NCBI GenBank assembly: GCA_011049175.1
Contig: DSCJ01000038.1
Location: forward strand, 1-64,000
Length of the DNA stretch: 64,000 nt
Source of the DNA: Bacteroidota bacterium
Lineage (GTDB): Bacteria > Bacteroidota > Bacteroidia > Bacteroidales > VadinHA17
Reading direction: 5' to 3'
Each line of letters starts with the position of its first letter. Position 1 is the stretch's first letter. Below are positions 1-64,000 of the stretch, one piece after another. The notes beneath the pieces were generated by a model. It saw nothing but the letters and a program-made list of their open reading frames with translations. It did not search any database and was not told where the DNA came from. The position numbers and the translations under genes were made by a program.

Positions 1-210
1 ATTTTTTAGCCTCTTTTATTTTGAGCCTGATAAAGTCAGTTTTTTCGTCAATGTTTATTGTCGGTAGGGCCCAGACTAAAAATAAAGGTGCGATAGCGGC
101 GTGAGAAAATCAGCAAACCCTACGTAGTTGTCTACGTAGTATAAGTTAATTACGTGTTTATTATCAAATATTTACTGAATTGCCTTCCTGGAATAATTTT
201 ACAGGTTCTA
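1..210. other. Left-edge non-coding stretch
   Basis: I see no supported gene between the left edge and the end of the pepD gene. The stretch is AT-rich and holds two copies of the octamer palindrome CTACGTAG (see the iteron entry). No tRNA fold, terminator with a convincing stem, or Bacteroidetes-type promoter was recognised. It lies downstream of pepD, which reads leftwards, so it may be pepD 3' flank plus the flank of an unseen neighbour. Confidence 0.5.
120..139. repeat. Two CTACGTAG palindrome iterons, 12-bp period
   Basis: The perfect octamer palindrome CTACGTAG occurs at 120-127 and 132-139, separated by TTGT, so the period is 12 bp. The same octamer with the same period appears four times at 53671-53714. 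The 12-bp spacing places successive palindromes on nearly the same helix face, as in operator or binding-site arrays. What binds, if anything, is unknown. Confidence 0.75.
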
Positions 211-1680
211 TTATGATTTTTCCGGAATGGCTTTCAGTGTTTCCACCAGGAAGTCCCAGAACTTCTTCACCGATCCGATATGCACCTTCTCATCGGGAGA
301 ATGGGGGTAGCGGATCGTGGGGCCGAACGAGATCATATCGAGGTTGGGATATACGCCACCCAGCAGACCGCATTCCAGTCCGGCGTGGATGGCCTTGATC
401 TCGGGCACCCGCCCGAATTTGGTGTTGTACACTTCCTGCATGGTTTTCAGGATGGGAGAATCCATATTGGGTTTCCATCCCGGGTATTCCCCGTCAAACA
501 CGATTTTTGCCCCGGCGGGTTCGAATACGGCCACAAATTGCTCTTTGAGGGCCTCCCGGGCACTATCCACACTACTGCGCAGCAGGCACAGAACCTCGAT
601 CCTTCCTTCCTCCGATTTGATCTTGGCCAGGTTGGTGGATGTTTCCACCAGGCCGGGCATATCGTTGCTCATTCTGATCACATCATTCGGACAGGCATAC
701 ACCGCATTCACCAGGTTTTTCTGGGTTTCCGCATCGATCACTGTTGAGGGCATTTCGGCCGGTTCGGCTTTGAATTTCAGGTCAGGGTCGATGGTAGCGT
801 ACTCCTTCCTGAAAACGGCTTCCGTCTTTTTTACCCATTCCTTCACTGCAGCTTCCTCAGCGGCCGGAACAGTTACCAGGGCCACCGCTTCCCTGGGTAT
901 GGCATTTCTCAGTCCACCCCCGTCGATAGATGCGATCCTCAGTCCGTGTTTGCGGGTGGTATGCCACAGAAAGCGGTTCAGCAATTTGTTGGCATTGCCC
1001 TTGTAGAGGTGGATGTCAATGCCTGAGTGTCCTCCTTTCAATCCACTGATAACCAGCTTAAGAGCCTTGTGTCCGCCGGGAACCGGCTCGTCGCGGCAGG
1101 TAAACTCCATATTGGCATTGGTTCCACCGGCGCATCCCACATATAATTCGCCCTCGTCTTCCGAATCCATATTGATCAGAATATCTCCCTTCAGCCAGCC
1201 GGGTTTCAAACCGAAGGCACCGGTCATACCGGTCTCTTCATCCACAGTAAAGAGGGCTTCCATGGGGCCGTGCTTCAGGTCTTTTGATTCCAGAACGGTC
1301 ATCACAGCAGCTACTCCGATCCCGTTATCCGAACCCAGGGTGGTTCCGTTGGCCTTCACCCACTCCCCGTCGATCAGAGGTTCGATGGGGTCTTTCTCGA
1401 AATCAAATGATTTGTCGCTGTTTTTCTGGGGAACCATATCCAGGTGTCCCTGCAATACAACGGTTTTTTTATTTTCCATTCCCGGTGTGGCGGGTTTTCT
1501 GATCAGTACGTTCCCCACCTCATCCACCGAGGTGTCCAGTCCGAGTCCCTCCCCGAACTCTTTGATAAACTGAATGATCTTTTCTTCTTTTTTTGAGGGC
1601 CTCGGGATTCGTGTCAGCTTATAGAAATTTCCCCAGAGGCCTTTCGGATCGAGGTTTTGAATGTCTGTACTCATATTCAT
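211..1680 (-). CDS. pepD: Aminoacyl-histidine dipeptidase PepD (M20 family)
   Basis: Cytosolic di-zinc dipeptidase of the M20C/PepD family (Xaa-His and other dipeptides). Length 489 aa matches the family. Visible motifs are GHLDMVP (H79, D81), the bridging-aspartate motif SDNGIG (D118), the catalytic-glutamate motif DEETGM (about 147-151), the metal-ligand segment NMDSED near 172, and a C-terminal HAGLECG near 436 that should supply the last ligand. Met3 is an equally possible start. The gene lies 45 bp downstream of an MFS permease on the same strand, so the two are probably cotranscribed. With the POT transporter and DPP4-type peptidase nearby, this fits a peptide-using metabolism (inference). 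No defect is visible. Confidence 0.93.
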   Translation of the reverse strand: MNMSTDIQNLDPKGLWGNFYKLTRIPRPSKKEEKIIQFIKEFGEGLGLDTSVDEVGNVLIRKPATPGMENKKTVVLQGHLDMVPQKNSDKSFDFEKDPIEPLIDGEWVKANGTTLGSDNGIGVAAVMTVLESKDLKHGPMEALFTVDEETGMTGAFGLKPGWLKGDILINMDSEDEGELYVGCAGGTNANMEFTCRDEPVPGGHKALKLVISGLKGGHSGIDIHLYKGNANKLLNRFLWHTTRKHGLRIASIDGGGLRNAIPREAVALVTVPAAEEAAVKEWVKKTEAVFRKEYATIDPDLKFKAEPAEMPSTVIDAETQKNLVNAVYACPNDVIRMSNDMPGLVETSTNLAKIKSEEGRIEVLCLLRSSVDSAREALKEQFVAVFEPAGAKIVFDGEYPGWKPNMDSPILKTMQEVYNTKFGRVPEIKAIHAGLECGLLGGVYPNLDMISFGPTIRYPHSPDEKVHIGSVKKFWDFLVETLKAIPEKS

Positions 1681-1725
1681 GATGTTTATAATTTTTTATT
1701 GTAATCATAAAGGAACCACAGGTTT

Positions 1726-3369
1726 TTATGCCGGAGTTTCCCCGGAGGGCAGCTCCAGACCGTACCCCTGTTTCTTATCTGCCTTTTTCAGCTGAAATGC
1801 CAGGAAAATGGAGATCACTCCCAGAAGCACCAGCATCAGGATAGGCAAGGTATAATTGTACGAGGGCAATTCGCCGATGGCACGCATCCTGTCCACCTCC
1901 TCACTGATGGCGGCAGGCGACATGCCCTGGGCTTCCAGAGCCAGCCGTGCATTGTCAATAGCTTTCACCACTTCGGGGTTCACCAGGTCGAGCAGTGACC
2001 CGATACCCCAGAAAAAAGCCAGCAATCCCCAGTTTTGTACGGTAAACATGGAGGCATAGGCAGTTCCCAGCCGGTTCTCAGCCACGATCTTGGCTACCGA
2101 AGGCCACATGGCAGCCGGGATCAGGGAAAAAGCAATGCCCAGAACCACCAGGCCTATGTATCCGAGAATCACGTTATTGAAGACCGAAAGCGACAGGTGA
2201 GCGAAGATCAGCAACAACGAACCGAGGATCATGAGCGAAGCGGCCTTCCCTTTCCTGTCCACATAGCTTCCGAATATGGGAGTAAAGAGGATGGTTCCCA
2301 TGGGGATCAGGCTGGCCACTTTGGGTCCGTTGGTAAACCAGACGGAAAGAGTTCCCCAGAGAACCCTGACAAACAGGCCGAAGAGCAACAGGAGGATAAC
2401 CAGCGACCCCAGCTTGGTGCTCAGGGTTTTCATCCTGGCCGGGACCATGCTGAATGCCAGTCCGAACACAAACAAACCGAGGTATATCACAGTGTTCCCC
2501 AGCGAAATATTCCCGAAAAGTGTGAAGTAATTGCCTTCGGCAGGCAGGTCGTACGAAAAATTGAATTTGTTCACCAGCAGGTCAGGAGCATACTGAATGA
2601 ACGGAAATACCGCCGAATAGAAAGCCACACAGAGCAGGGCAATGAATATAAACGAGCGGTTGGTAGCCAGCTTTACCAGATCATCGAATTTGAATTCCTC
2701 GTCTTCCCCGGTTTCATCAACGGTGGTCCTTCCTCTCTGTTTGTCAAGCCTCACGTCAAAAATGAGGTAAATGAGGAAGAAGACCAGCGACAGGCCGATC
2801 AGGGTAGCTGCAAAAGCTATGGCCGGAGATACGCGCCCTCCCCCGATATCGATAGAAAGGGCAATCCCCATGGCCGATCCCAGCCTTCCAAAACCCATGT
2901 TCACCGCCATAGCCAGGGCCAGTTCATATCCCTTGAACCATTTTACCACCGTTCGGGTAGCTATCACACAAACCACCTCCAGTCCGGAGCCGAACATCAC
3001 CCTTCCGATGATCATCATGGTCAGAACAGTGCTGTGTGATTCTCCAAAAACTCCGTATGCGGCCATGGCATTGATGGCAGCTCCGACAGTTGCCAGCGAT
3101 CCGAATATCACGCCGGCCAGTTTGATCCCCCATTTGTCGAGAATAATCCCCCCGACAATGATCATTCCAAAAACATTCGCAATGGTTGTCAGCCCGATCA
3201 GCCGGCCGTACTCCTCACTGGTAAAACCGAGCTGGGTTTGCAGCATACCTTTCAGCCCGGAATAAAAATCCTGGAACCAGTAGGTAGAAAACATCAGGGT
3301 GCTGATCAGAACCAGCACAAGCCACCGCATGGGAGCGGAATCACGCAGGGTTTTCTTCATCACTTCCAT
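1726..3369 (-). CDS. MFS transporter
   Basis: Inner-membrane major facilitator of 547 aa. The first segment (WLVLVLISTLMFSTYWF) and about eleven further hydrophobic stretches fit 12 helices. A conserved MFS loop-2/3 element is seen as GGIILDKWGIKLAG, and the second half repeats it as GSYVDRKGKAASL. A charged cytoplasmic loop (about residues 205-230, DKQRGRTTVDETGEDEEF) separates the halves. A start at Met4 (base 3360) is equally likely. Its position directly upstream of pepD suggests a peptide or amino-acid derived substrate, but nothing in the sequence fixes the substrate. It could instead belong to the oxalate/formate-antiporter-like MFS group. Confidence 0.85.
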   Translation of the reverse strand: MEVMKKTLRDSAPMRWLVLVLISTLMFSTYWFQDFYSGLKGMLQTQLGFTSEEYGRLIGLTTIANVFGMIIVGGIILDKWGIKLAGVIFGSLATVGAAINAMAAYGVFGESHSTVLTMMIIGRVMFGSGLEVVCVIATRTVVKWFKGYELALAMAVNMGFGRLGSAMGIALSIDIGGGRVSPAIAFAATLIGLSLVFFLIYLIFDVRLDKQRGRTTVDETGEDEEFKFDDLVKLATNRSFIFIALLCVAFYSAVFPFIQYAPDLLVNKFNFSYDLPAEGNYFTLFGNISLGNTVIYLGLFVFGLAFSMVPARMKTLSTKLGSLVILLLLFGLFVRVLWGTLSVWFTNGPKVASLIPMGTILFTPIFGSYVDRKGKAASLMILGSLLLIFAHLSLSVFNNVILGYIGLVVLGIAFSLIPAAMWPSVAKIVAENRLGTAYASMFTVQNWGLLAFFWGIGSLLDLVNPEVVKAIDNARLALEAQGMSPAAISEEVDRMRAIGELPSYNYTLPILMLVLLGVISIFLAFQLKKADKKQGYGLELPSGETPA

Positions 3370-3497
3370 ATCAGTATGTTTTATCGTTAAATTTTGAAAC
3401 GGATAAAAGTAATAAAAAAACTTCAGCCTGCCGATGGGGTACTCATGTCATGAAACACATCCGAAATCCCCGGATATATAATCCATATATAAACATA

Positions 3498-3530
3498 TTT
3501 GCATAATTGTTAATTTAATTTTTATATTTG
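3498..3530 (+). promoter_or_regulatory. Bacteroidetes promoter for the thioredoxin-like gene
   Basis: TTTG at 3498-3501 (-33), 21 bases, then TATATTTG at 3523-3530 (-7, consensus TAnnTTTG). Transcription should begin near 3535, about 38 bases before the ATG at 3573. The TTG that could extend the reading frame upstream lies inside this -7 box, which argues for the later ATG. Confidence 0.75.
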
Positions 3531-3572
3531 CGGTACAGTTTTTTCGGAATAATAGGCTATATTTTTAATAGT

Positions 3573-4106
3573 ATGAAGAAAGGTCTGGTTTTTATAGCTG
3601 TATGTCTTTTCATTTTCCCGGAGATCAAGGCGCAGGAATCAACGGGAAAGGTGAAATGGTACACCTTTGAGGAAGCCGTAAAACTGGTTCAGAAGGAACC
3701 AAAAAAACTTTTTATTGATGTATATACTGACTGGTGCGGATGGTGTAAGCGGATGGATGAAAATACATTCAACCATCCGGTGATTGCCGAATACCTCAAT
3801 ACCCATTTCTACGCCGTAAAATTCAATGCCGAATCAACCGAACCGGTGGAGTTCGGAGGGAAGACCTTCATCAACGAAGGAAAAGGGAACCGTCATCCGC
3901 ATCAGCTGGCCATAGCCCTCCTGCAGGGCCGCATGTCATATCCCTCCGTTGCATATATGAACGAGGACCTTCAATTACTGACAGCCGTGGCGGGATACAT
4001 GGAACCCAAAGCCATCGAGCCTATTCTGAGCTATTTTGCCACCGACAAATACAAAACGGTGGAATGGAATGAATTCCAGAAAAATTTTCTGAGCAGTATC
4101 CGGTAA
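3573..4106 (+). CDS. Secreted thioredoxin-like protein (WCGWCK)
   Basis: A 177-aa protein with an N-terminal signal peptide (MKKGLVFIAVCLFIFPEIKAQ, cleavage probably after KA) and a thioredoxin fold. The redox motif WCGWC (C55, C58) is of the DUF255/YyaL-like kind, FIDVYTDWCGWCKRMDENTF. It probably acts in the periplasm as a thiol reductant or oxidase. The substrate is unknown. The ATG at 3573 was chosen because the longer TTG start falls inside the -7 promoter box. The gene stands alone, divergent from the MFS gene and convergent with the DUF4831 gene. No missing residues are seen in the active motif. Confidence 0.85.
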   Translation: MKKGLVFIAVCLFIFPEIKAQESTGKVKWYTFEEAVKLVQKEPKKLFIDVYTDWCGWCKRMDENTFNHPVIAEYLNTHFYAVKFNAESTEPVEFGGKTFINEGKGNRHPHQLAIALLQGRMSYPSVAYMNEDLQLLTAVAGYMEPKAIEPILSYFATDKYKTVEWNEFQKNFLSSIR

Positions 4107-4194
4107 CCTGTCGTAAGAATTCAACGGAAAAAGCCAGTTATTGCGGGAACCGGGCTATCCGGCAAGCCCAGCCTCAGCGGTTTCTGCTGTACAT

Positions 4195-5316
4195 TTATTT
4201 TTCCATCTTGAGCTTTACCGGCAGGCATACGGTTTCCCCGAGCTGGTAGATCAGGGCCCGTTTCATGGCCAGGGTTTGCTTGCCGTTGGTCACACGCAAC
4301 AGGGCCACATCAGGGATCCTGTATACCAGGCAATCGGTTGTATCGTGAATTCCGGCTTCCTCACCGAAATGCTTCAGGGGTGGCGGGAGGGTTTCCGGCC
4401 GGATGTCGAGGGCCACGGGGATACCCCCGGGTTCGTTTTCATTGACCAGGCCTTTTTCTTCAGAAAACCAGCACAAAATCGTGGCTGTTTGGATAGAAGC
4501 GGTAGTAGGGATCACATCATACTCCACGGTAAAGGTTTCTTTCAGGATCTTTCCCGTAAAGAGGGCCAGGTATTCCTTTTCCGCCCGTTCCATTTCTTCC
4601 AGCAGCAGCTCCAGGGCTTTTCCGTCGGGATATTCCCCGGCCATACCGTCCAGCAGGTCAACCCGCCGTTCCCTTATCCTGATTATGAAATCGGCTGCCT
4701 CCAGGGCCATTTCTTCCTTATCTCTGTACCGCACCTTTTCATAGCTGAAGGGTACCCGCACAAATCCCGAGTCAGTTTCTTCAATGGTATACGACCATTC
4801 CAGGGTCACGTCCTGGGGGGGCACAATGGCCTGGCCCGGAAAAAACAGCGGAACATCAGCCTTGCGGGGAACCGGATGGATGGTTCCCAGTTCGCCGGCC
4901 ACCCCTTCCTCGGCAGTCAGCACCAGCCCGGCCCGGCTCAGGGCAAGATAATTTGATTCCATGTGCGTTCCTGGGTCCACCACATAGTACTGCTGCGGAT
5001 CAATTTCCTGGCGGGTTTCGATCTGCAGGTTGCTGATATTCCACCATACCCGGTCTGCATCAATCCCTTCTGAAATATTCAGAAACTGTTCCCTGTATTC
5101 ATGAAACGGACCTTGCCGTTCGGTGTGCCGGGTAATCTCCATGCTCACCCTTACCACCGTGCGGGGCAGCACGTACACAAAGCTTCCCGCAGTAACTTCC
5201 TGCTCCGCAACCACACGCCGCACGCGGGTTGGAATCAGCGGCTGCTGGCAGGCCGTAGAAAAGGCGCCCAGCACAAGGAACCATACCATGATCCTGTCAC
5301 ATCGTAGTCCTTTCAT
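4195..5316 (-). CDS. DUF4831-like lipoprotein of unknown function
   Basis: A 373-aa exported protein. The N-terminus has charged residues, a hydrophobic core (IMVWFLVLGAFSTAC) and a lipobox-like STAC, so it is probably a lipoprotein. The segment GSFVYVLPRTVVRVSMEITR resembles the start of the DUF4831 family that is common in Bacteroidales. That family match is from memory and not searched. The start codon at 5314-5316 overlaps the end of the NAD(P)HX repair gene by 20 bp, so the two are translationally coupled. A later ATG at 5289 would lack the positive n-region. No enzyme motif is recognised. Confidence 0.65.
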   Translation of the reverse strand: MKGLRCDRIMVWFLVLGAFSTACQQPLIPTRVRRVVAEQEVTAGSFVYVLPRTVVRVSMEITRHTERQGPFHEYREQFLNISEGIDADRVWWNISNLQIETRQEIDPQQYYVVDPGTHMESNYLALSRAGLVLTAEEGVAGELGTIHPVPRKADVPLFFPGQAIVPPQDVTLEWSYTIEETDSGFVRVPFSYEKVRYRDKEEMALEAADFIIRIRERRVDLLDGMAGEYPDGKALELLLEEMERAEKEYLALFTGKILKETFTVEYDVIPTTASIQTATILCWFSEEKGLVNENEPGGIPVALDIRPETLPPPLKHFGEEAGIHDTTDCLVYRIPDVALLRVTNGKQTLAMKRALIYQLGETVCLPVKLKMEK

Positions 5317-6823
5317 CGTGAATGGATTTAAAAGCATCTCCCAGATATTCAATAATATCGCCGGCAATCAGTGACTCCTGGCTTCTTGCCCGACTCCCCA
5401 GGTCTCCTGCCAGGCCGTGCAGATACACTCCCAAAGAGGCAGCCTTATCGGCAGGATATCCCTGGGCAAGCAGGGAAAGAATGATCCCGGTAAGCACATC
5501 CCCGCTTCCCGCCGTGGCCAACCCGGGATTGCCTGTGGAATTGAAAAACACCTGTCCGTCGGGGCGGGCCACGGCTGTATAAGCTCCTTTCAGCACCATA
5601 ACCACCCCGTATTCCCCGGCAAACTGCCTCAAAAGTTCCAGCCGCTGCAGGGAATTTTCCGTTTTTCGGGTGATTCTTTCGAATTCACGCGGGTGGGGAG
5701 TAAGTACGGTTTTATTATGCAGCAGACCGAGCAAATCCCTGTTCTTCCCCAGGATATTGATTGCATCGGCATCTGCCACAAACGGCCCTTTGTACGATAC
5801 AAGAAGATCGTGCAGGGCCTGTGCCGTTTCCTGGCGTGTTCCGAGACCAGGGCCCACTCCCACGGCATCAAAACCGCCGGTTTCGTACATTTCCGAAAAC
5901 ACTTCGCCCGAACGGTCGACCGAAACCATGGCTTCGGGAACGGTGGTCTGAATGATATCCCGTCCTGCCCCGGGCACATGAACAGTTAACAGCCCCACAC
6001 CCGTACGGAGGCAAGCCCGGGCCCCCAGCACAGCAGCCCCCATTTTTCCGGCCGAACCTGCAATGAACAGTGCGTGTCCGTAATGGCCCTTATGAGAAAA
6101 TTTTTTTCTGTTATGCAACATATTTCTGATCTCTCCGGCGGTTACATAATGCCAGGGCGCAGGGGTATTCTCAATGATTTCCGGGTGCAATCCAATGGGA
6201 AGCACTTCCCAATGGCCGGTATATTCCTCATTTTCGGCAAACATGAATGCCAGTTTCGGAAACTGGAAGCTCAGGGTATACCGGGCACGCACCACCGGGC
6301 CGCAGGCCGGATCAACGGGTTGCTCACCGAACATACCTGAAGGAATATCGATGGCGATGATCTCATGTCCTGATGCATTCATTTGTTCAACCAGCTGCGC
6401 GGGCCAGCCTTCCAGCGGCCGCGTCAGCCCCGATCCGAACAATCCGTCGACTACAACGGCCCCTTCGGGGACAGGAGGCAGGGGCTGTCCCTTTTTCAGA
6501 ACCCTGATCCGGAGGCCGGGAATTTTTTTCAGCCGGGCCAGATTGAGTGAACAATCATCAGAAAATTTTCCCGATAGTTCGGCCACCACCGGTTCCACCC
6601 CGTAACCCGCTCCATGAAGCAAACGGCTCAATGCCAGGCAATCGCCCCCGTTATTACCCGGGCCGGCCACCAGCACAAAAGTGGTTTCCGAAGGATAATG
6701 CCGGGTAATCCATTCAAACAGCCGGGTGGCGGCTCTCTCCATCAGGTCGATCGACGCAACCGGTTCGTGTTCAATGGTATACCGGTCAATTTCTCTTACC
6801 TGGGCCGATGTAAATATTTTCAT
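5297..6823 (-). CDS. nnr: Bifunctional NAD(P)H-hydrate epimerase / ADP-dependent dehydratase
   Basis: Repairs hydrated NAD(P)H. The N-terminal YjeF_N/NnrE domain (about 1-210) interconverts R and S forms: VLVAGPGNNGGDCLALSR and VVDGLFGSGLTRPLEG are its signature segments. The C-terminal ribokinase-like NnrD domain (about 225-500) dehydrates the S form using ADP: KGHYGHALFIAGSAGKMGAAVLGA, VGVGPGLGT, LTPHPREF and NPGLATAGSGDVLTG. Length 508 aa is typical of the fusion. The ATG at 6823 (MKIFTSAQVREID) was chosen because it starts at the family consensus; the upstream 22 codons are atypical. A -7-like box lies at 6840-6847. Confidence 0.93.
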   Translation of the reverse strand: MKIFTSAQVREIDRYTIEHEPVASIDLMERAATRLFEWITRHYPSETTFVLVAGPGNNGGDCLALSRLLHGAGYGVEPVVAELSGKFSDDCSLNLARLKKIPGLRIRVLKKGQPLPPVPEGAVVVDGLFGSGLTRPLEGWPAQLVEQMNASGHEIIAIDIPSGMFGEQPVDPACGPVVRARYTLSFQFPKLAFMFAENEEYTGHWEVLPIGLHPEIIENTPAPWHYVTAGEIRNMLHNRKKFSHKGHYGHALFIAGSAGKMGAAVLGARACLRTGVGLLTVHVPGAGRDIIQTTVPEAMVSVDRSGEVFSEMYETGGFDAVGVGPGLGTRQETAQALHDLLVSYKGPFVADADAINILGKNRDLLGLLHNKTVLTPHPREFERITRKTENSLQRLELLRQFAGEYGVVMVLKGAYTAVARPDGQVFFNSTGNPGLATAGSGDVLTGIILSLLAQGYPADKAASLGVYLHGLAGDLGSRARSQESLIAGDIIEYLGDAFKSIHDERTTM

Positions 6824-6839
6824 TCTTCGGCGTTTAGTG

Positions 6840-6847
6840 CAAATATA
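6840..6847 (-). promoter_or_regulatory. -7 element for the nnr gene
   Basis: On the minus strand this reads TATATTTG, an exact TAnnTTTG match, ending 17 bases before the nnr ATG at 6823. No good -33 TTTG was found at the expected distance, so only the -7 box is claimed. Confidence 0.5.
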
Positions 6848-6925
6848 ATGAATACCGCAGCATATTGTACGAATGCGGAGGAAATACAAAGGTTGAACAA
6901 CAGGTTAGCATCATGATGCATGTTA

Positions 6926-6956
6926 TTTGGAGAGCCGAAAAAGCTTTATATATTTG
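6926..6956 (+). promoter_or_regulatory. Bacteroidetes promoter for the POT transporter
   Basis: TTTG at 6926-6929, 19 bases, TATATTTG at 6949-6956. The predicted start of transcription is near 6961, giving a 50-base leader before the ATG at 7011. It excludes the upstream TTG start at 6927. Confidence 0.75.
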
Positions 6957-7010
6957 TCAGCATTTGAATTCGGAGCAAACCATGTACTACTAACCAATAA
7001 CCTGGAAGCT

Positions 7011-8888
7011 ATGTTAAAAGAACATCCAAGGGGACTATTCGTCGCCTTCTTTGCTAACATGGGTGAGCGATTCGGTTACTACACCATGCTGGCCATCTTC
7101 ACACTGTTCCTGCAGGCCAAGTATGGCTATACAGCCGGTGAGGCAACCCAGATCTTCGGAATCTTCCTTGCATTCGTCTATTTCCTCCCACTCCTTGGCG
7201 GAATACTGGCCGACCGGTACCTGGGGTACGGGAAAACCATCAGTCTGGGACTGGTGGTGATGCTGGTGGGCTATTTCATGCTGGCGATGCCGACCACCAT
7301 GGACGGAGGAAAAGCACTGGTATTTGCAGCTCTGGGAGTGATTTCCCTGGGAACAGGATTTTTTAAGGGAAACCTGCAGGCCCTGGTAGGAAACCTGTAT
7401 GATGATCCCAAATACAACAAATACCGGGATATTGCTTTCAATATCTTTTACATGGGGATCAACATCGGCGCCATGTTCGCCCCTTCGGCCGCCGATGCTG
7501 TGAGCAACTGGATACTGAAAAAGAAAGGATATTTTTACAATGCCGACATCCCGGCCCTGGCCCATAAATTCCTGGCAGGGAATGGAAATGAAGTGGTGGA
7601 AAAGGCCGGCACGGTATCCGATAAACTCTCCCAGCTGGCACAATCGGTTGGATATTCCGGCAATGCCGAGAGTTTCAGCCACTGGATACTGGAAAAGCAG
7701 GAACTTTTTCATAACACCGACCTGCCTGCCCTGGCTTCCAGTTTTCTGGCCGGCAACGGAGCCGAAATGGTGGAAAAAGGCATCACAGTAGGTGAAAAAC
7801 TGGCCATTTTTGCACAGCAGCAAGGGTTTGTTGGCGACCTGGCTAATTTCAGCACCCATTACATCAACGTACTGAGTGAATCATACCACTATGCTTTTGG
7901 TGTTGCCTGTTTCAGCCTGATTGCTTCGATGATCATTTTCTGGGCATTCCGTAAGTATTACAAGCATGCCGATATGACGGAAAAACAGAAAGCTGCCAGC
8001 GAAGAGCACAAAGACAAGGTAGTGGAAATGTCGCCCGAACAAACCCGCGAGCGTCTGATTGCCCTGGGGCTGATCTTCTTTGTGGTGATCTTTTTCTGGA
8101 TGTCTTTCCACCAGAACGGGGCTGCCATGACCATTTTTGCACGCGACTACACAGTGGGAAGTGTGGACAAGTTCACCAATCTGTGGTTCGACCTGTTCGG
8201 GCTCCTGCCCATATTCCTCTCGCTGGTCGGATTGTATTTTCTCATCAGGAAGAAAAGCACCGGTACCATCCGCATTCTGGGGGCGGCGGCCTTTATTGGA
8301 TTCGCCCTGCTGGCATACTTCCGTTTCCAGACCTACGAGGAAACCAATCCTTTCACACCGCAGAAATTCCAGCATTTCAATCCTTTCTTCATTGTGGCGC
8401 TAACGCCCATTGTGGTGGGTATATTCGGTTACCTGAACCGGATAGGAAAAGAACCCTCCGCACCCAAAAAGATCGGCATCGGGATGATCATAACAGGAGC
8501 CGCCTTCATCATTCTGATGATCGGATCACTGCAGCTTATCGGGTACTCTCCGGGAGAGATCAACGAGGTCCGGGCTCCGAGGGATGTGCTGCTGTCGCCC
8601 AACTGGCTGATCAGCACCTATTTCATCCTTACCATTGCCGAACTGTTCCTGAGTCCCATGGGTATTTCATTCGTATCAAAAGTATCTCCTCCGAAATACA
8701 AGGGAATGATGCAGGGAGGCTGGCTGGCGGCCACAGCCATTGGAAACTATGCCGTGGGAATCGTGGGCCTGTTCTGGGACGATGTTCCTCTGTGGGCCTT
8801 CTGGGGGATCCTGGTAGTGTTTGCCCTGCTTTCAGCCATCTTTATTTTCAGTATCCTGAAAAGACTGGAGCACGCCACCAGACATTAA
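7011..8888 (+). CDS. POT-family di/tripeptide transporter with duplicated periplasmic insert
   Basis: Proton-coupled oligopeptide symporter (PTR2/POT), 625 aa. Family signatures are ANMGERFGYYTMLAIFTLFL (helix 1), GGILADRYLGYGKTI, GTGFFKGNLQALVG, and FYMGINIGAMFAP (helix 5). Helix 1 carries the ERFGYY form of the proton-coupling ExxERFxYY motif. Between helices 5 and 6, on the predicted periplasmic side, is an insert built of two tandem 58-residue copies (residues 166-223 and 224-281), about 31 of 58 positions identical by hand count. The rest of the C-terminal bundle is intact. The start at 7011 follows from the promoter. Peptide uptake fits the neighbouring peptidases. The role of the insert is unknown. 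Confidence 0.9.
   Translation: MLKEHPRGLFVAFFANMGERFGYYTMLAIFTLFLQAKYGYTAGEATQIFGIFLAFVYFLPLLGGILADRYLGYGKTISLGLVVMLVGYFMLAMPTTMDGGKALVFAALGVISLGTGFFKGNLQALVGNLYDDPKYNKYRDIAFNIFYMGINIGAMFAPSAADAVSNWILKKKGYFYNADIPALAHKFLAGNGNEVVEKAGTVSDKLSQLAQSVGYSGNAESFSHWILEKQELFHNTDLPALASSFLAGNGAEMVEKGITVGEKLAIFAQQQGFVGDLANFSTHYINVLSESYHYAFGVACFSLIASMIIFWAFRKYYKHADMTEKQKAASEEHKDKVVEMSPEQTRERLIALGLIFFVVIFFWMSFHQNGAAMTIFARDYTVGSVDKFTNLWFDLFGLLPIFLSLVGLYFLIRKKSTGTIRILGAAAFIGFALLAYFRFQTYEETNPFTPQKFQHFNPFFIVALTPIVVGIFGYLNRIGKEPSAPKKIGIGMIITGAAFIILMIGSLQLIGYSPGEINEVRAPRDVLLSPNWLISTYFILTIAELFLSPMGISFVSKVSPPKYKGMMQGGWLAATAIGNYAVGIVGLFWDDVPLWAFWGILVVFALLSAIFIFSILKRLEHATRH
7506..7853 (+). repeat. In-frame tandem duplication inside the POT gene (2 x 174 bp)
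   Basis: Copy 1 is 7506-7679 and copy 2 is 7680-7853; each encodes 58 residues with no gap. Shared landmarks are W-I-L at the start, PALA, FLAGNG, VEK, KL..AQ and a final FS. The copies have diverged at roughly half of positions, so the duplication is not recent. Confidence 0.85.
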
Positions 8889-8916
8889 TTAACGGATCAC
8901 GGATTAACAAACGAAG

Positions 8917-8948
8917 AAAGGAGGCTGCATGATGCAGCCTCCTTTTTT
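8917..8948 (+). terminator. Intrinsic terminator after the POT gene
   Basis: A 13-bp perfect stem (8917-8929 with 8933-8945, core GGAGGCTGCA) around the loop TGA, followed by a T run to 8948. It sits between the convergent POT and DPP4 genes and may also slow transcription arriving from the other side. Confidence 0.85.
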
Positions 8949-8975
8949 CATATCAGGGAACAAGCACAATCTCTA

Positions 8976-11207
8976 CTATTCTTTCTCCTTCAGATACCTG
9001 TCAAGATAATCTGTGTACTGGTTGTACAGCAACAGGGAACTGGCGGTGTTATATGCTACTCCGTGGGCACCGGGAGGGTAAATCTTCAGGTCATGGTCTT
9101 TCCCGTTATCGATCAGGGCTTTAACCAGCTGGAAGGTATTCTGGGGATGGACGTTCTCGTCCATCAGGGAATGTGCTATCAGCATTTTCCCTTCCAGCCC
9201 GGCAGCATGGGTCACCACTGCGCTGTTCACATAGCCTTCTTCATTGTCTTCCAGCAGGCCCATGTACCTTTCGGTATATATGCAGTCGTACAACCGCTGG
9301 TCGGTAACCGGTGCTCCCACCAGGGCAACTTTAAAAACCCCCGGATGAGTCAGGATGGTGTAGGCCGAAGAGTATCCACCATAGCTGTGTCCGCGAATGG
9401 CCATCCGGTCTCCGTCAATCCAGGGAAAAGAAGCCAGATAACGGGCTGTTTCCACAAAATCGTGGCTTTCCCAGTGTCCAAGATTCCGGTACACCACCTT
9501 CTCGAAGCCATCACCGTATCCTCCGCTACCCCGGTTGTTCACTCCGGCAATGACATATCCTTCCTGAGCCAGCCACTGCTCCCAACCACCTCCGCTCCAG
9601 GAGTTGTATACCGACTGGGCACCCGGCCCCCCGTATACACTGAGCAGCAGGGGATATGATTTTTCGGGATCAAAATCCACCGGTTTCATAATATACCCGT
9701 CAAGCTTCTGCCCGTCGGAGGTGGTAAAGCTGAACAGCTCACGGGTTGCCACCACATGTTCTTCCATGAACTCCAGCACCTGCCGGTTGTCTTCAAGCAC
9801 CCTCAGTTTCGTACCTGCGGTTGTCCACACTTCCACCCGGGTAGGAGTGGATACGTTTGAGTAACTGTCAATATAGTACTTTCCGTGTGGCGACATGTTC
9901 AGCCGGTGATTACCGGGTACCTCAGTCAGTTTCTTCTTCCTTTTTCCGTTGAATTTCACGGAATACAGGTGCCTCTCCAGGGGTGAGTCTTCGGTAGAGG
10001 TATAAAAGATGATCTCCTTCCCCTCATCCATCGCTTCAATCCTGATCACTTCCCAGGGACCTTCGGTAACCTGTCCCAGCAATTTCCCTTCATAATCGTA
10101 CCGGTAAATATGGCTCCAGCCATCGCGGTCGCTTATCCAGAAAAACTCTTCATGCTCTTCCGGAAAATACATCAGGTGCAGAGTTCCTGAAAAGAAATCG
10201 AATACATCGATCCAGCTGTCGGAAGTTTCGTACATCACCTGCCGGCCCTCACCGGTGGCAACATCAAACAGGACCAATTTGAGTTCGTTCTGGGCCCGGT
10301 TCATGGTTTGCACCGCCAGCACGCCGGGCCGGGCGGTCCAGTATATTCTCGGCACATATCCTTCACCATGACGGGTGTCCAGCCACACCTTTTCTCCCGT
10401 ACCCACATCGATCACTCCGATACGCACCTCCGGAACGGGATCCCCCACCTTGGGATAGGGCACTTTCATGTATTCGGGGTGCTTCCCTGAAAAATCCGTA
10501 AGCTGATACACTGGAACCTCCCGTTCATCGGATTGCCAGAAGGCAATGTACCGGCTTTCGGGCGACCAGTACCAGCCCTGCACCAGCCCGAATTCCTCTT
10601 CATAGGCCCACCCGAAACGGCCGTTGAAAAAACTTTCGGAAGCGTCATCGGTCAACCGTCTTACCTGATCTTCTTCAAAAAAATACACATACAGGTCGCC
10701 TTCCTTTTCATAGGCCACCATTTTCCCGTTGGGGGATACTTCGGCGGTATACGCCTGTTCCGCCACCAGCTTCAGGCTCTTATCCTCCAGTGAATAGTAA
10801 AAATAATCGGCATTCCCCGAGTAGCGCCATACCGGCTGGAAGCGGGTCTGGAACAGCAGGTATCGTCCGTCTTCTGTCCACTGGAACGAACGGTACCGGA
10901 AAGGATTTTCCGTATCAGGGAAAACCAGCCCATCGGCAGTAAATACCCTTTCCTCCTCGCCGGTTTCCGGATTGCACACCCAGATTTCCTGGGTGCCGTT
11001 GCTGCTCCGGGTAAAGGAATACCGTTCTCCCCCGTTGATCCAGGTTACATTTGATGGCCCGCGGTTGCCCGATAACCTCCGGGAACTGAGCAGGGCATCC
11101 TGTAGACTTTCGTACCGTGCCTTCTGAGCACTGGCAGAAGAGATTACGCAAAAGACAACCCATGTCAGAAGGGTCCCTCTGAATAACCGGTTTTTTGTTT
11201 TATTCAT
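8976..11207 (-). CDS. S9 family dipeptidyl peptidase IV-type protease
   Basis: Periplasmic prolyl dipeptidyl peptidase of 743 aa. A signal peptide (MNKTKNRLFRGTLLTWVVFC...ASAQ) is followed by a DPP4-type beta-propeller and an alpha/beta-hydrolase domain. The nucleophile is in GHSYGGYSSA (Ser about 608), the acid in DENVHPQNT and the histidine in PPGAHGV. The substrate-N-terminus clamp is visible as YEEEFG in the propeller. All catalytic elements are intact and the length matches DPP4. It removes N-terminal Xaa-Pro dipeptides; the neighbouring POT gene could import them. Met at 11216 is an alternative start but would precede the signal peptide by only three residues. Confidence 0.93.
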   Translation of the reverse strand: MNKTKNRLFRGTLLTWVVFCVISSASAQKARYESLQDALLSSRRLSGNRGPSNVTWINGGERYSFTRSSNGTQEIWVCNPETGEEERVFTADGLVFPDTENPFRYRSFQWTEDGRYLLFQTRFQPVWRYSGNADYFYYSLEDKSLKLVAEQAYTAEVSPNGKMVAYEKEGDLYVYFFEEDQVRRLTDDASESFFNGRFGWAYEEEFGLVQGWYWSPESRYIAFWQSDEREVPVYQLTDFSGKHPEYMKVPYPKVGDPVPEVRIGVIDVGTGEKVWLDTRHGEGYVPRIYWTARPGVLAVQTMNRAQNELKLVLFDVATGEGRQVMYETSDSWIDVFDFFSGTLHLMYFPEEHEEFFWISDRDGWSHIYRYDYEGKLLGQVTEGPWEVIRIEAMDEGKEIIFYTSTEDSPLERHLYSVKFNGKRKKKLTEVPGNHRLNMSPHGKYYIDSYSNVSTPTRVEVWTTAGTKLRVLEDNRQVLEFMEEHVVATRELFSFTTSDGQKLDGYIMKPVDFDPEKSYPLLLSVYGGPGAQSVYNSWSGGGWEQWLAQEGYVIAGVNNRGSGGYGDGFEKVVYRNLGHWESHDFVETARYLASFPWIDGDRMAIRGHSYGGYSSAYTILTHPGVFKVALVGAPVTDQRLYDCIYTERYMGLLEDNEEGYVNSAVVTHAAGLEGKMLIAHSLMDENVHPQNTFQLVKALIDNGKDHDLKIYPPGAHGVAYNTASSLLLYNQYTDYLDRYLKEKE

Positions 11208-11251
11208 ATCTTCCATCTTTTATATTAATAACCTGAAAACAGGGTAAAGAT

Positions 11252-11282
11252 AAAAAAAGAGAGGAACGGATGTCCTCTCTTT
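11252..11282 (-). terminator. Intrinsic terminator after the 11307-12470 gene
   Basis: Inverted repeat AAAGAGAGGA (11256-11265) and TCCTCTCTTT (11273-11282) around a 7-base loop. Read on the minus strand it ends in a run of seven T (11252-11258), as expected for the gene that stops at 11307. Confidence 0.75.
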
Positions 11283-11306
11283 TCTCTTTCCTTAATAACA
11301 AAATTC

Positions 11307-12470
11307 CTATTTCACCGGTATGACTTCGGGGAGGATATGCCTGGGAACAAAAGCCAGGCAATGGTATCCGTGGGTACTCAGGTCACTCCTCGTTTCTCCG
11401 TCCATCAGAAGACCGATTTCCGTCATGGCCCCGGTGGCCACATCAAGGGTAACCAGTCCCAGGTCGTATTTCGATTCATCCCACACCATGGCGTAAATGG
11501 TACCGTCTCTGGCTTTTTCCAGGTCCATGAGGGCGGCGCTGGTTGCATCGATGTTTGTGGTAGACTGAAGTGAGATGTATTGGGAAATCTGACCGTTTGT
11601 TCCGGCTTTCAACACCTCGCTCCAGGCTCCGATGATCACCTGATCGTCGGAAGATCCATACGTCAGCCCGCCGGAAGACCAGTGCGTCTCTTTATCATTA
11701 TCCAACATGACGGGATAATGGGTGCCAGCCACTCCTGTCGACTTATTAAAAGTAACGAGGGACATACAGTATTCAATATTGGAATATATCACACCCATAA
11801 TATTCCCGTCGGGGGCAAGGATCAGGTCGGCAATACCGTCCCAGGCTGATTCTATATTGTTGTTCAGCAGGGATGCCTCACCGGTTTTCATATTGACAGA
11901 ATAAAAACAACCGTTTCCCTGGGCGGTAGCGCTGCTGAAGCACATACCGGTGGCCGGATCATATACCAGTCCGCGCAATCCTGCCAAAGGTTCGCTATCA
12001 TGGACAATCATTCCCTTCAGGGTTAGCTGCCCTGTGGTTGTGTTCACCCGGTGTACCGTTCCGTCGGAACGTTTCACCACAACCAGGTCGAGGATATCGG
12101 TCACTTTTACAGATACTGTCAGCGTGCCCTCCACCTGAAAAACAGCCACATCATCCGTGGGATTGGCAGGTGCAGGCTCGGATGCCGACCAGTCAAACTC
12201 GAAATTGTCGGATGTAAGATCCATATCACCACTGGACACTTTCACCATCACGACAGATCCTTCTTCCACTTTACCCGGGTCGGCAACCCAGGATGATCCG
12301 TCGTCGGTGGAAAACAGCAGCGAAAGGGTGCCACCGGCCGTGTATTCTTCATCATCTATCACGCCGGCATTCACAGAAAAAGTAACAGGGTCTTCATCTT
12401 TCTTACACCCGGGCAGTACTACCAGAATCATCAGGGCAACCGCCGCAATACCAGGAATAATCCGTTTCAT
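11307..12470 (-). CDS. Putative lipoprotein of unknown function
   Basis: A 387-aa exported protein. MKRIIPGIAAVALMILVVLPGCKKDEDPV is a textbook signal with lipobox LPGC. After the cysteine comes an Ig-like or PKD-like segment (about 35-125, with STDDGSSW and FDWSASEPAPAN), then repeats of the kind VNTTTGQLTLKG, VNMKTGEASLL, FNKSTGVAGTHYP and LDVATGAMTEIG, suggesting a beta-propeller-like region that reports values and times. No catalytic motif is seen. The ATG at 12470 was chosen because the signal peptide starts there. It is monocistronic, with a promoter at 12565-12593 and its own terminator. The function is not recognised. Confidence 0.7.
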   Translation of the reverse strand: MKRIIPGIAAVALMILVVLPGCKKDEDPVTFSVNAGVIDDEEYTAGGTLSLLFSTDDGSSWVADPGKVEEGSVVMVKVSSGDMDLTSDNFEFDWSASEPAPANPTDDVAVFQVEGTLTVSVKVTDILDLVVVKRSDGTVHRVNTTTGQLTLKGMIVHDSEPLAGLRGLVYDPATGMCFSSATAQGNGCFYSVNMKTGEASLLNNNIESAWDGIADLILAPDGNIMGVIYSNIEYCMSLVTFNKSTGVAGTHYPVMLDNDKETHWSSGGLTYGSSDDQVIIGAWSEVLKAGTNGQISQYISLQSTTNIDATSAALMDLEKARDGTIYAMVWDESKYDLGLVTLDVATGAMTEIGLLMDGETRSDLSTHGYHCLAFVPRHILPEVIPVK

Positions 12471-12564
12471 AAGTCGTTTTTTTTGTGTATAATTTCGTTT
12501 AATACGACAGTATACTGTATTGTTCATATAAAGGTTACCTGAATCAGCACACAATAAGGAGAAT

Positions 12565-12593
12565 CAAACATAATTACCTTAAAACCAGCCAAA
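12565..12593 (-). promoter_or_regulatory. Candidate promoter for the 12470 lipoprotein gene
   Basis: On the minus strand TTTG (12590-12593), 17 bases, TATGTTTG (12565-12572). The -7 box is an exact TAnnTTTG match; the spacing is shorter than the usual 19-21. The leader would be about 90 bases. Confidence 0.5.
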
Positions 12594-12664
12594 ATGAAGT
12601 ATATAGGCAGGTTCTTTTTTTATTAAACAAAAAAAACCTATCTTTACGGCAAATTCGCCTGTTC

Positions 12665-13120
12665 ATGAATCAGCAACAGAGAGAACTGGTTGAAAGGATC
12701 GGAGTGATCAACGAAAAATTAGGGCTGCAGCCGGTGGCTGCCAGGGTAAATGCCCTGTTGCTTGTTTCGGAAAAAAACCGGCTGACTTTCGATGAAATCC
12801 AGGAAGAGCTGCAGGTGAGCAAGAGCTCTGTGAGCAACGCCATCAACTTGCTGCTGAGCACCGGACAGATTGATTACATCACCCTGCCCGGGGAAAGGAA
12901 AAGATACTTCCGTACCAATATTGAGAAATGGCCCCGTCTGATCGAAAGACTGATGGATTTTGCCGTGATGTACCGTAACCTGTTCAGAGAAATGATGGAG
13001 ATGCGCCATGACAAAGACCCTGATTTCATTCGCAGTGTGGAGGGGCTGATTGATTTCATTAATCGTTTGCTGGAAGAGGTACCGCGTATGTTAAACGAAT
13101 ACAATCAAAACAGAAACTGA
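12665..13120 (+). CDS. GbsR/MarR-like transcriptional regulator
   Basis: A 151-aa winged-helix protein. The segment LTFDEIQEELQVSKSSVSNAINLLLSTGQIDYITLPGERKRYFR (about 40-83) is a helix-turn-helix plus wing of the GbsR/MarR type, and the C-terminal helices (LMDFAVMYRNLFREMMEMR) should form the dimer interface. It lies 63 bp upstream of an RND exporter and on the same strand, so it is probably the local regulator of the exporter operon (inference). A TATCTTTA box at 12639-12646 may be its -7 element. The gap to the next gene contains the short inverted repeat TAGTT...AACTA, a possible but weak operator. Confidence 0.85.
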   Translation: MNQQQRELVERIGVINEKLGLQPVAARVNALLLVSEKNRLTFDEIQEELQVSKSSVSNAINLLLSTGQIDYITLPGERKRYFRTNIEKWPRLIERLMDFAVMYRNLFREMMEMRHDKDPDFIRSVEGLIDFINRLLEEVPRMLNEYNQNRN

Positions 13121-13183
13121 TTTTTTTTATGTAATTAGTTCATAAAATATTAAACTATTTACATTTTATTAAATCTTTTATAA

Positions 13184-15454
13184 ATGAAATTCAAGGCAGC
13201 CTATATTTTGAAGTACCGCCGGTGGATCATTCTCACGGCCGTTTTATTCAGCCTGGTATCGGCATGGTTTATACCGCGTTTAACCCTGAATCCTGATGTT
13301 TTCAGTAATCTGCCGGAAGATGACGAGGTGGCTGCCTTCTTCAACCAGGTAGGCGAAGAATACGGAGGAAATTACAACTGTATCATAGGGCTTGAAAGCA
13401 GGAATGTTTTTACCGAAGAAACCTTACAGGAGATCATTACGATACAGGACAGCATCCGGTACATGGACGGGGTGGGACATATCACATCACTGGTCAATGT
13501 GCTGGATATCCGGAGCAGCGAATGGGGCATTGAGATAGGAAAACTGGTGGATGAATATGCTCCTCCATCCACAGAAGAAGAATTGCACCGCCTCAGAGAA
13601 TATACCCTTTCAAAGGACATGTACCGGGGAAGGCTGGTTTCGGAAGACGCTACGATGACCATTCTGGCTGTACGGCTGGAAAATGATGCTGCCAAAATTG
13701 ATGTAGCCAACCGGATCAGGGAAAAAGTCCAATCGATGCCATTGACATCGAAAGTACATTTTGGTGGGCAGCCTTTTATCATTGCCGCTTTTGGTGATTC
13801 CATCAACCGGGACCTGATCTACCTCGGCCCCCTGGCTCTTGCCCTGATCCTGCTGGTTCTCTACCTGGGATTCAGAAATACACGGGGCGTATTGCTTCCG
13901 GTGCTGACCGTCCTGCTAAGTATCCTGTGGACCTTCGGTACGATGGGAATACTGAATATTGAAATATCGATCATTTCCAGCGTGATCCCCATATTGCTGA
14001 TCGCCGTAGGAAGTGCCTATACCATTCATGTACTGAACCGGATAAACGAGACACCGGAAGCAGATGAGGAAAAAAGACTGGAGCAGGCCTGGGGTTACAT
14101 TGCCGTTCCAGTCATATTCACTGCCCTCACCACCATGTTTGGGTTTATTTCATTTGTCTTTGGCAGTTACCTGCACCTGATCAAAATTTTCGGTTTGTTC
14201 ACCTCGGCAGGTATCTTTTTTGCTCTTCTGGTATCTCTGTTCCTGATCCCGGGTATGGCGGAATTAAAAAGAAGCCCAGGGATTTCGGGGTTACCGGGAA
14301 AGAACGGTCTGCTGGCATCTCTCCTGAAAAAAACCTCGGATCTGGTCATTCATCATCCGCGAAGGGTGATTCTGTTCTGGGGATCCCTCATCCTGCTTTT
14401 CGCCATCGGGGCATTTCATATTCAGCGAAAAGTGGATTTTCTTGAATATTTCCGAAAAAAGGATCCGAACCGTATCACGGAGAATATTCTGAAAGAAAAA
14501 ATGGGCGGAACATTCCCCGTGTACATATCGGTAAAAGGAGATATTCTGGATCCGGAGGTGATGCAGGCCATTTTTAAAACCCAGCAGGTGATGAAAGAAG
14601 ACCCCAACCTGGTTTATACCCAGTCGGTAGCCGATCTGGTTGCCAGCATGAATGAGGCCATGGGGGAAGGAAAACTTATTCCGGACGAGCGTGACCGTAT
14701 TGAAAATCTATGGTTCCTTATTGAGGGGCAGGATATTCTGGAACAACTCATCAACGAAAACAAACAGGAAGCCATTATCCAGGGAATGTTCAATTCCTCG
14801 GAAATTGACGATGCCAGGCGGTTCATCGATTTTATGGAATCATATTTTGACAGCATGAACAGCAGCCAGATGGAATTCAAACTGACCGGATACCCCTCCC
14901 TGGTCATCCGCCTGGATGAAAGTCTGGTAAGCAGCCAGATCAGAAGCCTGGCCATTGCCCTGATGCTGGTACTGCTGGCGGTCAGCCTGCTGCAAAGGTC
15001 ACTGCTCAGAGGGATCCTGTCGGTCTTTCCCATTATCACCACCCTGGTCATCCTGTTCGGATGTATGGGCTGGTCAGGGATACCCCTGGATATCGCCACT
15101 GTGCTGGTAGGCTCGATCTCCATAGGGATTGGCGTTGATTATGCCATTCATATCAGCAATCATTTTTCGCATGCGATGAGAAACGGTCACGGTCTGACCA
15201 AAGCCATTGAGCACTCTGTGGGAATCAGCGGCAAAGCCATTGTGATCAACATGTTTTCGGTCACAGCCGGTTTTCTGGTACTGCTTTTCTCTTCCCTCAT
15301 TCCTCTGGCAAGGTTCGGTATCCTGGTGGGCATCACCATGCTGGCATCGGGAAGCGCCTCTCTTACCCTGCTGCCGGCCTTACTTCTCTCCAATCATAAA
15401 CTCGGTGAAAAATTCAAACCAAAAAACCATGAAAACCATGAAAGCAACCTGTAA
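13184..15454 (+). CDS. RND superfamily exporter (MMPL type)
   Basis: A 756-aa inner-membrane transporter with the RND two-fold layout: helix 1 (RRWIILTAVLFSLVSAWFIP), a periplasmic domain (about 35-205), a block of five helices ending near 365, helix 7 (RRVILFWGSLILLFAIGAF), a second periplasmic domain (about 415-590) and five more helices. Conserved RND-like elements are VGSAYTIHVLNR in the first half and IGIGVDYAIHISNHF in the second, which carry the proton-relay positions. It belongs to the MMPL/HpnN-like group that exports lipids or other hydrophobic cargo. The stop codon overlaps the next gene. The cargo is unknown. Confidence 0.9.
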   Translation: MKFKAAYILKYRRWIILTAVLFSLVSAWFIPRLTLNPDVFSNLPEDDEVAAFFNQVGEEYGGNYNCIIGLESRNVFTEETLQEIITIQDSIRYMDGVGHITSLVNVLDIRSSEWGIEIGKLVDEYAPPSTEEELHRLREYTLSKDMYRGRLVSEDATMTILAVRLENDAAKIDVANRIREKVQSMPLTSKVHFGGQPFIIAAFGDSINRDLIYLGPLALALILLVLYLGFRNTRGVLLPVLTVLLSILWTFGTMGILNIEISIISSVIPILLIAVGSAYTIHVLNRINETPEADEEKRLEQAWGYIAVPVIFTALTTMFGFISFVFGSYLHLIKIFGLFTSAGIFFALLVSLFLIPGMAELKRSPGISGLPGKNGLLASLLKKTSDLVIHHPRRVILFWGSLILLFAIGAFHIQRKVDFLEYFRKKDPNRITENILKEKMGGTFPVYISVKGDILDPEVMQAIFKTQQVMKEDPNLVYTQSVADLVASMNEAMGEGKLIPDERDRIENLWFLIEGQDILEQLINENKQEAIIQGMFNSSEIDDARRFIDFMESYFDSMNSSQMEFKLTGYPSLVIRLDESLVSSQIRSLAIALMLVLLAVSLLQRSLLRGILSVFPIITTLVILFGCMGWSGIPLDIATVLVGSISIGIGVDYAIHISNHFSHAMRNGHGLTKAIEHSVGISGKAIVINMFSVTAGFLVLLFSSLIPLARFGILVGITMLASGSASLTLLPALLLSNHKLGEKFKPKNHENHESNL

Positions 15455-16181
15455 AGCCCTGATAACAGCGGTTATCCTGGTATGCGGAATGGCAGCTTAC
15501 AGCCACGCACAGACAGCCGACGAAATCCTTCGGAAAATGGATGAAATCACCTATGCTCCGAAAGACCAGGTTTCCACTACTACCATCACATTGATTGATA
15601 AAAACGGGAACCAGAGCATGAGAAAAGCCGAAATGAAACAGAAAGGAAAGAACATGCGTTTCACCCGTTTCACGTCACCGGCTTCCCAGGCCGGTATCGC
15701 TTTTCTTTCCCTCCCAAACGATGTGATGTATATATACCTGCCCGCTTTTGGCAGGGAAAGGAGAATTGCCAGCCATGTAAAAAACCAGTCGTTTGCCGGA
15801 ACCGATTTCACGTATGAGGACATGGAGGCGATTCCCTACAGTGAGAAGTTCAACCCCACCCTGAAAGAAACCACGGATGAATATTTCGTTATGGAACTGG
15901 TTCCAAAACCCGGTGTCCGGTCCGATTATTCCAGGCTGGTGATGCAGGTTGACCGGAACCTTTTCCTGCCCGTGCATATAGATCATTACAACCGGGGAAA
16001 CCAGATGGTTAAGGAAATGGATGTGGAATACGAACAGATACAGGGATACCAGGCTCAGAAACGGATCGTGATGAAAGATCTGGAAAAAGAACACACCACG
16101 ATAATGGAAGTGGAGGAGATCCGTTTTGACAACAATCTTGACGACAGTGAATTCTCTGTAAGAAAACTCAGACAACAATAA
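15429..16181 (+). CDS. LolA-like outer-membrane lipoprotein-sorting protein
   Basis: A 250-aa periplasmic protein with a signal peptide (KATCKALITAVILVCGMAAYSHAQ). The mature part resembles the LolA_like family often paired with RND/MMPL exporters: TADEILRKMDEI at the start, MRFTRFTSPASQAGIAFLSL, MYIYLPAFGRERRI, and SFAGTDFTYEDME, followed by PVHIDHYNRGNQMVKEM. Such proteins have a half-barrel that can hold a lipid chain. The start at 15429 overlaps the exporter gene by 26 bp; an alternative ATG lies at 15438. Coupling to the exporter suggests it carries exporter cargo across the periplasm (inference). Confidence 0.85.
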   Translation: MKTMKATCKALITAVILVCGMAAYSHAQTADEILRKMDEITYAPKDQVSTTTITLIDKNGNQSMRKAEMKQKGKNMRFTRFTSPASQAGIAFLSLPNDVMYIYLPAFGRERRIASHVKNQSFAGTDFTYEDMEAIPYSEKFNPTLKETTDEYFVMELVPKPGVRSDYSRLVMQVDRNLFLPVHIDHYNRGNQMVKEMDVEYEQIQGYQAQKRIVMKDLEKEHTTIMEVEEIRFDNNLDDSEFSVRKLRQQ

Positions 16182-16195
16182 AACTGCATCATATC

Positions 16196-17560
16196 ATGAA
16201 AGCCGTTATTTTTCGCATCATATACCTCTGTTTATTCACATGGTTACTGATACCGGCCGTTGCCCAGGAACCAGGCCCGGAAATTTCGGGTGAATGGTGT
16301 ACCGACCAGCGTCTGCTGCTTTACGATCCCTATCCCTGGTCGTGGAGCGAAAACCGGCTGGACCTTGGGTTGAAGAAAAACTTTCAGGGCAAGGCTTCCT
16401 TCTCGGCCAATGTATGGTTCCGGAGTTTCGGTTTTCAATTTCTTACCGGAACCCGTCAATTATTCAACAAAGATGAAATCTCGCCGTACCAGATCGATTT
16501 CAGGGAAGCATGGCTCGACCTGTACGGATTTATTGTCCCCAACCTGGATGTCAGGATCGGGCGGCAGGTGATCACCTGGGGACGCGGCGACCGCCTGAAC
16601 CCCACCCGGAACCTGAATCCTCCGGATCTGGAAGATATCTGGGATTTCGGCCGGTCACACGGTGTGGAAGCCGTAAAGCTGGACTATTACCTGAACGATG
16701 TTTTCTTCCTGGAAGGGGTTTATGTCCCCTTTTTCCGTCCGGCTACCCTGCCAAGGGGCGATCTGGCCAGCGTATTTTCCACTTCCATGTCGTTGCCGGT
16801 CCCTTCCACTCAGATTGCCGTTATGACCGACACCCTGCTTATGCCGGATAACCGGCCGGGCCAAACCTCATCCTATGGGATCAAGCTGGGCGGATTCATC
16901 CTGGGATTTGATTTTTCACTGAGCTACTCCTTTTTCCGCGACGGATTACCAGTTCCCTCGTACACCGATGTTGCCTTTGCCGATGAAGAGTTCAACCTGG
17001 CAGTTAATACCGAATTGCTGTTCCCCAGGTTTCATGCAGTGGGAACAGATATGGCCGGTTCGCTGGCCGGTGTGGGGGTCTGGGGAGAAATGGCTTTGAT
17101 GATCCCCGATAAAGAGGTAATCATGCACATCGATCTGTCGGAGATCGGCTATTCCGATCTGGAAAGTGTTCAGCTGGAAGACAAGCCTTATTTCAGGTAC
17201 CTGATGGGAGCAGATTACACCTTCACTGACGGATCGTATATGAATTTCCAGTTCCTGCACGGCTTTTTCCATGAAAGGGGAAAAGGCAACCTGAACGATT
17301 ATTTCCTGCTGGAATATGAAAAAAAGGTGGCCCAGGAAAAAATAGTCCTTAAACCTGTAACGGGAGCCATAGTCATCGGCGACTGGAAAAACGTAAAAGA
17401 AGATCATGCCCTGGTGTGGATGCCGTCCGCAGGGTATCTGCCAGATGAAAACACGGAGATCACCCTGGGCATCAGGCTTATATCAGGAAAAGGGGAAACC
17501 GCATTTGCCGGTCTCGACCGGCGCGACGAGTTTTTTGTCAGCATCAGGCATCACTTCTAA
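16196..17560 (+). CDS. Outer-membrane beta-barrel protein of the RND/LolA-like operon
   Basis: A 454-aa protein with a signal peptide (MKAVIFRIIYLCLFTWLLIPAVAQ) and many alternating amphipathic strands ending in an aromatic residue (ISIRHHF-like C-terminus, FVSIRHHF). The segment DVRIGRQVITWGRGDRLNPTRNLNPPD resembles the DUF1302-type porin signature around GRQ...WG. It begins 14 bp after the LolA-like gene and is the last gene of the run. It is probably the outer-membrane partner or acceptor of the exporter. The family assignment is tentative. Confidence 0.75.
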   Translation: MKAVIFRIIYLCLFTWLLIPAVAQEPGPEISGEWCTDQRLLLYDPYPWSWSENRLDLGLKKNFQGKASFSANVWFRSFGFQFLTGTRQLFNKDEISPYQIDFREAWLDLYGFIVPNLDVRIGRQVITWGRGDRLNPTRNLNPPDLEDIWDFGRSHGVEAVKLDYYLNDVFFLEGVYVPFFRPATLPRGDLASVFSTSMSLPVPSTQIAVMTDTLLMPDNRPGQTSSYGIKLGGFILGFDFSLSYSFFRDGLPVPSYTDVAFADEEFNLAVNTELLFPRFHAVGTDMAGSLAGVGVWGEMALMIPDKEVIMHIDLSEIGYSDLESVQLEDKPYFRYLMGADYTFTDGSYMNFQFLHGFFHERGKGNLNDYFLLEYEKKVAQEKIVLKPVTGAIVIGDWKNVKEDHALVWMPSAGYLPDENTEITLGIRLISGKGETAFAGLDRRDEFFVSIRHHF

Positions 17561-17655
17561 GGGGTTGTCTAAAAAAAGTTTCCGGAAGATTTTTCTCTGC
17601 CTATATGGAATTTATGGCGGCAGATGATATCTTTATGTCAAGATAATGCCGGAAT

Positions 17656-18441
17656 ATGAAACAAACCCTGCTCATTCTGATCTCCATGCTCTTTATGCAA
17701 CCTGTCTTCAGCAGCGATCCCCTCATCATTGCCCATCGGGGGGCATCGTACCTGGCTCCCGAAAACACCCTGGCAGCCGTTAACCTTGCCTGGAAACTCG
17801 GCGCCAGGGCGGTGGAAGTGGATGTTCACCTGTCGTCTGACGGCAGGATCATGGTAATGCATGACAAGAATACCCGGCGCACCACGGGGAAAAACCTGGA
17901 AATTGCCGGAACTTCTTCTCTCCTGTTGCGTGAGCTGGATGCCGGTTCGTGGAAAGATCCAGCTTTTGCAGGAGAAAAGATACCCTACCTGGAAGAAGTG
18001 CTGGCCACCGTGCCTGAAAACGGGACTTTATTCATCGAGGTCAAATGCGGAACGGAAATTCTGCCCGTGTTAAAGCAAACACTTGAAAAAAGCGGAAAAA
18101 TGACCGCCGTTACCATCATCAGTTTTGATTTTGAAGTGGCCAGGGGTGCAAAACAACTCATGCCCCATATACCGGCATATTTTCTGCACTACACCCTTAC
18201 CGGACGTTACGGCAGAAGATGGATTGACAGAGCCCGGGAAGCCTCTCTGGACGGGCTGAACCTGAGGCACAGAGGAATTACGCGCCGGTACGCAGATAAA
18301 GTACATCAGGCCGGAATGAAGATATATGCGTGGACCGTTGACGATCCCGCAACAGCCATTGCCCTGGCCGGTATGGGCGTAGATGGAATTACCACCAACC
18401 GGCCTGCCTGGCTGAAAGAACAATGCAGGTTCGGGAACTGA
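17656..18441 (+). CDS. Glycerophosphodiester phosphodiesterase
   Basis: Hydrolyses glycerophosphodiesters to glycerol-3-phosphate and alcohol. It has 261 aa with a signal peptide (MKQTLLILISMLFMQPVFS), so it is periplasmic. Motifs of the TIM-barrel GDPD family are IIAHRGASYLAPENT (catalytic His), AVEVDVHLSSDGRIMVMHD (metal Glu/Asp and second His), FIEVK, and AWTVDDPATAI near the C-terminus. All key residues are present. It is the last plus-strand gene before a convergent GH2 gene only 10 bp away. A TATCTTTA box at 17628-17635 may be its -7 element. Confidence 0.92.
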   Translation: MKQTLLILISMLFMQPVFSSDPLIIAHRGASYLAPENTLAAVNLAWKLGARAVEVDVHLSSDGRIMVMHDKNTRRTTGKNLEIAGTSSLLLRELDAGSWKDPAFAGEKIPYLEEVLATVPENGTLFIEVKCGTEILPVLKQTLEKSGKMTAVTIISFDFEVARGAKQLMPHIPAYFLHYTLTGRYGRRWIDRAREASLDGLNLRHRGITRRYADKVHQAGMKIYAWTVDDPATAIALAGMGVDGITTNRPAWLKEQCRFGN

Positions 18442-18451
18442 GCCCTGCCGT

Positions 18452-20923
18452 TTATTTATGAAACAGGCGATCGGTGGTTACCGGCTGCGGTAACTCTCCG
18501 GCCTTCCCTGCCAGCCATTCAAATCCGAGGCCGCCGGTACGCTGGAAATATTCAATTCTCACCTCATGGGCTCCCTCTTCCAGGGCAGCAAATCCCTTTA
18601 CCGTATTCATCCCGTGTATCCCGTCGTTCCCGATCAGCACCTCTCCGTTCAGATTCATCCGGCTGCCGTCATCGCTGGTGAGATAAAAAACATATACACC
18701 GGGTTCATCCACTGTGAGATATCCTTCCCAAACCACTCCGAAGCGTTCTGTTCTTCCGGCAGAGCCGATTTCCACCGCATCGACCACGCGGGTTTCCACG
18801 GGTTCCAGGCTGTTGAAATCAGGCAATGTTTGCCAGTTGCCCGTGTATATCTTCATTATCCACCCCTGTTTTTCAGGTATTTCAGGTACCGGTGACTGGA
18901 GCGGTACTTTCTCAAACACGTATGATCTCACCCGGCTGTCGGCTCCGCTGGAATACATGGCCCGGGTCTTCAGAATCAAGGAACGGTCAATAATGAACGG
19001 TTCCTGATAACGGTAGTCTGATGGTCCGGGTTCTGACCCGTCCAGGGTATAATATATCTCTCCTTCACAGAGGGGAAGTTCCAGGGTGATTTCAAGAGAA
19101 TCTGTAAATATTCTCTGTTCAGAAGGACAATATGGCGGGAAAATACCCTTCACGGCTTTGGTAACCAGCAGGGGATCGATCTTTGCCTGTGCCCGGTCGT
19201 AAGTAATCAGTCCGTTGGTTTCCGTTTCCACGTCGGTGGTTTGTGTATATACGGCGGCACTCAGTCCTTTTTCGGCAAATGCATACACCTGTGCCGCAAA
19301 TTCCTCGAACCGGTCGGTGAGGTCTTCCCTGTTTTTCATATTGGTGTATCCCCAGTTTTCCTGTTCCCAGGTATGTCCTTCCACCGGGAAACCCAGTCCG
19401 CCGTATTCACCCAGCACAATGGCTCTTTGTTCTTCGGAGGCAGGCATTCCCGGATCGGGGTAATGGTGTATGTCGTGCACATCTCCCACGCCCCGGTCGG
19501 CCCATCCGCTTGCCGCATTCACAAGCCTGGTCGGGTCAACCGATCGGATAAAATCCACGATACCGGGGGTATCGTACTGTCCCCATCCCTCATTGAACGG
19601 CACCCACATCACAATGCTGGGATGATTGTACAGGGTACGGACCATTTCTCCCAGCTCGTAGCGGAACTGCCTGTCGTGCTCGTCCGACACCACACGGTCG
19701 GGGTCCCGGGCCCCTATATAACCGCTACATGAAGGCATATCCTGCCATACGAGCAAGCCCATCCGGTCGCACCAGGTATAAAAGCGCCGGGGTTCCACCT
19801 TGACATGCTTGCGCAGCATATTGAATCCCATTTTCCGGGTCATTTCCAGATCGTATTTCATGGCATCGTCCGAAGGAGGGGTATACAACCCGTCGGGCCA
19901 GAATCCCTGGTCAAGCAGCCCGAACTGGAAAAGGAATGTATCGTTCAGCATGACACGGGTATACCCGTCACGGGCTTTCCCCAGCGACACTTGTCTCATA
20001 CCGAAATATCCCGTAACCGAATCCGCAGCATTTCCATTCTTCAGCAGGGTGATCTTCAGATCATACAGGTACGGATCGGAAGGATACCAGTATCGTGCAT
20101 CCGGAACCGGCACAATCATGGTTTCCCCCTCCGACAAGACTTCGGAGACCAGTTTCCCTTCAGCAAACACCTGAACCAGATAAGCCGTTTTCTCTTTTCC
20201 GGTAGCAGATGCAATTTCCACCCTGATCTGATCCCTGTCAATATCCGGAGTCACATAAAACGCGTCAATATGATCTTCAGGAACAGGTTCCAGCCACACG
20301 GTTTGCCAGATGCCCGAACTGGGAGTATAAAATATTCCTCCCGGTTCCATTACCTGCTTACCCCGGGGCTGGTTCCCCCTGTCTGTTGGATCATGGACCT
20401 TTACCACCAATTCCTGTTCGCGGCCGGCTTCCAGGTACGAAGTAATATTCAGTGTAAACGGATCGTACCCGCCCCGGTGGGTACCGGCCGGTTGTCCGTT
20501 CACATATACCTGTGTTTCCCAGTCCGATGCTTCGAAGTGCAACAGGATCTGCTGCCCTTTCCAGTTATCGGGCACGGCAATTGATTTCCTGTACCACATC
20601 AAGGTGGTATCGGTCACCACTTCACCCACCCCTGAAAGAGCCGATTCAACGGGAAACGGAACCCTGATGAGGCGATCAAATACAAGAGGGATGGTATCCC
20701 GTATGCCCGTAAGCGTAAATTCCCATAATCCGTTCAGGCTGACCCATTCGGGCCGTACCATTCCCGGACGGGGATATTCCGGCCAGGGGTTTTCAACAGG
20801 AACCGATTCACTCCACGGAGTTTCCAGGACAAAAGGTGCCGGCTGCCATTTCCCGGAAGGAGTGTGGCATCCCGAAAGAAACATCACCGGGACAATCACC
20901 AGCAGGACAAGTTTCGATTTCAT
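18452..20923 (-). CDS. Glycoside hydrolase family 2 lipoprotein with chitobiase-C and PA14 domains
   Basis: An 823-aa exported beta-glycosidase. MKSKLVLLVIVPVMFLSGC is a signal with lipobox LSGC. Domains in order are: GH2 sugar-binding jelly roll (about 40-200, SLNGLWEFTL), Ig-like (205-310), TIM barrel (315-600), a chitobiase/hexosaminidase C-terminal-like module (about 625-690, EIYYTLDGSEPG) and PA14 (about 710-815, GYLTVDEPGVYVFYLTSDDGSRM). The acid/base is E445 in PFNEGW and the nucleophile is probably E506 in LGEYGG. The substrate is unknown; beta-galactoside or beta-glucuronide-type activity is possible. The neighbouring Gfo/Idh oxidoreductase on the same strand suggests a small sugar-use locus, but no SusC/D pair is present. 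Confidence 0.9.
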   Translation of the reverse strand: MKSKLVLLVIVPVMFLSGCHTPSGKWQPAPFVLETPWSESVPVENPWPEYPRPGMVRPEWVSLNGLWEFTLTGIRDTIPLVFDRLIRVPFPVESALSGVGEVVTDTTLMWYRKSIAVPDNWKGQQILLHFEASDWETQVYVNGQPAGTHRGGYDPFTLNITSYLEAGREQELVVKVHDPTDRGNQPRGKQVMEPGGIFYTPSSGIWQTVWLEPVPEDHIDAFYVTPDIDRDQIRVEIASATGKEKTAYLVQVFAEGKLVSEVLSEGETMIVPVPDARYWYPSDPYLYDLKITLLKNGNAADSVTGYFGMRQVSLGKARDGYTRVMLNDTFLFQFGLLDQGFWPDGLYTPPSDDAMKYDLEMTRKMGFNMLRKHVKVEPRRFYTWCDRMGLLVWQDMPSCSGYIGARDPDRVVSDEHDRQFRYELGEMVRTLYNHPSIVMWVPFNEGWGQYDTPGIVDFIRSVDPTRLVNAASGWADRGVGDVHDIHHYPDPGMPASEEQRAIVLGEYGGLGFPVEGHTWEQENWGYTNMKNREDLTDRFEEFAAQVYAFAEKGLSAAVYTQTTDVETETNGLITYDRAQAKIDPLLVTKAVKGIFPPYCPSEQRIFTDSLEITLELPLCEGEIYYTLDGSEPGPSDYRYQEPFIIDRSLILKTRAMYSSGADSRVRSYVFEKVPLQSPVPEIPEKQGWIMKIYTGNWQTLPDFNSLEPVETRVVDAVEIGSAGRTERFGVVWEGYLTVDEPGVYVFYLTSDDGSRMNLNGEVLIGNDGIHGMNTVKGFAALEEGAHEVRIEYFQRTGGLGFEWLAGKAGELPQPVTTDRLFHK

Positions 20924-20965
20924 GGTTCAACAGGTTTACGGTGGTTTATATCAGCTCTTTTCTTT

Positions 20966-22132
20966 TCATTTTGCGGGTATGGAAACCCATTTCCTTCCGG
21001 CTGAAGAAGCCAACGCCGCCTCCTGAAAAAGCATCCCTCTCAGGCCGGCGTATACATCCGGGAAATCGCTTTCCTCAGGGGAGGGATCGGCACCCAAGTG
21101 CCTGGCCCGTATGCAGGCGGCCACTTGCCGGTAAATATTTGCGAAAGCTTCGATATACCCTTCGGGATGTCCTGCCGGAAGACGGGAAGCGTACATCGCT
21201 CCGGAGGAAAGGATTTCCGAATGTCCCGGCCGCAGCACCCGGACGGGCTCCCCTTCTATTTTGAGGATCAGTCGGTTCGGGTCGTGGTGATGCCATTCCA
21301 ACCCCCCTTTTTCACCCCACACCCTGATATTCACGTCGTTCTCTTCTCCTGCCGCAATCTGTGTGGCGAACAGCATGCCACCGGCATCGTTACTGAAACG
21401 GAGCAGGATATTTCCGTCATCGTCCAGCCGCCTTCCCGGAACCACCCGGTTCAGGTCGGCCATCAGGTGAGTAGCCTTTAATCCCGTCACATACTCAGCT
21501 AGGTAAAAGGCATGCACACCGATATCTGCCATAGCTCCTCCCGGACCGGAACGCTCCGGATCTGTTCTCCAGAGAGCCTGCCGGTTTCCTGTTTTTTCCA
21601 CCGGGACCGACAGCCAGCCCTGAGGGTATTCCACCACCACTTTCCTTATTTTACCAAGCTGTCCGTTACCTACTATGGCCCTGGCTTCCTTCACCATGGG
21701 ATAGGCCACATAGGGATAGGTCATGGCAAACAGCAATCCGGTTTCCTCCACCAGCGAAACCAGCCTTCGGGCATCCTCCACCGTATGGGTCAATGGCTTG
21801 TCACAAACCACATGAAAACCATTTTCCAGAGCCATACGGGCAGGATCGTAATGCAGGTGGTTGGGTGTGGCTATACAGAGAAAATCCATTCTTTCTCCTT
21901 CTGGCAGGTCTTTTTCCCTGTTGATCATTTCCTGCCATGCAGGGTATATTCTTTCCCAAGAGAGAAAATATTCCCGGCCTCTGATCTCCGACTGTTCCGG
22001 ATCGGAGCTAAAAGCTCCACACACCAGACTGATCTGCCCGTCGAGCATAGCTCCCATGGTATGCACCTTCCCGATCAGTGAGCCGGGGCCGCCCCCCACC
22101 ATTCCCATATTGATTTTCCTGTGATTCATCAT
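20966..22132 (-). CDS. Gfo/Idh/MocA family oxidoreductase
   Basis: A 388-aa NAD(P)-dependent sugar oxidoreductase. The Rossmann motif is INMGMVGGGPGSLIGKVH near the N-terminus, followed by FLCIATPNHLHYDPARMAL and the hallmark VVCDKPLTHT (catalytic-region Lys). A second domain contains GGAMADIGVHAFYLAEYV with the conserved Asp and His. The GPGSLIGKVHTMGA variant near the N-terminus is typical of a subgroup seen in sugar-degradation loci. The gene lies 42 bp upstream of the GH2 gene on the same strand, so both are probably cotranscribed. Exact substrate unknown. Start Met1 or Met2 cannot be decided. Confidence 0.9.
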   Translation of the reverse strand: MMNHRKINMGMVGGGPGSLIGKVHTMGAMLDGQISLVCGAFSSDPEQSEIRGREYFLSWERIYPAWQEMINREKDLPEGERMDFLCIATPNHLHYDPARMALENGFHVVCDKPLTHTVEDARRLVSLVEETGLLFAMTYPYVAYPMVKEARAIVGNGQLGKIRKVVVEYPQGWLSVPVEKTGNRQALWRTDPERSGPGGAMADIGVHAFYLAEYVTGLKATHLMADLNRVVPGRRLDDDGNILLRFSNDAGGMLFATQIAAGEENDVNIRVWGEKGGLEWHHHDPNRLILKIEGEPVRVLRPGHSEILSSGAMYASRLPAGHPEGYIEAFANIYRQVAACIRARHLGADPSPEESDFPDVYAGLRGMLFQEAALASSAGRKWVSIPAK

Positions 22133-22382
22133 TTCCTGTATGTAAAATTAATAATCCTGCTGCATTCCCGTTCCCTTTCGGGTAAATAATGTAAAAATTA
22201 TTCCTGCAACAGCATTCCATATCATTCTAATAAGCAAAAACATAATGGCCGTATCAGGAAAACCAGGATCATCCACTGCCATTTTATTTATAAACGGAAG
22301 CAACCTTTTGGGTATTTTTCCAGTCTTAGGGGTAAGAACAAAAAATCAGTACCTGCTGATCACCCGCTGAAGACGAACACTG

Positions 22383-22625
22383 ATGTGCATGAAAAACCAT
22401 GAAGTTATGAAGAAGCCATCAAGAAACCGGAATCATTCAGAAGATACTGATACCCCGGTTGCCCCTGTGATTGAAGAACTGAAATCAGAAAAATACCGGT
22501 ACCATGATCTGACTCCTGAACAATGGCACTGGGCCGTGTCGATGATCAAGGAATTCGAGCTCAACAAAGACGGGGCACGCATCCTGATCGATGAGATCAA
22601 AAAGGGCAATTTCGTATTCGAATAG
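22383..22625 (+). CDS. Small hypothetical protein
   Basis: An 80-aa reading frame, hydrophilic, with a disordered N-terminus (KKPSRNRNHSEDTDTP) and a helical C-terminal part (LTPEQWHWAVSMIKEFELNKDGARILIDEIKKGNFVFE). Possible starts are 22383, 22389 and 22407. I do not recognise the family. Codon use looks like that of its neighbours and the frame ends cleanly 123 bp before menG, so it may be real. No promoter box was found immediately upstream. Confidence 0.5.
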   Translation: MCMKNHEVMKKPSRNRNHSEDTDTPVAPVIEELKSEKYRYHDLTPEQWHWAVSMIKEFELNKDGARILIDEIKKGNFVFE

Positions 22626-22709
22626 TTTTTTCGACCTTTCTTTCGCAGCATACACGTATACCTGAAAGATCCAGACGGTGTACGCCGGGAGCTTTCTTCC
22701 GTTCACCGG

Positions 22710-22742
22710 TTGCATAAGGTCACGCAGAAAAAGGTATCTTTG
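22710..22742 (+). promoter_or_regulatory. Promoter at the start of menG/ubiE
   Basis: TTG at 22710-22712, 22 bases, TATCTTTG at 22735-22742 (exact TAnnTTTG). The -7 box ends six bases before the ATG at 22749, so the mRNA would be leaderless or nearly so. Confidence 0.6.
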
Positions 22743-22748
22743 CCTGTG

Positions 22749-23483
22749 ATGGGAGTAAAAAACGCACACACAGAAGGCGACAGGCGCCCCCTGTATCACA
22801 TGTTCGTACATGTGCCCACAAGTTACGACCTGATGAACCGTTTGCTGACCCTCGGGCTGGATGAACGATGGAGAAAAAAAGCGGCCAAAATATGTCTTGC
22901 TGCCTCTCCCACCCGTGTGATGGATCTCTGCACCGGAACAGGCGATATGGTCATGCATCTGAGCCGTCTGAGTAAAAACGGGAATCGAGAGCTGCATGCG
23001 CTCGACTTCAGTCCACCCATGCTGAACCTTGCCAGAAAAAAAGCGAAAAAAAAGGCCTTCACTCCTATTCGTTTTATAGAAGGTGATGTGGCCTCCATGC
23101 CATACGGGGACGGATATTTTGATGCCGTTACCCTGGGATTTGCCTTCAGAAACCTGACCTTTCGCAACCCCCGCACAGTTGATTACCTTTCCGGAATTTT
23201 ACGGATCATCCGGGAAGACGGCCGGCTTGTTATCGTGGAAACGGCCCAGCCCGGTAACCGGTTACTGAAATTCCTGTTCCGCCTCTACATGAAGGTTTTT
23301 GTTGCCCGCCTCGGCGGATGGATATCCGGACACCGTGCAGCATACCGTTATCTCGCTTACTCAGCCATACATTATTACACACCGGTAAAAATAAAGGAAC
23401 TCCTTCTGCAAAACGGTTTCAGCCGGGTGGAAGCCTATCCACTGATGGGAGGTATTGCCGCCATATATGTGGCTGTTAAGTAA
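22749..23483 (+). CDS. menG: Demethylmenaquinone methyltransferase (MenG/UbiE)
   Basis: SAM-dependent C-methyltransferase for the last step of menaquinone synthesis, 244 aa. Family signatures are FVHVPTSYDLMNRLLTLGLDERWRKKAAK (ubiE N-motif), the SAM motif VMDLCTGTGDM, ALDFSPPML, and GFAFRNLTFRNP, near-identical to the ubiE motif around FGxRN. The C-terminal Y-tyrosine stretch AIHYYTPVKIKELL is also typical. The ATG at 22749 was preferred to 22710 because the -7 promoter box lies between them. Menaquinone-only respiration fits an anaerobic Bacteroidota host. No ubiquinone genes are seen here. Confidence 0.92.
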   Translation: MGVKNAHTEGDRRPLYHMFVHVPTSYDLMNRLLTLGLDERWRKKAAKICLAASPTRVMDLCTGTGDMVMHLSRLSKNGNRELHALDFSPPMLNLARKKAKKKAFTPIRFIEGDVASMPYGDGYFDAVTLGFAFRNLTFRNPRTVDYLSGILRIIREDGRLVIVETAQPGNRLLKFLFRLYMKVFVARLGGWISGHRAAYRYLAYSAIHYYTPVKIKELLLQNGFSRVEAYPLMGGIAAIYVAVK

Positions 23484-23543
23484 AATACCACCTGCCGGCT
23501 CAGGACCTGTTGATTCGCCTTCTTTTTCAAATGATCGGGAAGT

Positions 23544-24641
23544 TCAGGTCATATCCAGGCAGGAAATGTAGGCCGGACGGGTTTTCATAGTTTCCAGTCC
23601 CTGATCAAAACCGGCAGACGGCCAGATCACCACACGGGCTTTTACCGGTCTGAAAAAGCTCCCGACAAACCCCCTTTTACCGGTTTTCCTCAGCATCCGA
23701 TACAGTGGGCCGTCGGCATCCATCCATGTGAGGGCCATAAAAACCCTTTTCCTGTTCATCACACTTTCCATGATCTTCAAAATGTCATTCTCATGACCCG
23801 GCTCGGCCCATATTCCTTCCATTGCAAGAAATTTTATCGATTGTTTTCCGATCAGCTTTCTGAAAACGGGAATACGAGGGAACACTTGTGTAAAAAGAAA
23901 TCCATCGGGCCCGGGCATGTCGCATATAATCCATTTTTCAGCATTTGCCTGCAATCCTGCCACTATTTTTCCACCCTGGCGGTATACAAAATAATCATCC
24001 CGGTAAAAAAGATTCCGCGGGGTAAAGAAATTATGGTTCCTGTAGAAAGAATGTACCTTTTCGAGCACCTCATCCCTTTCCTCCGGTTTCACACCGGTAA
24101 CCCCGGGATCATTACCGGGGAAAAGCCGGCTGTACAACAGGGTATGGAAGTACCTGACGGGCACAAATCCCATGGTTACGCCCAATCCCGACGAACGCCG
24201 GTTTTCATCCTCTATAAAGGCATAGCAAAAAGCCGGATCATTCCCCTCTTTGCCCAGAAGCAGCCAGGGATTGTCGAAAATGCGGCCGGCGTATCGTTTT
24301 AACACTCCCCCCCGGTCGCGCCTGTGGGACTTCCCGGCTGGTGAATGCCGGCCCGTACTTTGAAAAGATGAAGCGATGGAAAAATACCGGATATTGAATG
24401 CAGGAACCGATACACCGGCCTGTTGCACCATCCGGAATGCAAACCCGATAAGCCCCCTGATCTGCCCATCCCGTCGCAACACCAGAAAAGGGATGGGGTC
24501 CATGGCCTTCATTTTAGCGTCAATCCCGGTATGCCTGTACCGAAGCTTTCCGGGAGTTCCCAGCTCATAATTGCTGAGAAACTCCAGCATCTCCCGGCCC
24601 GGCATTTCAATACCAATATGGGTGGTCCTCTGATTTTTCAT
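23544..24641 (-). CDS. Unknown protein, GNAT-fold-like
   Basis: A 365-aa cytosolic protein. Segments such as IPFLVLRRDGQIRGLIGFAFRMV and DDYFVYRQGGKIVAGLQANAEKWIICDMPG read like two acetyltransferase-type beta-alpha halves, and the C-terminal half has MESVMNRKRVFMALTWMDADGPLYRMLRKTGKRG. A tandem GNAT fold is my best reading, but no acetyl-CoA P-loop (Q/RxxGxG/A) is clear apart from RRSSGLGVTMG. There are no membrane segments. The gene is alone, convergent with menG. Function not recognised. Confidence 0.55.
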   Translation of the reverse strand: MKNQRTTHIGIEMPGREMLEFLSNYELGTPGKLRYRHTGIDAKMKAMDPIPFLVLRRDGQIRGLIGFAFRMVQQAGVSVPAFNIRYFSIASSFQSTGRHSPAGKSHRRDRGGVLKRYAGRIFDNPWLLLGKEGNDPAFCYAFIEDENRRSSGLGVTMGFVPVRYFHTLLYSRLFPGNDPGVTGVKPEERDEVLEKVHSFYRNHNFFTPRNLFYRDDYFVYRQGGKIVAGLQANAEKWIICDMPGPDGFLFTQVFPRIPVFRKLIGKQSIKFLAMEGIWAEPGHENDILKIMESVMNRKRVFMALTWMDADGPLYRMLRKTGKRGFVGSFFRPVKARVVIWPSAGFDQGLETMKTRPAYISCLDMT

Positions 24642-24789
24642 TGACGCAGAAGTTATCCGTAAAGGTACGAAACAGCCCCTTATTGTTCATGATGAATGTT
24701 TCTTTTCCGGAAAGAATATTTTACAACATGCTCTGATTGTATCATAGGATATTGTTGTATATTCAGGGCCATCAACAATACCAGGGATT

Positions 24790-26103
24790 ATGGCCATAAA
24801 ACGCAATAAAAAGCAGGAAAATACTGCTTACGGATCACAATATTCCGGATCGGCATCTAGGAACGGGGCAATTTACAAAGAAAACAGGCAAAACCATGAC
24901 TTTCCGGTTGTAAAGGAATACCGGCAGCTAGGAAAAACCGGATTTATGGCGTCGGATATCAGCTGCGGCACTCCCCCCAGTGAAGCGGTGTTGAAAGCCC
25001 TGCTGGAGTTGGGTGTAAATTTCATTGATACCGGAGAAACATACGATAACGGGAACAACGAAAGGCTGATCGGAAGGGTGATCAAAGATTACGACCGGAA
25101 AAAGATCTTTATCAATTCAAAGCTATATACGGATGACCATTTCCTGTCGAAAGAAGATTGCATTGACAGAACGCGCAAGGCGCTGGAAAGGCTTGGAACG
25201 GATTATGTAGACTGCATGATGATCCACAGTGCGGAAAATTCCCGCATCATCAAGGATGAACATTTCCATGCCGCCATGGAAATGATGAAACAGGAAGGAA
25301 GAGTAAAACATGTGGGCGTTTCGTGTCACGGCAACAACTGGCTTATCAATCCGGAAGAAAGCCTGGAAAAGATTATGATGACAGCTGTGGAAGACGGACG
25401 GTTTGATGTGGTTATGCTGGGATACAACTTTATGAATGCCGACATGGCTGAAAAAATTCTGGATGCCTGTGCGGAAAAAGGAATAGGAACCAGCATCATA
25501 AAATCCAATCCGGTAAAGTTGTATCTGATCCTGGATGAACGGATCAAGAGACAAAAGGAGGCGGGAACCGAGCCCGGTGAAAGTACCCTGGGATTCTGGG
25601 AAAAATATAAGGGGATGACAGAGAAGGCCCGGATAATCTTCGAAAAGTATGGACTGGCTACCGATGAAGATCTGGCGAAGGCCGCCACCAGATTTGTACT
25701 GAGCAATCCAAAAGCCCATACCATATGCTGGGGGTTTGCCAGTCTGGATGACATACGGGATATGCTGTCACTTTCAGGTCAGAAGCTGAATGAAAAAGAT
25801 GTGGCTCTGCTCAGGAACTATCATGATATATACGGCCACCTCAACTGCCGCATCGGCTGCAATGCATGTGAAAACGCCTGCCCGCACCATTTGCCGGTGG
25901 GAACCATCATGCGATACAGATACTATTTTGAAGTGAAGGGACAGGTACAGCATGCCAGGGAACAATATGCCAGGCTGAAAGGTCCCGGACCAGAAGTATG
26001 CGCGGATTGTGCCGGTTACTGTGAACAGGTCTGTCCCTACGGGGTATCTGCCAGGGCTCTGCTGGCTTCAGCCCACCGACAGATGGCACCGATGGTTTCT
26101 TAA
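24790..26103 (+). CDS. Aldo/keto reductase with C-terminal Fe-S cysteines
   Basis: A 437-aa oxidoreductase. After a 40-residue polar extension, the AKR barrel (about 45-330) shows the catalytic tetrad: Asp in NFIDTGETYDNG, Tyr in the same motif, Lys in INSKLY, and His in CMMIHSAE. The C-terminal part carries CRIGCNACENACPHHLP and later CADCAGYCEQVCP, two cysteine groups that look like [4Fe-4S] ligands. This layout is known in AKRs of anaerobes. Ferredoxin-linked rather than purely NAD(P)H-linked reduction is possible (inference). It stands alone, with the substrate unknown. Confidence 0.88.
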   Translation: MAIKRNKKQENTAYGSQYSGSASRNGAIYKENRQNHDFPVVKEYRQLGKTGFMASDISCGTPPSEAVLKALLELGVNFIDTGETYDNGNNERLIGRVIKDYDRKKIFINSKLYTDDHFLSKEDCIDRTRKALERLGTDYVDCMMIHSAENSRIIKDEHFHAAMEMMKQEGRVKHVGVSCHGNNWLINPEESLEKIMMTAVEDGRFDVVMLGYNFMNADMAEKILDACAEKGIGTSIIKSNPVKLYLILDERIKRQKEAGTEPGESTLGFWEKYKGMTEKARIIFEKYGLATDEDLAKAATRFVLSNPKAHTICWGFASLDDIRDMLSLSGQKLNEKDVALLRNYHDIYGHLNCRIGCNACENACPHHLPVGTIMRYRYYFEVKGQVQHAREQYARLKGPGPEVCADCAGYCEQVCPYGVSARALLASAHRQMAPMVS

Positions 26104-26127
26104 TCACCCGGCAGAATAGCTGTCTAA

Positions 26128-26478
26128 TCACCTAGCCTGCTGTGCCTTTTCAAGGATCAGGATCATAGCGGCCACAGATTTCCCCGCTTTTTCTAGTTTT
26201 CCGTCAAGCCCGTCAAGGCCGGTTTTTATGACCATGACTTCCTCCATGCAACGCATAAATGAATCATGGCCTTTTTTCAGTTCTGTCAGTAATCTGTTGC
26301 CGCTTCGTCTGATCAGAATACTTTCCATATCATGGAGTATCTCTCCCGTTTTCCTCAACAAGTCTTCCGCAGGGCCGGGAATTCTACCTCCTATTCGCCG
26401 TTTCTCCACTTCCCAGAATGCCATGGAAAGATCTTCCAGGGTAAGCAGTTTCTGGAGGGTCCAGTTTGTTGTGCTCAT
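26128..26478 (-). CDS. Small helical protein of unknown function
   Basis: A 116-aa, strongly helical, hydrophilic protein (LLTLEDLSMAFWEVEKRR, LLRKTGEILHDMESILIRRSGNRLLTELKKGHDSF, ILEKAQQAR) with heptad-like leucines, so a coiled-coil bundle is likely. No family is recognised. The gene is convergent with the aldo/keto reductase (24 bp apart). Upstream is a perfect inverted repeat (26545-26569) that may be its operator. Confidence 0.6.
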   Translation of the reverse strand: MSTTNWTLQKLLTLEDLSMAFWEVEKRRIGGRIPGPAEDLLRKTGEILHDMESILIRRSGNRLLTELKKGHDSFMRCMEEVMVIKTGLDGLDGKLEKAGKSVAAMILILEKAQQAR

Positions 26479-26544
26479 GGCTCAGAAATGTTTCTGACAC
26501 ACGATTTAAGCAGCGCCTTTAAATCCGGTACCGGCTCTGCCGTT

Positions 26545-26569
26545 ACACTATATATTGTAAATATAGTGT
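26545..26569 (-). promoter_or_regulatory. Inverted repeat overlapping a possible -7 box
   Basis: ACACTATAT (26545-26553) and ATATAGTGT (26561-26569) form a perfect 9-bp inverted repeat with the spacer ATTGTAA. On the minus strand a TATATTTA box (26558-26565) falls inside it. A dimeric repressor bound here could block the promoter of the small gene ending at 26478. There is no T run, so it is unlikely to be a terminator. Confidence 0.45.
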
Positions 26570-26660
26570 TTTGTGTGTACAATAATTCACCACTCTATAC
26601 AATTATACGTAATTTAGAACAATTCTGTTTCATGGAAAGGAAAACCTCCGGATCTGATCT

Positions 26661-27626
26661 TTACGGAAGAACAAACCTGACACCCACTCCGAAAATATTG
26701 TCTTCCGGATTGATCAGAAAAGATCCCAGCATAAGGGTAAAATCGTACCATGTATGGGCAGCACTGGCGGGACCGATATCGTAATCACGTTTCTGTACAT
26801 CACTTCCCAGCAACCATCCTGCCACGGTGGCTGCCAGGGCCTGGGTCAGAGCTGCTTTCAGGTCGGGTTCCCGTTCAAACAGCATATTGGTAAGGTGCAG
26901 TGAACCAAAAAGCAGGCTTGAATAGGCCAGTCCTTTCGTCTGGCCGAAACGGTAATCCCATATAGGCATCAGCCCGTTACGGAACCAGTATTCCTCTCCT
27001 ACCCCCGCACCCCAGCTGGCTGCCAGCGAGGCAGTTCCGTAAAAAGCCATAGCCCTGGTGCGAGGCACATACCGATTCAGCAGGTACAGTTCATTCACGT
27101 CGGAATAGCCGGGATGGTCGGTCCGGCTTTCCAGGTAGAGCTGACCCAAAGCCACCGCCACGAACAGGCCGGTAATGGGCGTGAAAATATTTTTCGGGCG
27201 GAAGGGTTCCAGCATCAGCCTGTTGAAAGCAATATCGTCATACCGGAACCCGGGGTATGTGGCTTTGATGTATTCCAGCCTGTTCCGCATGAAATGGCAC
27301 TTGTCGATATTGTATAATTCGAAACCCAGCAGAAGGGGATAATTGTAATAAGGAGAGGAAGATTCGGAGCGCAGCTGTTTGTCGAAGGCAATTCCCAGGG
27401 CAATGGCCCCGGTTTCCCCCAGAGAAAAGGCCAGTCCGGTTCTCCAGTTTCCGTCGGCAAAATGGGTGGCACCAGGAACCCATAGCATCCATGGTGGATA
27501 GAGGCGGAGAGAAGAATCCGGGACATAAGACAGGACAGGATCCTGTGCACGGCCGTTGTATCCACTCATGCACCAAAACAACAGCAGCAAACCGCAGCCT
27601 AATGAAAAGGTGACCGGTTTTCGCAT
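26661..27626 (-). CDS. CPBP-type putative intramembrane metalloprotease
   Basis: A 321-aa protein with an apparent signal peptide or first helix (VTFSLGCGLLLLFWCMSGYNGRAQ). The C-terminal half holds the three CPBP/Abi motifs: EEYWFR (E211, E212, R216; EExxxR), FGSLH (F240, H244; FxxxH) and HTWYD (H291, D295). Hydrophobic stretches around residues 60-80, 145-165, 190-210, 232-250 and 258-275 could be membrane spans. CPBP proteins cleave membrane proteins or CAAX-type tails, but many have no proven activity. A signal peptide before a CPBP domain is unusual. The start at 27626 was chosen because the upstream codons would precede the signal. Confidence 0.72.
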   Translation of the reverse strand: MRKPVTFSLGCGLLLLFWCMSGYNGRAQDPVLSYVPDSSLRLYPPWMLWVPGATHFADGNWRTGLAFSLGETGAIALGIAFDKQLRSESSSPYYNYPLLLGFELYNIDKCHFMRNRLEYIKATYPGFRYDDIAFNRLMLEPFRPKNIFTPITGLFVAVALGQLYLESRTDHPGYSDVNELYLLNRYVPRTRAMAFYGTASLAASWGAGVGEEYWFRNGLMPIWDYRFGQTKGLAYSSLLFGSLHLTNMLFEREPDLKAALTQALAATVAGWLLGSDVQKRDYDIGPASAAHTWYDFTLMLGSFLINPEDNIFGVGVRFVLP

Positions 27627-27731
27627 GTGATAAATATAACGAGTTTTTGTATTTCCCGGTAGTATGCACAAAAGGTAAATATACCGGCAAACCCCTGCAC
27701 ACTAATTGAGCCGTAATTCTTTTTCCCCTTG

Positions 27732-27764
27732 AAAAAAAGACCCGGTGCGTGCGTGCCGGGTCTT
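27732..27764 (-). terminator. Terminator of the tRNA-CAU gene
   Basis: Stem AAGACCCGG (27737-27745) and CCGGGTCTT (27756-27764) around a ten-base loop. On the minus strand the stem is followed by a T run made by the A tract at 27732-27738. It begins three bases after the tRNA CCA end. Confidence 0.85.
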
Positions 27765-27767
27765 ACC

Positions 27768-27844
27768 TGGTAGCGAGACCGGGAGTTGAACCCGGGACCT
27801 CATGATTATGAATCATGCGCTCTAACCAACTGAGCTATCTCGCC
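27768..27844 (-). tRNA. tRNA-CAU (probably elongator Met; Ile2 not excluded)
   Basis: A full 77-nt cloverleaf on the minus strand. The acceptor stem is GGCGAGA with TCTCGCT (one G-T pair at 1-72), the D-arm reads AGCTCAGTTGGTTAGAGC, the anticodon loop TTCATAA is closed by a CATGA/TCATG stem, and the T-arm is CCGGGTTCAACTCCCGG. The 3' CCA is encoded at 27768-27770. Anticodon CAU allows elongator methionine or lysidine-modified isoleucine; an initiator is unlikely because the G-C rich anticodon stem pairs are absent. The first 19 bases of this gene are repeated twice more upstream (see the array). Confidence 0.93.
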
Positions 27845-27889
27845 ATAAGTATTTTCTCCAACGAAAGAACCTTTTATCATGCGCTCTAA

Positions 27890-27976
27890 TCTCGAAAGTC
27901 TTACCGCCAAAGGCGGTTTAGACTTTCGTGGATCCTCGAAAAACATCGCAAATCAAAGATTTGCTGTTTTTCGGGA
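27890..27976. mobile_element. 87-bp double-hairpin palindromic element, copy 1
   Basis: Removing exactly these 87 bases restores the uninterrupted tRNA D-arm sequence. It folds as two hairpins: 27893-27928 (9-bp outer stem beginning CGAAAGTCT, then a 6-bp inner stem, loop AAA) and 27937-27973 (9-bp outer stem beginning CGAAAAACA, a TC bulge, 7-bp inner stem, loop AAA). No coding capacity and no target-site duplication are seen. It resembles the class of small palindromic insertion elements, but no family match is claimed. Confidence 0.65.
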
Positions 27977-28040
27977 CCAACTGAGCTATCTCGCCATAAG
28001 TATTTTCTCCAACGAAAGAACCTTTTATCATGCGCTCTAA

Positions 28041-28127
28041 TCCCGAAAGTCTTACCGCCAAAGGCGGTTTAGACTTTCGTGGATCCTCGAAAAACATCGC
28101 AAATCAAAGATTTGCTGTTTTTCGGGA
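28041..28127. mobile_element. 87-bp double-hairpin palindromic element, copy 2
   Basis: Identical to copy 1 except for one base, which here makes the ends a perfect 8-bp terminal inverted repeat, TCCCGAAA with TTTCGGGA. It sits at the same D-loop position of the second truncated tRNA copy. The near-identity shows that the whole 151-bp unit was duplicated recently, rather than two independent insertions. Confidence 0.65.
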
Positions 28128-28178
28128 CCAACTGAGCTATCTCGCCAAAAACCTTTCCGTAATTTTTTATACGGGCAG

Positions 28179-28186
28179 CAAAGATA
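28179..28186 (-). promoter_or_regulatory. -7 element upstream of the tRNA array
   Basis: On the minus strand TATCTTTG, an exact TAnnTTTG match, 33 bases upstream of the outermost tRNA fragment (which begins at 28146). A matching -33 was not found. If used, the transcript would run through both truncated copies and the intact tRNA to the terminator, about 440 bases. Confidence 0.45.
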
Positions 28187-28356
28187 ATAATCTTTTTCAA
28201 AAATCACCTCTCTAAAACTGCATTTTGAACCTAATAAACCGTACCGGAAGAGATATCCATCTTATTGTATTACAAGATATTACACCTACTACCTTTGAGG
28301 TTTGCCAATTAAAGTATTTTTCTTATATTGCACAAATACCCAGCACAGGAATAAGA

Positions 28357-28737
28357 ATGAAAACGAAGATAAACCTGGAATATACATTAAATGCCTCTCC
28401 CAGGGTATTGTATCCAAGGATCAGTACAGCAGCGGGACTGGCCGAATGGTTTGCCGATGATGTGCATGTGAGAGGAAAAATATATACTTTTTTCTGGAAC
28501 AATACCGAACAGCAGGCTGAAATGGTCATGAAAAAGGATCAGAAATATGCCCGTTTCAAATGGCTGGACAATCATCATAATGAAGACGGGTATTTTGAAT
28601 TCAGAATCCATACTGAAGAGCTCACCGGAGATGTTGCCCTGCTGATCACCGACTTTGTTGAGGAAGACGAAAAGGAAGATGCCATTGAGCTGTGGAACAC
28701 ACAAATTGCCAATCTCCGGCACGTAATGGGTTTGTAA
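28357..28737 (+). CDS. START-like domain protein
   Basis: A 126-aa cytosolic protein of the SRPBCC/START-like fold: KINLEYTLNASPRVLYPRISTAAGLAEWFADDV at the N-terminus, a central sheet (YTFFWNNTEQQAEMVMKKDQKYARFKWLD), and a C-terminal helix IELWNTQIANLRHVMGL. It matches a Bacteroidota family of unknown role usually called START-like. The ATG at 28357 begins the domain; the upstream 44 codons of open frame are unlike protein. It lies 70 bp before lptF/G on the same strand, but a separate -7 box precedes that gene. Confidence 0.8.
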   Translation: MKTKINLEYTLNASPRVLYPRISTAAGLAEWFADDVHVRGKIYTFFWNNTEQQAEMVMKKDQKYARFKWLDNHHNEDGYFEFRIHTEELTGDVALLITDFVEEDEKEDAIELWNTQIANLRHVMGL

Positions 28738-28771
28738 TCCTCATTTTCCCCCTCCCTGAATACAAAATTTG

Positions 28772-28779
28772 TACTTTTG
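28772..28779 (+). promoter_or_regulatory. -7 element for the lptF/G gene
   Basis: TACTTTTG is an exact TAnnTTTG match, 28 bases before the GTG start at 28808. No convincing -33 box was seen. Confidence 0.5.
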
Positions 28780-28807
28780 TATTGGTTATGACATATACGC
28801 AGGAAAA

Positions 28808-30310
28808 GTGACGAAGATACACAGGCTGGTTCTCAAATCATACATTCCCCCGTTTATCCTGACATTTTTTGTCGTGATTTTCCTGCTGCTTATGCAGTTT
28901 CTGTGGAAATACATCGACGATCTGGTGGGAAAAGGGTTGAATATTGCCGTGATCAGTGAATTGCTGCTCTACACCTCGGCCAGTCTGGTGCCCCTGGCCC
29001 TTCCCCTGGCTACCATGCTGGCTTCCATCATGACATTCGGCAACCTGGGCGAAAACAACGAACTCATCGCCATGAAATCGGCAGGAATTTCCCTGCAGCG
29101 CATTTTTTCCCCCCTGATCTTTCTGTCCGTACTGATCAGCCTGGGCGCTTTCTTTTTCGCTAACAACATGCTCCCTCAGGCAAACCTGAAAATGCGTGCC
29201 CTGCTGTATGATGTGCAACGCCAGCGGCCGGAACTGAACATCAAGGCCGGACAGTTTTACAATGGGATCGACGGTTATTCCATCAAAATTGAAGAAAAAG
29301 TACCCCGCACCAACCTGCTGAAAAACATTATGGTATACGACCATACCGGGAATAACGGGAACATTACAGTCATCCGGGCCGACTCGGGATACATGCGGGT
29401 TACCCCCGACGAAACCAACCTGATTCTGACATTATATAACGGGTTGTCATACAACGAAATACAGGAGCGTGACCGGAGAAGAAGAAGGGAAAAAACCTAT
29501 CCACACAGAAAAGATCAATTCAGTGAGCAGGTTCTGGTCATTGAGCTACAGGGGTTCGGACTGGTTCGCTCGGATGAAAACCTGTTCAGGAAAAATTACC
29601 AGATGATGAATATTGAACAGCTGGAATATATGAGTGATTCACTGAGGCAGGTACTTCATGAAAAAGAATGGGATTTCAGGGAAACCCTGGTCAAAAATCA
29701 TCTCTTCCCCAGGAACCGGATCATGGCACTGAACAGAAGCGGAAACCAGGAATTGCCAGAGATCACGAATTTCGACACCTTGTTCCATTCCTTTTCCCTG
29801 AACGAGAAAATCAGCGCCCTGCGATCAGCTGTTTCGCAGGCCAGAAGCACTCAGAACTACATCTCCACCCAGGTGATCAATATCATGGGAAGGAATAAAA
29901 ACCTGCGCAAGTACCAGAGCGAATGGCATTTGAAATTTACCCTTTCCTTTGCCTGCCTCATTTTTTTCTTTATCGGAGCCCCCATGGGAGCCATTGTTCG
30001 AAAGGGCGGCATCGGCATGCCGGTGGTCGTTTCCACCCTCTTTTTTGTGTTCTATTATATACTCTCCACTTCGGGGAAAAAAGCAGCCGTTGAAGGGGTA
30101 CTCGATGTTCCGGCAGGTATATGGCTTTCCTCTTTCGTGCTGCTTCCCATCGGAATCTTCCTTACCTACAAAGCCACTACCGATTCGGTGATCCTGAACA
30201 TCGACACCTATCTAAATCTCTACAAGAAAGCTCTGTTGTATGTCCAGCGAAAACTGAACCTTCAGATCCTGCCCATGGATTTCACAGATGAAGATACTGA
30301 TAATCAGTAA
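28808..30310 (+). CDS. LptF/LptG family permease (YjgP/YjgQ)
   Basis: Inner-membrane subunit of the lipopolysaccharide transport ABC complex that extracts LPS towards the outer membrane; 500 aa. It starts with a helix (PPFILTFFVVIFLLLMQFLW) followed by the YjgP/Q-type ALPLATMLASIMTFGNLGENNELIAMKSAGISLQRI, which contacts the ATPase. A long periplasmic domain (about 120-365) and three C-terminal helices follow. GTG at 28808 (MTKIHRLVLKSYI) was chosen because it has AGGA upstream and follows the -7 box. Bacteroidota usually encode both paralogues; this one cannot be assigned to F or G. The glycosyltransferase start overlaps its end by 23 bp. Confidence 0.9.
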   Translation: MTKIHRLVLKSYIPPFILTFFVVIFLLLMQFLWKYIDDLVGKGLNIAVISELLLYTSASLVPLALPLATMLASIMTFGNLGENNELIAMKSAGISLQRIFSPLIFLSVLISLGAFFFANNMLPQANLKMRALLYDVQRQRPELNIKAGQFYNGIDGYSIKIEEKVPRTNLLKNIMVYDHTGNNGNITVIRADSGYMRVTPDETNLILTLYNGLSYNEIQERDRRRRREKTYPHRKDQFSEQVLVIELQGFGLVRSDENLFRKNYQMMNIEQLEYMSDSLRQVLHEKEWDFRETLVKNHLFPRNRIMALNRSGNQELPEITNFDTLFHSFSLNEKISALRSAVSQARSTQNYISTQVINIMGRNKNLRKYQSEWHLKFTLSFACLIFFFIGAPMGAIVRKGGIGMPVVVSTLFFVFYYILSTSGKKAAVEGVLDVPAGIWLSSFVLLPIGIFLTYKATTDSVILNIDTYLNLYKKALLYVQRKLNLQILPMDFTDEDTDNQ

Positions 30311-31487
30311 TAAATTCCCATATCCGCCATACGACGGAGGAGCCCTGGCCACCCTGAACATGATTCGCGGACTGGTGAAAAACGGCCACCAGATCACCCT
30401 GATCTCCCTGAACACCACCAAACACTTTTTCGGGGATGATCCGGAGATGGTAGAAATAAAAGAAAAGATCAAAATTCACCTGGTTCCCGTCAATACACGG
30501 ATCAGGATCCATGCATTGGTTTTTAATCTTCTTTTCTCAACATATCCTTACATTCTGCAACGATTCCATACTCCGGAGATGAAACGTGTTCTGGCAACAC
30601 ACCTTGACCATGTATCATACGATCTGGTGCAACTGGAAGGTCTGGCCGTGTGCCAGTATCTGCCGTCCATCCGAGCCCACCATCGTGGTCCGGTTTCTCT
30701 GCGTGCCCATAACGTGGAACATCATATATGGTTGAAAAGGGCGGAGCGCCACCGGAATCTCCTTATCCGTTATTACTCGGCCCTTACAGGAAGACGTCTG
30801 AAAAAGGCTGAGACTGCCGCACTGAACAACATCGACCTGCTGGTGCCCATCTCGGCAAATGACGCCAAAGCATTCAGGAACATGGGATACGACAAACCTC
30901 TGGAAATCATCCCGGCCGGGATCGATTCCACCGGAACACAGGCTGTTCTGTTTCCATCCCCTTCTCTGGTTTACATCGGAGCACTCGACTGGTATCCGAA
31001 CCAGGAAGGTTTGATGTGGTTTCTGCAGATGGTATGGCCAACCCTGAAGAAAAAGGTTCCCCGGCTGGAATGCCATGTGGCGGGCAGAAACGCTCCCCGC
31101 TGGCTGATCAATCGGCTGAAACGTGCGGGTATTCTTTTCCACGGAGAAGTAGCCAGTGCCAGGGATTTTCTTTCTGCCGGATGGATCCAGATTGTGCCCC
31201 TGTTTACCGGGAGCGGGATCAGGGTCAAGATCCTCGAAGGAATGTCGCTGGGAAAAGCCATTGTAGCCACGCCACAGGCGGCCGAAGGAATCCCTGTAAC
31301 AAACGGAAAAGAGATCATCCTTGCCTCTTCACCCCGGGATTTTATCCACGCGATCCGGAGGCTCACCGGCAAACCATCATCCATCACACAGCTGGGACAG
31401 AACGCCAGAGTATTCGTTCGGGAAAATTTTGATAACTTCGTCATGGGTGCCCGACTTACCGGCTTTTATATGAAATACTGCACATGA
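30288..31487 (+). CDS. Family 4 glycosyltransferase
   Basis: A 399-aa GT-B enzyme. The N-terminal donor-side glycine motif is SNKFPYPPYDGGALATLNMIRGLVKNGH; a central VSLRAHNVEHHIW segment is typical of acceptor domains; the C-terminal domain has LVYIGALDWYPNQEG, HGEVASARDFLSAGWIQIVPLFTGSGIRVKILEGMSLGKAIVAT, including the EGM(S)xGKxIVAT element of GT4 (the E7-type motif). It is probably involved in cell-surface polysaccharide or LPS synthesis. It overlaps both lptF/G (23 bp) and the next glycosyltransferase (4 bp), so it is translationally coupled. Confidence 0.9.
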   Translation: MKILIISNKFPYPPYDGGALATLNMIRGLVKNGHQITLISLNTTKHFFGDDPEMVEIKEKIKIHLVPVNTRIRIHALVFNLLFSTYPYILQRFHTPEMKRVLATHLDHVSYDLVQLEGLAVCQYLPSIRAHHRGPVSLRAHNVEHHIWLKRAERHRNLLIRYYSALTGRRLKKAETAALNNIDLLVPISANDAKAFRNMGYDKPLEIIPAGIDSTGTQAVLFPSPSLVYIGALDWYPNQEGLMWFLQMVWPTLKKKVPRLECHVAGRNAPRWLINRLKRAGILFHGEVASARDFLSAGWIQIVPLFTGSGIRVKILEGMSLGKAIVATPQAAEGIPVTNGKEIILASSPRDFIHAIRRLTGKPSSITQLGQNARVFVRENFDNFVMGARLTGFYMKYCT

Positions 31488-32653
31488 TAGCGGTGATTAT
31501 CTTCTGGGGACTGGTTTTTTTACTGTTCCATTCATATGTGCTATTTCCGGTGCTTCTCTCCTTTCTGAGCCGGAACAGGGAAAACAACACCCTGGTGTAT
31601 AAAAATCCCGGTGAATTGCCTTCTGTTTCAATACTGATGTCGGTATACAATGAAAAGAAAGTGATCAGGGAAAAGATCCACTCCATCCTGAACACCTCCT
31701 ATCCCCTCCATAAAATCCAGATACTCATCGGATCCGACCATTCTACCGATGGAACCGACGAGATACTGAAAGAACTGAAAAGGGAGGAGCCTTTTCTCCA
31801 ACTGTACTTTATGGAGGAACGCAGGGGGAAAGGAGGCGTAATTAATACCCTTTTCAGGGAAGCTGAAGGCAACATTCTGGTTCTTACCGACGCCAATGTG
31901 ATACTGCAGCGCAATACTCTGTATGAACTGGTGAAACATTTCAAAAATCCTGACATCGGACTGGTAGACAGTTATATGCTCAATACAGGCATCAAAAAAG
32001 ATGGCATATCTTACCAGGAAATGGCATACATTTCAAGGGAAATCAGGATCAAGAACAGGGAGGGCAAAATATGGGGTTGCATGATGGGCCCTTCGGGAGG
32101 CTGTTATGCCGTACGCAGGGAATTGTTTGCACCCATCCCCGAGACCATACTGGTGGACGATTTTTATATCAACATGCTGGTACTGGAAAAAGGTTACCGT
32201 TCGGTCAATGAGCTCCACGCCCGCGTGTATGAAGATGTCTCCAATGATCTGAGAGAGGAATTCAGGCGGAAAGTCAGGATCGCAGCCGGCAATTTCCAGA
32301 ACCTGGTCCGTTTCAGAAAACTGCTATGGCCCATCACACGGGGTTGCGGATTTTGTTTCTTTTCCCATAAACTGATCAGATGGACCGGCCCGTTTATACT
32401 GATTTTTCTTCTCATTACCAACCTGTTGATTTTTCAACACCATGCGGTGTATCAGATCACCTTACTGATCCAGGCAATCCTGCTGGCCATTCCAATCATT
32501 GACCAATTCCTGCGGAAAATACAAATACATATCGTAATTTTGCGGTTCGTAACACATTTTTATGCCATGAATCTGGCCCTGCTGGCCGGATTTCTAAAAA
32601 ACCTGAAAGGAATCAGAACCAATGTCTGGCAACCAACAAGAAGATATCAGTAA
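31484..32653 (+). CDS. Membrane-associated family 2 glycosyltransferase
   Basis: A 389-aa GT-A enzyme with an N-terminal helix ([25 protein letters not shown]), a GT2 catalytic domain ([45 protein letters not shown] as the DxD-like motif) and C-terminal helices ([15 protein letters not shown] and later). The acceptor motif near 210 ([18 protein letters not shown]) matches the ED/QxxRW-type region only loosely. The start overlaps the upstream stop by 4 bp (ATGA). Surface glycan synthesis is likely. The sugar and acceptor are unknown. Confidence 0.9.
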
Positions 32654-33884
32654 AAAACTGAACACCATAGAAGAAGCCATCGATGCTATCCGCCAGGGAA
32701 AGATCGTGATTGTGGTAGACGACGAAGACCGGGAAAATGAGGGTGATTTCATAGTGGCTGCGGAACTGATCACACCCGAAATTGTCAATTTCATGGCTAC
32801 CGAAGGACGTGGACTGATATGTGTGGCCATTCCCGAAAAACGCTGTGATGAGCTTGACCTGCAGCTGATGGTTGGGAATAATACGGCCCTGCATCACACC
32901 CAGTTCACCATCTCGGTAGACTACCTCGGAGAAGGATGCACTACGGGTATCTCCGCTTTCGACAGGGCCAGCACTATCCGCGCGCTGGTGGATCCGTCAA
33001 CCCGCCCCGACGAACTGGCACGTCCCGGTCATGTTTTCCCCCTCAAAGCCCGGGAAAGGGGGGTGCTGCGTCGCAGCGGACATACCGAAGCGGCAGTGGA
33101 CCTTACCAGACTGGCAGGGCTCAAACCCGGCGGAGCCCTGGTGGAAATTATGAACCCCGATGGCACCATGGCCCGGTTGCCCCAGCTGATCAGGATTGCT
33201 GAGAAATTCGATCTGAAGATTATTACCATTCGCGACCTGATTGCCTTCCGTCTCCAGACCGAAAGTTTGGTTATCAAGGGCGTGGAGGTGGAATTGCCCA
33301 CACAGTACGGCTATTTCCACCTGATTCCCTTTATACAGAAATCAAACGGAACAGAACACCTGGCGCTTATTAAAGGAACATGGGATGCCGATGAACCCAT
33401 TCTGGTAAGGGTCCATTCCTCCTGTGTTACCGGTGATATTTTCGGCTCGCTTCGGTGCGACTGCGGAAACCAGCTGCATGAAGCCCTCCGGATGATTGAA
33501 AAGGAAGGAAAAGGGGTGTTGGTATACCTGAACCAGGAAGGCCGGGGAATCGGGCTCTACAATAAAATGAAAGCCTATAAACTACAGGAACAGGGAAGAG
33601 ATACCGTTCAGGCCAATACCGATCTTGGTTTTAAAGCCGATGAACGCGATTACGGGGTGGGTGCCAATATTCTCAGGGAACTCCATGTGAGGAAAATGAA
33701 ACTCATTACCAACAATCCGGTGAAAAGAGCCGGGCTGGAGGGATACGGGCTGACCATTATCGAAAATATGCCACTGATCATTCCCCCCAATCCCCACAAT
33801 AGGAAGTACCTTGAAACCAAAGAGTTGAAAATGGGACATTCCCTTAACCTGATCAGATATAAACCGGACGAAAAAACCGAATAA
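32622..33884 (+). CDS. ribBA: Bifunctional 3,4-DHBP synthase / GTP cyclohydrolase II
   Basis: Makes the two riboflavin precursors from ribulose-5-phosphate and GTP. The N-terminal RibB domain (about 1-205) shows [22 protein letters not shown] and [16 protein letters not shown]. The RibA domain (about 210-415) shows [20 protein letters not shown] (zinc cysteines), NQEGRGIGL and [13 protein letters not shown]. All residues needed for both activities are present and 420 aa is the usual length. It overlaps the upstream glycosyltransferase by 32 bp. No FMN riboswitch was seen, so expression probably follows the operon. Confidence 0.96.
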
Positions 33885-33893
33885 TACCGACCC

Positions 33894-34880
33894 ATGAGTC
33901 GTATCGTTTTTATGGGAACCCCCGATTTTGCCGTGGCTTCTCTGCGAAAATTGCATGAAAGCAATCTGGAAATTGCCGCCGTGGTTACGGCTTCCGATAA
34001 ACCGGCCGGGCGTGGCCGCAGGGTTTCCCTCTCTCCCGTCAAACAGTATGCACAAAATAATCTACCACCGGATATTCCGCTTCTTCAGCCGGAAAATCTC
34101 AGAGACTCCGAATTTATTCAACAGTTAAAAAAGCTGAACGCACAGGTCTTTGCCGTGGTGGCTTTTCGAATGCTTCCCGAAGAAGTGTGGACCATCCCTC
34201 CCCTGGGAACCGTCAACCTGCATGCTTCCCTCCTGCCGCAATACCGGGGAGCCGCTCCCATACAGTGGGCCCTGATCAACGGAGAAGAAAAAACCGGACT
34301 TACTACCTTCCTGATAGATGAAAAAATTGATACCGGAAGCATCCTTTGTCAGGAAACCGTTCCCATTTTTCCGGATGACGATGCAGGCAGCCTTTACGAC
34401 CGCCTGAAGGATCAAGGGGCCACCCTGCTGCTCAGAACCATGGAATACATTCTGGAAGGAAAGGCTCGACCCGTCCCCCAGCACACTCTTCAGAAAGAGC
34501 AAGCGGAACTGAAAACCGCCCCAAAAATAGGGAAGGAACACACCCGCATCTGCTGGGATAAAACTGCTGAACAAATACATAACCTGGTCAGGGGGCTCAG
34601 TCCGGCACCCGGAGCATGGGACATCATCAGGCTCGGAAACGGAAAAGAGCTGCCGGTAAAAATTTTCCGGACCGGTCTCACGGAAACAGAAACCACCCGG
34701 CCACCAGGCACCATCATAGTACGGAAGAAAAATGAAATGATGGCAGCCACAGGAAAGGGACTGATCCGAATCCTTGAAATACAGGCTTCAGGGAAAAAAA
34801 AGGTCAGGGCAGAAGAATTCCTCCGAGGATACGACCTGACATCCGCATATTTTGTGCATCATTCGGAAAGTTCAGAATAA
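33894..34880 (+). CDS. fmt: Methionyl-tRNA formyltransferase
   Basis: Formylates Met-tRNAi with 10-formyl-THF. It has 328 aa. The N-terminal Rossmann part begins RIVFMGTPDFAV; the catalytic region is TVNLHASLLPQYRGAAPIQWALINGE with the Asn-His pair and a following DTGSILCQE aspartate. The C-terminal tRNA-binding domain includes CWDKTAEQIHNLVRGLSPAPGAW. It starts 10 bp after ribBA and its last 9 bp overlap the convergent LysM gene. Confidence 0.96.
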   Translation: MSRIVFMGTPDFAVASLRKLHESNLEIAAVVTASDKPAGRGRRVSLSPVKQYAQNNLPPDIPLLQPENLRDSEFIQQLKKLNAQVFAVVAFRMLPEEVWTIPPLGTVNLHASLLPQYRGAAPIQWALINGEEKTGLTTFLIDEKIDTGSILCQETVPIFPDDDAGSLYDRLKDQGATLLLRTMEYILEGKARPVPQHTLQKEQAELKTAPKIGKEHTRICWDKTAEQIHNLVRGLSPAPGAWDIIRLGNGKELPVKIFRTGLTETETTRPPGTIIVRKKNEMMAATGKGLIRILEIQASGKKKVRAEEFLRGYDLTSAYFVHHSESSE

Positions 34881-35873
34881 TCCACCGAATATCCCGGTTT
34901 TTCCTCTCAGGTACAATTCCGTTCCGGGTTCCGGTTCCACTCCTTCCTCCAGACCGTTCATTCTGTACAACCTTGAAAGCTTGATGCCGTAACGCTGCGA
35001 AATATCGTACATGGTTTCTCCCTCCTGTACCACATGCGTTTCATACCCTGCTTCCGCCCGGTTCCTTTTGGGCTGAAGGTAAACAATCTGTCCCGGCTCG
35101 GGCTCGGCCGTGCGTGAGGTTTCGTTGTACCGGTATATTTCCCAGGGCATCAGATCGAACTCCCGGGCCAGATCAGGATAGGTATCGCCTTCTTCTGCAA
35201 TAATATAATCAATCCGGTTATTCTTCCTGATTTCCCTCGACCGCAAATTAATCGTGAATTCGTACTGTTCATCTTCCGGTACTTCCTGCATAGACAGTTC
35301 CTGCCCCACCTGTCGGGAAGGTTCATCCCCTAGTGCCACCGAAATACCTTCGTCCAGCATATGCAAATTATTTTCTTCGATAATACGGATCAGCAATTCA
35401 TCATAATGCCTGTGTGTGGCATAACCCGCCTGTTTCAAGCCTTTTGCCCAGGCTTTGTAATCGCCGGCAGGCAGATCGAACAAAAAACGGTACCTCGATC
35501 CTGTTCTCAGAAAATCGGAATGGTCACGGTAAGATTCATACACCCTATTGTATTTCCTGAAACATTCATTCCTGGCATCGTCATCATGGTAAATTCTTCT
35601 TCCCTGCCAGTCTCTGTGGCATTTGATACCAAAATGATTATTGGCTTCGCGGGCCAGCCGGCTGTTCCCGTTATCCGACTCCAGCAGGGCCTGTGCCATG
35701 GTGATGCTGGCCGGAACGCCCGACCTTCTCATTTCTCTGATAGCCAAATCTTTATATTGTTCGATATAGGTTGTCCTGTCAATCGAAGGAGGTGTATGTA
35801 CTGCCCGCCGGGTACCTGAACATCCCGAGAGAATAGCCACCGGAACAAGCAGGAGGATGGTTCTTTTCATCAT
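34872..35873 (-). CDS. LysM lipoprotein with glucosaminidase domain
   Basis: A 333-aa exported peptidoglycan hydrolase. MMKRTILLLVPVAILSGC has a lipobox. The glucosaminidase domain (FlgJ/LytG type, about 35-175) contains MAQALLESDNGNSRLAREANNHFGIKC, including the catalytic Glu in ALLESDNG. Two LysM modules follow (about 215-260, IIAEEGDTYPDLAREFDL; and 275-320, HVVQEGETMYDISQRYGI), which bind glycan. It is likely anchored in the outer membrane's inner leaflet and trims peptidoglycan. A -7 box lies at 35885-35892. Confidence 0.92.
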   Translation of the reverse strand: MMKRTILLLVPVAILSGCSGTRRAVHTPPSIDRTTYIEQYKDLAIREMRRSGVPASITMAQALLESDNGNSRLAREANNHFGIKCHRDWQGRRIYHDDDARNECFRKYNRVYESYRDHSDFLRTGSRYRFLFDLPAGDYKAWAKGLKQAGYATHRHYDELLIRIIEENNLHMLDEGISVALGDEPSRQVGQELSMQEVPEDEQYEFTINLRSREIRKNNRIDYIIAEEGDTYPDLAREFDLMPWEIYRYNETSRTAEPEPGQIVYLQPKRNRAEAGYETHVVQEGETMYDISQRYGIKLSRLYRMNGLEEGVEPEPGTELYLRGKTGIFGGLF

Positions 35874-35884
35874 CAGTATTTAGG

Positions 35885-35892
35885 CAAATGTA
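35885..35892 (-). promoter_or_regulatory. -7 element for the LysM glucosaminidase gene
   Basis: On the minus strand TACATTTG, an exact TAnnTTTG match, ending 11 bases before the ATG at 35873. This implies a very short leader of a few bases. No -33 TTTG is clear. Confidence 0.5.
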
Positions 35893-35955
35893 AAAAAAAT
35901 GCTATTTTGTAGCGGATAAGCCGGTTATGAGTAATTAACATACTTGTAAACATTC

Positions 35956-36438
35956 ATGAAACGAAAGGAAATACGGTGTATTGTTCTGGAATATGACCGT
36001 CTGGAAGAGTTGCCGGAAGAAGACCGTCGCTTACTGGAACAAGCCCGCCAGGCCTCTGCCATGGCCTACGCCCCCTATTCCGGATTCAAAGTGGGTGCGG
36101 CACTTCTGCTGGAAAACGGAACCGTTATCACAGGAAATAACCAGGAAAACGCCGCCTTCCCGTCTGGCCTCTGTGCCGAACGGGTAGCCCTGTTCCACGC
36201 CGCAGCTCAGTACCCCGATATCCCCATACGTACCCTGGCCATTGTGGCCACCAGAAAAGGGGAATATACCTCCGAACCCGTTTCTCCGTGCGGATCGTGC
36301 CGGCAGGTTATGATCGAATCGGAAAGCCGGCAGAATAAACCCTTCCGTATCATACTTGGGGGAAAAGACCGGTTCCTTGTGGTGGATAAGGCTTCCGACC
36401 TGTTACCCATTCACTTCGATCACCGTTTTCTTAAATAA
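35956..36438 (+). CDS. cdd: Cytidine deaminase
   Basis: A 160-aa zinc-dependent enzyme converting cytidine and deoxycytidine to uridine forms. Family motifs are AYAPYSGFKVGAALLLENG, NQENAAFPSGLCAERVALFHAA (zinc Cys and catalytic Glu in CAE) and SPCGSCRQVMIE (two zinc cysteines in PCGSC). The N-terminal extension of about 20 residues (KRKEIRCIVLEYDRLEELPE) is common in Bacteroidota. It stands alone between divergent and convergent neighbours. Confidence 0.95.
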   Translation: MKRKEIRCIVLEYDRLEELPEEDRRLLEQARQASAMAYAPYSGFKVGAALLLENGTVITGNNQENAAFPSGLCAERVALFHAAAQYPDIPIRTLAIVATRKGEYTSEPVSPCGSCRQVMIESESRQNKPFRIILGGKDRFLVVDKASDLLPIHFDHRFLK

Positions 36439-36458
36439 ATCGTTTGCGATCAATGCTG

Positions 36459-37169
36459 TTACAGGAAACTCTGCCATATACTATCATCAGGAGGAGGAGC
36501 TTCCAGGTTCAGTACGGCATTTTTTACGGGATGCTGTAACGACAGTCGCCTCGCATGGAGGCTGATGTCCCCGCCCGGATTGCTTCCGGGATAACCGTAT
36601 TTCAGATCCCCCATTACGGGACATCCGATAGCGGCCAGTTGGGCACGGATCTGGTGATGCCTTCCTGTTTCCAGATCAATCTCAAGTAAAAAACACCTCT
36701 TCAGGTTTTTGACCAGGCGGTAATGCAGTATGGCCTCGCGGGAACCCGGCATGGGATGATCATAGGCTATCGATTTGTTCTGTTCCCGGTTTTTTATCAT
36801 GTAATGCCGCAGGGTTCCCTCCTCGGGCCTGGGAATATCTTTCACAATGGCCCAGTAGGTTTTCTTTACCTGCTTTTTACGGAACATTTCATTTACCCGG
36901 CTCAGGGCTTTGCCGGTTTTTGCCATAAGTACCACTCCGCTTACAGGGCGGTCGAGCCGGTGCGTCACACCCAGGAAAACATTTCCCGGCTTTTTGTATT
37001 TCTCCCGCAGGTACTCCCTTACCAGCTCAGCCAGTACCGGGTCTCCCGTCCTGTCACCCTGAACCAGCAGATTTACCGGTTTGTTAACAGCTATCAGATG
37101 ATTGTCCTCGTACAAAATACCGAAGGGAAGCGACAAATCACTGGACCTGGTTTCCGGAAGGAAAATCAA
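36459..37169 (-). CDS. RluA-family pseudouridine synthase
   Basis: A 236-aa RNA pseudouridine synthase. The catalytic motif is [17 protein letters not shown], with Asp in HRLDR; flanking family elements are [22 protein letters not shown] and [23 protein letters not shown]. There is no N-terminal S4 domain, so it is a short RluA/YhcT-like form, target site unknown. Its start overlaps the panB stop by 4 bp on the minus strand. Confidence 0.93.
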
Positions 37170-37984
37170 TACTGTTCTTTTTCATTGGGAAAATCCAGGG
37201 TCTTCACATCCTGAATATAACTCTGTACCGATCCTTTGATCTCCTGGTACAGATTGTGATACCGGCGCAGGAAGCGGGGAGAAAATTCCTGGGTTATTCC
37301 CAGCATATCGTGAAGAACCAGCACCTGCCCGTCAACTTTCGGGCCGGCACCGATACCGATCACCGGAATCTTAACCTCCGATGCCACCCTGCCGGCCAGG
37401 TTGGCCGGGATTTTTTCAAGGACCAGGGAAAACACCCCCGTTTCTTCCAGCAGAAAAGCATCCTGCAAAAGCTTCTCGGCCTCATCCTCTTCCGTAGCCC
37501 TCACCACGTAAGTTCCGAATTTATGGATACTCTGGGGGGTTAGCCCCAGGTGCCCCATCACCGGAATACCCGCCGATAAAATCCTTTCCACAGATTCCAC
37601 TACCTCACTGCCGCCTTCCAGCTTCACGGCATGGGCCCCTGTCTCTTTCATAATACGGATGGAAGATGCCAGGGCTTCCATGCTGTTTCCCTGGTAGGTG
37701 CCGAACGGCAGGTCGACCACCACCAGCGCACGTTTTACCGCCCTCACCACAGAAGCAGCATGATAGATCATCTCATTCAAGGTGATGGGCAACGTGGTCT
37801 CGTACCCGGCCATCACATTGGAAGCCGAATCACCCACCAGAATCACATCGATCCCGGCTTCATCCAGGATCCGGGCCATGGAATAATCATAGGCTGTTAG
37901 CATGGCGATCTTCTCACCCTGCATCTTCATGGCACTCAGTACATGAGTGGTCACTTTTTTAATTTTTTTCTGTGCGGGCATCAT
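37166..37984 (-). CDS. panB: 3-methyl-2-oxobutanoate hydroxymethyltransferase
   Basis: First committed step of pantothenate synthesis, methylene-THF-dependent, giving ketopantoate. It has 272 aa. Motifs are [36 protein letters not shown] (metal-binding Asp region), [19 protein letters not shown] and [20 protein letters not shown]. The start is at MMPAQKK (37984 or 37981). It is cotranscribed with the pseudouridine synthase gene through a 4-bp overlap. A -7 box lies at 38010-38017. Confidence 0.96.
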
Positions 37985-38009
37985 ACAGACAAGCATTGGT
38001 GATACTGTT

Positions 38010-38017
38010 CAAAGCTA
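38010..38017 (-). promoter_or_regulatory. -7 element for panB-rluA
   Basis: On the minus strand TAGCTTTG, an exact TAnnTTTG match, about 26 bases upstream of the panB ATG. A TTG at 38036-38038 (18-base spacing) is a weak -33 candidate. Confidence 0.5.
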
Positions 38018-38225
38018 CAAATTTGTTGTTTCATACAACACAAAAAGCCCTAAAAACTGCCGGGCCAACATCCTGTCTTTTTGTCACACGTCACCCGTTT
38101 CTCATCCCGTTCATGAAAACCAGTGTGTCATAATTACATAAAAAACACCTCATTCCAGAATGGCATAATCATTGAACACTGCAACTGAAAATTATTGCTG
38201 TTGAAACCTTAAAAACTTTAATACA

Positions 38226-40136
38226 ATGGGTAAAATTATAGGAATAGATCTGGGTACCACCAACTCATGTGTTGCAGTGATGGAGGGAAACGAACCTGTC
38301 GTGATCCCCAACAGTGAAGGGAAACGTACAACCCCTTCCATGGTGGCATTTGTCGACGGGGGAGAACGGAAAGTAGGCGATCCCGCCAAACGCCAGGCCA
38401 TCACCAACCCGAAAAAAACCATATATTCCATCAAACGCTTCATGGGGGAAACTTTTGACAAGGTTCAGACTGAAGTGAAAAGGGTAACCTATGAAGTGGC
38501 AAAGGGAGACAACAATACCCCCCGCGTCAAGGTTGACGACAGAATGTATTCCCCCCAGGAAATATCGGCTATGATTCTTCAGAAAATGAAAAAAACGGCC
38601 GAAGATTACCTGGGACAGGAAGTCACAGAAGCCGTTATTACCGTTCCTGCTTATTTCAGCGATTCGCAGCGCCAGGCAACAAAAGAAGCCGGAGAAATTG
38701 CCGGATTGAAGGTGAAAAGGATCATCAACGAACCGACAGCTGCCTCGCTGGCATACGGACTGGACAAGAAAAGCAAAGACCTGAAAGTGGCCGTATTCGA
38801 CCTGGGTGGAGGAACATTCGATATTTCCATCCTGGAACTGGGCGACGGGGTGTTTGAAGTAAAATCGACCAACGGGAATACCCACCTGGGAGGCGATGAT
38901 TTCGACCAGAAGATCATCGACTGGCTGGCCGATGAATTCAAAAAAGAAGAAGGCGTGGACCTGAGAAAAGACCCCATGGCCCTGCAGCGTCTGAAAGAAG
39001 CTGCCGAAAAGGCCAAAATCGAACTCTCCAGTTCCACTTCCACTGAAATCAACCTGCCCTATATCATGCCGGTGGACGGGATTCCCAAACACCTGGTCAA
39101 AACACTAACCCGGTCACATTTCGAAAAACTGGTGGACGAACTGATACAGCAAACCATCGAACCGTGCAAAAAAGCATTGAAAGATGCCGGCCTGAGTGCT
39201 TCCGATATCGATGAAGTGCTGCTCGTGGGCGGATCTACCCGTATCCCGGCCATCCAGGAGGTGGTGGAAAAGTTCTTCGGAAAGAAACCCAGCAAGGGAG
39301 TGAACCCCGACGAAGTGGTGGCTATCGGGGCAGCCATCCAGGGCGGCGTGCTCACCGGCGAGGTGAAGGATGTCCTGCTGCTGGATGTTACCCCGCTCTC
39401 CCTGGGAATCGAAACCCTGGGAGGTGTAATGACCAAGCTGATCGAAGCCAATACCACCATCCCTACAAAGAAAACAGAAACCTTCACCACAGCAGCCGAT
39501 AATCAGCCTTCCGTGGAGATCCATGTGCTGCAGGGTGAAAGACCCATGGCTGCCGGAAATAAAACGATCGGACGTTTCCACCTCGACGGCATTCCCCCTG
39601 CTCCACGGGGCGTGCCGCAAATTGAAGTAACCTTCGATATCGATGCCAACGGGATACTGAATGTGTCGGCCCGGGATAAAGGTACCGGCAAAGAACAGAA
39701 GATCCGCATCGAGGCTTCTTCAGGACTCAGCGAAGAGGAAATCAAGAGAATGAAAGAGGAAGCCCAGAAATATGCCGATGAAGACAAGAAAGCCAAGGAA
39801 AAAGTAGACAAGCTCAATGCAGCTGACAGCCTGATATTCCAGACTGATAAACAGCTCAAGGAATACGGAGATAAGCTTCCTTCCGAGAAGAAAAGCGCTA
39901 TTGAAGCGGCTTTCACCAAACTGAAAGAAGCTTACGAGAAGAAAGACCTGGATGCCATAGACAAAGCTTCGGCTGAGCTGAATACCGCATGGCAGGCAGC
40001 TTCCGAAGACCTCTACAAGGCAAGCCAGGGAGCCGACGCCACATCACAGGAATCCGGGGGTGAAAAAACCGGGGAGAAAGGATCGAAAAAAGACGACGAA
40101 GAAGTGACCGATGTCGATTTCGAAGAAGTGAAATAA
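38226..40136 (+). CDS. dnaK: Chaperone DnaK (Hsp70)
   Basis: A 636-aa ATP-driven chaperone. The nucleotide-binding domain begins [16 protein letters not shown], with [22 protein letters not shown] and [12 protein letters not shown]. The substrate-binding domain has [16 protein letters not shown], and the protein ends in the acidic [12 protein letters not shown] tail that recruits co-chaperones. Length is usual. dnaJ and grpE are not adjacent. The 229-bp upstream region shows no clear TAnnTTTG box and no CIRCE-type inverted repeat, so its heat-shock control is not visible here. Confidence 0.98.
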
Positions 40137-40150
40137 ATGATGCCGGAAAA

Positions 40151-40185
40151 AAAGAGGCTGATGAAAAATTCAGCCTCTTTTTTTT
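40151..40185 (+). terminator. Intrinsic terminator of dnaK
   Basis: Stem AAAGAGGCTGA (40151-40161) with TCAGCCTCTTT (40170-40180), eight-base loop, then five more T to 40185. It is 15 bp after the dnaK stop. Confidence 0.9.
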
Positions 40186-40264
40186 GTCCGGCAGGCTGCC
40201 AGCCGGAAGACCACGGAAATAAATTAATGCCTATATTCGTTCATAGAAAAAACATCCCCATTGC

Positions 40265-41065
40265 ATGGCTGCCAATAAATACCTTCCCTTTATCGTCCTC
40301 CTTTTCCCCGCTATTCTGCAGGGCCAGTCATTTACGCGAAACGACACAGTTTTCAACCAGACCGGGCCCGGCGGGATGAAACAGGGTTACTGGGAAAAAA
40401 AATACCCAACCGGAACCATAGAATATAGAGGGTATTTTGTGGATGACCAACCTGTGGGCGAATTTATCCGCTATCACGAAAACGGCCATGTCAAAGCCAG
40501 AATGTTCTTTCCTGGGAAAAACGGTGTTTCCTATGCCCGGCTGTATTACGGCGACGGAACCCTTGCCGGGGAAGGAAAATATACCGGTACCCGGAAAGAC
40601 AGCACCTGGAAATATTATTCCTATTACGGCGGGCACCTTTCCTATATGGAAAATTATCTGAACGGGAAAAAAGAAGGAATTTCCCTGAAATATTATCCTG
40701 ACGGATCGGTGGGTGAAAAACTGGAATGGAAAAACGATCAGCGACACGGATTGTGGGAACAATACTATATCGACGGAACCCTGCTTCTTCAATCTTCTTA
40801 TGTGAACGACAGGCTGAACGGACCCTATACCATCTGGCATAAGAACGGAGCAAAGGCCATTTCCGGGAACTACCGGATGGATGTACGGGAAGGCGACTGG
40901 GAATATTATGATGAGGAAGGAAACCTGAAGGTTACCATCACTTACCGTAACGGGGTCCCTCTGAATCAGGACCAGTTGTTGCAGCAGGAACTGGAATTCC
41001 TGAACCGGCTGGAACAGAACAAAGGAAAATTTACCGAACCTGAAATAGAAGACCTGATCAGGTAA
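40265..41065 (+). CDS. MORN-repeat (YwqK-like) exported protein
   Basis: A 266-aa protein with a signal peptide (YLPFIVLLFPAILQGQ) followed by at least six MORN_2/YwqK-type units, for instance KQGYWEKKYPTGTIEYRGYFVDDQPVGEFIRYHENG, KKEGISLKYYPDGS, RHGLWEQYYIDGT and REGDWEYYDEEGN. Such repeats form beta-hairpin rods and probably mediate binding at the cell surface or periplasm. It lies 11 bp upstream of the T9SS subtilase and may be cotranscribed. The name antitoxin, used for some YwqK homologues, has no support here because no partner toxin is present. Confidence 0.82.
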   Translation: MAANKYLPFIVLLFPAILQGQSFTRNDTVFNQTGPGGMKQGYWEKKYPTGTIEYRGYFVDDQPVGEFIRYHENGHVKARMFFPGKNGVSYARLYYGDGTLAGEGKYTGTRKDSTWKYYSYYGGHLSYMENYLNGKKEGISLKYYPDGSVGEKLEWKNDQRHGLWEQYYIDGTLLLQSSYVNDRLNGPYTIWHKNGAKAISGNYRMDVREGDWEYYDEEGNLKVTITYRNGVPLNQDQLLQQELEFLNRLEQNKGKFTEPEIEDLIR

Positions 41066-41076
41066 TAATCCGGAAT

Positions 41077-42810
41077 ATGCCGGCATATACCATATCCACC
41101 ATTTACTCCGCGTTTACAGGCCTTCTGCATATATTCCCACGCCCTTCCCTCACATTCACTCTACTGGCCGGATGGACCTTTTGCTCCCTGTTTTCCGTTC
41201 TTGCCCAGCCGGCCGAAGATGTCTACCGCATCAGTTTTACCGGAAAAACAGGTACTCCGTTCACTCTCTCATCTCCTGAAAATTATCTTTCCCCCGCTGC
41301 CATCCAAAGGCGGCAGCAACAGGGCATTGCGGTCGATTCGCTCGATCTGCCTGTAAATCCTGCCTATGCCGATTCTCTTTCCCGCATGGGCTTCAGGATC
41401 CTGTCCCGTTCCCGCTGGATGAACAGTCTGGTGGCCCTGTCTGCCAACCCAATGGCAGCCGAAACTGCCAGCACCATTTCCTTCGTAAGGGAGGTGGAAA
41501 AAATTAGTTCGGGTCCGGAAAAGAAAAAGAAAAAGGAAAAATGGCTCCTGCCCACCGCACCGGCAGAAAGCACCCTGCCCGTATCGGAATACGGATACAC
41601 GGAAATCCAGACCCTTATGCTCAGGGGTAACTTCCTGCACGGCATGGGTTACAGGGGACAGGGAATGACCATCGCGGTGATCGACGGAGGGTTTACCGGC
41701 ACAGATACCTACCATTTCTTTTCCGGTACCGATATCCGCGGAACACGGAATTTCCTGCAGCCGGAAGAAGATGTTTACAGATACCATTCCCATGGCATGC
41801 AGGTATTGTCAGTGATGGCTGCCAACCGGCAGGGAATACTCACGGGAACTGCCCCTTTGGCTTCATACTGGCTGATGGTATCAGAAAATACGGATTCGGA
41901 ATCCCCACTGGAGGAGGAACTGTGGATATCGGCGGCAGAGCTTGCCGACAGCGCCGGAGCCCATATCATCAACACCTCCCTGGGATACAGCACCTTTGAC
42001 GATCCTGCCATGAACCACCTGCCGGAGGAAATGGACGGAAATACCACACGCATTTCCAGAGCGGCCGATATAGCCGCATCCAGGGGAATGGTGCTGATAA
42101 CCAGTGCCGGCAATGAAGGAAACAACCCATGGAGAGTGATTACGGCTCCCTCCGATGCCGGTTCCACACTGGCAGTAGGAGCGGTGGACCGGAACGGGAT
42201 ACGGACTGAATTCAGTTCGGTGGGATGGTCCATCCCCGGAAAAACCAAACCCGATATCATGGCCATGGGAGAAGAAGTGGCCCAGGTCATCCCGGGGGGA
42301 TTCCCGGGAACGGCCAACGGCACCTCGTTCGCTGCCCCTCTCATTGCCGGTCTGGCCGCCTGCCTGTGGCAGGCTCACTCCGAATCAACCGCCATGGATA
42401 TCCTCGAAGCCATACGTCAGAGCGGTCACATGGCACACAACCCCGATTCCCTGTATGGTTACGGGATTCCCGATTTCGAACTGGCTCATCTGATCCTCTC
42501 GGGAATTTACCAGGCCAATCCACAAAGAAAGAACACCTGCCGGGTGTATCCCAATCCCTTCCACGATTCATTCACTATCAGACTGTTCAATGAGAGCGGA
42601 GAACTCATCAGCCAGCACGGCGAGCGCATTTTGATCAGGATATTCAGCCATACCGGTCAAATGCTGTGGACGCATGAAATCATTACCGGCGGATCTCCCC
42701 TGCCGCTTTTAAGGATCTCCGTTCCCGGAAATCTGCGGGCAGGCCTGTATATCCTGGAAATAAGCTCCTCCCGCAGCAGCTCTCATGCCCGTATCGTTAA
42801 AAAAGATTAA
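41077..42810 (+). CDS. Subtilisin-like S8 peptidase with T9SS sorting domain
   Basis: A 577-aa secreted serine protease. It has a signal region (LTFTLLAGWTFCSLFSVLAQ), a propeptide (about 45-145), a lysine-rich linker (GPEKKKKKEKW near 150), the S8 catalytic domain and a C-terminal type A sorting domain (about 495-577, VYPNPFHDSFTIRL ... GLYILEI). The triad is D203 (AVIDGG), H239 (HSHGMQ) and S417 (NGTSFAAP); the oxyanion Asn region is SAGNEGNN. The C-terminal domain shows that this organism has a type IX secretion system, encoded elsewhere. The substrate is unknown. Confidence 0.92.
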   Translation: MPAYTISTIYSAFTGLLHIFPRPSLTFTLLAGWTFCSLFSVLAQPAEDVYRISFTGKTGTPFTLSSPENYLSPAAIQRRQQQGIAVDSLDLPVNPAYADSLSRMGFRILSRSRWMNSLVALSANPMAAETASTISFVREVEKISSGPEKKKKKEKWLLPTAPAESTLPVSEYGYTEIQTLMLRGNFLHGMGYRGQGMTIAVIDGGFTGTDTYHFFSGTDIRGTRNFLQPEEDVYRYHSHGMQVLSVMAANRQGILTGTAPLASYWLMVSENTDSESPLEEELWISAAELADSAGAHIINTSLGYSTFDDPAMNHLPEEMDGNTTRISRAADIAASRGMVLITSAGNEGNNPWRVITAPSDAGSTLAVGAVDRNGIRTEFSSVGWSIPGKTKPDIMAMGEEVAQVIPGGFPGTANGTSFAAPLIAGLAACLWQAHSESTAMDILEAIRQSGHMAHNPDSLYGYGIPDFELAHLILSGIYQANPQRKNTCRVYPNPFHDSFTIRLFNESGELISQHGERILIRIFSHTGQMLWTHEIITGGSPLPLLRISVPGNLRAGLYILEISSSRSSSHARIVKKD

Positions 42811-42819
42811 TTTTACTCC

Positions 42820-44268
42820 ATGCAACAGGAAAAGGTCACACTCAGGGAGCTGAACCTGCGCATTCAGCAGGTTATCAAAACCGGATTGCCCGAACCGGTA
42901 TGGGTGGTGGCCGAGATCAGTGAAATCAAAATCCATTCCGCAGGACACTGTTACCTGGAACTGGTAGAGAAATCGGAAGAGGAAGAAGGACCTGTAGCCC
43001 GGGCACGGGGCATTATCTGGGCCTTTGTGTTCAGGATGCTGAAACCCTATTTCGAAACCACTACCCGACAGGTGCTGAGAGAGGGACTCAAAGTGCTGAT
43101 CAAAGCAACGGTAGAGTTTCATGAATTATACGGTCTTTCCCTGAATATCACCGATATCGATCCGGGATATACCATGGGCGACCTTGCCCTGCGGAAAGCG
43201 GAAACCCTGCGCCGCCTGGAGCAGGAAGGAGTGATCAACATGAACCGGGAACTGGAGCTTCCCCCCGTACCCCAGCGGATTGCGGTTATTTCGTCTGAAC
43301 AGGCAGCCGGATTGCAGGATTTTCTTGACCAGCTGCATCACAATCCACGGGGATATGTTTTTTATACCCGGATCTTCCCGGCCCTGATGCAGGGCAGGGA
43401 AGCAGAAAACACCATCATTCATGCCTTCAACAGAATATTCCGGTACGAAGAATTCTTTGATGTCGTGATCCTGATACGGGGAGGAGGATCACAGGCTGAC
43501 CTGGCCTGCTTCAACAATTACCGGCTGGCTTACCACATAGCCCAGTTCCCCCTGCCGGTCATTACCGGTATCGGACACGAGAAAGATGAATCGGTAGCCG
43601 ATATGGTGGCCCATACCGCCCTGAAAACCCCTACGGCAGTAGCCGAATTTCTGGTCGACCGGGTTTCTGCCTTCGATGAACACCTTTCCAGGCAGGCCAG
43701 CCTGGTTTCGGAAGGGGTCATGTCCATTCTGCAGTCTGAAAAACAGAAGATCGACCGGATCACCAGGATATTTTCCCCCCTGGTGATGCATGTACTAAAC
43801 CGAAGAAAACACAGCCTGGCCCGTTCGGTACAGACCCTGCAATCGGCCGCCAGAAAACTGCTGACAGGCAAACATCATGCCCTGAAGGATATACGCTCCC
43901 GGTCGGCACATCAATTCCGGCTGTTGTTCCGTACCGAAAGGGAACGAGCCGCCAAACTGACCTGGCAAACCGTACATTCGGGAAGGCAGTTTATTAGAAA
44001 TGCCGCCATGCGACTGGAAATATTTGAAAAAACAAACCGGCTGACCGACCCTGCCCGGATCCTCGGAAAGGGTTTTTCCATCACCTATCACGAGGGCAGG
44101 GTGGTAAGGGACAGTCAAATCCTGTCGGAAGGACAGAGCATACAGACCCGTCTGTTCAGGGGAACCGTATCGAGCAGGGTGGAAAGAACCGGTGGCGGTG
44201 AACCGGGGAACACCCCCGGAGGTGATCACCAGAAAGATAAAACACAACATAAAAACAAAACAAAATGA
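42820..44268 (+). CDS. xseA: Exodeoxyribonuclease VII large subunit
   Basis: Catalytic subunit of the ATP-independent exonuclease that degrades single-stranded DNA; 482 aa. It has an N-terminal OB fold (LRELNLRIQQVIKTGLPEPVWVVAEISEIKIHSAGHCYLEL), the core with IAVISSEQAAGLQDFLDQL, RGGGSQADLACFNNYRLA and GIGHEKDESVADMVAHTALKTPTAVAEFL, then coiled-coil arms and a C-terminal ILGKGFSITYHEGRVVRD. The end overlaps xseB by 4 bp, matching the fixed partnership of the subunits. Confidence 0.96.
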   Translation: MQQEKVTLRELNLRIQQVIKTGLPEPVWVVAEISEIKIHSAGHCYLELVEKSEEEEGPVARARGIIWAFVFRMLKPYFETTTRQVLREGLKVLIKATVEFHELYGLSLNITDIDPGYTMGDLALRKAETLRRLEQEGVINMNRELELPPVPQRIAVISSEQAAGLQDFLDQLHHNPRGYVFYTRIFPALMQGREAENTIIHAFNRIFRYEEFFDVVILIRGGGSQADLACFNNYRLAYHIAQFPLPVITGIGHEKDESVADMVAHTALKTPTAVAEFLVDRVSAFDEHLSRQASLVSEGVMSILQSEKQKIDRITRIFSPLVMHVLNRRKHSLARSVQTLQSAARKLLTGKHHALKDIRSRSAHQFRLLFRTERERAAKLTWQTVHSGRQFIRNAAMRLEIFEKTNRLTDPARILGKGFSITYHEGRVVRDSQILSEGQSIQTRLFRGTVSSRVERTGGGEPGNTPGGDHQKDKTQHKNKTK

Positions 44269-44477
44269 CCGCGAGGAAAGAAATAAGCTATTCCGAGGCC
44301 ATCGGTGAGATCGAGGAAATACTTACCCGGATCGAAAATGAAGAACTGGATGTGGACGAGCTCAGCCTGAAGGTAAAACGTGTGGCCTCACTCATCAGAA
44401 TATGCCGTGACAAACTCGGCAAAACGGAAGCAGAGGTAGATAAGATCCTGAAGGAAATGGACGAAGACACCGAATGA
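44265..44477 (+). CDS. xseB: Exodeoxyribonuclease VII small subunit
   Basis: A 70-aa partner of XseA. SYSEAIGEIEEILTRIENEELDVDELSLKVKRVASLIRICRDKLGKTEAEVDKIL is the usual two-helix XseB sequence. It starts within the last codons of xseA (4-bp overlap). Confidence 0.95.
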   Translation: MTARKEISYSEAIGEIEEILTRIENEELDVDELSLKVKRVASLIRICRDKLGKTEAEVDKILKEMDEDTE

Positions 44478-44491
44478 ACCGGTCGCACTGT

Positions 44492-45331
44492 CTAGGAATA
44501 TTCTGCCAGATGATAATCAACCAGGCGTACCAGGGGATCCTGCAGGATCAGAGGATCGGCATATCCATACCTGGCTGAAAGTTCCCTGACCATTCCCCTG
44601 AACATCCAGGCTACCGATCCTACCCAGCCCAGATGGTCGCCGGGTAATTTCCGGATGTACTGTTCGAATAAACGGCACAGGGCCGATTCCACCATAGATC
44701 GTACAAAAGGATCTCCTTTCCTCTTGCCAAGAAAAGGAACAAAAGAAGCCAGGTACCTGTTCGGGTAGGGTCCGGTATAGACCTTTTCAAGAATTTCTGC
44801 GGGTTCCGGCCGGTATTCATCTTTGAGCGCCTCTGCCAGATGGCCCGGAAGCGAGCCTTCCAGGTAATGACGCAACAGTTCCTTCCCAAGAAATGCCCCG
44901 CTGGCGGGATCGCCCAGCACATACCCCAGCGAGACGGATGTTTGTGTGATCATTCCGCTGTGACATACACCCGCGGAGGTCCCTGTCCCCAAAACCACTG
45001 CAATTCCCCGTTCATTCCCGAAAAGGGCACGGGCTGCCCCCAGCAGATCGGAATGCACCTCGATATCTGCTTCCGGGAAAAAAACAGCCAGAGCCTTTCC
45101 TACCCTCTCCCTGGGGGAACGAAACAGGCAACCGGAACCGTAAAAAAACACCTTTTCGGGTGGGTCAACAAATTCCTGTTCAGAAAGTTTCTTTTGAAGA
45201 CCCCCGGAAATTTCATCCGTTTTCTGCTGGTACGGATTGATCCCTGGCGTTGTAAAGTATCTTCTTTTTCCCTCCCTGCCAACCGAACACCAGCCGGTGG
45301 AAGTTGACCCGCTGTCGGCTATCAGCATCAT
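44492..45331 (-). CDS. BadF/BadG-type ATPase, putative N-acetylglucosamine kinase
   Basis: A 279-aa member of the ASKHA sugar-kinase/BcrAD family. The phosphate-1 motif is LIADSGSTSTGW at the N-terminus, the phosphate-2 motif VVLGTGTSAGVCHSG near 115, and VSLGYVLGDPASGAFLGKELL follows, as in eukaryotic-type GlcNAc kinases and bacterial amino-sugar kinases. Its start overlaps the solute-binding protein stop by 4 bp, and both lie downstream of the hybrid kinase. Amino-sugar salvage, possibly from peptidoglycan, is the most economical reading (inference). The exact sugar is unknown. Confidence 0.82.
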   Translation of the reverse strand: MMLIADSGSTSTGWCSVGREGKRRYFTTPGINPYQQKTDEISGGLQKKLSEQEFVDPPEKVFFYGSGCLFRSPRERVGKALAVFFPEADIEVHSDLLGAARALFGNERGIAVVLGTGTSAGVCHSGMITQTSVSLGYVLGDPASGAFLGKELLRHYLEGSLPGHLAEALKDEYRPEPAEILEKVYTGPYPNRYLASFVPFLGKRKGDPFVRSMVESALCRLFEQYIRKLPGDHLGWVGSVAWMFRGMVRELSARYGYADPLILQDPLVRLVDYHLAEYS

Positions 45332-47049
45332 GGCAAATCCTCCTTCTCTATACGCGTATATTTCAGTTCCAGCAGATTCATGGGATTGGTAGCCAGTCCT
45401 TTCACAAATACCGGAGTAAAACGCACTACACGGTCATAGAACAGGGGCACCACCACGGCCTCATCCATAATCATCTGATCCATCCGGTGATATAAATCCG
45501 TTCGCCGTACATGATCGGTTTCAGCCAGGGCCTGTTCATACAGGCTGTCATACACGGGAGAATGGTAACGGGTGTAATTCGGACCCGCAGGACTGAAATT
45601 TTTACTGTAAAACAGAGCCAGGTAATTCTCCGCATCGGGATAATCGGCAATCCACGACCCCCTGAAAAAGGCCAGTTTCCCGTTGGCCACGTTATTCCTG
45701 AAAGCTGCCCCGGTGCTCACTTCAATGGCAATACGAATGCCCAGCAGCGAAAGTTCATGCTGAATGTATTCGCATAAATCCAGGTAATCGGAGGTAGTGG
45801 TCAGGGTTATTTCGGGTAATCCTTCTCCCTGGGGATATCCGGCTTCCTTCAACAGTTGGCGGGAAAGATCGGAACGGTAAGTATATCCCCTGACCTCTTC
45901 CGAAAAAGACGGGATCCCATCGGGCACAAAGCCTGCAGTGGCAGGCCTTCCCAGTCCGTTCCTCAGGTAAGTGATCATTTTCTGCCGGTCGAAGCCGTAA
46001 TTAATGGCTTTCCTGATCCTCACGTCCTGCAATGGAGCACTGGCAGCAAACATTCCGGAATCTACCAGAAATCCCAGATATTCTGTATTCAGGTAGGGAG
46101 CCACCGTCAAACGGATCGTGCCTGCATATTTTGGATTGAGTTTTCCGCTGCGCGTAAGTAATTCCGATTTGTACGCGGCATGCACGCCGCTGAGGAAATC
46201 GAGGTTTCCTTTCATAAATTCCAGAAACTCCGACTGTTTGTCACTTATAAATGTAATGGCCACGGCATCCAGGTAAGGCAGTTTCTCACCGGCTGTATCG
46301 GTTTCAAAATATTGTTCGTTCTTTCTCAGTATCAATTTTTCTCCTTCTTTCCACATTCTGAAACGGAACGGACCGGTGCCCACAGGGTGATTTCTGAAAC
46401 CGTCCCCGTAAAAATTCACCGCTTCCACCGGTACCACCGAACAGTACGGCATGGTGAGAATTCCCATAAATGCCGGGAAAGGCTGTTGCAAAGTGATCCG
46501 GAAAGTACTGTCGTTAAGGGCTTCGAATCCGTTTCCCGGTCGCACCAGATGGAATATCCATGCTCCGGGTGAGGCAACCCGGGGATCCAGAATACGCGAA
46601 AAGCTGTACACAAAATCATGGGCTGTCACCTTCCGGCCAGCGCCGCCGGGAAACACGGGATCGTTGTGAAAATGAACATCCTGCCGAAGATGAAAAGTAT
46701 ATTGCAGGCCGTCGCCGGAAATTTCCCATGAACGTGCAATGCAGGGAACCACCTTCAGTTGCCGATCCATTTGTACCAGCCCATTGTATAGCTGGTTCAC
46801 CGGCCAGATAATGGTCTGATTCCTGGCAAAGGCAGGATCAAGCGTAGCAATACCCTTTGATTCGTTATACCTGAACACTGTTCCCAGGTTATCCGTTCCC
46901 TGCGGGCCGGTACAGGATAAGGTCAGAACCACCGGCCACCACATAACGGCATGCAACAAACGGGGTATGCGATGGCCTTCCCCTGGGATATCTTTACCCA
47001 CAGGGAAAATTTTCTCCTCATTATGCAAATTTTGCCAGAAATTTTTCAA
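45328..47049 (-). CDS. Family 5 extracellular solute-binding protein
   Basis: A 573-aa periplasmic/lipid-anchored binding protein of the oligopeptide type. Family segments are ATLDPAFARNQTIIWPVNQLYNGLVQMD, VPCIARSWEISGDGLQYTFHLRQDVHFHND, GTGPFRFRMWKEGEKLILRKNEQYF and KAINYGFDRQKM. A signal with a weak lipobox (VVLTLSC) lies near residue 45 of the longest frame; a GTG at 47001 may be the true start. The first codons overlap the hybrid kinase stop by 29 bp. No permease or ATPase genes are nearby, so the cognate transporter is unknown. Confidence 0.88.
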   Translation of the reverse strand: MKNFWQNLHNEEKIFPVGKDIPGEGHRIPRLLHAVMWWPVVLTLSCTGPQGTDNLGTVFRYNESKGIATLDPAFARNQTIIWPVNQLYNGLVQMDRQLKVVPCIARSWEISGDGLQYTFHLRQDVHFHNDPVFPGGAGRKVTAHDFVYSFSRILDPRVASPGAWIFHLVRPGNGFEALNDSTFRITLQQPFPAFMGILTMPYCSVVPVEAVNFYGDGFRNHPVGTGPFRFRMWKEGEKLILRKNEQYFETDTAGEKLPYLDAVAITFISDKQSEFLEFMKGNLDFLSGVHAAYKSELLTRSGKLNPKYAGTIRLTVAPYLNTEYLGFLVDSGMFAASAPLQDVRIRKAINYGFDRQKMITYLRNGLGRPATAGFVPDGIPSFSEEVRGYTYRSDLSRQLLKEAGYPQGEGLPEITLTTTSDYLDLCEYIQHELSLLGIRIAIEVSTGAAFRNNVANGKLAFFRGSWIADYPDAENYLALFYSKNFSPAGPNYTRYHSPVYDSLYEQALAETDHVRRTDLYHRMDQMIMDEAVVVPLFYDRVVRFTPVFVKGLATNPMNLLELKYTRIEKEDLP

Positions 47050-50000
47050 TTTTCCTGATCAATAACCTGAACTGGATGGGTTTGGAAATATGGTCGTCAC
47101 ATCCGGCATTTCTTATCCGTTCCATATCTTCGGGCATGGTGTAGGCCGTCTGGGCAATCACAGGCATCCCGGGATGTGCCGATTTGATAGCCCGGGTGGC
47201 TTCCAGGCCGTCCATGTCGGGTAGCTGAACATCCATCAAAACCAGGCTTATATCTTCATTATCCCGGCACAGGTCGATGGCATCCTGGCCGGTTTTCACC
47301 CACAGAATGGTAGCACGGGTGTCCCTCAGCCCAGCTTTCAGCACCAGAAAATTCGATTCATTGTCTTCCGCCACCAGAAAGGTATAATTTGACCAGTCGG
47401 GTACTTCGGTCACAGGCACCTTTCTCCCCCCGGCCGCCTGGACATCCCTTGCAGACTCATAAGGCAGGGAAAAATAAAAGGTACTGCCCTGCCCCGGAGC
47501 CGATTCCAGCCAAATCCGGCCTCCCATTACTTCCACCAGCCCTCTGGATATGGCCAGCCCCAGACCCGTCCCTCCGTATTTTCGGGTAGTGCTCCCGTCG
47601 GCCTGTCTGAAACGTTCAAAAATCAGGTTGAATTTATCTTCATTGATTCCGATGCCCGTATCCTTCACATAAAAAGTGATCATGCCCTTTTCCTCCGGAA
47701 GGCATCCGATCTGTATGCTTCCTTCATCGGTAAATTTGATGGCATTGCCTATCAGATTGGAAAGGATCTGCCGGAAACGAAGAGGATCGGTATACAGGCC
47801 TTTCTTCATGCATGACATATCATGAACGATGAGTTCCACCGGTTTGTCAAGTTTTTTTATCTCGTGCTGGTAGGAGGTTTTCAGTTCATTCATGATCGAT
47901 GTCACGTCACATTCCACGCTGTCGATCGACATGATCCCCGATTCCAGCTTTGAGAAATCGATAATATCATCGATCAGGGCCGATAACAGATTGACGTTAT
48001 TCTTGATGATAGATGTATATTCCTTTCGGGCTTTATCTTCTATATCAAAATTGCTGATCAGCTCGGAAAAACCCGAAATGGCATTCATGGGGGTTCTGAT
48101 CTCGTGGGAAAGGTTTGCCAGAAAAGCCGTCTTCAACTGGTCTGATTCTTCCGCCTTTTCTTTGGCACTGCGCAATTCTTCTTCCATCATCTTCCGTTCT
48201 GTAATGTCTTCCTTGACCGACACAAAATGGGTAATTTCCCCTTTTTTGTTCCTGACGGAACTGATGGATGCCAGTTCCCAGAAAAACTCCCCGTTTTTCT
48301 TGCGGTTCAGGAATTCACCCCGCCATTCTTTTCCGCTGAGAATGGTATTCCACAGGTCGGCATAAAATTCCTGCGGATGCTCCCCTGATTTCAGAATGGA
48401 CGGATTCTTACCGATCACCTCATCGTAAGAATAACCGGTAAGCTGGCAAAAACGCGGATTGACATATTCTATCTTTCCCCCGGGGTCGGTAATCAGAACG
48501 GAAACCGGAGAATGGGAAACCGCTTCGGAAAGGGTTTTTATCTGCTTCTGGGCTATGACACGCTGCAGGGCAATGGATATTTGTTTGACCAGTGCCTCGA
48601 GTATCTCCGGCCTGAATTTCCTGTTTCCCCTGTGGGGAAGAATGGTGGCACAACCGTACAGAGATCCTCCCCACACGAAACCCATACCGTATACTTCCTC
48701 AATATTCAGCTTGTCCATCAGTTCATCCGCTTCCTTTCTTCCGATCTGTTTCATGGTAAGATCGCTAATCCCCTGATCCAGCTTTATCAGCCTGCCCGTT
48801 TTCATATCCTGAAGGTACGGCTCCACAACCGGCAATCGGGTTTCCCCGGCCCCCCCCCCGGTACAAAAAGGTTCCAGTACGCCGGGATCATCCAATCCTT
48901 CGCAACTCCTGAGCACCAGATGGTTTTCTTTGGCATCATAGGAACTCACCAGAACAATGCAATCACCCAGCAGGGAATGGATATTTCCTGCCGCATGCCG
49001 GTACAGATCATCTTCCGTGTCAATTTCGAGCACATCCAGGGCGGTATCTGAAAGGAATTTCAGATTCATCTGGTACTCTTTTTCCTGCTCCGCCGCCAGA
49101 ATCTGTGCGGTCATATCGTGTATGGTAACTGCCACCAGGTCGAGGTCCCTTTCATGACCGGAAATGGTAAGCCATTGTGTTTTGGCAAATACCTCGCTGC
49201 CGTCGGTTCTTTTATACCTGGTCTGTTTTTCAAAATAATGCGATCCTTCATACAGCAGGATCAGCCCTTCCATAAACATGCTGATACTTTCAGGGGTAAC
49301 AATCTCCAGGTAACGGTTTTCCAGCTCCTCTCTGTTCTGTAACCCGAAAAGTTCAAGGAATGCCCTGTTCAGGTTCATGATCTTCACTTTTTTCCGGCAT
49401 TCCAGTTTTTTGTCCGGATGTTTCCCAAAATATTCCCTGAAATCTGTCAACCCCTTTCCGGCCAGTTCATCCAGCATGATTTTCGATCCGGAAAAATCTT
49501 CATAAATGTGGGCAATGGGTGAGTATTCCAGCATGGCCTTCAGCTCGGCCTCCTGGTTCAGCAGTTGTTTCTGGTATTCCTTTATGGGAGTAATATCGGC
49601 CAGTGAAACGATCCGCTCACGGGTTTCCGGATCTACAGCCACCTGCATGAATATGTGCTTTACACTGCCGTCTCTGTGCAGCAACCTGAATTCATAGGAG
49701 GCAGGAGCACCTCTCCCCAGGGTTCTTTCCCGGTGGTATTTAAGCATCATGGGCAGGTCATCGGGATGAATAAAAACATCCCACTTCATTTTGCCAATCA
49801 GCTCTTCGCGTTTGTATCCGGTAAGCTGCTCAACATTCTGGTTACACATCCTGATGATCATGTCATCAAAGAATGAGAGGGTGGCTGTACCGGTGTTTTC
49901 AAAAATCCGCCGGTATTTTTCCTCCGAACGTTCCAGGGCCAGTTGCTGTTCTCTCGACTCGGTAATATCCCGTGCCGTACAGATCAGATAGTCTTCACCT

Positions 50001-50722
50001 GCGGTACCCGGGTGTACCGGGGTCCATTTTACCCGGAACAACCGCGAGCGGTTTTCTTGTCCGGTTAACCAGATATCCTTTTCGTAATCATGTCCTGATT
50101 TCACCGTTTCCAGGGCGCCGTTGGCCAGTTCCTGCACCCCTTCATGCCGGCCCAGCGCTTCGAGGGAGGCTCCTTCCAGTTCTTCCTTGCTTTTTCCCCA
50201 GAAACCGGCAAATGCACGGTTTACCGTTTCCAGCCGGTGTGGCGATGACTGGAACCATACATGCAGATCGATATGGTCGAGCAACAATCGATGCTCTTCG
50301 GCTTTTTTTCTGAAACGAACTTCCAGCCCTATCTGTTTCCTTTTTTCGTCCCTTCGGGAAAGGGCCTGGGTAATAGCCGGTAACAGACGGTTCAGGTTCG
50401 ACTTCAAAACATAATCCCAGGCTCCGTTGTTCAGGCAGGTCGCCGCCGTGCCTTCATCAATGGTTCCTGTCACCACAATCACGGGCAGGTCGGGGAAGTG
50501 TGCCGACAACCATTCCAGTTCTTCCCTTACATCATAGCCGGGAACCGAATAATCTGTAAGTACCACATCGGCTGCTTCCCGGGTGAGCGATTTTCTCATT
50601 TTTTCTGCCGACCTGACCCAGTTCAGGGTATAATGCCATCTGGCTTTGTCGAGACTTTTCCTGATCAGTTCAACATCAAGCGGATCATCTTCGATCAACA
50701 GGATATGCATCTGGTGGTTCAC
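47021..50722 (-). CDS. Hybrid sensor histidine kinase/response regulator
   Basis: A 1233-aa cytosolic signalling protein. Domains in order are: receiver (about 1-125, LTDYSVPGYD, Asp near 57), PAS (145-260), PAS (265-385), PAS (390-545), GAF (560-735), PAS (740-860), HisKA with H873 in NLSHEIRTPMNAIS, HATPase (GNAIKFTDEG, DTGIGI, GTGLGLAI), then a C-terminal receiver (about 1105-1233, LVLMDVQLPDMDG). No membrane segment is seen, so the input is cytoplasmic. A ten-base homopolymer lies in the GAF coding region. It is first in a minus-strand set with the solute-binding protein and the sugar kinase. Ligand unknown. Confidence 0.93.
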   Translation of the reverse strand: MNHQMHILLIEDDPLDVELIRKSLDKARWHYTLNWVRSAEKMRKSLTREAADVVLTDYSVPGYDVREELEWLSAHFPDLPVIVVTGTIDEGTAATCLNNGAWDYVLKSNLNRLLPAITQALSRRDEKRKQIGLEVRFRKKAEEHRLLLDHIDLHVWFQSSPHRLETVNRAFAGFWGKSKEELEGASLEALGRHEGVQELANGALETVKSGHDYEKDIWLTGQENRSRLFRVKWTPVHPGTAGEDYLICTARDITESREQQLALERSEEKYRRIFENTGTATLSFFDDMIIRMCNQNVEQLTGYKREELIGKMKWDVFIHPDDLPMMLKYHRERTLGRGAPASYEFRLLHRDGSVKHIFMQVAVDPETRERIVSLADITPIKEYQKQLLNQEAELKAMLEYSPIAHIYEDFSGSKIMLDELAGKGLTDFREYFGKHPDKKLECRKKVKIMNLNRAFLELFGLQNREELENRYLEIVTPESISMFMEGLILLYEGSHYFEKQTRYKRTDGSEVFAKTQWLTISGHERDLDLVAVTIHDMTAQILAAEQEKEYQMNLKFLSDTALDVLEIDTEDDLYRHAAGNIHSLLGDCIVLVSSYDAKENHLVLRSCEGLDDPGVLEPFCTGGGAGETRLPVVEPYLQDMKTGRLIKLDQGISDLTMKQIGRKEADELMDKLNIEEVYGMGFVWGGSLYGCATILPHRGNRKFRPEILEALVKQISIALQRVIAQKQIKTLSEAVSHSPVSVLITDPGGKIEYVNPRFCQLTGYSYDEVIGKNPSILKSGEHPQEFYADLWNTILSGKEWRGEFLNRKKNGEFFWELASISSVRNKKGEITHFVSVKEDITERKMMEEELRSAKEKAEESDQLKTAFLANLSHEIRTPMNAISGFSELISNFDIEDKARKEYTSIIKNNVNLLSALIDDIIDFSKLESGIMSIDSVECDVTSIMNELKTSYQHEIKKLDKPVELIVHDMSCMKKGLYTDPLRFRQILSNLIGNAIKFTDEGSIQIGCLPEEKGMITFYVKDTGIGINEDKFNLIFERFRQADGSTTRKYGGTGLGLAISRGLVEVMGGRIWLESAPGQGSTFYFSLPYESARDVQAAGGRKVPVTEVPDWSNYTFLVAEDNESNFLVLKAGLRDTRATILWVKTGQDAIDLCRDNEDISLVLMDVQLPDMDGLEATRAIKSAHPGMPVIAQTAYTMPEDMERIRNAGCDDHISKPIQFRLLIRKIEKFLAKFA
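48850..48859 (-). repeat. Ten-base homopolymer in the hybrid kinase gene
   Basis: The plus strand reads ten C in a row, so the coding strand has ten G (three glycine codons plus the first base of the next codon) in the GAF domain. The present length keeps the frame open. Tracts of this length are prone to slippage. Confidence 0.85.
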
Positions 50723-50839
50723 GGGAATGGTCCGGTCTTTCCCGTAAATGTAAGCACATTTTTTTATCTACCGAACTCCGGCGCCAATTTCCCCCGGAAA
50801 AAACTCCTCTTCCGGAAGTAAAAAAGATCTGTCCCCTTT

Positions 50840-53242
50840 TCAGAAATTCAACCTGATACCCGTCATGAAATGGATACCTGCCTGAGGGAAGTATCCGAAT
50901 TCCGTGTATTCCCCTACTTCCCGCACTGACGCCCGGTACACCCAGGCATGGGTTTCATACGTATGATCAAACAGATTATAAATCATAAACCTGATCTGCA
51001 GGGAACCTAATCCCTGAAAATTCCTTTCCCAGGCAAAGTTCAGATCGGTCACCCAGTAAGGATCCACCGACCTTTCCAGGTTCGAAGTATTGTCGATAAA
51101 CTGCCTGCCCACATACCGTGTTTGCCAGTCGCTGGTAAAACCGCTGAACCATTCGTATTGCCAGCCGGCCGCTCCGGTAAAGGAAGGTGAAAAAGACAAG
51201 TGCGTATTCCCCAACTCCTCCTCCTGGTAACCCAGGAAGTTCCAATCCTCATCGTAAAGCTCGATTTTTTCCGTAAAACCGAGGATCAGATTACGCGAGA
51301 GAGTGGCATTCAACGACCAGGAAAAACGTTTGCCCAGTCTTCCTCCCGTCTCGGCCTCCACTCCCAGGCGGTAGCTACGGGGCACATTCGTCATTACCGG
51401 ATAACCCACATAATTGATCTCACCGGTGGTCACCAGCTGGTCACGATAGTACATGTAATACGCATTTATCCCGGCGGTTATCCCTTCTCCACGCAACTGG
51501 TACCCGGCCTCCATATCGTACAGCTTTTCCGCCACGGGTGCGGGATTCCCGGCAGCCTGTGCATCCACAAAATTATCCCGGGTGGGTTCCCTGCTGCCAA
51601 CGGCAAAGGAAAAATAGGCTTCATGCCTGTCGGATAGGGTGTAAAACAGGCCTGTTTTGGGATTAAGAAACCGGAAAGTATATTCCTGTCCCACATCGTC
51701 CAGCCCGTTTTCATCTCCCGTGATACTAAAAAAGATCTGCCGGTACTGGAAATCGGCATAAAGGTTCAACTTCCCCGTAAGGGCGATATTGCCTTTGGCA
51801 TATATGTTAAAATCGCGTTTATCACCCGTATTCAGATACCACCGGTGACGGATCTCACTTTCACCGGCTATTCTGGCCCATATCAGCCTGCCGTAATGAT
51901 CGCCAATATACCGGTTCCATGATCCTCCAAGGGTAAAACGGGAGCTTCCGTATTTGTAATCCAGGGAATAGGTCATCCCGTAGAAATGATTATCAAGCCA
52001 TAGTCTCCTGATCAGGTCTGTATGGGTAATGATCTCGCTGCCAACCACCACATCAGGCAGGCGGTAATGGGCAAAGGATGTCTGATGATAGGGATTTTCC
52101 TCTTCCTGGTACTGCTCGTAATAACCCATCCCACGCGTATAATGCAGGGCGGTATGCAGGTTCAGATGACGGCTTAATTCCCTGGAATAATGAAGCTGGT
52201 AATGGGTTTGTTCATAATGGTCAATTTCATTTTCATAGGTATACGGGTTATAGGTGCGGTTGGTATCCAGAGCTTCTTTCGGGACCCCGCTCCAGGCCTG
52301 ATAGGTTTCTTCCCAGCCATGGATCAGATGAATCCTGAGGATACTCTTCTCAGAATACATGCCTCCCGAAAGGCTGAAAGATTTCAGGTTGGAAAAAGCC
52401 CGGTCGATAAAACCGTCTGAATAGATCCGTGATACTCTCCCGTCAACGGTAAACCGGTCTTTGATCAGCCCTGTCCCAAATTTCAGGGCTGCATTCATGG
52501 TGCGGAACGACCCTCCGCCAGCTGACAATCCGGCATAGGGTTCTCTATGCAAGGTGTTTGTCTGCAGGTTAATGGTAGCGCCGAAAGCTCCGGCCCCATT
52601 GGTAGAGGTTCCCACTCCCCGCTGGATCTGTACATTTTCCAGAGAGGAAGCAATATCGGGCAGATCTACCCAGAATACACCGTGCGATTCCGCATCGTTC
52701 AGAGGGATGCCGTTGAGGGTCACATTGATCCGAGTGGCATCACTACCCCTGATACGCAGGGAAGTATATCCCACACCGGTTCCGGCATCGGAAGTACTGA
52801 CCAGCGAGGGAGTCAGTTTTAAAAGATAGGGTATATCCCGTACCATATCGCGACCGGTAATCTCCTCCGCGGTAAGGTTAGTATGCGGTACAGGATCTTT
52901 CTGCCCTGCCCTGGTAGCCTTCACCACCACTTCATCGGCCATATACTGACCAGGCTCCAGCACAATGGTCAGGTACAGGTCCCGGTTTACGGCGATGTTC
53001 TGCCTGTGGGGTTTGTACCCCACAAAACTAACTGTCAGGGAATATTCTCCCGCTGTAAGCCTTTTAAAAACAAAATTTCCGTTCTCATCAGTGCTGGTTC
53101 CCAGAAAAGTATTGTTCAGAACCACATGGGCACCGGCCAGTGGATTCTGTTCTTCGTCCCTTACCTGCCCCCGAAAGGCATACTGTGCAAATGCCTGATA
53201 CCCTGAAAGCAGCAGGAACAACACGATACTGCTTCGTTTCAT
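50840..53242 (-). CDS. TonB-dependent receptor, putative thiamin transporter
   Basis: An 800-aa outer-membrane receptor: signal peptide (SSIVLFLLLSGYQAFAQ), a carboxypeptidase-like N-domain (about 20-105, GQVRDEEQNPLAGAHVVLNNTFLGTSTDENGNF), a plug (about 115-235, VVVKATRAG, SLRIRGSDATRINVTLNGIPLNDAESHG) and a 22-strand barrel ending in an aromatic residue (RLNF). A TPP riboswitch precedes it, so it is probably the thiamin-regulated receptor type known as Omr1 in this phylum, importing thiamin or a precursor (inference from regulation). No SusD partner is adjacent. Confidence 0.93.
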   Translation of the reverse strand: MKRSSIVLFLLLSGYQAFAQYAFRGQVRDEEQNPLAGAHVVLNNTFLGTSTDENGNFVFKRLTAGEYSLTVSFVGYKPHRQNIAVNRDLYLTIVLEPGQYMADEVVVKATRAGQKDPVPHTNLTAEEITGRDMVRDIPYLLKLTPSLVSTSDAGTGVGYTSLRIRGSDATRINVTLNGIPLNDAESHGVFWVDLPDIASSLENVQIQRGVGTSTNGAGAFGATINLQTNTLHREPYAGLSAGGGSFRTMNAALKFGTGLIKDRFTVDGRVSRIYSDGFIDRAFSNLKSFSLSGGMYSEKSILRIHLIHGWEETYQAWSGVPKEALDTNRTYNPYTYENEIDHYEQTHYQLHYSRELSRHLNLHTALHYTRGMGYYEQYQEEENPYHQTSFAHYRLPDVVVGSEIITHTDLIRRLWLDNHFYGMTYSLDYKYGSSRFTLGGSWNRYIGDHYGRLIWARIAGESEIRHRWYLNTGDKRDFNIYAKGNIALTGKLNLYADFQYRQIFFSITGDENGLDDVGQEYTFRFLNPKTGLFYTLSDRHEAYFSFAVGSREPTRDNFVDAQAAGNPAPVAEKLYDMEAGYQLRGEGITAGINAYYMYYRDQLVTTGEINYVGYPVMTNVPRSYRLGVEAETGGRLGKRFSWSLNATLSRNLILGFTEKIELYDEDWNFLGYQEEELGNTHLSFSPSFTGAAGWQYEWFSGFTSDWQTRYVGRQFIDNTSNLERSVDPYWVTDLNFAWERNFQGLGSLQIRFMIYNLFDHTYETHAWVYRASVREVGEYTEFGYFPQAGIHFMTGIRLNF

Positions 53243-53285
53243 GTCAGTTGCTTTAAGGTGAATAAAAAACGGGGAATATCCTCTT

Positions 53286-53358
53286 GTCCCTACACCGGCA
53301 TTATCCGGATCAGGTTCAAAGGGTATGATCTCAGCCTGTTATTTAAGGCACCCCCCAT
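53286..53358 (-). promoter_or_regulatory. TPP riboswitch (thi box)
   Basis: On the minus strand the stretch carries the thi-box landmarks in order: GGGTGCC at the 5' side, GGCTGAGA, ACCCTTTGAACCTGATC and GGATAATGCCGG, closing with GTAGGG. These are the pyrimidine- and pyrophosphate-sensing cores of the TPP aptamer. It lies about 45 bases upstream of the TonB receptor ATG and just after a promoter. How it acts (terminator or start-site masking) was not resolved; no intrinsic terminator is obvious in the leader, so translation control is more likely. Confidence 0.93.
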
Positions 53359-53369
53359 TGTTATCGGGT

Positions 53370-53400
53370 TAAAATTACAACTTCCTTCCCTGATTTCAAA
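53370..53400 (-). promoter_or_regulatory. Promoter of the riboswitch/TonB receptor
   Basis: On the minus strand TTTG (53397-53400), 19 bases, TAATTTTA (53370-53377). The last base differs from TAnnTTTG, but the spacing is right and transcription would begin about 8 bases before the aptamer. Confidence 0.6.
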
Positions 53401-53591
53401 AATTTTTTTCTGTCATTCCAGCTCAAACATATTCGTGCCTACGGCTTCAAATTCGCAAGTCTTTATTTAAAGATTTAAAATAATACAGCTATTCCTTCAA
53501 TGATAGAAAGAAAGCCATTACCTGTCAGGTAAAATAAAAATTCGTTCTTGCCTGTATTTCTTTGATAGTTTCATCCCACCGGCCAATGTTT

Positions 53592-53614
53592 CGCTCCGTT
53601 CCCGAAACGGAGCG
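53592..53614. repeat. Perfect 9-bp hairpin, unexplained
   Basis: CGCTCCGTT (53592-53600) and AACGGAGCG (53606-53614) around the loop CCCGA. There is no adjacent T run on either strand, so it does not fit a standard terminator. It lies in the 450-bp gap between the TonB receptor promoter and the thioredoxin terminator. Confidence 0.6.
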
Positions 53615-53626
53615 TTATACTTTTTC

Positions 53627-53655
53627 ATAGTGTAACTTACCAAATGTTGCACTAT
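53627..53655. repeat. Imperfect 10-bp inverted repeat
   Basis: ATAGTGTAAC (53627-53636) and GTTGCACTAT (53646-53655) match at nine of ten positions with a 9-base spacer. It is a possible protein-binding site, immediately before the CTACGTAG iterons. The gap holds no supported open frame. Confidence 0.45.
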
Positions 53656-53670
53656 ATTCTTGAACTCAAA

Positions 53671-53714
53671 CTACGTAGTATTCTACGTAGTTATCTACGT
53701 AGTTATCTACGTAG
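53671..53714. repeat. Four CTACGTAG palindrome iterons, 12-bp period
   Basis: CTACGTAG occurs at 53671, 53683, 53695 and 53707, each followed by a four-base AT-only spacer (TATT, TTAT, TTAT and, after the last copy, TTAT). The exact 12-bp period and perfect octamers cannot be chance. The same unit is found twice at 120-139. No gene is overlapped. The role is unknown; a repeated binding site for a dimeric protein or a slippage-amplified minisatellite are both possible. Confidence 0.85.
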
Positions 53715-53799
53715 TTATATATTCTTTGAATCAATCATAATAAACTATACAGATTAACGACATTTACATATCGTAATATTTTTTATAAAGTACGGACAT

Positions 53800-53833
53800 A
53801 AAAAAACAGATCTTCCGGACCGGAAGATCTGTT
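53800..53833 (-). terminator. Intrinsic terminator of the thioredoxin gene
   Basis: Perfect inverted repeat with arm CAGATCTTCCGG (53807-53818), its complement ending at 53831, and a tight loop centred at GGACC. On the minus strand it is followed by seven T (A run 53800-53806). It is 20 bp past the trx stop. Confidence 0.9.
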
Positions 53834-53853
53834 GATTAAACCGGGAAGAAATA

Positions 53854-54210
53854 TTATTCCACCTTCAGCACTTCCCTGATGGCTTTTTTAAAGGTTTCCT
53901 TGGGAAGGGCGCCCATGGCCATCTGGGGTTGCTCTTTCATGGGAACAAACAGCAGCGACGGGATACTCTGGATCCCAAACATACCGGCCAGTTCACGTTC
54001 TGCTTCCGTGTCAATTTTATAAATGTTCAGTTTCCCGTTGTATTCTTCCGCCAGTTCTTCCAGAATGGGAGCAACCATTTTACAGGGAGCACACCAGTCG
54101 GCATAAAAGTCAATGAGGCACGGAACCTCCCCTTCATATTTCCATTCCTTGTTCTTTTCGAAATCAAAGACCTTCTCTTTGAATGTTTCTTTTGTGAGAT
54201 GTTCAATCAT
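53854..54210 (-). CDS. trxA: Thioredoxin
   Basis: A 118-aa cytosolic dithiol reductant. The active site is YADWCAPCKMVAPILEELAEEY with C40 and C43, and the cis-proline loop is IQSIPSLLF. No signal peptide is present. Instead of the canonical WCGPC it has WCAPC, which is common in Bacteroidota thioredoxins. It has its own promoter (54259-54289) and terminator. Confidence 0.94.
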   Translation of the reverse strand: MIEHLTKETFKEKVFDFEKNKEWKYEGEVPCLIDFYADWCAPCKMVAPILEELAEEYNGKLNIYKIDTEAERELAGMFGIQSIPSLLFVPMKEQPQMAMGALPKETFKKAIREVLKVE

Positions 54211-54258
54211 GATCTATTATCTTAATATATGTATATAAATTCATTATTAAATTCGTTG

Positions 54259-54289
54259 CAAATATACCAAATTACGTACCATTTGCAAA
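54259..54289 (-). promoter_or_regulatory. Promoter of the thioredoxin gene
   Basis: On the minus strand TTTG (54286-54289), 19 bases, TATATTTG (54259-54266), an exact consensus pair. The leader to the ATG at 54210 is about 45 bases. Confidence 0.75.
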
Positions 54290-54326
54290 AAGAATCTCAG
54301 GTTACCAAAAAAAGGCAAATAAGTTG

Positions 54327-54334
54327 TAATTTTG
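54327..54334 (+). promoter_or_regulatory. -7 element for the CCA-adding enzyme gene
   Basis: TAATTTTG is an exact TAnnTTTG match. It lies inside the longest open frame, 36 bases before the GTG at 54370, and so argues for that start rather than the ATG at 54229. No -33 box was seen. Confidence 0.55.
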
Positions 54335-54369
54335 TCACCGTTACGCCCAAATTTGTCAGTCATCTGCCA

Positions 54370-55821
54370 GTGAAATCTCTTCTTGACCATCCCGTTTTTG
54401 AGCAAATTTCCCGTATTCTCGGCCGGGAACAGCGGGAAGCATATGTGGTTGGAGGATATGTGCGTGATGCCCTGATGGGAAGGCCGTGCAAAGACATTGA
54501 CATTGTGGTGGCAGGCAGCGGCATCGACCTGGCGAAACAATATGCCCGGACACTGGGAGAAAAAGCCCGGGTGTCGGTATTCAGAAATTTCGGAACGGCC
54601 ATGGTGCAAACCGGCGATACCGAAATTGAATTTGTGGGAGCCAGAAAAGAATCCTACCGCAGGAATTCACGCAAACCCATAGTGGAAGACGGAAGCCTGG
54701 AAGACGACCTCAGGAGGCGTGATTTTACCATCAACACCCTGGCTGTGTCCCTGCATCCCGAACAGTACGGAACCCTGGTCGACAGGTTCGGAGGAATGGA
54801 CGATCTGGAGAATAAACTGATCAGGACCCCGCTTGATCCCGACAAAACCTTTGACGACGACCCACTGAGAATGATCCGTGGCATCCGGTTTGCCACACAA
54901 CTCGATTTTCACATACACCCCGATACCCTGAAGGCTATCCAGAGGAATCATCATAGGATCGGGATCGTTTCCATGGAAAGGATTACCGAAGAACTGAACA
55001 AGATCATGCTTTCCCCCAAACCTTCCGTCGGGTTCAAACTGCTCGACAAAACGGAACTTTTACCCCTGATCCTGCCTGAAATAAGCCGTATGAAGGGAGT
55101 GGAAGTGATCGACAACAAGCAGCACAAGGATAATTTTTACCATACCCTGAAAGTGCTCGATAACATCAGCCGGAAATCCGGAAACCTATGGCTGAAGTGG
55201 GCAGCCCTGTTGCACGACGTGGGCAAACCGGTTACCAAAAAATTCGAGCCGGAAACGGGATGGACCTTTCATGCGCATGATTATGTGGGAGCCAGAATGG
55301 TGCCGGAGATTTTCCGCAGGCTGAAGCTTCCCCTGAATGAAAAAATGAAATTCGTACGCAAAATGGTGCGTTTGCACCTTCGACCCATGGCCCTGGTACA
55401 GGAAGAAGTCACCGACTCAGCCGTAAGGCGACTCCTGTTTGAAGCCGGTGATGACATCGACGATCTGATGACCCTGTGTGAAGCGGATATCACTTCCAAA
55501 TACCAGGATGTGGTCAGGAAGCACCAGGCGAACTTCAGGCTGGTGAGAAAGAAGCTGCAGGAAATTGAAGAAAAGGATGCGGTTAGAAATTTCCAGCCTC
55601 CCATCAGGGGGGAAGAAATCATGAAGACATTCGGTATTCCCCCGTCAAAAAAGGTGGGAATTATCAAAGATGCCATCAAGGAAGCCATCCTGGAAGGGGA
55701 AATTCCAAACAAAAGGGAAGAAGCCTGGAACTACATGCTGCAAAAAGGAAGGGAAATGGGTCTGAAACCGGCCGGTCCGGATCAGGGCAGGCAAACGAAA
55801 TCGGCAACCACAGGCAGGTGA
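54370..55821 (+). CDS. cca: CCA-adding tRNA nucleotidyltransferase with HD domain
   Basis: Adds or repairs the tRNA 3' CCA; 483 aa. The head domain has VVGGYVRDALMGRPCKDIDIVV (GGxVRD and metal DxD), RRDFTINTLAV and a neck ending in RFATQLDF; the C-terminal HD domain has LLHDVGKP with the HD pair and later LHLRPMAL. Some relatives add only A or C, and the activity class cannot be told by eye. The GTG at 54370 (MKSLLDHPVFEQIS) was chosen because the family starts there and a -7 box lies just upstream. Its 3' end overlaps the convergent endonuclease gene by 40 bp. Confidence 0.92.
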   Translation: MKSLLDHPVFEQISRILGREQREAYVVGGYVRDALMGRPCKDIDIVVAGSGIDLAKQYARTLGEKARVSVFRNFGTAMVQTGDTEIEFVGARKESYRRNSRKPIVEDGSLEDDLRRRDFTINTLAVSLHPEQYGTLVDRFGGMDDLENKLIRTPLDPDKTFDDDPLRMIRGIRFATQLDFHIHPDTLKAIQRNHHRIGIVSMERITEELNKIMLSPKPSVGFKLLDKTELLPLILPEISRMKGVEVIDNKQHKDNFYHTLKVLDNISRKSGNLWLKWAALLHDVGKPVTKKFEPETGWTFHAHDYVGARMVPEIFRRLKLPLNEKMKFVRKMVRLHLRPMALVQEEVTDSAVRRLLFEAGDDIDDLMTLCEADITSKYQDVVRKHQANFRLVRKKLQEIEEKDAVRNFQPPIRGEEIMKTFGIPPSKKVGIIKDAIKEAILEGEIPNKREEAWNYMLQKGREMGLKPAGPDQGRQTKSATTGR

Positions 55822-56822
55822 TCACTGTACCCGCCGGCATACCGGTATCCCTCGTAGGTGCGAAACGGCTCCACACCGGGGAACCGGTTATCTTCCTTTA
55901 CCATGAAGGTTTCCCTTATTACGCGAAAACTTCCTTCTTTCCACCGCAGGCCTTTCCCCGATAACAGGGACCGGCTGACCATCATCTGATCGAACGCATA
56001 CCACCTCCCCTCATATTTCAGCGTTCCTCCCTGCCCTCCCGCCGAACCGGCCGCCAGATTGATCATGACCGAATCCCGGGTAAGGTATACCGGAGCAGGA
56101 TCATCAGGGTTATCGTTCAGATCGCCGGCCAGAATAATATTCGCATCAGGCTCTGCCTGCAGCAGAGAATCAATTATCCCGGCCACCCTTACCGACGCCC
56201 GCATGCGGTACTCCGGCGGATTAAAACGGGACGGCCAGTGAACCAGAATAATGTGCAGGGAAGATGTACAGGAGATTTCCCCCCGGACATAGAGCACCGG
56301 CCGTGTAGCCAGCACATGTCCGTCGCCGTCGGTCAGTGGCCACGACTCAAAACCAGCCGGTTCGAAAGCATCCTTCCGGTAAGCCAGGGCAACGTCAATG
56401 CCTCGTTCGTCGGGCGATTCAACATGCACAATTCCCCAGGGATATTTTACCAATGGAGTTTTTGTGAAAAGGTCTTCCACCACCTGCCGGTTTTCAACCT
56501 CACAAAGACCGATCAGTTCCGGAGGCTCCCATCCTCCCCCGGCAACCACTACCTGAAATATCCGGTGTAACTTCTGCCGGTATTTCCATCCGTTCCAGGC
56601 CCTTCGCCCCGAAGGGGTATATTCATCATCACCAGGCAGGGGATGGTCGAGGGTATCGAACAGATTCTCCACATTATAGAACATCAACCGGAAACTGTCA
56701 GACCGGCCGGGAACCGGATGCGGTATTCCTGCGGAAAAAGCAAACACCAGGCCGGCTGCCAGCATTACCGGTACCCACGGCCCTTTATGTAAGCCTTTTC
56801 TATTTCTCAGGTATGGTTTCAT
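55782..56822 (-). CDS. Endonuclease/exonuclease/phosphatase family protein
   Basis: A 346-aa exported protein with an N-terminal hydrophobic helix (VPVMLAAGLVFAFSAGIPHPV), so it is periplasmic or membrane-tethered. The EEP fold is marked by FRLMFYNVENLFDTLDHP (Asn and Glu of the active site), LIGLCEVENRQVVEDL, DERGIDVALAYRKDAF, LVHWPSR, ILAGDLNDNPDD (catalytic Asp-Asn) and GYSDHLPVVADF (SDH). The substrate may be a nucleic acid, phosphoester or lipid. The start at 56822 overlaps the beta-helix gene stop by 23 bp; a longer upstream frame would lie within that gene. The C-terminus overlaps cca by 40 bp. Confidence 0.88.
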   Translation of the reverse strand: MKPYLRNRKGLHKGPWVPVMLAAGLVFAFSAGIPHPVPGRSDSFRLMFYNVENLFDTLDHPLPGDDEYTPSGRRAWNGWKYRQKLHRIFQVVVAGGGWEPPELIGLCEVENRQVVEDLFTKTPLVKYPWGIVHVESPDERGIDVALAYRKDAFEPAGFESWPLTDGDGHVLATRPVLYVRGEISCTSSLHIILVHWPSRFNPPEYRMRASVRVAGIIDSLLQAEPDANIILAGDLNDNPDDPAPVYLTRDSVMINLAAGSAGGQGGTLKYEGRWYAFDQMMVSRSLLSGKGLRWKEGSFRVIRETFMVKEDNRFPGVEPFRTYEGYRYAGGYSDHLPVVADFVCLP

Positions 56823-58230
56823 AGGCTCCCAGATCAGGCGCCCCATCAACCAGGCGGGAATTCCCTGCCAGGTCGAAAGGAACCTGTTGCGCGATCTCCC
56901 AGTCTCCCTTATCCCTGGCAAAAGCTTCGGGCAGAAGAGTAAAATCGGGTGGATCGTACAGGCTGACAAACCCGGGATCGGTATCCGTGAAAATATTCTC
57001 AAAATGTTCCGGATCATTTGCAAACAGATCCGGCGGCGCCTTCAGATAACAGGAAGAAAACCGGTATCCGAACAGTCCTTCCTCATTCCACCTTGACAAC
57101 CCCAGTTCAGTTTCTTTTCGTCCATCGATAATACAATTCCCGAATTCGGCCGCCACCAAATCGGCCGTCAGCACCTGGTCATCACTCACCCGGTAATGGT
57201 CGGCAATCAGAACCGCCGGTGTGGATCTTGCCGTATAGGCCCAGTAATTGGCTACCGTACAGTGCAGAAAATGGTAATCCCCTCCGAGGGTTAGCAAAAT
57301 GCTGTAGCGCCCGCAGTCGGTAATCAGCAGGTTTTCGGCCCGGACCGTACCCCCGATGGAAGAAAGACCGCTGTATGTCATGTGTTCGATAATGACGTTC
57401 CTGAGGCTAATCCGGGGAGCCGGATCGCCGGTAAAAAGGTTTCCCATATGGATCCCGCTGGAAGCATTTCTCACTACCATATTTTCCAGTTCATGCTCTC
57501 CGCTTCCGTTCAGAAAATACAAGCCGTTCCACTGACCGGGAATATCTCTGTACATGGTTTCAAGCCGGTCGCCCTGGAATACCACGGGATTTTCCACCGT
57601 TCCCTTAACCAGGAGTGTCCCTGCCACGTATATCGTACTGAAACGATGCAGGTAGATCTGTACGCCTTCTTCAATGGTCAGAACCTGTCCCGTATCCACC
57701 AGAAGGCTGTTATATATCAGGTATGGTTTACCAGAGGTCCATGTCCGTGTAGTGATCGTCACGCTATCCAGTAAATGAACATCCTGGCCCCAGGCCAGCA
57801 GATTAACATCCTGCCTGGCATTTTCCGTAATAAAGACAATGGAATCGGGCACCACCAGGGGATTATCTTCCTCCAGGGGATCAATGGTCACCTCAACAAA
57901 AACAAACATACTGTCATTCGCCCGTAGTGTGTAATCCCTGATTTCAGGGCCAGCTATTCCGTCAACATTTATACGGAAAGGGGATTCCGGCCCCCCGGCC
58001 AGCCGGATGGAACGGATTACCATATCGTTGGGATGCCGGTTGAACACCTTGAAATGACGGGTAACCGAACCTACCGTGGTGAAAACCGTATCGAAAACGA
58101 GGGTATCTACCGAAAACTCCAGCATTTCATCCCGATCGTGCAAGGCGGGGCCCTTGGAACAGGAAAATATTCCTGCCATTCCCGCTATAAAAAGAAGAAG
58201 CCTGGCAGTATATGGCAGAAAATTTCTCAT
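56800..58230 (-). CDS. Beta-helix lipoprotein of unknown function
   Basis: A 476-aa exported protein with signal YTARLLLFIAGMAGIFSC, where FSC is a plausible lipobox. An N-terminal Ig-like part (about 25-130, with HFKVFNRHPNDMVIRSIRL) is followed by a right-handed parallel beta-helix-like region (about 170-400: LTIEEGVQIYLHR, STIYVAGTLLVKG, HELENMVVRNASSGIHMG, RAENLLITDCGRYSILL). The C-terminus has GAPDLGAYE-like VDGAPDLGAYETIP. Such folds often bind or cleave polysaccharides, but no catalytic acid pair is evident. The ATG at 58230 lies five bases from a -7 box, so the message is close to leaderless. It is coupled to the EEP gene downstream. Confidence 0.75.
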   Translation of the reverse strand: MRNFLPYTARLLLFIAGMAGIFSCSKGPALHDRDEMLEFSVDTLVFDTVFTTVGSVTRHFKVFNRHPNDMVIRSIRLAGGPESPFRINVDGIAGPEIRDYTLRANDSMFVFVEVTIDPLEEDNPLVVPDSIVFITENARQDVNLLAWGQDVHLLDSVTITTRTWTSGKPYLIYNSLLVDTGQVLTIEEGVQIYLHRFSTIYVAGTLLVKGTVENPVVFQGDRLETMYRDIPGQWNGLYFLNGSGEHELENMVVRNASSGIHMGNLFTGDPAPRISLRNVIIEHMTYSGLSSIGGTVRAENLLITDCGRYSILLTLGGDYHFLHCTVANYWAYTARSTPAVLIADHYRVSDDQVLTADLVAAEFGNCIIDGRKETELGLSRWNEEGLFGYRFSSCYLKAPPDLFANDPEHFENIFTDTDPGFVSLYDPPDFTLLPEAFARDKGDWEIAQQVPFDLAGNSRLVDGAPDLGAYETIPEK

Positions 58231-58235
58231 AGCTC

Positions 58236-58243
58236 CAAAGATA
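58236..58243 (-). promoter_or_regulatory. -7 element at the beta-helix lipoprotein start
   Basis: On the minus strand TATCTTTG, an exact TAnnTTTG match. It ends five bases before the ATG at 58230, implying a leaderless or nearly leaderless transcript. A longer frame starting at 58248 lies upstream of the box and is unlikely. Confidence 0.55.
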
Positions 58244-58385
58244 AACAATTCGGGTCAGCTGCCGGCACAACCATCACAGAGAGAACGGAGCACGTATTTT
58301 TTTAGTATTCAATCCATCCTGCCTGTTCAGGTTGTGATTTATTTTATATTTTTATTCCTGCATCATTTCAAGAATGAATAGCCTT

Positions 58386-60026
58386 ATGAAACGCAACATG
58401 CCATTTATGATCTTACTGGGAAGTATCTTCATGGGTTCGTGCCAGTCACTTCAGAAAGCCGATCTCATCATAACCGACGCAACCATTTACACTGTTGATG
58501 AACCGTTTTCCATACAGGAAGCCATGGCAATAAAAGATGGGAAAATCGTGGCTGTAGGAACAGACAGTGCAATAAGACAGGCTTACCGGGCCGCCCAGGA
58601 AATTTCCCTTGGCGGGAAATATGTTTATCCGGGATTTATCGACGCTCACTGTCATTTTTTGAGTTATGGCCAGAACCTGCAGCATGCTGATCTGACAGGT
58701 ACCGGTTCATTCGAAGAGATTCTGGAAATATTACAGATACATCACAAAGAAAATCCTTCGTCCTGGATCATTGGCAGGGGATGGGATCAAAACGACTGGC
58801 CGGTAAAAGAATTTCCTGCCAGTGAAGAACTCGACCGGCTCTTTCCAGACACACCGGTTCTGATCACGCGTATCGACGGGCATGCAGCCGTGGTCAACCG
58901 GAAAGCACTGGAAATGGCCGGCGTAACGGGAGAAACTGCAGTGGAAGGTGGAGAAGTGATTACCCGGAACGGTATTCCCACCGGCGTACTGATTGATAAT
59001 GCCATTTCACTGGTCAGCAGGATGATCCCCCGCCCCGGGAAAGAAGAAACAGCCCGTGCCCTGCTGAACGCCCAGGAAAATTGCCTGGCAGTGGGACTGA
59101 CGTCGGTACATGATGCCGGGTTGGAGCGGGAGGAAGTGGAAACCATCGATTCGCTGCAAAAAGATGGAAGGCTGAAAATGCGTATATATGCCATGCTGAA
59201 TCCGTCGGAAGCCAATTTCGAACGGTTTATCCGCAGGGGACCTTATAAAACCGACCGACTCCATATCAGATCGATCAAACTGTTCAGCGACGGCGCCCTG
59301 GGATCCAGAGGAGCCCTGCTCCTGGAACCCTACTCGGATGATCCGGATAATAAAGGCCTGCTGGTAAGCGATATCAATGAACTGGAGCGGTTGTGCCGTG
59401 AGGCATACAAATTCAATTATCAGGTATGTACACACGCCATAGGTGATTCAGCCAACCGCCTTATGTTAAACCTGTACGGAAAAATCCTGGGTGGACCCAA
59501 TGATAGGAGATGGAGGATTGAACACGCCCAGATCATCCATCCGGAAGATTTCGGCCTTTTCGGAAAATACGAGATTATCCCTTCCATACAAACCACCCAT
59601 GCCACCTCGGATATGTACTGGGCTGAGGACCGCATTGGTCCTGAAAGGATGAAGGGGGCTTATGCTTTTAAACAATTGCTGGAACAGAACGGCTGGCTGC
59701 CAAACGGGAGTGATTTCCCCGTAGAACATATCAATCCCCTGTACGGATTTTATGCCGGGGTTGCCCGCAAAGATCATGAGGGATACCCACCGGAAGGATT
59801 TCAGACAGAAAATGCCCTGACCAGGGAACAGGCCCTGCGGGCCATGACAGTATGGGCAGCAAAAGCCGCTTTTGAAGAAGATGAGAAAGGCAGCCTGGTT
59901 CCCGGGAAATGGGCCGACTTTGTGGTGCTGGATCAGGATTTAATGAATGCACCCATCGACAGAACATGGCAGGCCAGGGTGCTTATGACCTGGATTGCCG
60001 GTGAAGAGGTTTTCAAAGCAGAATAA
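58386..60026 (+). CDS. YtcJ-type amidohydrolase lipoprotein
   Basis: A 546-aa exported metal-dependent hydrolase (amidohydrolase_3). MKRNMPFMILLGSIFMGSC has a lipobox. The metal motif is YPGFIDAHCHFLSYG, with YVYPGFIDAH typical of the family; later segments are ITRIDGHAAVVNRKALEMAGV, GVLIDNA, SVHDAGL, IKLFSDGALGSRGALL, CTHAIGDSANRL, RRWRIEHAQII and NGSDFPVEHINP. All metal-ligand positions of the barrel seem present. The substrate is unknown; N-acyl amino acid or amide hydrolysis is possible. It is divergent from the beta-helix gene and 11 bp from the convergent gene behind it. Confidence 0.9.
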   Translation: MKRNMPFMILLGSIFMGSCQSLQKADLIITDATIYTVDEPFSIQEAMAIKDGKIVAVGTDSAIRQAYRAAQEISLGGKYVYPGFIDAHCHFLSYGQNLQHADLTGTGSFEEILEILQIHHKENPSSWIIGRGWDQNDWPVKEFPASEELDRLFPDTPVLITRIDGHAAVVNRKALEMAGVTGETAVEGGEVITRNGIPTGVLIDNAISLVSRMIPRPGKEETARALLNAQENCLAVGLTSVHDAGLEREEVETIDSLQKDGRLKMRIYAMLNPSEANFERFIRRGPYKTDRLHIRSIKLFSDGALGSRGALLLEPYSDDPDNKGLLVSDINELERLCREAYKFNYQVCTHAIGDSANRLMLNLYGKILGGPNDRRWRIEHAQIIHPEDFGLFGKYEIIPSIQTTHATSDMYWAEDRIGPERMKGAYAFKQLLEQNGWLPNGSDFPVEHINPLYGFYAGVARKDHEGYPPEGFQTENALTREQALRAMTVWAAKAAFEEDEKGSLVPGKWADFVVLDQDLMNAPIDRTWQARVLMTWIAGEEVFKAE

Positions 60027-60037
60027 AAAGGTTCCGG

Positions 60038-60577
60038 TCAGAAATAAAGATTCAGACCCAGGTCGATGATATGATAGGCTTCGGGATTCAGCCCGATCTC
60101 GCCTTCCAGCACAAAACTGATATTCCTGCGTAATCCAAGTTCTATCCCCACAGGGATCCAGAATGGTGCACGCAGTTCACTGGCAAAGATCAGGTCCATA
60201 TCAATCCCGGAATACAGATATGTATCGCTGCGGATGGGCAGACTAAAATTCACGGATGCATCCAGACCGAAATGCCCGAAATTATGCAAACCGGTTGTGA
60301 GTGAGAGGAGTCTGCCAAGTCCCCATTCCAGATCGGCACCGATATAATTGGTATGCCCGACACCAAATTTCAGTGCCAGATCTACTCCCGGTTTAAGACC
60401 AACACCACCATGCAGAAATAAATTCAATCCATCGGAAGGACTTCCGTCACTCAGGACAGCCGGATTGGCTCCCAGAACAAACCTGCCCGGGCCCAGTGTA
60501 CCGGCCGAGTTGAACACCTGGGGAAAAACCGTCGCCGGAAGCATAGCCAGAACGGCAATGATCAGCATCTTTTTCAT
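60038..60577 (-). CDS. Small outer-membrane protein of unknown function
   Basis: A 179-aa protein with a signal peptide (MLIIAVLAMLPATVFPQ) and alternating strands (LGPGRFVLGANPAVL, VGLKPGVDLALKFGVGHTNYIGADLEWGLGRLLSL, DTYLYSGIDMDLIF, YHIIDLGLNLYF) ending in an aromatic residue, as in an 8-stranded outer-membrane barrel. The ATG at 60577 begins the signal peptide; the longer frame is not protein-like. No family recognised. It stands 150 bp from the TolC gene with a terminator between. Confidence 0.7.
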   Translation of the reverse strand: MKKMLIIAVLAMLPATVFPQVFNSAGTLGPGRFVLGANPAVLSDGSPSDGLNLFLHGGVGLKPGVDLALKFGVGHTNYIGADLEWGLGRLLSLTTGLHNFGHFGLDASVNFSLPIRSDTYLYSGIDMDLIFASELRAPFWIPVGIELGLRRNISFVLEGEIGLNPEAYHIIDLGLNLYF

Positions 60578-60664
60578 GATACATGGAGTTAGGTTCTGCC
60601 GGTAAAAGTAAGAAATTCGTTCAAACCGCCATCCATTGTATATATCTTTCCTTTCATTTTCAAC

Positions 60665-60696
60665 AAAAAACCCCGGGGTAAATACTTCGCCCCGGG
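60665..60696 (-). terminator. Intrinsic terminator of the TolC-like operon
   Basis: Stem CCCGGGG (60672-60678) with CCCCGGG (60690-60696), eleven-base loop, and on the minus strand a T run from the A tract at 60665-60670. It lies 32 bp after the TolC-like gene stop. Confidence 0.8.
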
Positions 60697-60727
60697 AAGG
60701 TACATTCACAAGAAAGGGCCCGGAAGA

Positions 60728-62074
60728 TTAAAGGGACAGGGGAATTCCGTTATAGAAATCCACTATCTTGGAATAGAGCAGCCAGGTATATTTGGCCTGA
60801 AGCAATTCGGCCTCTGCCCTCACCAGATTATTCTTCGCCACATTGTAATCCACCGTGCTGGCCGAACCCAGGTTAAAACGCTGTTCGGTACTGGCAAAAG
60901 CCTCCCGGTTAGATTCCACGGCTTCAAGAGCTGACCGGTAATTTTCCAGGGCAGCCAACGCATCGGCCACAGCCTGCTCAATTTCTTTGTAAAGATTTTG
61001 TCTGGATTGTTCCAGTTCCAGCCTGGCATCTTCCAGCCTGAGTCGGGCATTGGATATCTGACGCTGGGTATCCCATCTGTTAAAAATAGGTATGTTGATC
61101 TGCACGGAAATCTGCTTGTAATAATTATCATTTAGCTGACTACCAATAGCATAGGTAGATGTTGGATCCAGTGGATCGACCGCCAGCTCGGAGTAACGGG
61201 AATAGAGGGTCCCGATCAGCTGAATGGAGGGACTGCGGTTTCCCCTGGCTGCCGCGAGCATTTTCTTACTGCTCATCAGGTTGTATTCTGCCCGTTTAAT
61301 CTCAGGAAATGCTGTAAGGGCATTCCCGGAAACAGAATCCATGGGGGGCAGGGTCAGTGCCTCATCAACAAAAATGGTATCAGGCATTTCCACTTCAAAT
61401 TCCTCCGTCTCATCAAGGTCCATTAACTGGGCCAGGGTAAGGAGAGAAAGTCTCAGCCGGTTTCTGGAGGCGGTCACCCGGCTTTTTTCCGAAGCAGCCT
61501 GTGCCTTGATCTCAAGCCATTCGCCCCTGGAAAGGTTGCCAAGCTCAAACATCCTCTGAGAACGTTCCAGCTGTAATTCGGTCACCTGTAACTGGTTCTC
61601 GGCTACCTTCAGCAATTCTTTATCGAGCAGTACCTGAAGGAAAGCGGATGCAATATTCAGGCTGAGATCGTTTTTCGACTTTTCCACATCCATAACACTT
61701 GCCATAAAGGCATACCTGTTCTGAAGAATATTGTTCCAGTTCTGCAATCCGTCGAAAACGGTCACAGTGCTCTGCAGTCCGGCATAACCATCAAAAAATG
61801 TGGTATTGATATAGGTATAATCCTCCAGGTTCACCGTTTTTCCCGAACTCAGATTATGCCTGCCGAAGGCATTCAGGTTGGGCGAAAGATTGATATATGA
61901 CTGGATATAGTCATTTTTTGAGATCCGTGATATCAGTTCCTGCCTTTTTAATGAAAGGTTATTCTCCCTGGCATAATCAAGGCATTCTTCCAACGACCAC
62001 CGTTTCTGACCGTACACAGATCCCCCGTTCAACCAAAGGACATTAAGAAGAATAATGATGATCAATTGTTTCAT
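60728..62074 (-). CDS. TolC-family outer-membrane efflux protein
   Basis: A 448-aa outer-membrane channel. A signal peptide (IIILLNVLWLNGGSVYG) is followed by two OEP repeats: WSLEECLDYARENNLSLKRQEL and KSKNDLSLNIASAFLQVLLDKELLKVAENQLQVTELQLERSQRMFELGNLSRGEWLEIKAQAASEKS, then FPEIKRAEYNLMSSKKMLAAARGNRSPSIQL and FNLGSASTVDYNVAKNNLVRAEAELLQAKYTWL. These form the coiled-coil tunnel and the barrel. It is last in a minus-strand exporter set with an ABC ATPase and a HlyD-type adaptor. Confidence 0.94.
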   Translation of the reverse strand: MKQLIIIILLNVLWLNGGSVYGQKRWSLEECLDYARENNLSLKRQELISRISKNDYIQSYINLSPNLNAFGRHNLSSGKTVNLEDYTYINTTFFDGYAGLQSTVTVFDGLQNWNNILQNRYAFMASVMDVEKSKNDLSLNIASAFLQVLLDKELLKVAENQLQVTELQLERSQRMFELGNLSRGEWLEIKAQAASEKSRVTASRNRLRLSLLTLAQLMDLDETEEFEVEMPDTIFVDEALTLPPMDSVSGNALTAFPEIKRAEYNLMSSKKMLAAARGNRSPSIQLIGTLYSRYSELAVDPLDPTSTYAIGSQLNDNYYKQISVQINIPIFNRWDTQRQISNARLRLEDARLELEQSRQNLYKEIEQAVADALAALENYRSALEAVESNREAFASTEQRFNLGSASTVDYNVAKNNLVRAEAELLQAKYTWLLYSKIVDFYNGIPLSL

Positions 62075-62098
62075 ACTTATCCGTGTTCAGATCATGGA

Positions 62099-62419
62099 TC
62101 AGGTTTTTCTTTTCCTGTACAGGACCTGTATATATTTTGAATTTTCCACCGGGGTGAAAATCTGGATCAGTTCCCATTCCGGATCATAATTTTCAATAGC
62201 CGATTTCAGGCGGGTGATACGTGCCAGCGACTTTGACAGTTCATCATAACCCGTACTCAGGTCGTCTTCACAATCCCAGGGAAAAGATTCAACCCGGAAG
62301 TGGTATTTCATTTCATCCTGGCCGATTTTCAGAATGATCTCGGCTATTTCCTCCTCACGAAAATGAGGCATGGGTACACAGAGTTCTCTGAGCATAATGG
62401 ATGGGTTTAAAATCCTCAC
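62099..62419 (-). CDS. Small protein of unknown function in the exporter cluster
   Basis: A 106-aa hydrophilic, soluble protein. It has FREEEIAEIILKIGQDEMKYHFRVESFPWDCEDDLSTGYDELSKSLARITRLKSAIENYDPEWELIQIF, with a mixed alpha/beta character, and no recognised motif. A start at Met9 (62395) is also possible. It sits 38 bp after the ABC ATPase and 24 bp before the TolC-like gene on the same strand, so it is probably cotranscribed. Function not recognised. Confidence 0.6.
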   Translation of the reverse strand: MRILNPSIMLRELCVPMPHFREEEIAEIILKIGQDEMKYHFRVESFPWDCEDDLSTGYDELSKSLARITRLKSAIENYDPEWELIQIFTPVENSKYIQVLYRKRKT

Positions 62420-62457
62420 AGGTTATTTCCTGCGTATTACCGGGTAAAGGATAACAC

Positions 62458-63141
62458 TCAGAGTACCTGCTTAATATTTTCTGTAACAATATGCCCGTCG
62501 AACAGCTGAACAATGCGGTGTGCGTATTCGGCATCAGAGGGCGAGTGGGTAACCATAACAATGGTAGTACCGTCCTTGTTGAGTTCGGTCAGCAGGTTCA
62601 TCACTTCTTCCCCATTGGCCGAGTCAAGGTTCCCGGTCGGCTCGTCGGCCAGGATCAGTTTTGGCCGGGTAACCACAGCCCGTGCAATGGCCACACGCTG
62701 CTGCTGACCACCCGACAACTGCTGAGGAAAATGTTTCTTCCTGTGGGCAATCTTCATCCTGTCGAGCACCTCTTCCACTTTTTTCTTCCTGGATGAAGCC
62801 GATTCTTTCAGGTAGAGAAGGGGAAGTTCCACATTCTCATACACATTGAGTTCATCAATCAGATTAAAACTCTGAAAAACGAATCCGATGTTTCCTTTCC
62901 TGAGGTTGGTCCGGTTCCTTTCGGAAAACCTACCTACCTCTTTCCCGTTGAAAAAAAGCTCGCCGCTGGTAGGATTGTCAAGCAAACCCAGAATATTCAG
63001 CAGGGTGGATTTCCCGCAACCCGAGGGGCCCATAACAGCCACAAATTCCCCTTCATTGATCTCCATACTTACCTTATTCAAGGCTGTGGTTTCCACTTCA
63101 TCGGTACGGAATACTTTTGTTAAATCAACTGTTTTGATCAT
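62458..63141 (-). CDS. ABC transporter ATPase (LolD/MacB type)
   Basis: A 227-aa ATP-binding subunit. Walker A is GPSGCGKST, the Q-loop lies in [11 protein letters not shown], the signature is LSGGQQQR, Walker B is [12 protein letters not shown], and the switch His is in [27 protein letters not shown] is typical of the LolD/MacB/FtsE group, which works with FtsX-type permeases. No permease gene is next to it; one may lie beyond the right edge. It is followed at 38 bp by the small unknown gene and then the TolC-like gene. Confidence 0.95.
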
Positions 63142-63167
63142 GGCAATAAGAATTATTGGTTAAATCA

Positions 63168-64000
63168 TTATTTGAATATCAGTTTATCTGCATCCCCAAA
63201 GTTTTCATAGCCTGAAACGATAACCTGTTCTCCGGGTTCCAGGCCCTCCAGGATTTCATAGTACCTGGGATTCATGCTTCCGATACGGATGGGCCTGCGG
63301 TAGGCAAATTCACCCGATTTATCCACCACAAAAATCCATTGTCCGCCGGTGCTCTGGAAAAAACCTCCCCTGGGTACCATAACAGCATCCAATGGCTGGC
63401 CGAGTTCCAGCCTGATTCTGGAGGTCTGGCCAATCCTGATATTCTCCGGGACCTTTTCGGTAAATTCCATGTCCACCGCAAACCTTCCTCCTTTTACTTC
63501 AGGATATATTTTGGTGATTTCCGCCGGATAAAGGGTGCCCGAAAAATCACATTCGGCTTTCAATCCGTGTGTTACTTTTGAAATATAATATTCATCAATT
63601 TCAACTCTCAGCTTATAGGAAGTAAGAATATGGATCTGTCCGATCCTGTCGCCCATATTCACTACCTGCCCCTCTTCCAGTGTAAGAGAAGCAAGTTCTC
63701 CATCCACGGGCGCCCGGTAATTCAGCCTTTCCAGTCTCTCCTGCACGATTTCCAGATTTTGTTGCATTCTGGCCAGTGATCTTTCCAGCTGAGCCACCTG
63801 AACCGACCGGAAAATGGAGTCCTGCTCCAGATTTTCCTTCAGCAGTTCCATCTGTTGAACCGAAATTTCATACTGTTCACGGGAAAGCTGAAATTCCTCA
63901 TCAGAAATAAGCTTATCCCGGTGCAGTACTTCATTTCTCTCAAACTCTCTTTTTCTCTGCCTGCAGGCATAATCCACTTCCAGTAATTGGCTTTTCGACT
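63168..64000 (-). CDS. HlyD/MacA-type periplasmic adaptor (partial, N-terminus off window)
   Basis: The 276 or so visible residues are the C-terminal part of a membrane-fusion protein. A coiled-coil hairpin (SKSQLLEVDYACRQRKREFERNEVLHRDKLISDEEFQLSREQYEIS... LERLNYRAPVDGELASL), the lipoyl-like half RAPVDGELASLTLEEGQVVNMGD, a beta-barrel (KAECDFSGTLYPAEITKIYPEVKGG) and a membrane-proximal part (QWIFVVDKSGEFAYRRPIRIGSMNPRYYEILEGLEPGEQVIVSGYENFGDADKL) are visible. The frame stays open to 64000. It feeds the ABC ATPase and TolC-like partner downstream (26 bp gap) in a tripartite exporter. Confidence 0.88.
   Translation of the reverse strand, partial: SKSQLLEVDYACRQRKREFERNEVLHRDKLISDEEFQLSREQYEISVQQMELLKENLEQDSIFRSVQVAQLERSLARMQQNLEIVQERLERLNYRAPVDGELASLTLEEGQVVNMGDRIGQIHILTSYKLRVEIDEYYISKVTHGLKAECDFSGTLYPAEITKIYPEVKGGRFAVDMEFTEKVPENIRIGQTSRIRLELGQPLDAVMVPRGGFFQSTGGQWIFVVDKSGEFAYRRPIRIGSMNPRYYEILEGLEPGEQVIVSGYENFGDADKLIFK

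Follow-up and report, generated by a model that had tools for sequence, protein, structure and literature searches.

The array upstream of tRNA-Met(CAU)

The window analysed here is a stretch of 64,000 nucleotides from a metagenome-type assembly of 139 contigs (genome G000), and the copy number of the array described below is as read from that assembly. It contains an intact gene for tRNA-Met with the anticodon CAU, preceded by two truncated copies of the gene's 5' half. The minus strand carries both the array and the tRNA, which places the units 5' of the tRNA, between a putative promoter and the gene:

27768-27844, minus strand: gene for tRNA-Met (anticodon CAU), intact and functional, with the array upstream of it; identified by ARAGORN and by the Rfam tRNA model (74.6 bits)
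27845-27995, minus strand: unit 2, 151 bp, nearest to the tRNA and differing from unit 1 at one base
27845-27875, minus strand: 31-bp spacer of unit 2
27876-27889, minus strand: tRNA nucleotides 20-33 of unit 2
27890-27976, minus strand: 87-bp element of unit 2 (covariance model, 96.2 bits)
27977-27995, minus strand: tRNA nucleotides 1-19 of unit 2, exact copy
27996-28146, minus strand: unit 1, promoter-proximal, 151 bp, a displaced tRNA 5' half with the element, plus spacer
27996-28026, minus strand: 31-bp spacer of unit 1 with GGTTCTTT, putatively leader- or boxA-like
28027-28040, minus strand: tRNA nucleotides 20-33 of unit 1, ending in the anticodon loop
28041-28127, minus strand: 87-bp REPIN-like double-hairpin element of unit 1, TCCCG...CGGGA, in the D-loop (covariance model, 102.4 bits; fold z -10)
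28128-28146, minus strand: tRNA nucleotides 1-19 of unit 1, exact copy
28179-28203, minus strand: putative promoter of the Bacteroidota type, TTTTTG ... TATCTTTG, preceding both units and conserved in a genome of the same genus (G001)

The first 19 bases of the tRNA (GGCGAGATAGCTCAGTTGG) occur at 27826-27844, 27977-27995 and 28128-28146 and at no other site in the window, against a chance expectation of 0.01 matches. The original prediction had them recurring twice, exactly 151 bp apart, with bases 20-33 (TTAGAGCGCATGAT) reappearing beyond an 87-bp insert, and both repeats are found just so. Each unit consists, in order, of tRNA nucleotides 1-19, the insert, nucleotides 20-33 and the spacer; the functional gene is indeed preceded by truncated 5' halves, and in both of them a palindromic element interrupts the D-loop. 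The single-base difference between the units was also read correctly (150 of 151 positions are identical), and Tandem Repeats Finder gives a period of 151 with 2.1 copies and 99% matches at 27825-28147. In G001, the orthologous tRNA-Met locus is contiguous and without the array, with flanks that are 92% and 89% identical, and this empty locus supports a recent tandem expansion, one of the two possibilities named earlier.

The putative promoter was recognized by the known TTTG/TAnnTTTG consensus, and no promoter was seen in the spacer of either unit. The spacers resemble tRNA leaders, and their GTTCTTT motif is also present in three ordinary leaders. There is no ORF in the array, and a GIY-YIG gene is absent from the tRNA-Met locus. 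The junction between tRNA half and element had no match in viral contigs. Only two Rfam families reach threshold in the window, tRNA and a distant TPP riboswitch (53270-53365); near the latter is a 12-bp tandem repeat (CTACGTAGTTAT, four copies, 53671-53718).

A REPIN-like element in displaced tRNA halves

The 87-bp insert is made from two abutting long hairpins (fold z = -10, as DNA) with the plan TCC-CG-stem-CG-A-GGA followed by TCC-T-CG-stem-CG-GGA, or TCCCG...GGATCC...CGGGA overall. In 17 aligned copies, 94% of cells pair and compensatory, two-sided changes are found at 23 of the 37 pairs; shuffled and slid controls came nowhere near this pairing and covariation. Comparison with intact tRNA copies (GTTGG^TTAGAGC, GTTGG^ATAGAGC) shows that insertion was precise and left no target duplication. 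A tRNA-Val locus (L034) provides an internal empty site, since it has two adjacent truncated units, one with the element and one without.

Of 35 further genomes from the family, 24 have the element according to the covariance model, as does 1 of 24 genomes from the order's other families. Few matches came from searching the order for the D-loop junction as a pattern, because the arm sequence varies. In several relatives, the element lies mostly in ordinary intergenic DNA and is thus a general REPIN-like repeat. The original prediction named no known element amplified with tRNA halves in this way. The 151-bp unit as a whole was found nowhere else, but the insert belongs to a dispersed, covarying family and is therefore not peculiar to the tRNA-Met array.

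Rickettsia palindromic elements are also palindromes inserted inside genes, but they are kept in functional genes, whereas within gene sequence the 87-bp element occupies only redundant tRNA copies, and its sequence is unrelated to theirs as far as can be told. It resembles REPINs or BIMEs, in which inverted REPs form pairs that RAYT mobilises (PMC3116915, PMC3733652): two inverted short hairpins form one short, dispersed, non-coding element that enters without target duplication. Unlike these, it prefers the loops of displaced tRNA halves in G000 and has no GTAG/CGTC tag, its feet being TCC/GGA or compensated variants in all 17 aligned copies. G000 also has no match to the Y1 transposase (RAYT) model PF01797, for which 26 of the 36 genomes pass the cut-off. 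The element is consequently not classed as a REPIN proper, and a Y1/RAYT transposase was rejected as its present mover.

When G000 was searched whole with the element model and the tRNA family, and its loci were surveyed in extracted regions, every confident copy of the element was found within a partial tRNA duplicate:

tRNA-Met (C8): two copies of the element
Second CAU tRNA (C100): element in a partial duplicate
tRNA-Val (C89): element in a partial duplicate
tRNA-Ala (C85): element in a partial duplicate, between tRNA-Ile and tRNA-Ala
tRNA-Phe (C63): elements in an upstream D-loop and in a downstream 3' fragment
tRNA-Pro half (near the end of C66): element in the half

Five loci lie within 300 bp of a tRNA, for which chance is about 3e-11. 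Most displaced 5' halves of G000 have no GIY-YIG ORF between the half and the tRNA. The earlier suggestion of a degenerate tandem tRNA was right about the truncated halves, but there is more to the array than that, since five other tRNA loci of G000 and many tRNAs in related genomes have the same arrangement, frequently accompanied by a GIY-YIG ORF. The preference of the palindromes for the loops of displaced halves could possibly reflect redundancy, targeting of single-stranded loops, or a protective effect against tRNA repeats recombining with one another.

The element-bearing tRNA-Ala half (L083, 2140-2515) lies just upstream of an apparent 23S rRNA start and hence inside an rRNA operon. 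At tRNA-Phe (L053), the gene and its terminator are followed by an inverted piece of 22-24 bases of tRNA-Phe, then by the 3' fragment with two elements, one in the T-loop and the other at the joint of T stem and acceptor, and lastly by a second copy of the terminator. Many contigs of G000 have an end no more than a few hundred bases away from a tRNA gene (C16, C21, C27, C29, C32, C44, C63, C83, C86, C89, C100 and C119), so more displaced halves may hide in assembly gaps.

GIY-YIG reading frames at tRNA genes

Small GIY-YIG genes, collected by GIY-YIG similarity and not by position, are strongly associated with tRNA genes. In relatives, 28 of 47 such loci have a tRNA no further than 500 bp away, as do 29 of 34 matches across the class Bacteroidia, where about 1.5% would be expected in either set. 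A displaced tRNA fragment is usually close to the tRNA-adjoining ORFs in Bacteroidia. All five of the scanned proteins from tRNA-linked loci match PF01541 (60-64 bits), and cutting of tRNA DNA is a candidate role for this group. A tree of 60 proteins, built on a short alignment and with few well-supported forks, has 33 changes of tRNA isotype against 45.4 when shuffled, with none of 200 shuffles as low. Lineages associated with Ser, Ala, Val and Pro recur in different families, a pattern that would be expected of site-specific homing.

In G000, the tRNA-Pro half with its element on C66 precedes the first part of a GIY-YIG ORF (MRFFVYILEAIESKKYYIGQTCNLEQRV...), at which the contig breaks off, and C83 starts with the apparent end of a GIY-YIG ORF directly before an intact tRNA-Pro(GGG). 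The two contigs would make up a single tRNA-Pro locus with a GIY-YIG ORF, joined across the contig break. The whole layout is found on one contig each in G013, G017 and G008, where a tRNA-Pro half with the element in its D-loop is followed by a GIY-YIG ORF that runs into the intact tRNA-Pro (...RGVAQPG). Two genomes from a single genus differ at tRNA-Pro, with an occupied locus in G017 and an empty one in G031. At tRNA-Ser of G011, the tRNA is preceded by three tandem units, each consisting of a displaced half, a D-loop palindrome and a GIY-YIG ORF; this is an ORF-bearing likeness of the array in the window.

The mirror layout, in which an intact tRNA is followed by the ORF and a displaced 3' half, is common and occurs at Ala, Lys, Asn, Arg, Gly, Val, Ser and other tRNAs; at L127, the element is in the T-loop of such a 3' half. 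Displaced 5' halves mostly end in the anticodon arm, and displaced 3' halves start in the D, anticodon or T arm. No site-specific recombinase or integrase was found at the loci read, where the inserts are 31 bp (in the window) or one GIY-YIG ORF (elsewhere).

Several loci depart from the common plan. L194 (G025, C23, 1400-1850), where a tRNA-Pro half with the element and a GIY-YIG ORF are followed by a tRNA-Pro with a large internal deletion, is a decayed version of the layout. L096 (G037, C3, 831-2572) has a tandem array of tRNA-like copies at intervals of about 100 bp, for several of which ARAGORN could not assign the anticodon, and two GIY-YIG ORFs of identical sequence, with a partial tRNA copy after each. 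At L035 (about 3625-3900), a small TCCCG..CGGGA hairpin replaces the anticodon arm of a displaced half, which is followed by a tRNA copy entirely without anticodon arm. A displaced tRNA-Val 3' copy (L125; G017, C25, 1141-1250) contains three different TCCGCC..GGCGGA palindromes.

Origin of the array and related systems

From what was observed, that is, the anatomy, the element family, the empty locus in G001, the ORF-bearing loci, the GIY-YIG/tRNA association and the isotype clustering, we infer a DNA cut, homing, and an origin of the ORF-less array from these. We consider it reasonably probable that the array represents two displaced 5' halves of tRNA-Met(CAU) that arose by a cut in the anticodon arm followed by repair, the likely cutter being a nuclease of the GIY-YIG homing type. 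Such a nuclease would cut the intact tRNA gene in the anticodon arm, and repair would duplicate the leader and 5' half upstream while the intact tRNA is retained. The full form of the insertion would be a displaced tRNA half, a GIY-YIG ORF and a whole tRNA, or its mirror image; in the window, the ORF may have been lost, or may never have been inserted if the nuclease acted in trans. The REPIN-like element would then have entered the D-loop of the displaced half, where a palindrome is tolerated since the half is redundant, again without target duplication, and a recent single tandem duplication of 151 bp would be the last step. Because an intact target is rebuilt, cutting could recur and give tandem arrays.

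There is a little better than an even chance that the same applies generally, and that Bacteroidia tRNA genes are hosts to isotype-specific GIY-YIG elements that carry or rebuild a tRNA half, with the array in the window as a nuclease-less descendant. The carried or rebuilt half would make insertion harmless, restore the target so that it can be cut again, and leave the displaced half as a docking place for palindromes.

The array may also have formed without any nuclease, by ordinary tandem duplication of leader and 5' half through slippage or microhomology, followed by palindrome invasion and a second duplication. This is the main alternative, though we are inclined to doubt it. The units in the window have no ORF, L034 includes a truncated unit without the element, and the leader-like spacers (at L120, leader and spacer are alike) mean that slippage alone could have produced the array. 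The GTTCTTT of the spacer might instead be left over from the beginning of a GIY-YIG ORF (ATGAGGTTCTTTGTTTAC at C66), but the leader reading was preferred, given the similar motifs in ordinary leaders and the likeness at L120. However, slippage alone predicts neither the recurrence of anticodon-arm breakpoints at many different tRNAs nor the presence of GIY-YIG ORFs at loci of the same layout.

That the displaced halves are kept as functional RNA, either as a structured leader regulating the tRNA or as a source of tRNA-half-like RNAs or decoys, appears very improbable, and nothing observed suggests that fragments resembling tRNA halves are made from them. The units fold strongly and, lying between the putative promoter and the tRNA, are probably transcribed together with it, but G001 does without halves at the orthologous locus, they are missing from many other tRNA loci, and it is sometimes the 5' and sometimes the 3' half that is displaced. 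An assembly artefact concealing a real locus with one unit or none is more improbable still. The fragmentation of the genome and its many contig ends near tRNAs would allow it, but there is a one-base difference between the two units, synteny with G001 holds on both flanks, and independent assemblies have the same anatomy at other tRNAs.

Several known systems resemble the array and the loci like it. In tRNA-targeted genomic islands, tyrosine integrases leave behind a duplicated part of the tRNA while an intact gene is kept. The Bacteroidia loci likewise have a duplicated tRNA part and a retained intact gene, but their inserts are about 30-300 bp and hold at most a small GIY-YIG ORF, and either the 5' or the 3' half can be displaced. 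Fungal mitochondrial genomes with many homing endonucleases contain truncated extra gene copies, which have been explained by duplication (PMC4162613). There, too, a truncated duplicate lies beside an intact gene, but these are protein genes in an organelle and have no tie to tRNAs.

Homing nucleases, REPIN-like repeats and islands at tRNAs are each known in kind, but no description of their chromosomal, isotype-clustered combination at many tRNAs was found in the open literature searched. Searches for GIY-YIG with tRNA genes and for REP/RAYT in Bacteroidetes or Flavobacteria, and for tRNA fragments with homing endonucleases, returned nothing matching in that literature (subscription papers were outside the scope), and no prior description was found of essential tRNA genes as widespread bacterial chromosomal homing sites outside introns and islands. 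If correct, the proposal would explain why Bacteroidia have truncated copies of tRNAs and small ORFs that extend into tRNA genes, offer a natural collection of miniature tRNA-specific nucleases, and reveal how an essential RNA gene can be invaded by a selfish gene while the host survives.

The closest parallel is SegB, a free-standing GIY-YIG homing endonuclease of T-even phages that is encoded among tRNA genes, cuts within them and promotes inheritance of the tRNA region (PMC2988022, PMC13096335). In phage T6, SegB is required for the tandem amplification of tRNA-Tyr and segB, which has been ascribed to a microhomology that the 5' end of the tRNA shares with the 3' end of segB (PMC13096335). 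The Bacteroidia loci similarly have a GIY-YIG gene at tRNA genes and sequence common to the tRNA 5' end and the ORF 3' end. Unlike the larger, phage-borne SegB, however, their ORFs are chromosomal, isotype-clustered and only 75-100 aa long, with cutting as a presumed activity, and the loci include displaced tRNA halves with palindromic elements in them. They would be a chromosomal counterpart of the SegB-made tandem tRNA arrays in T6, which would make the step from cutting to array directly testable. By our own reading, the reported SegB motif RAWTSGAAC appears to fit the reverse complement of a common tRNA T-loop sequence (GTTCGAATC).
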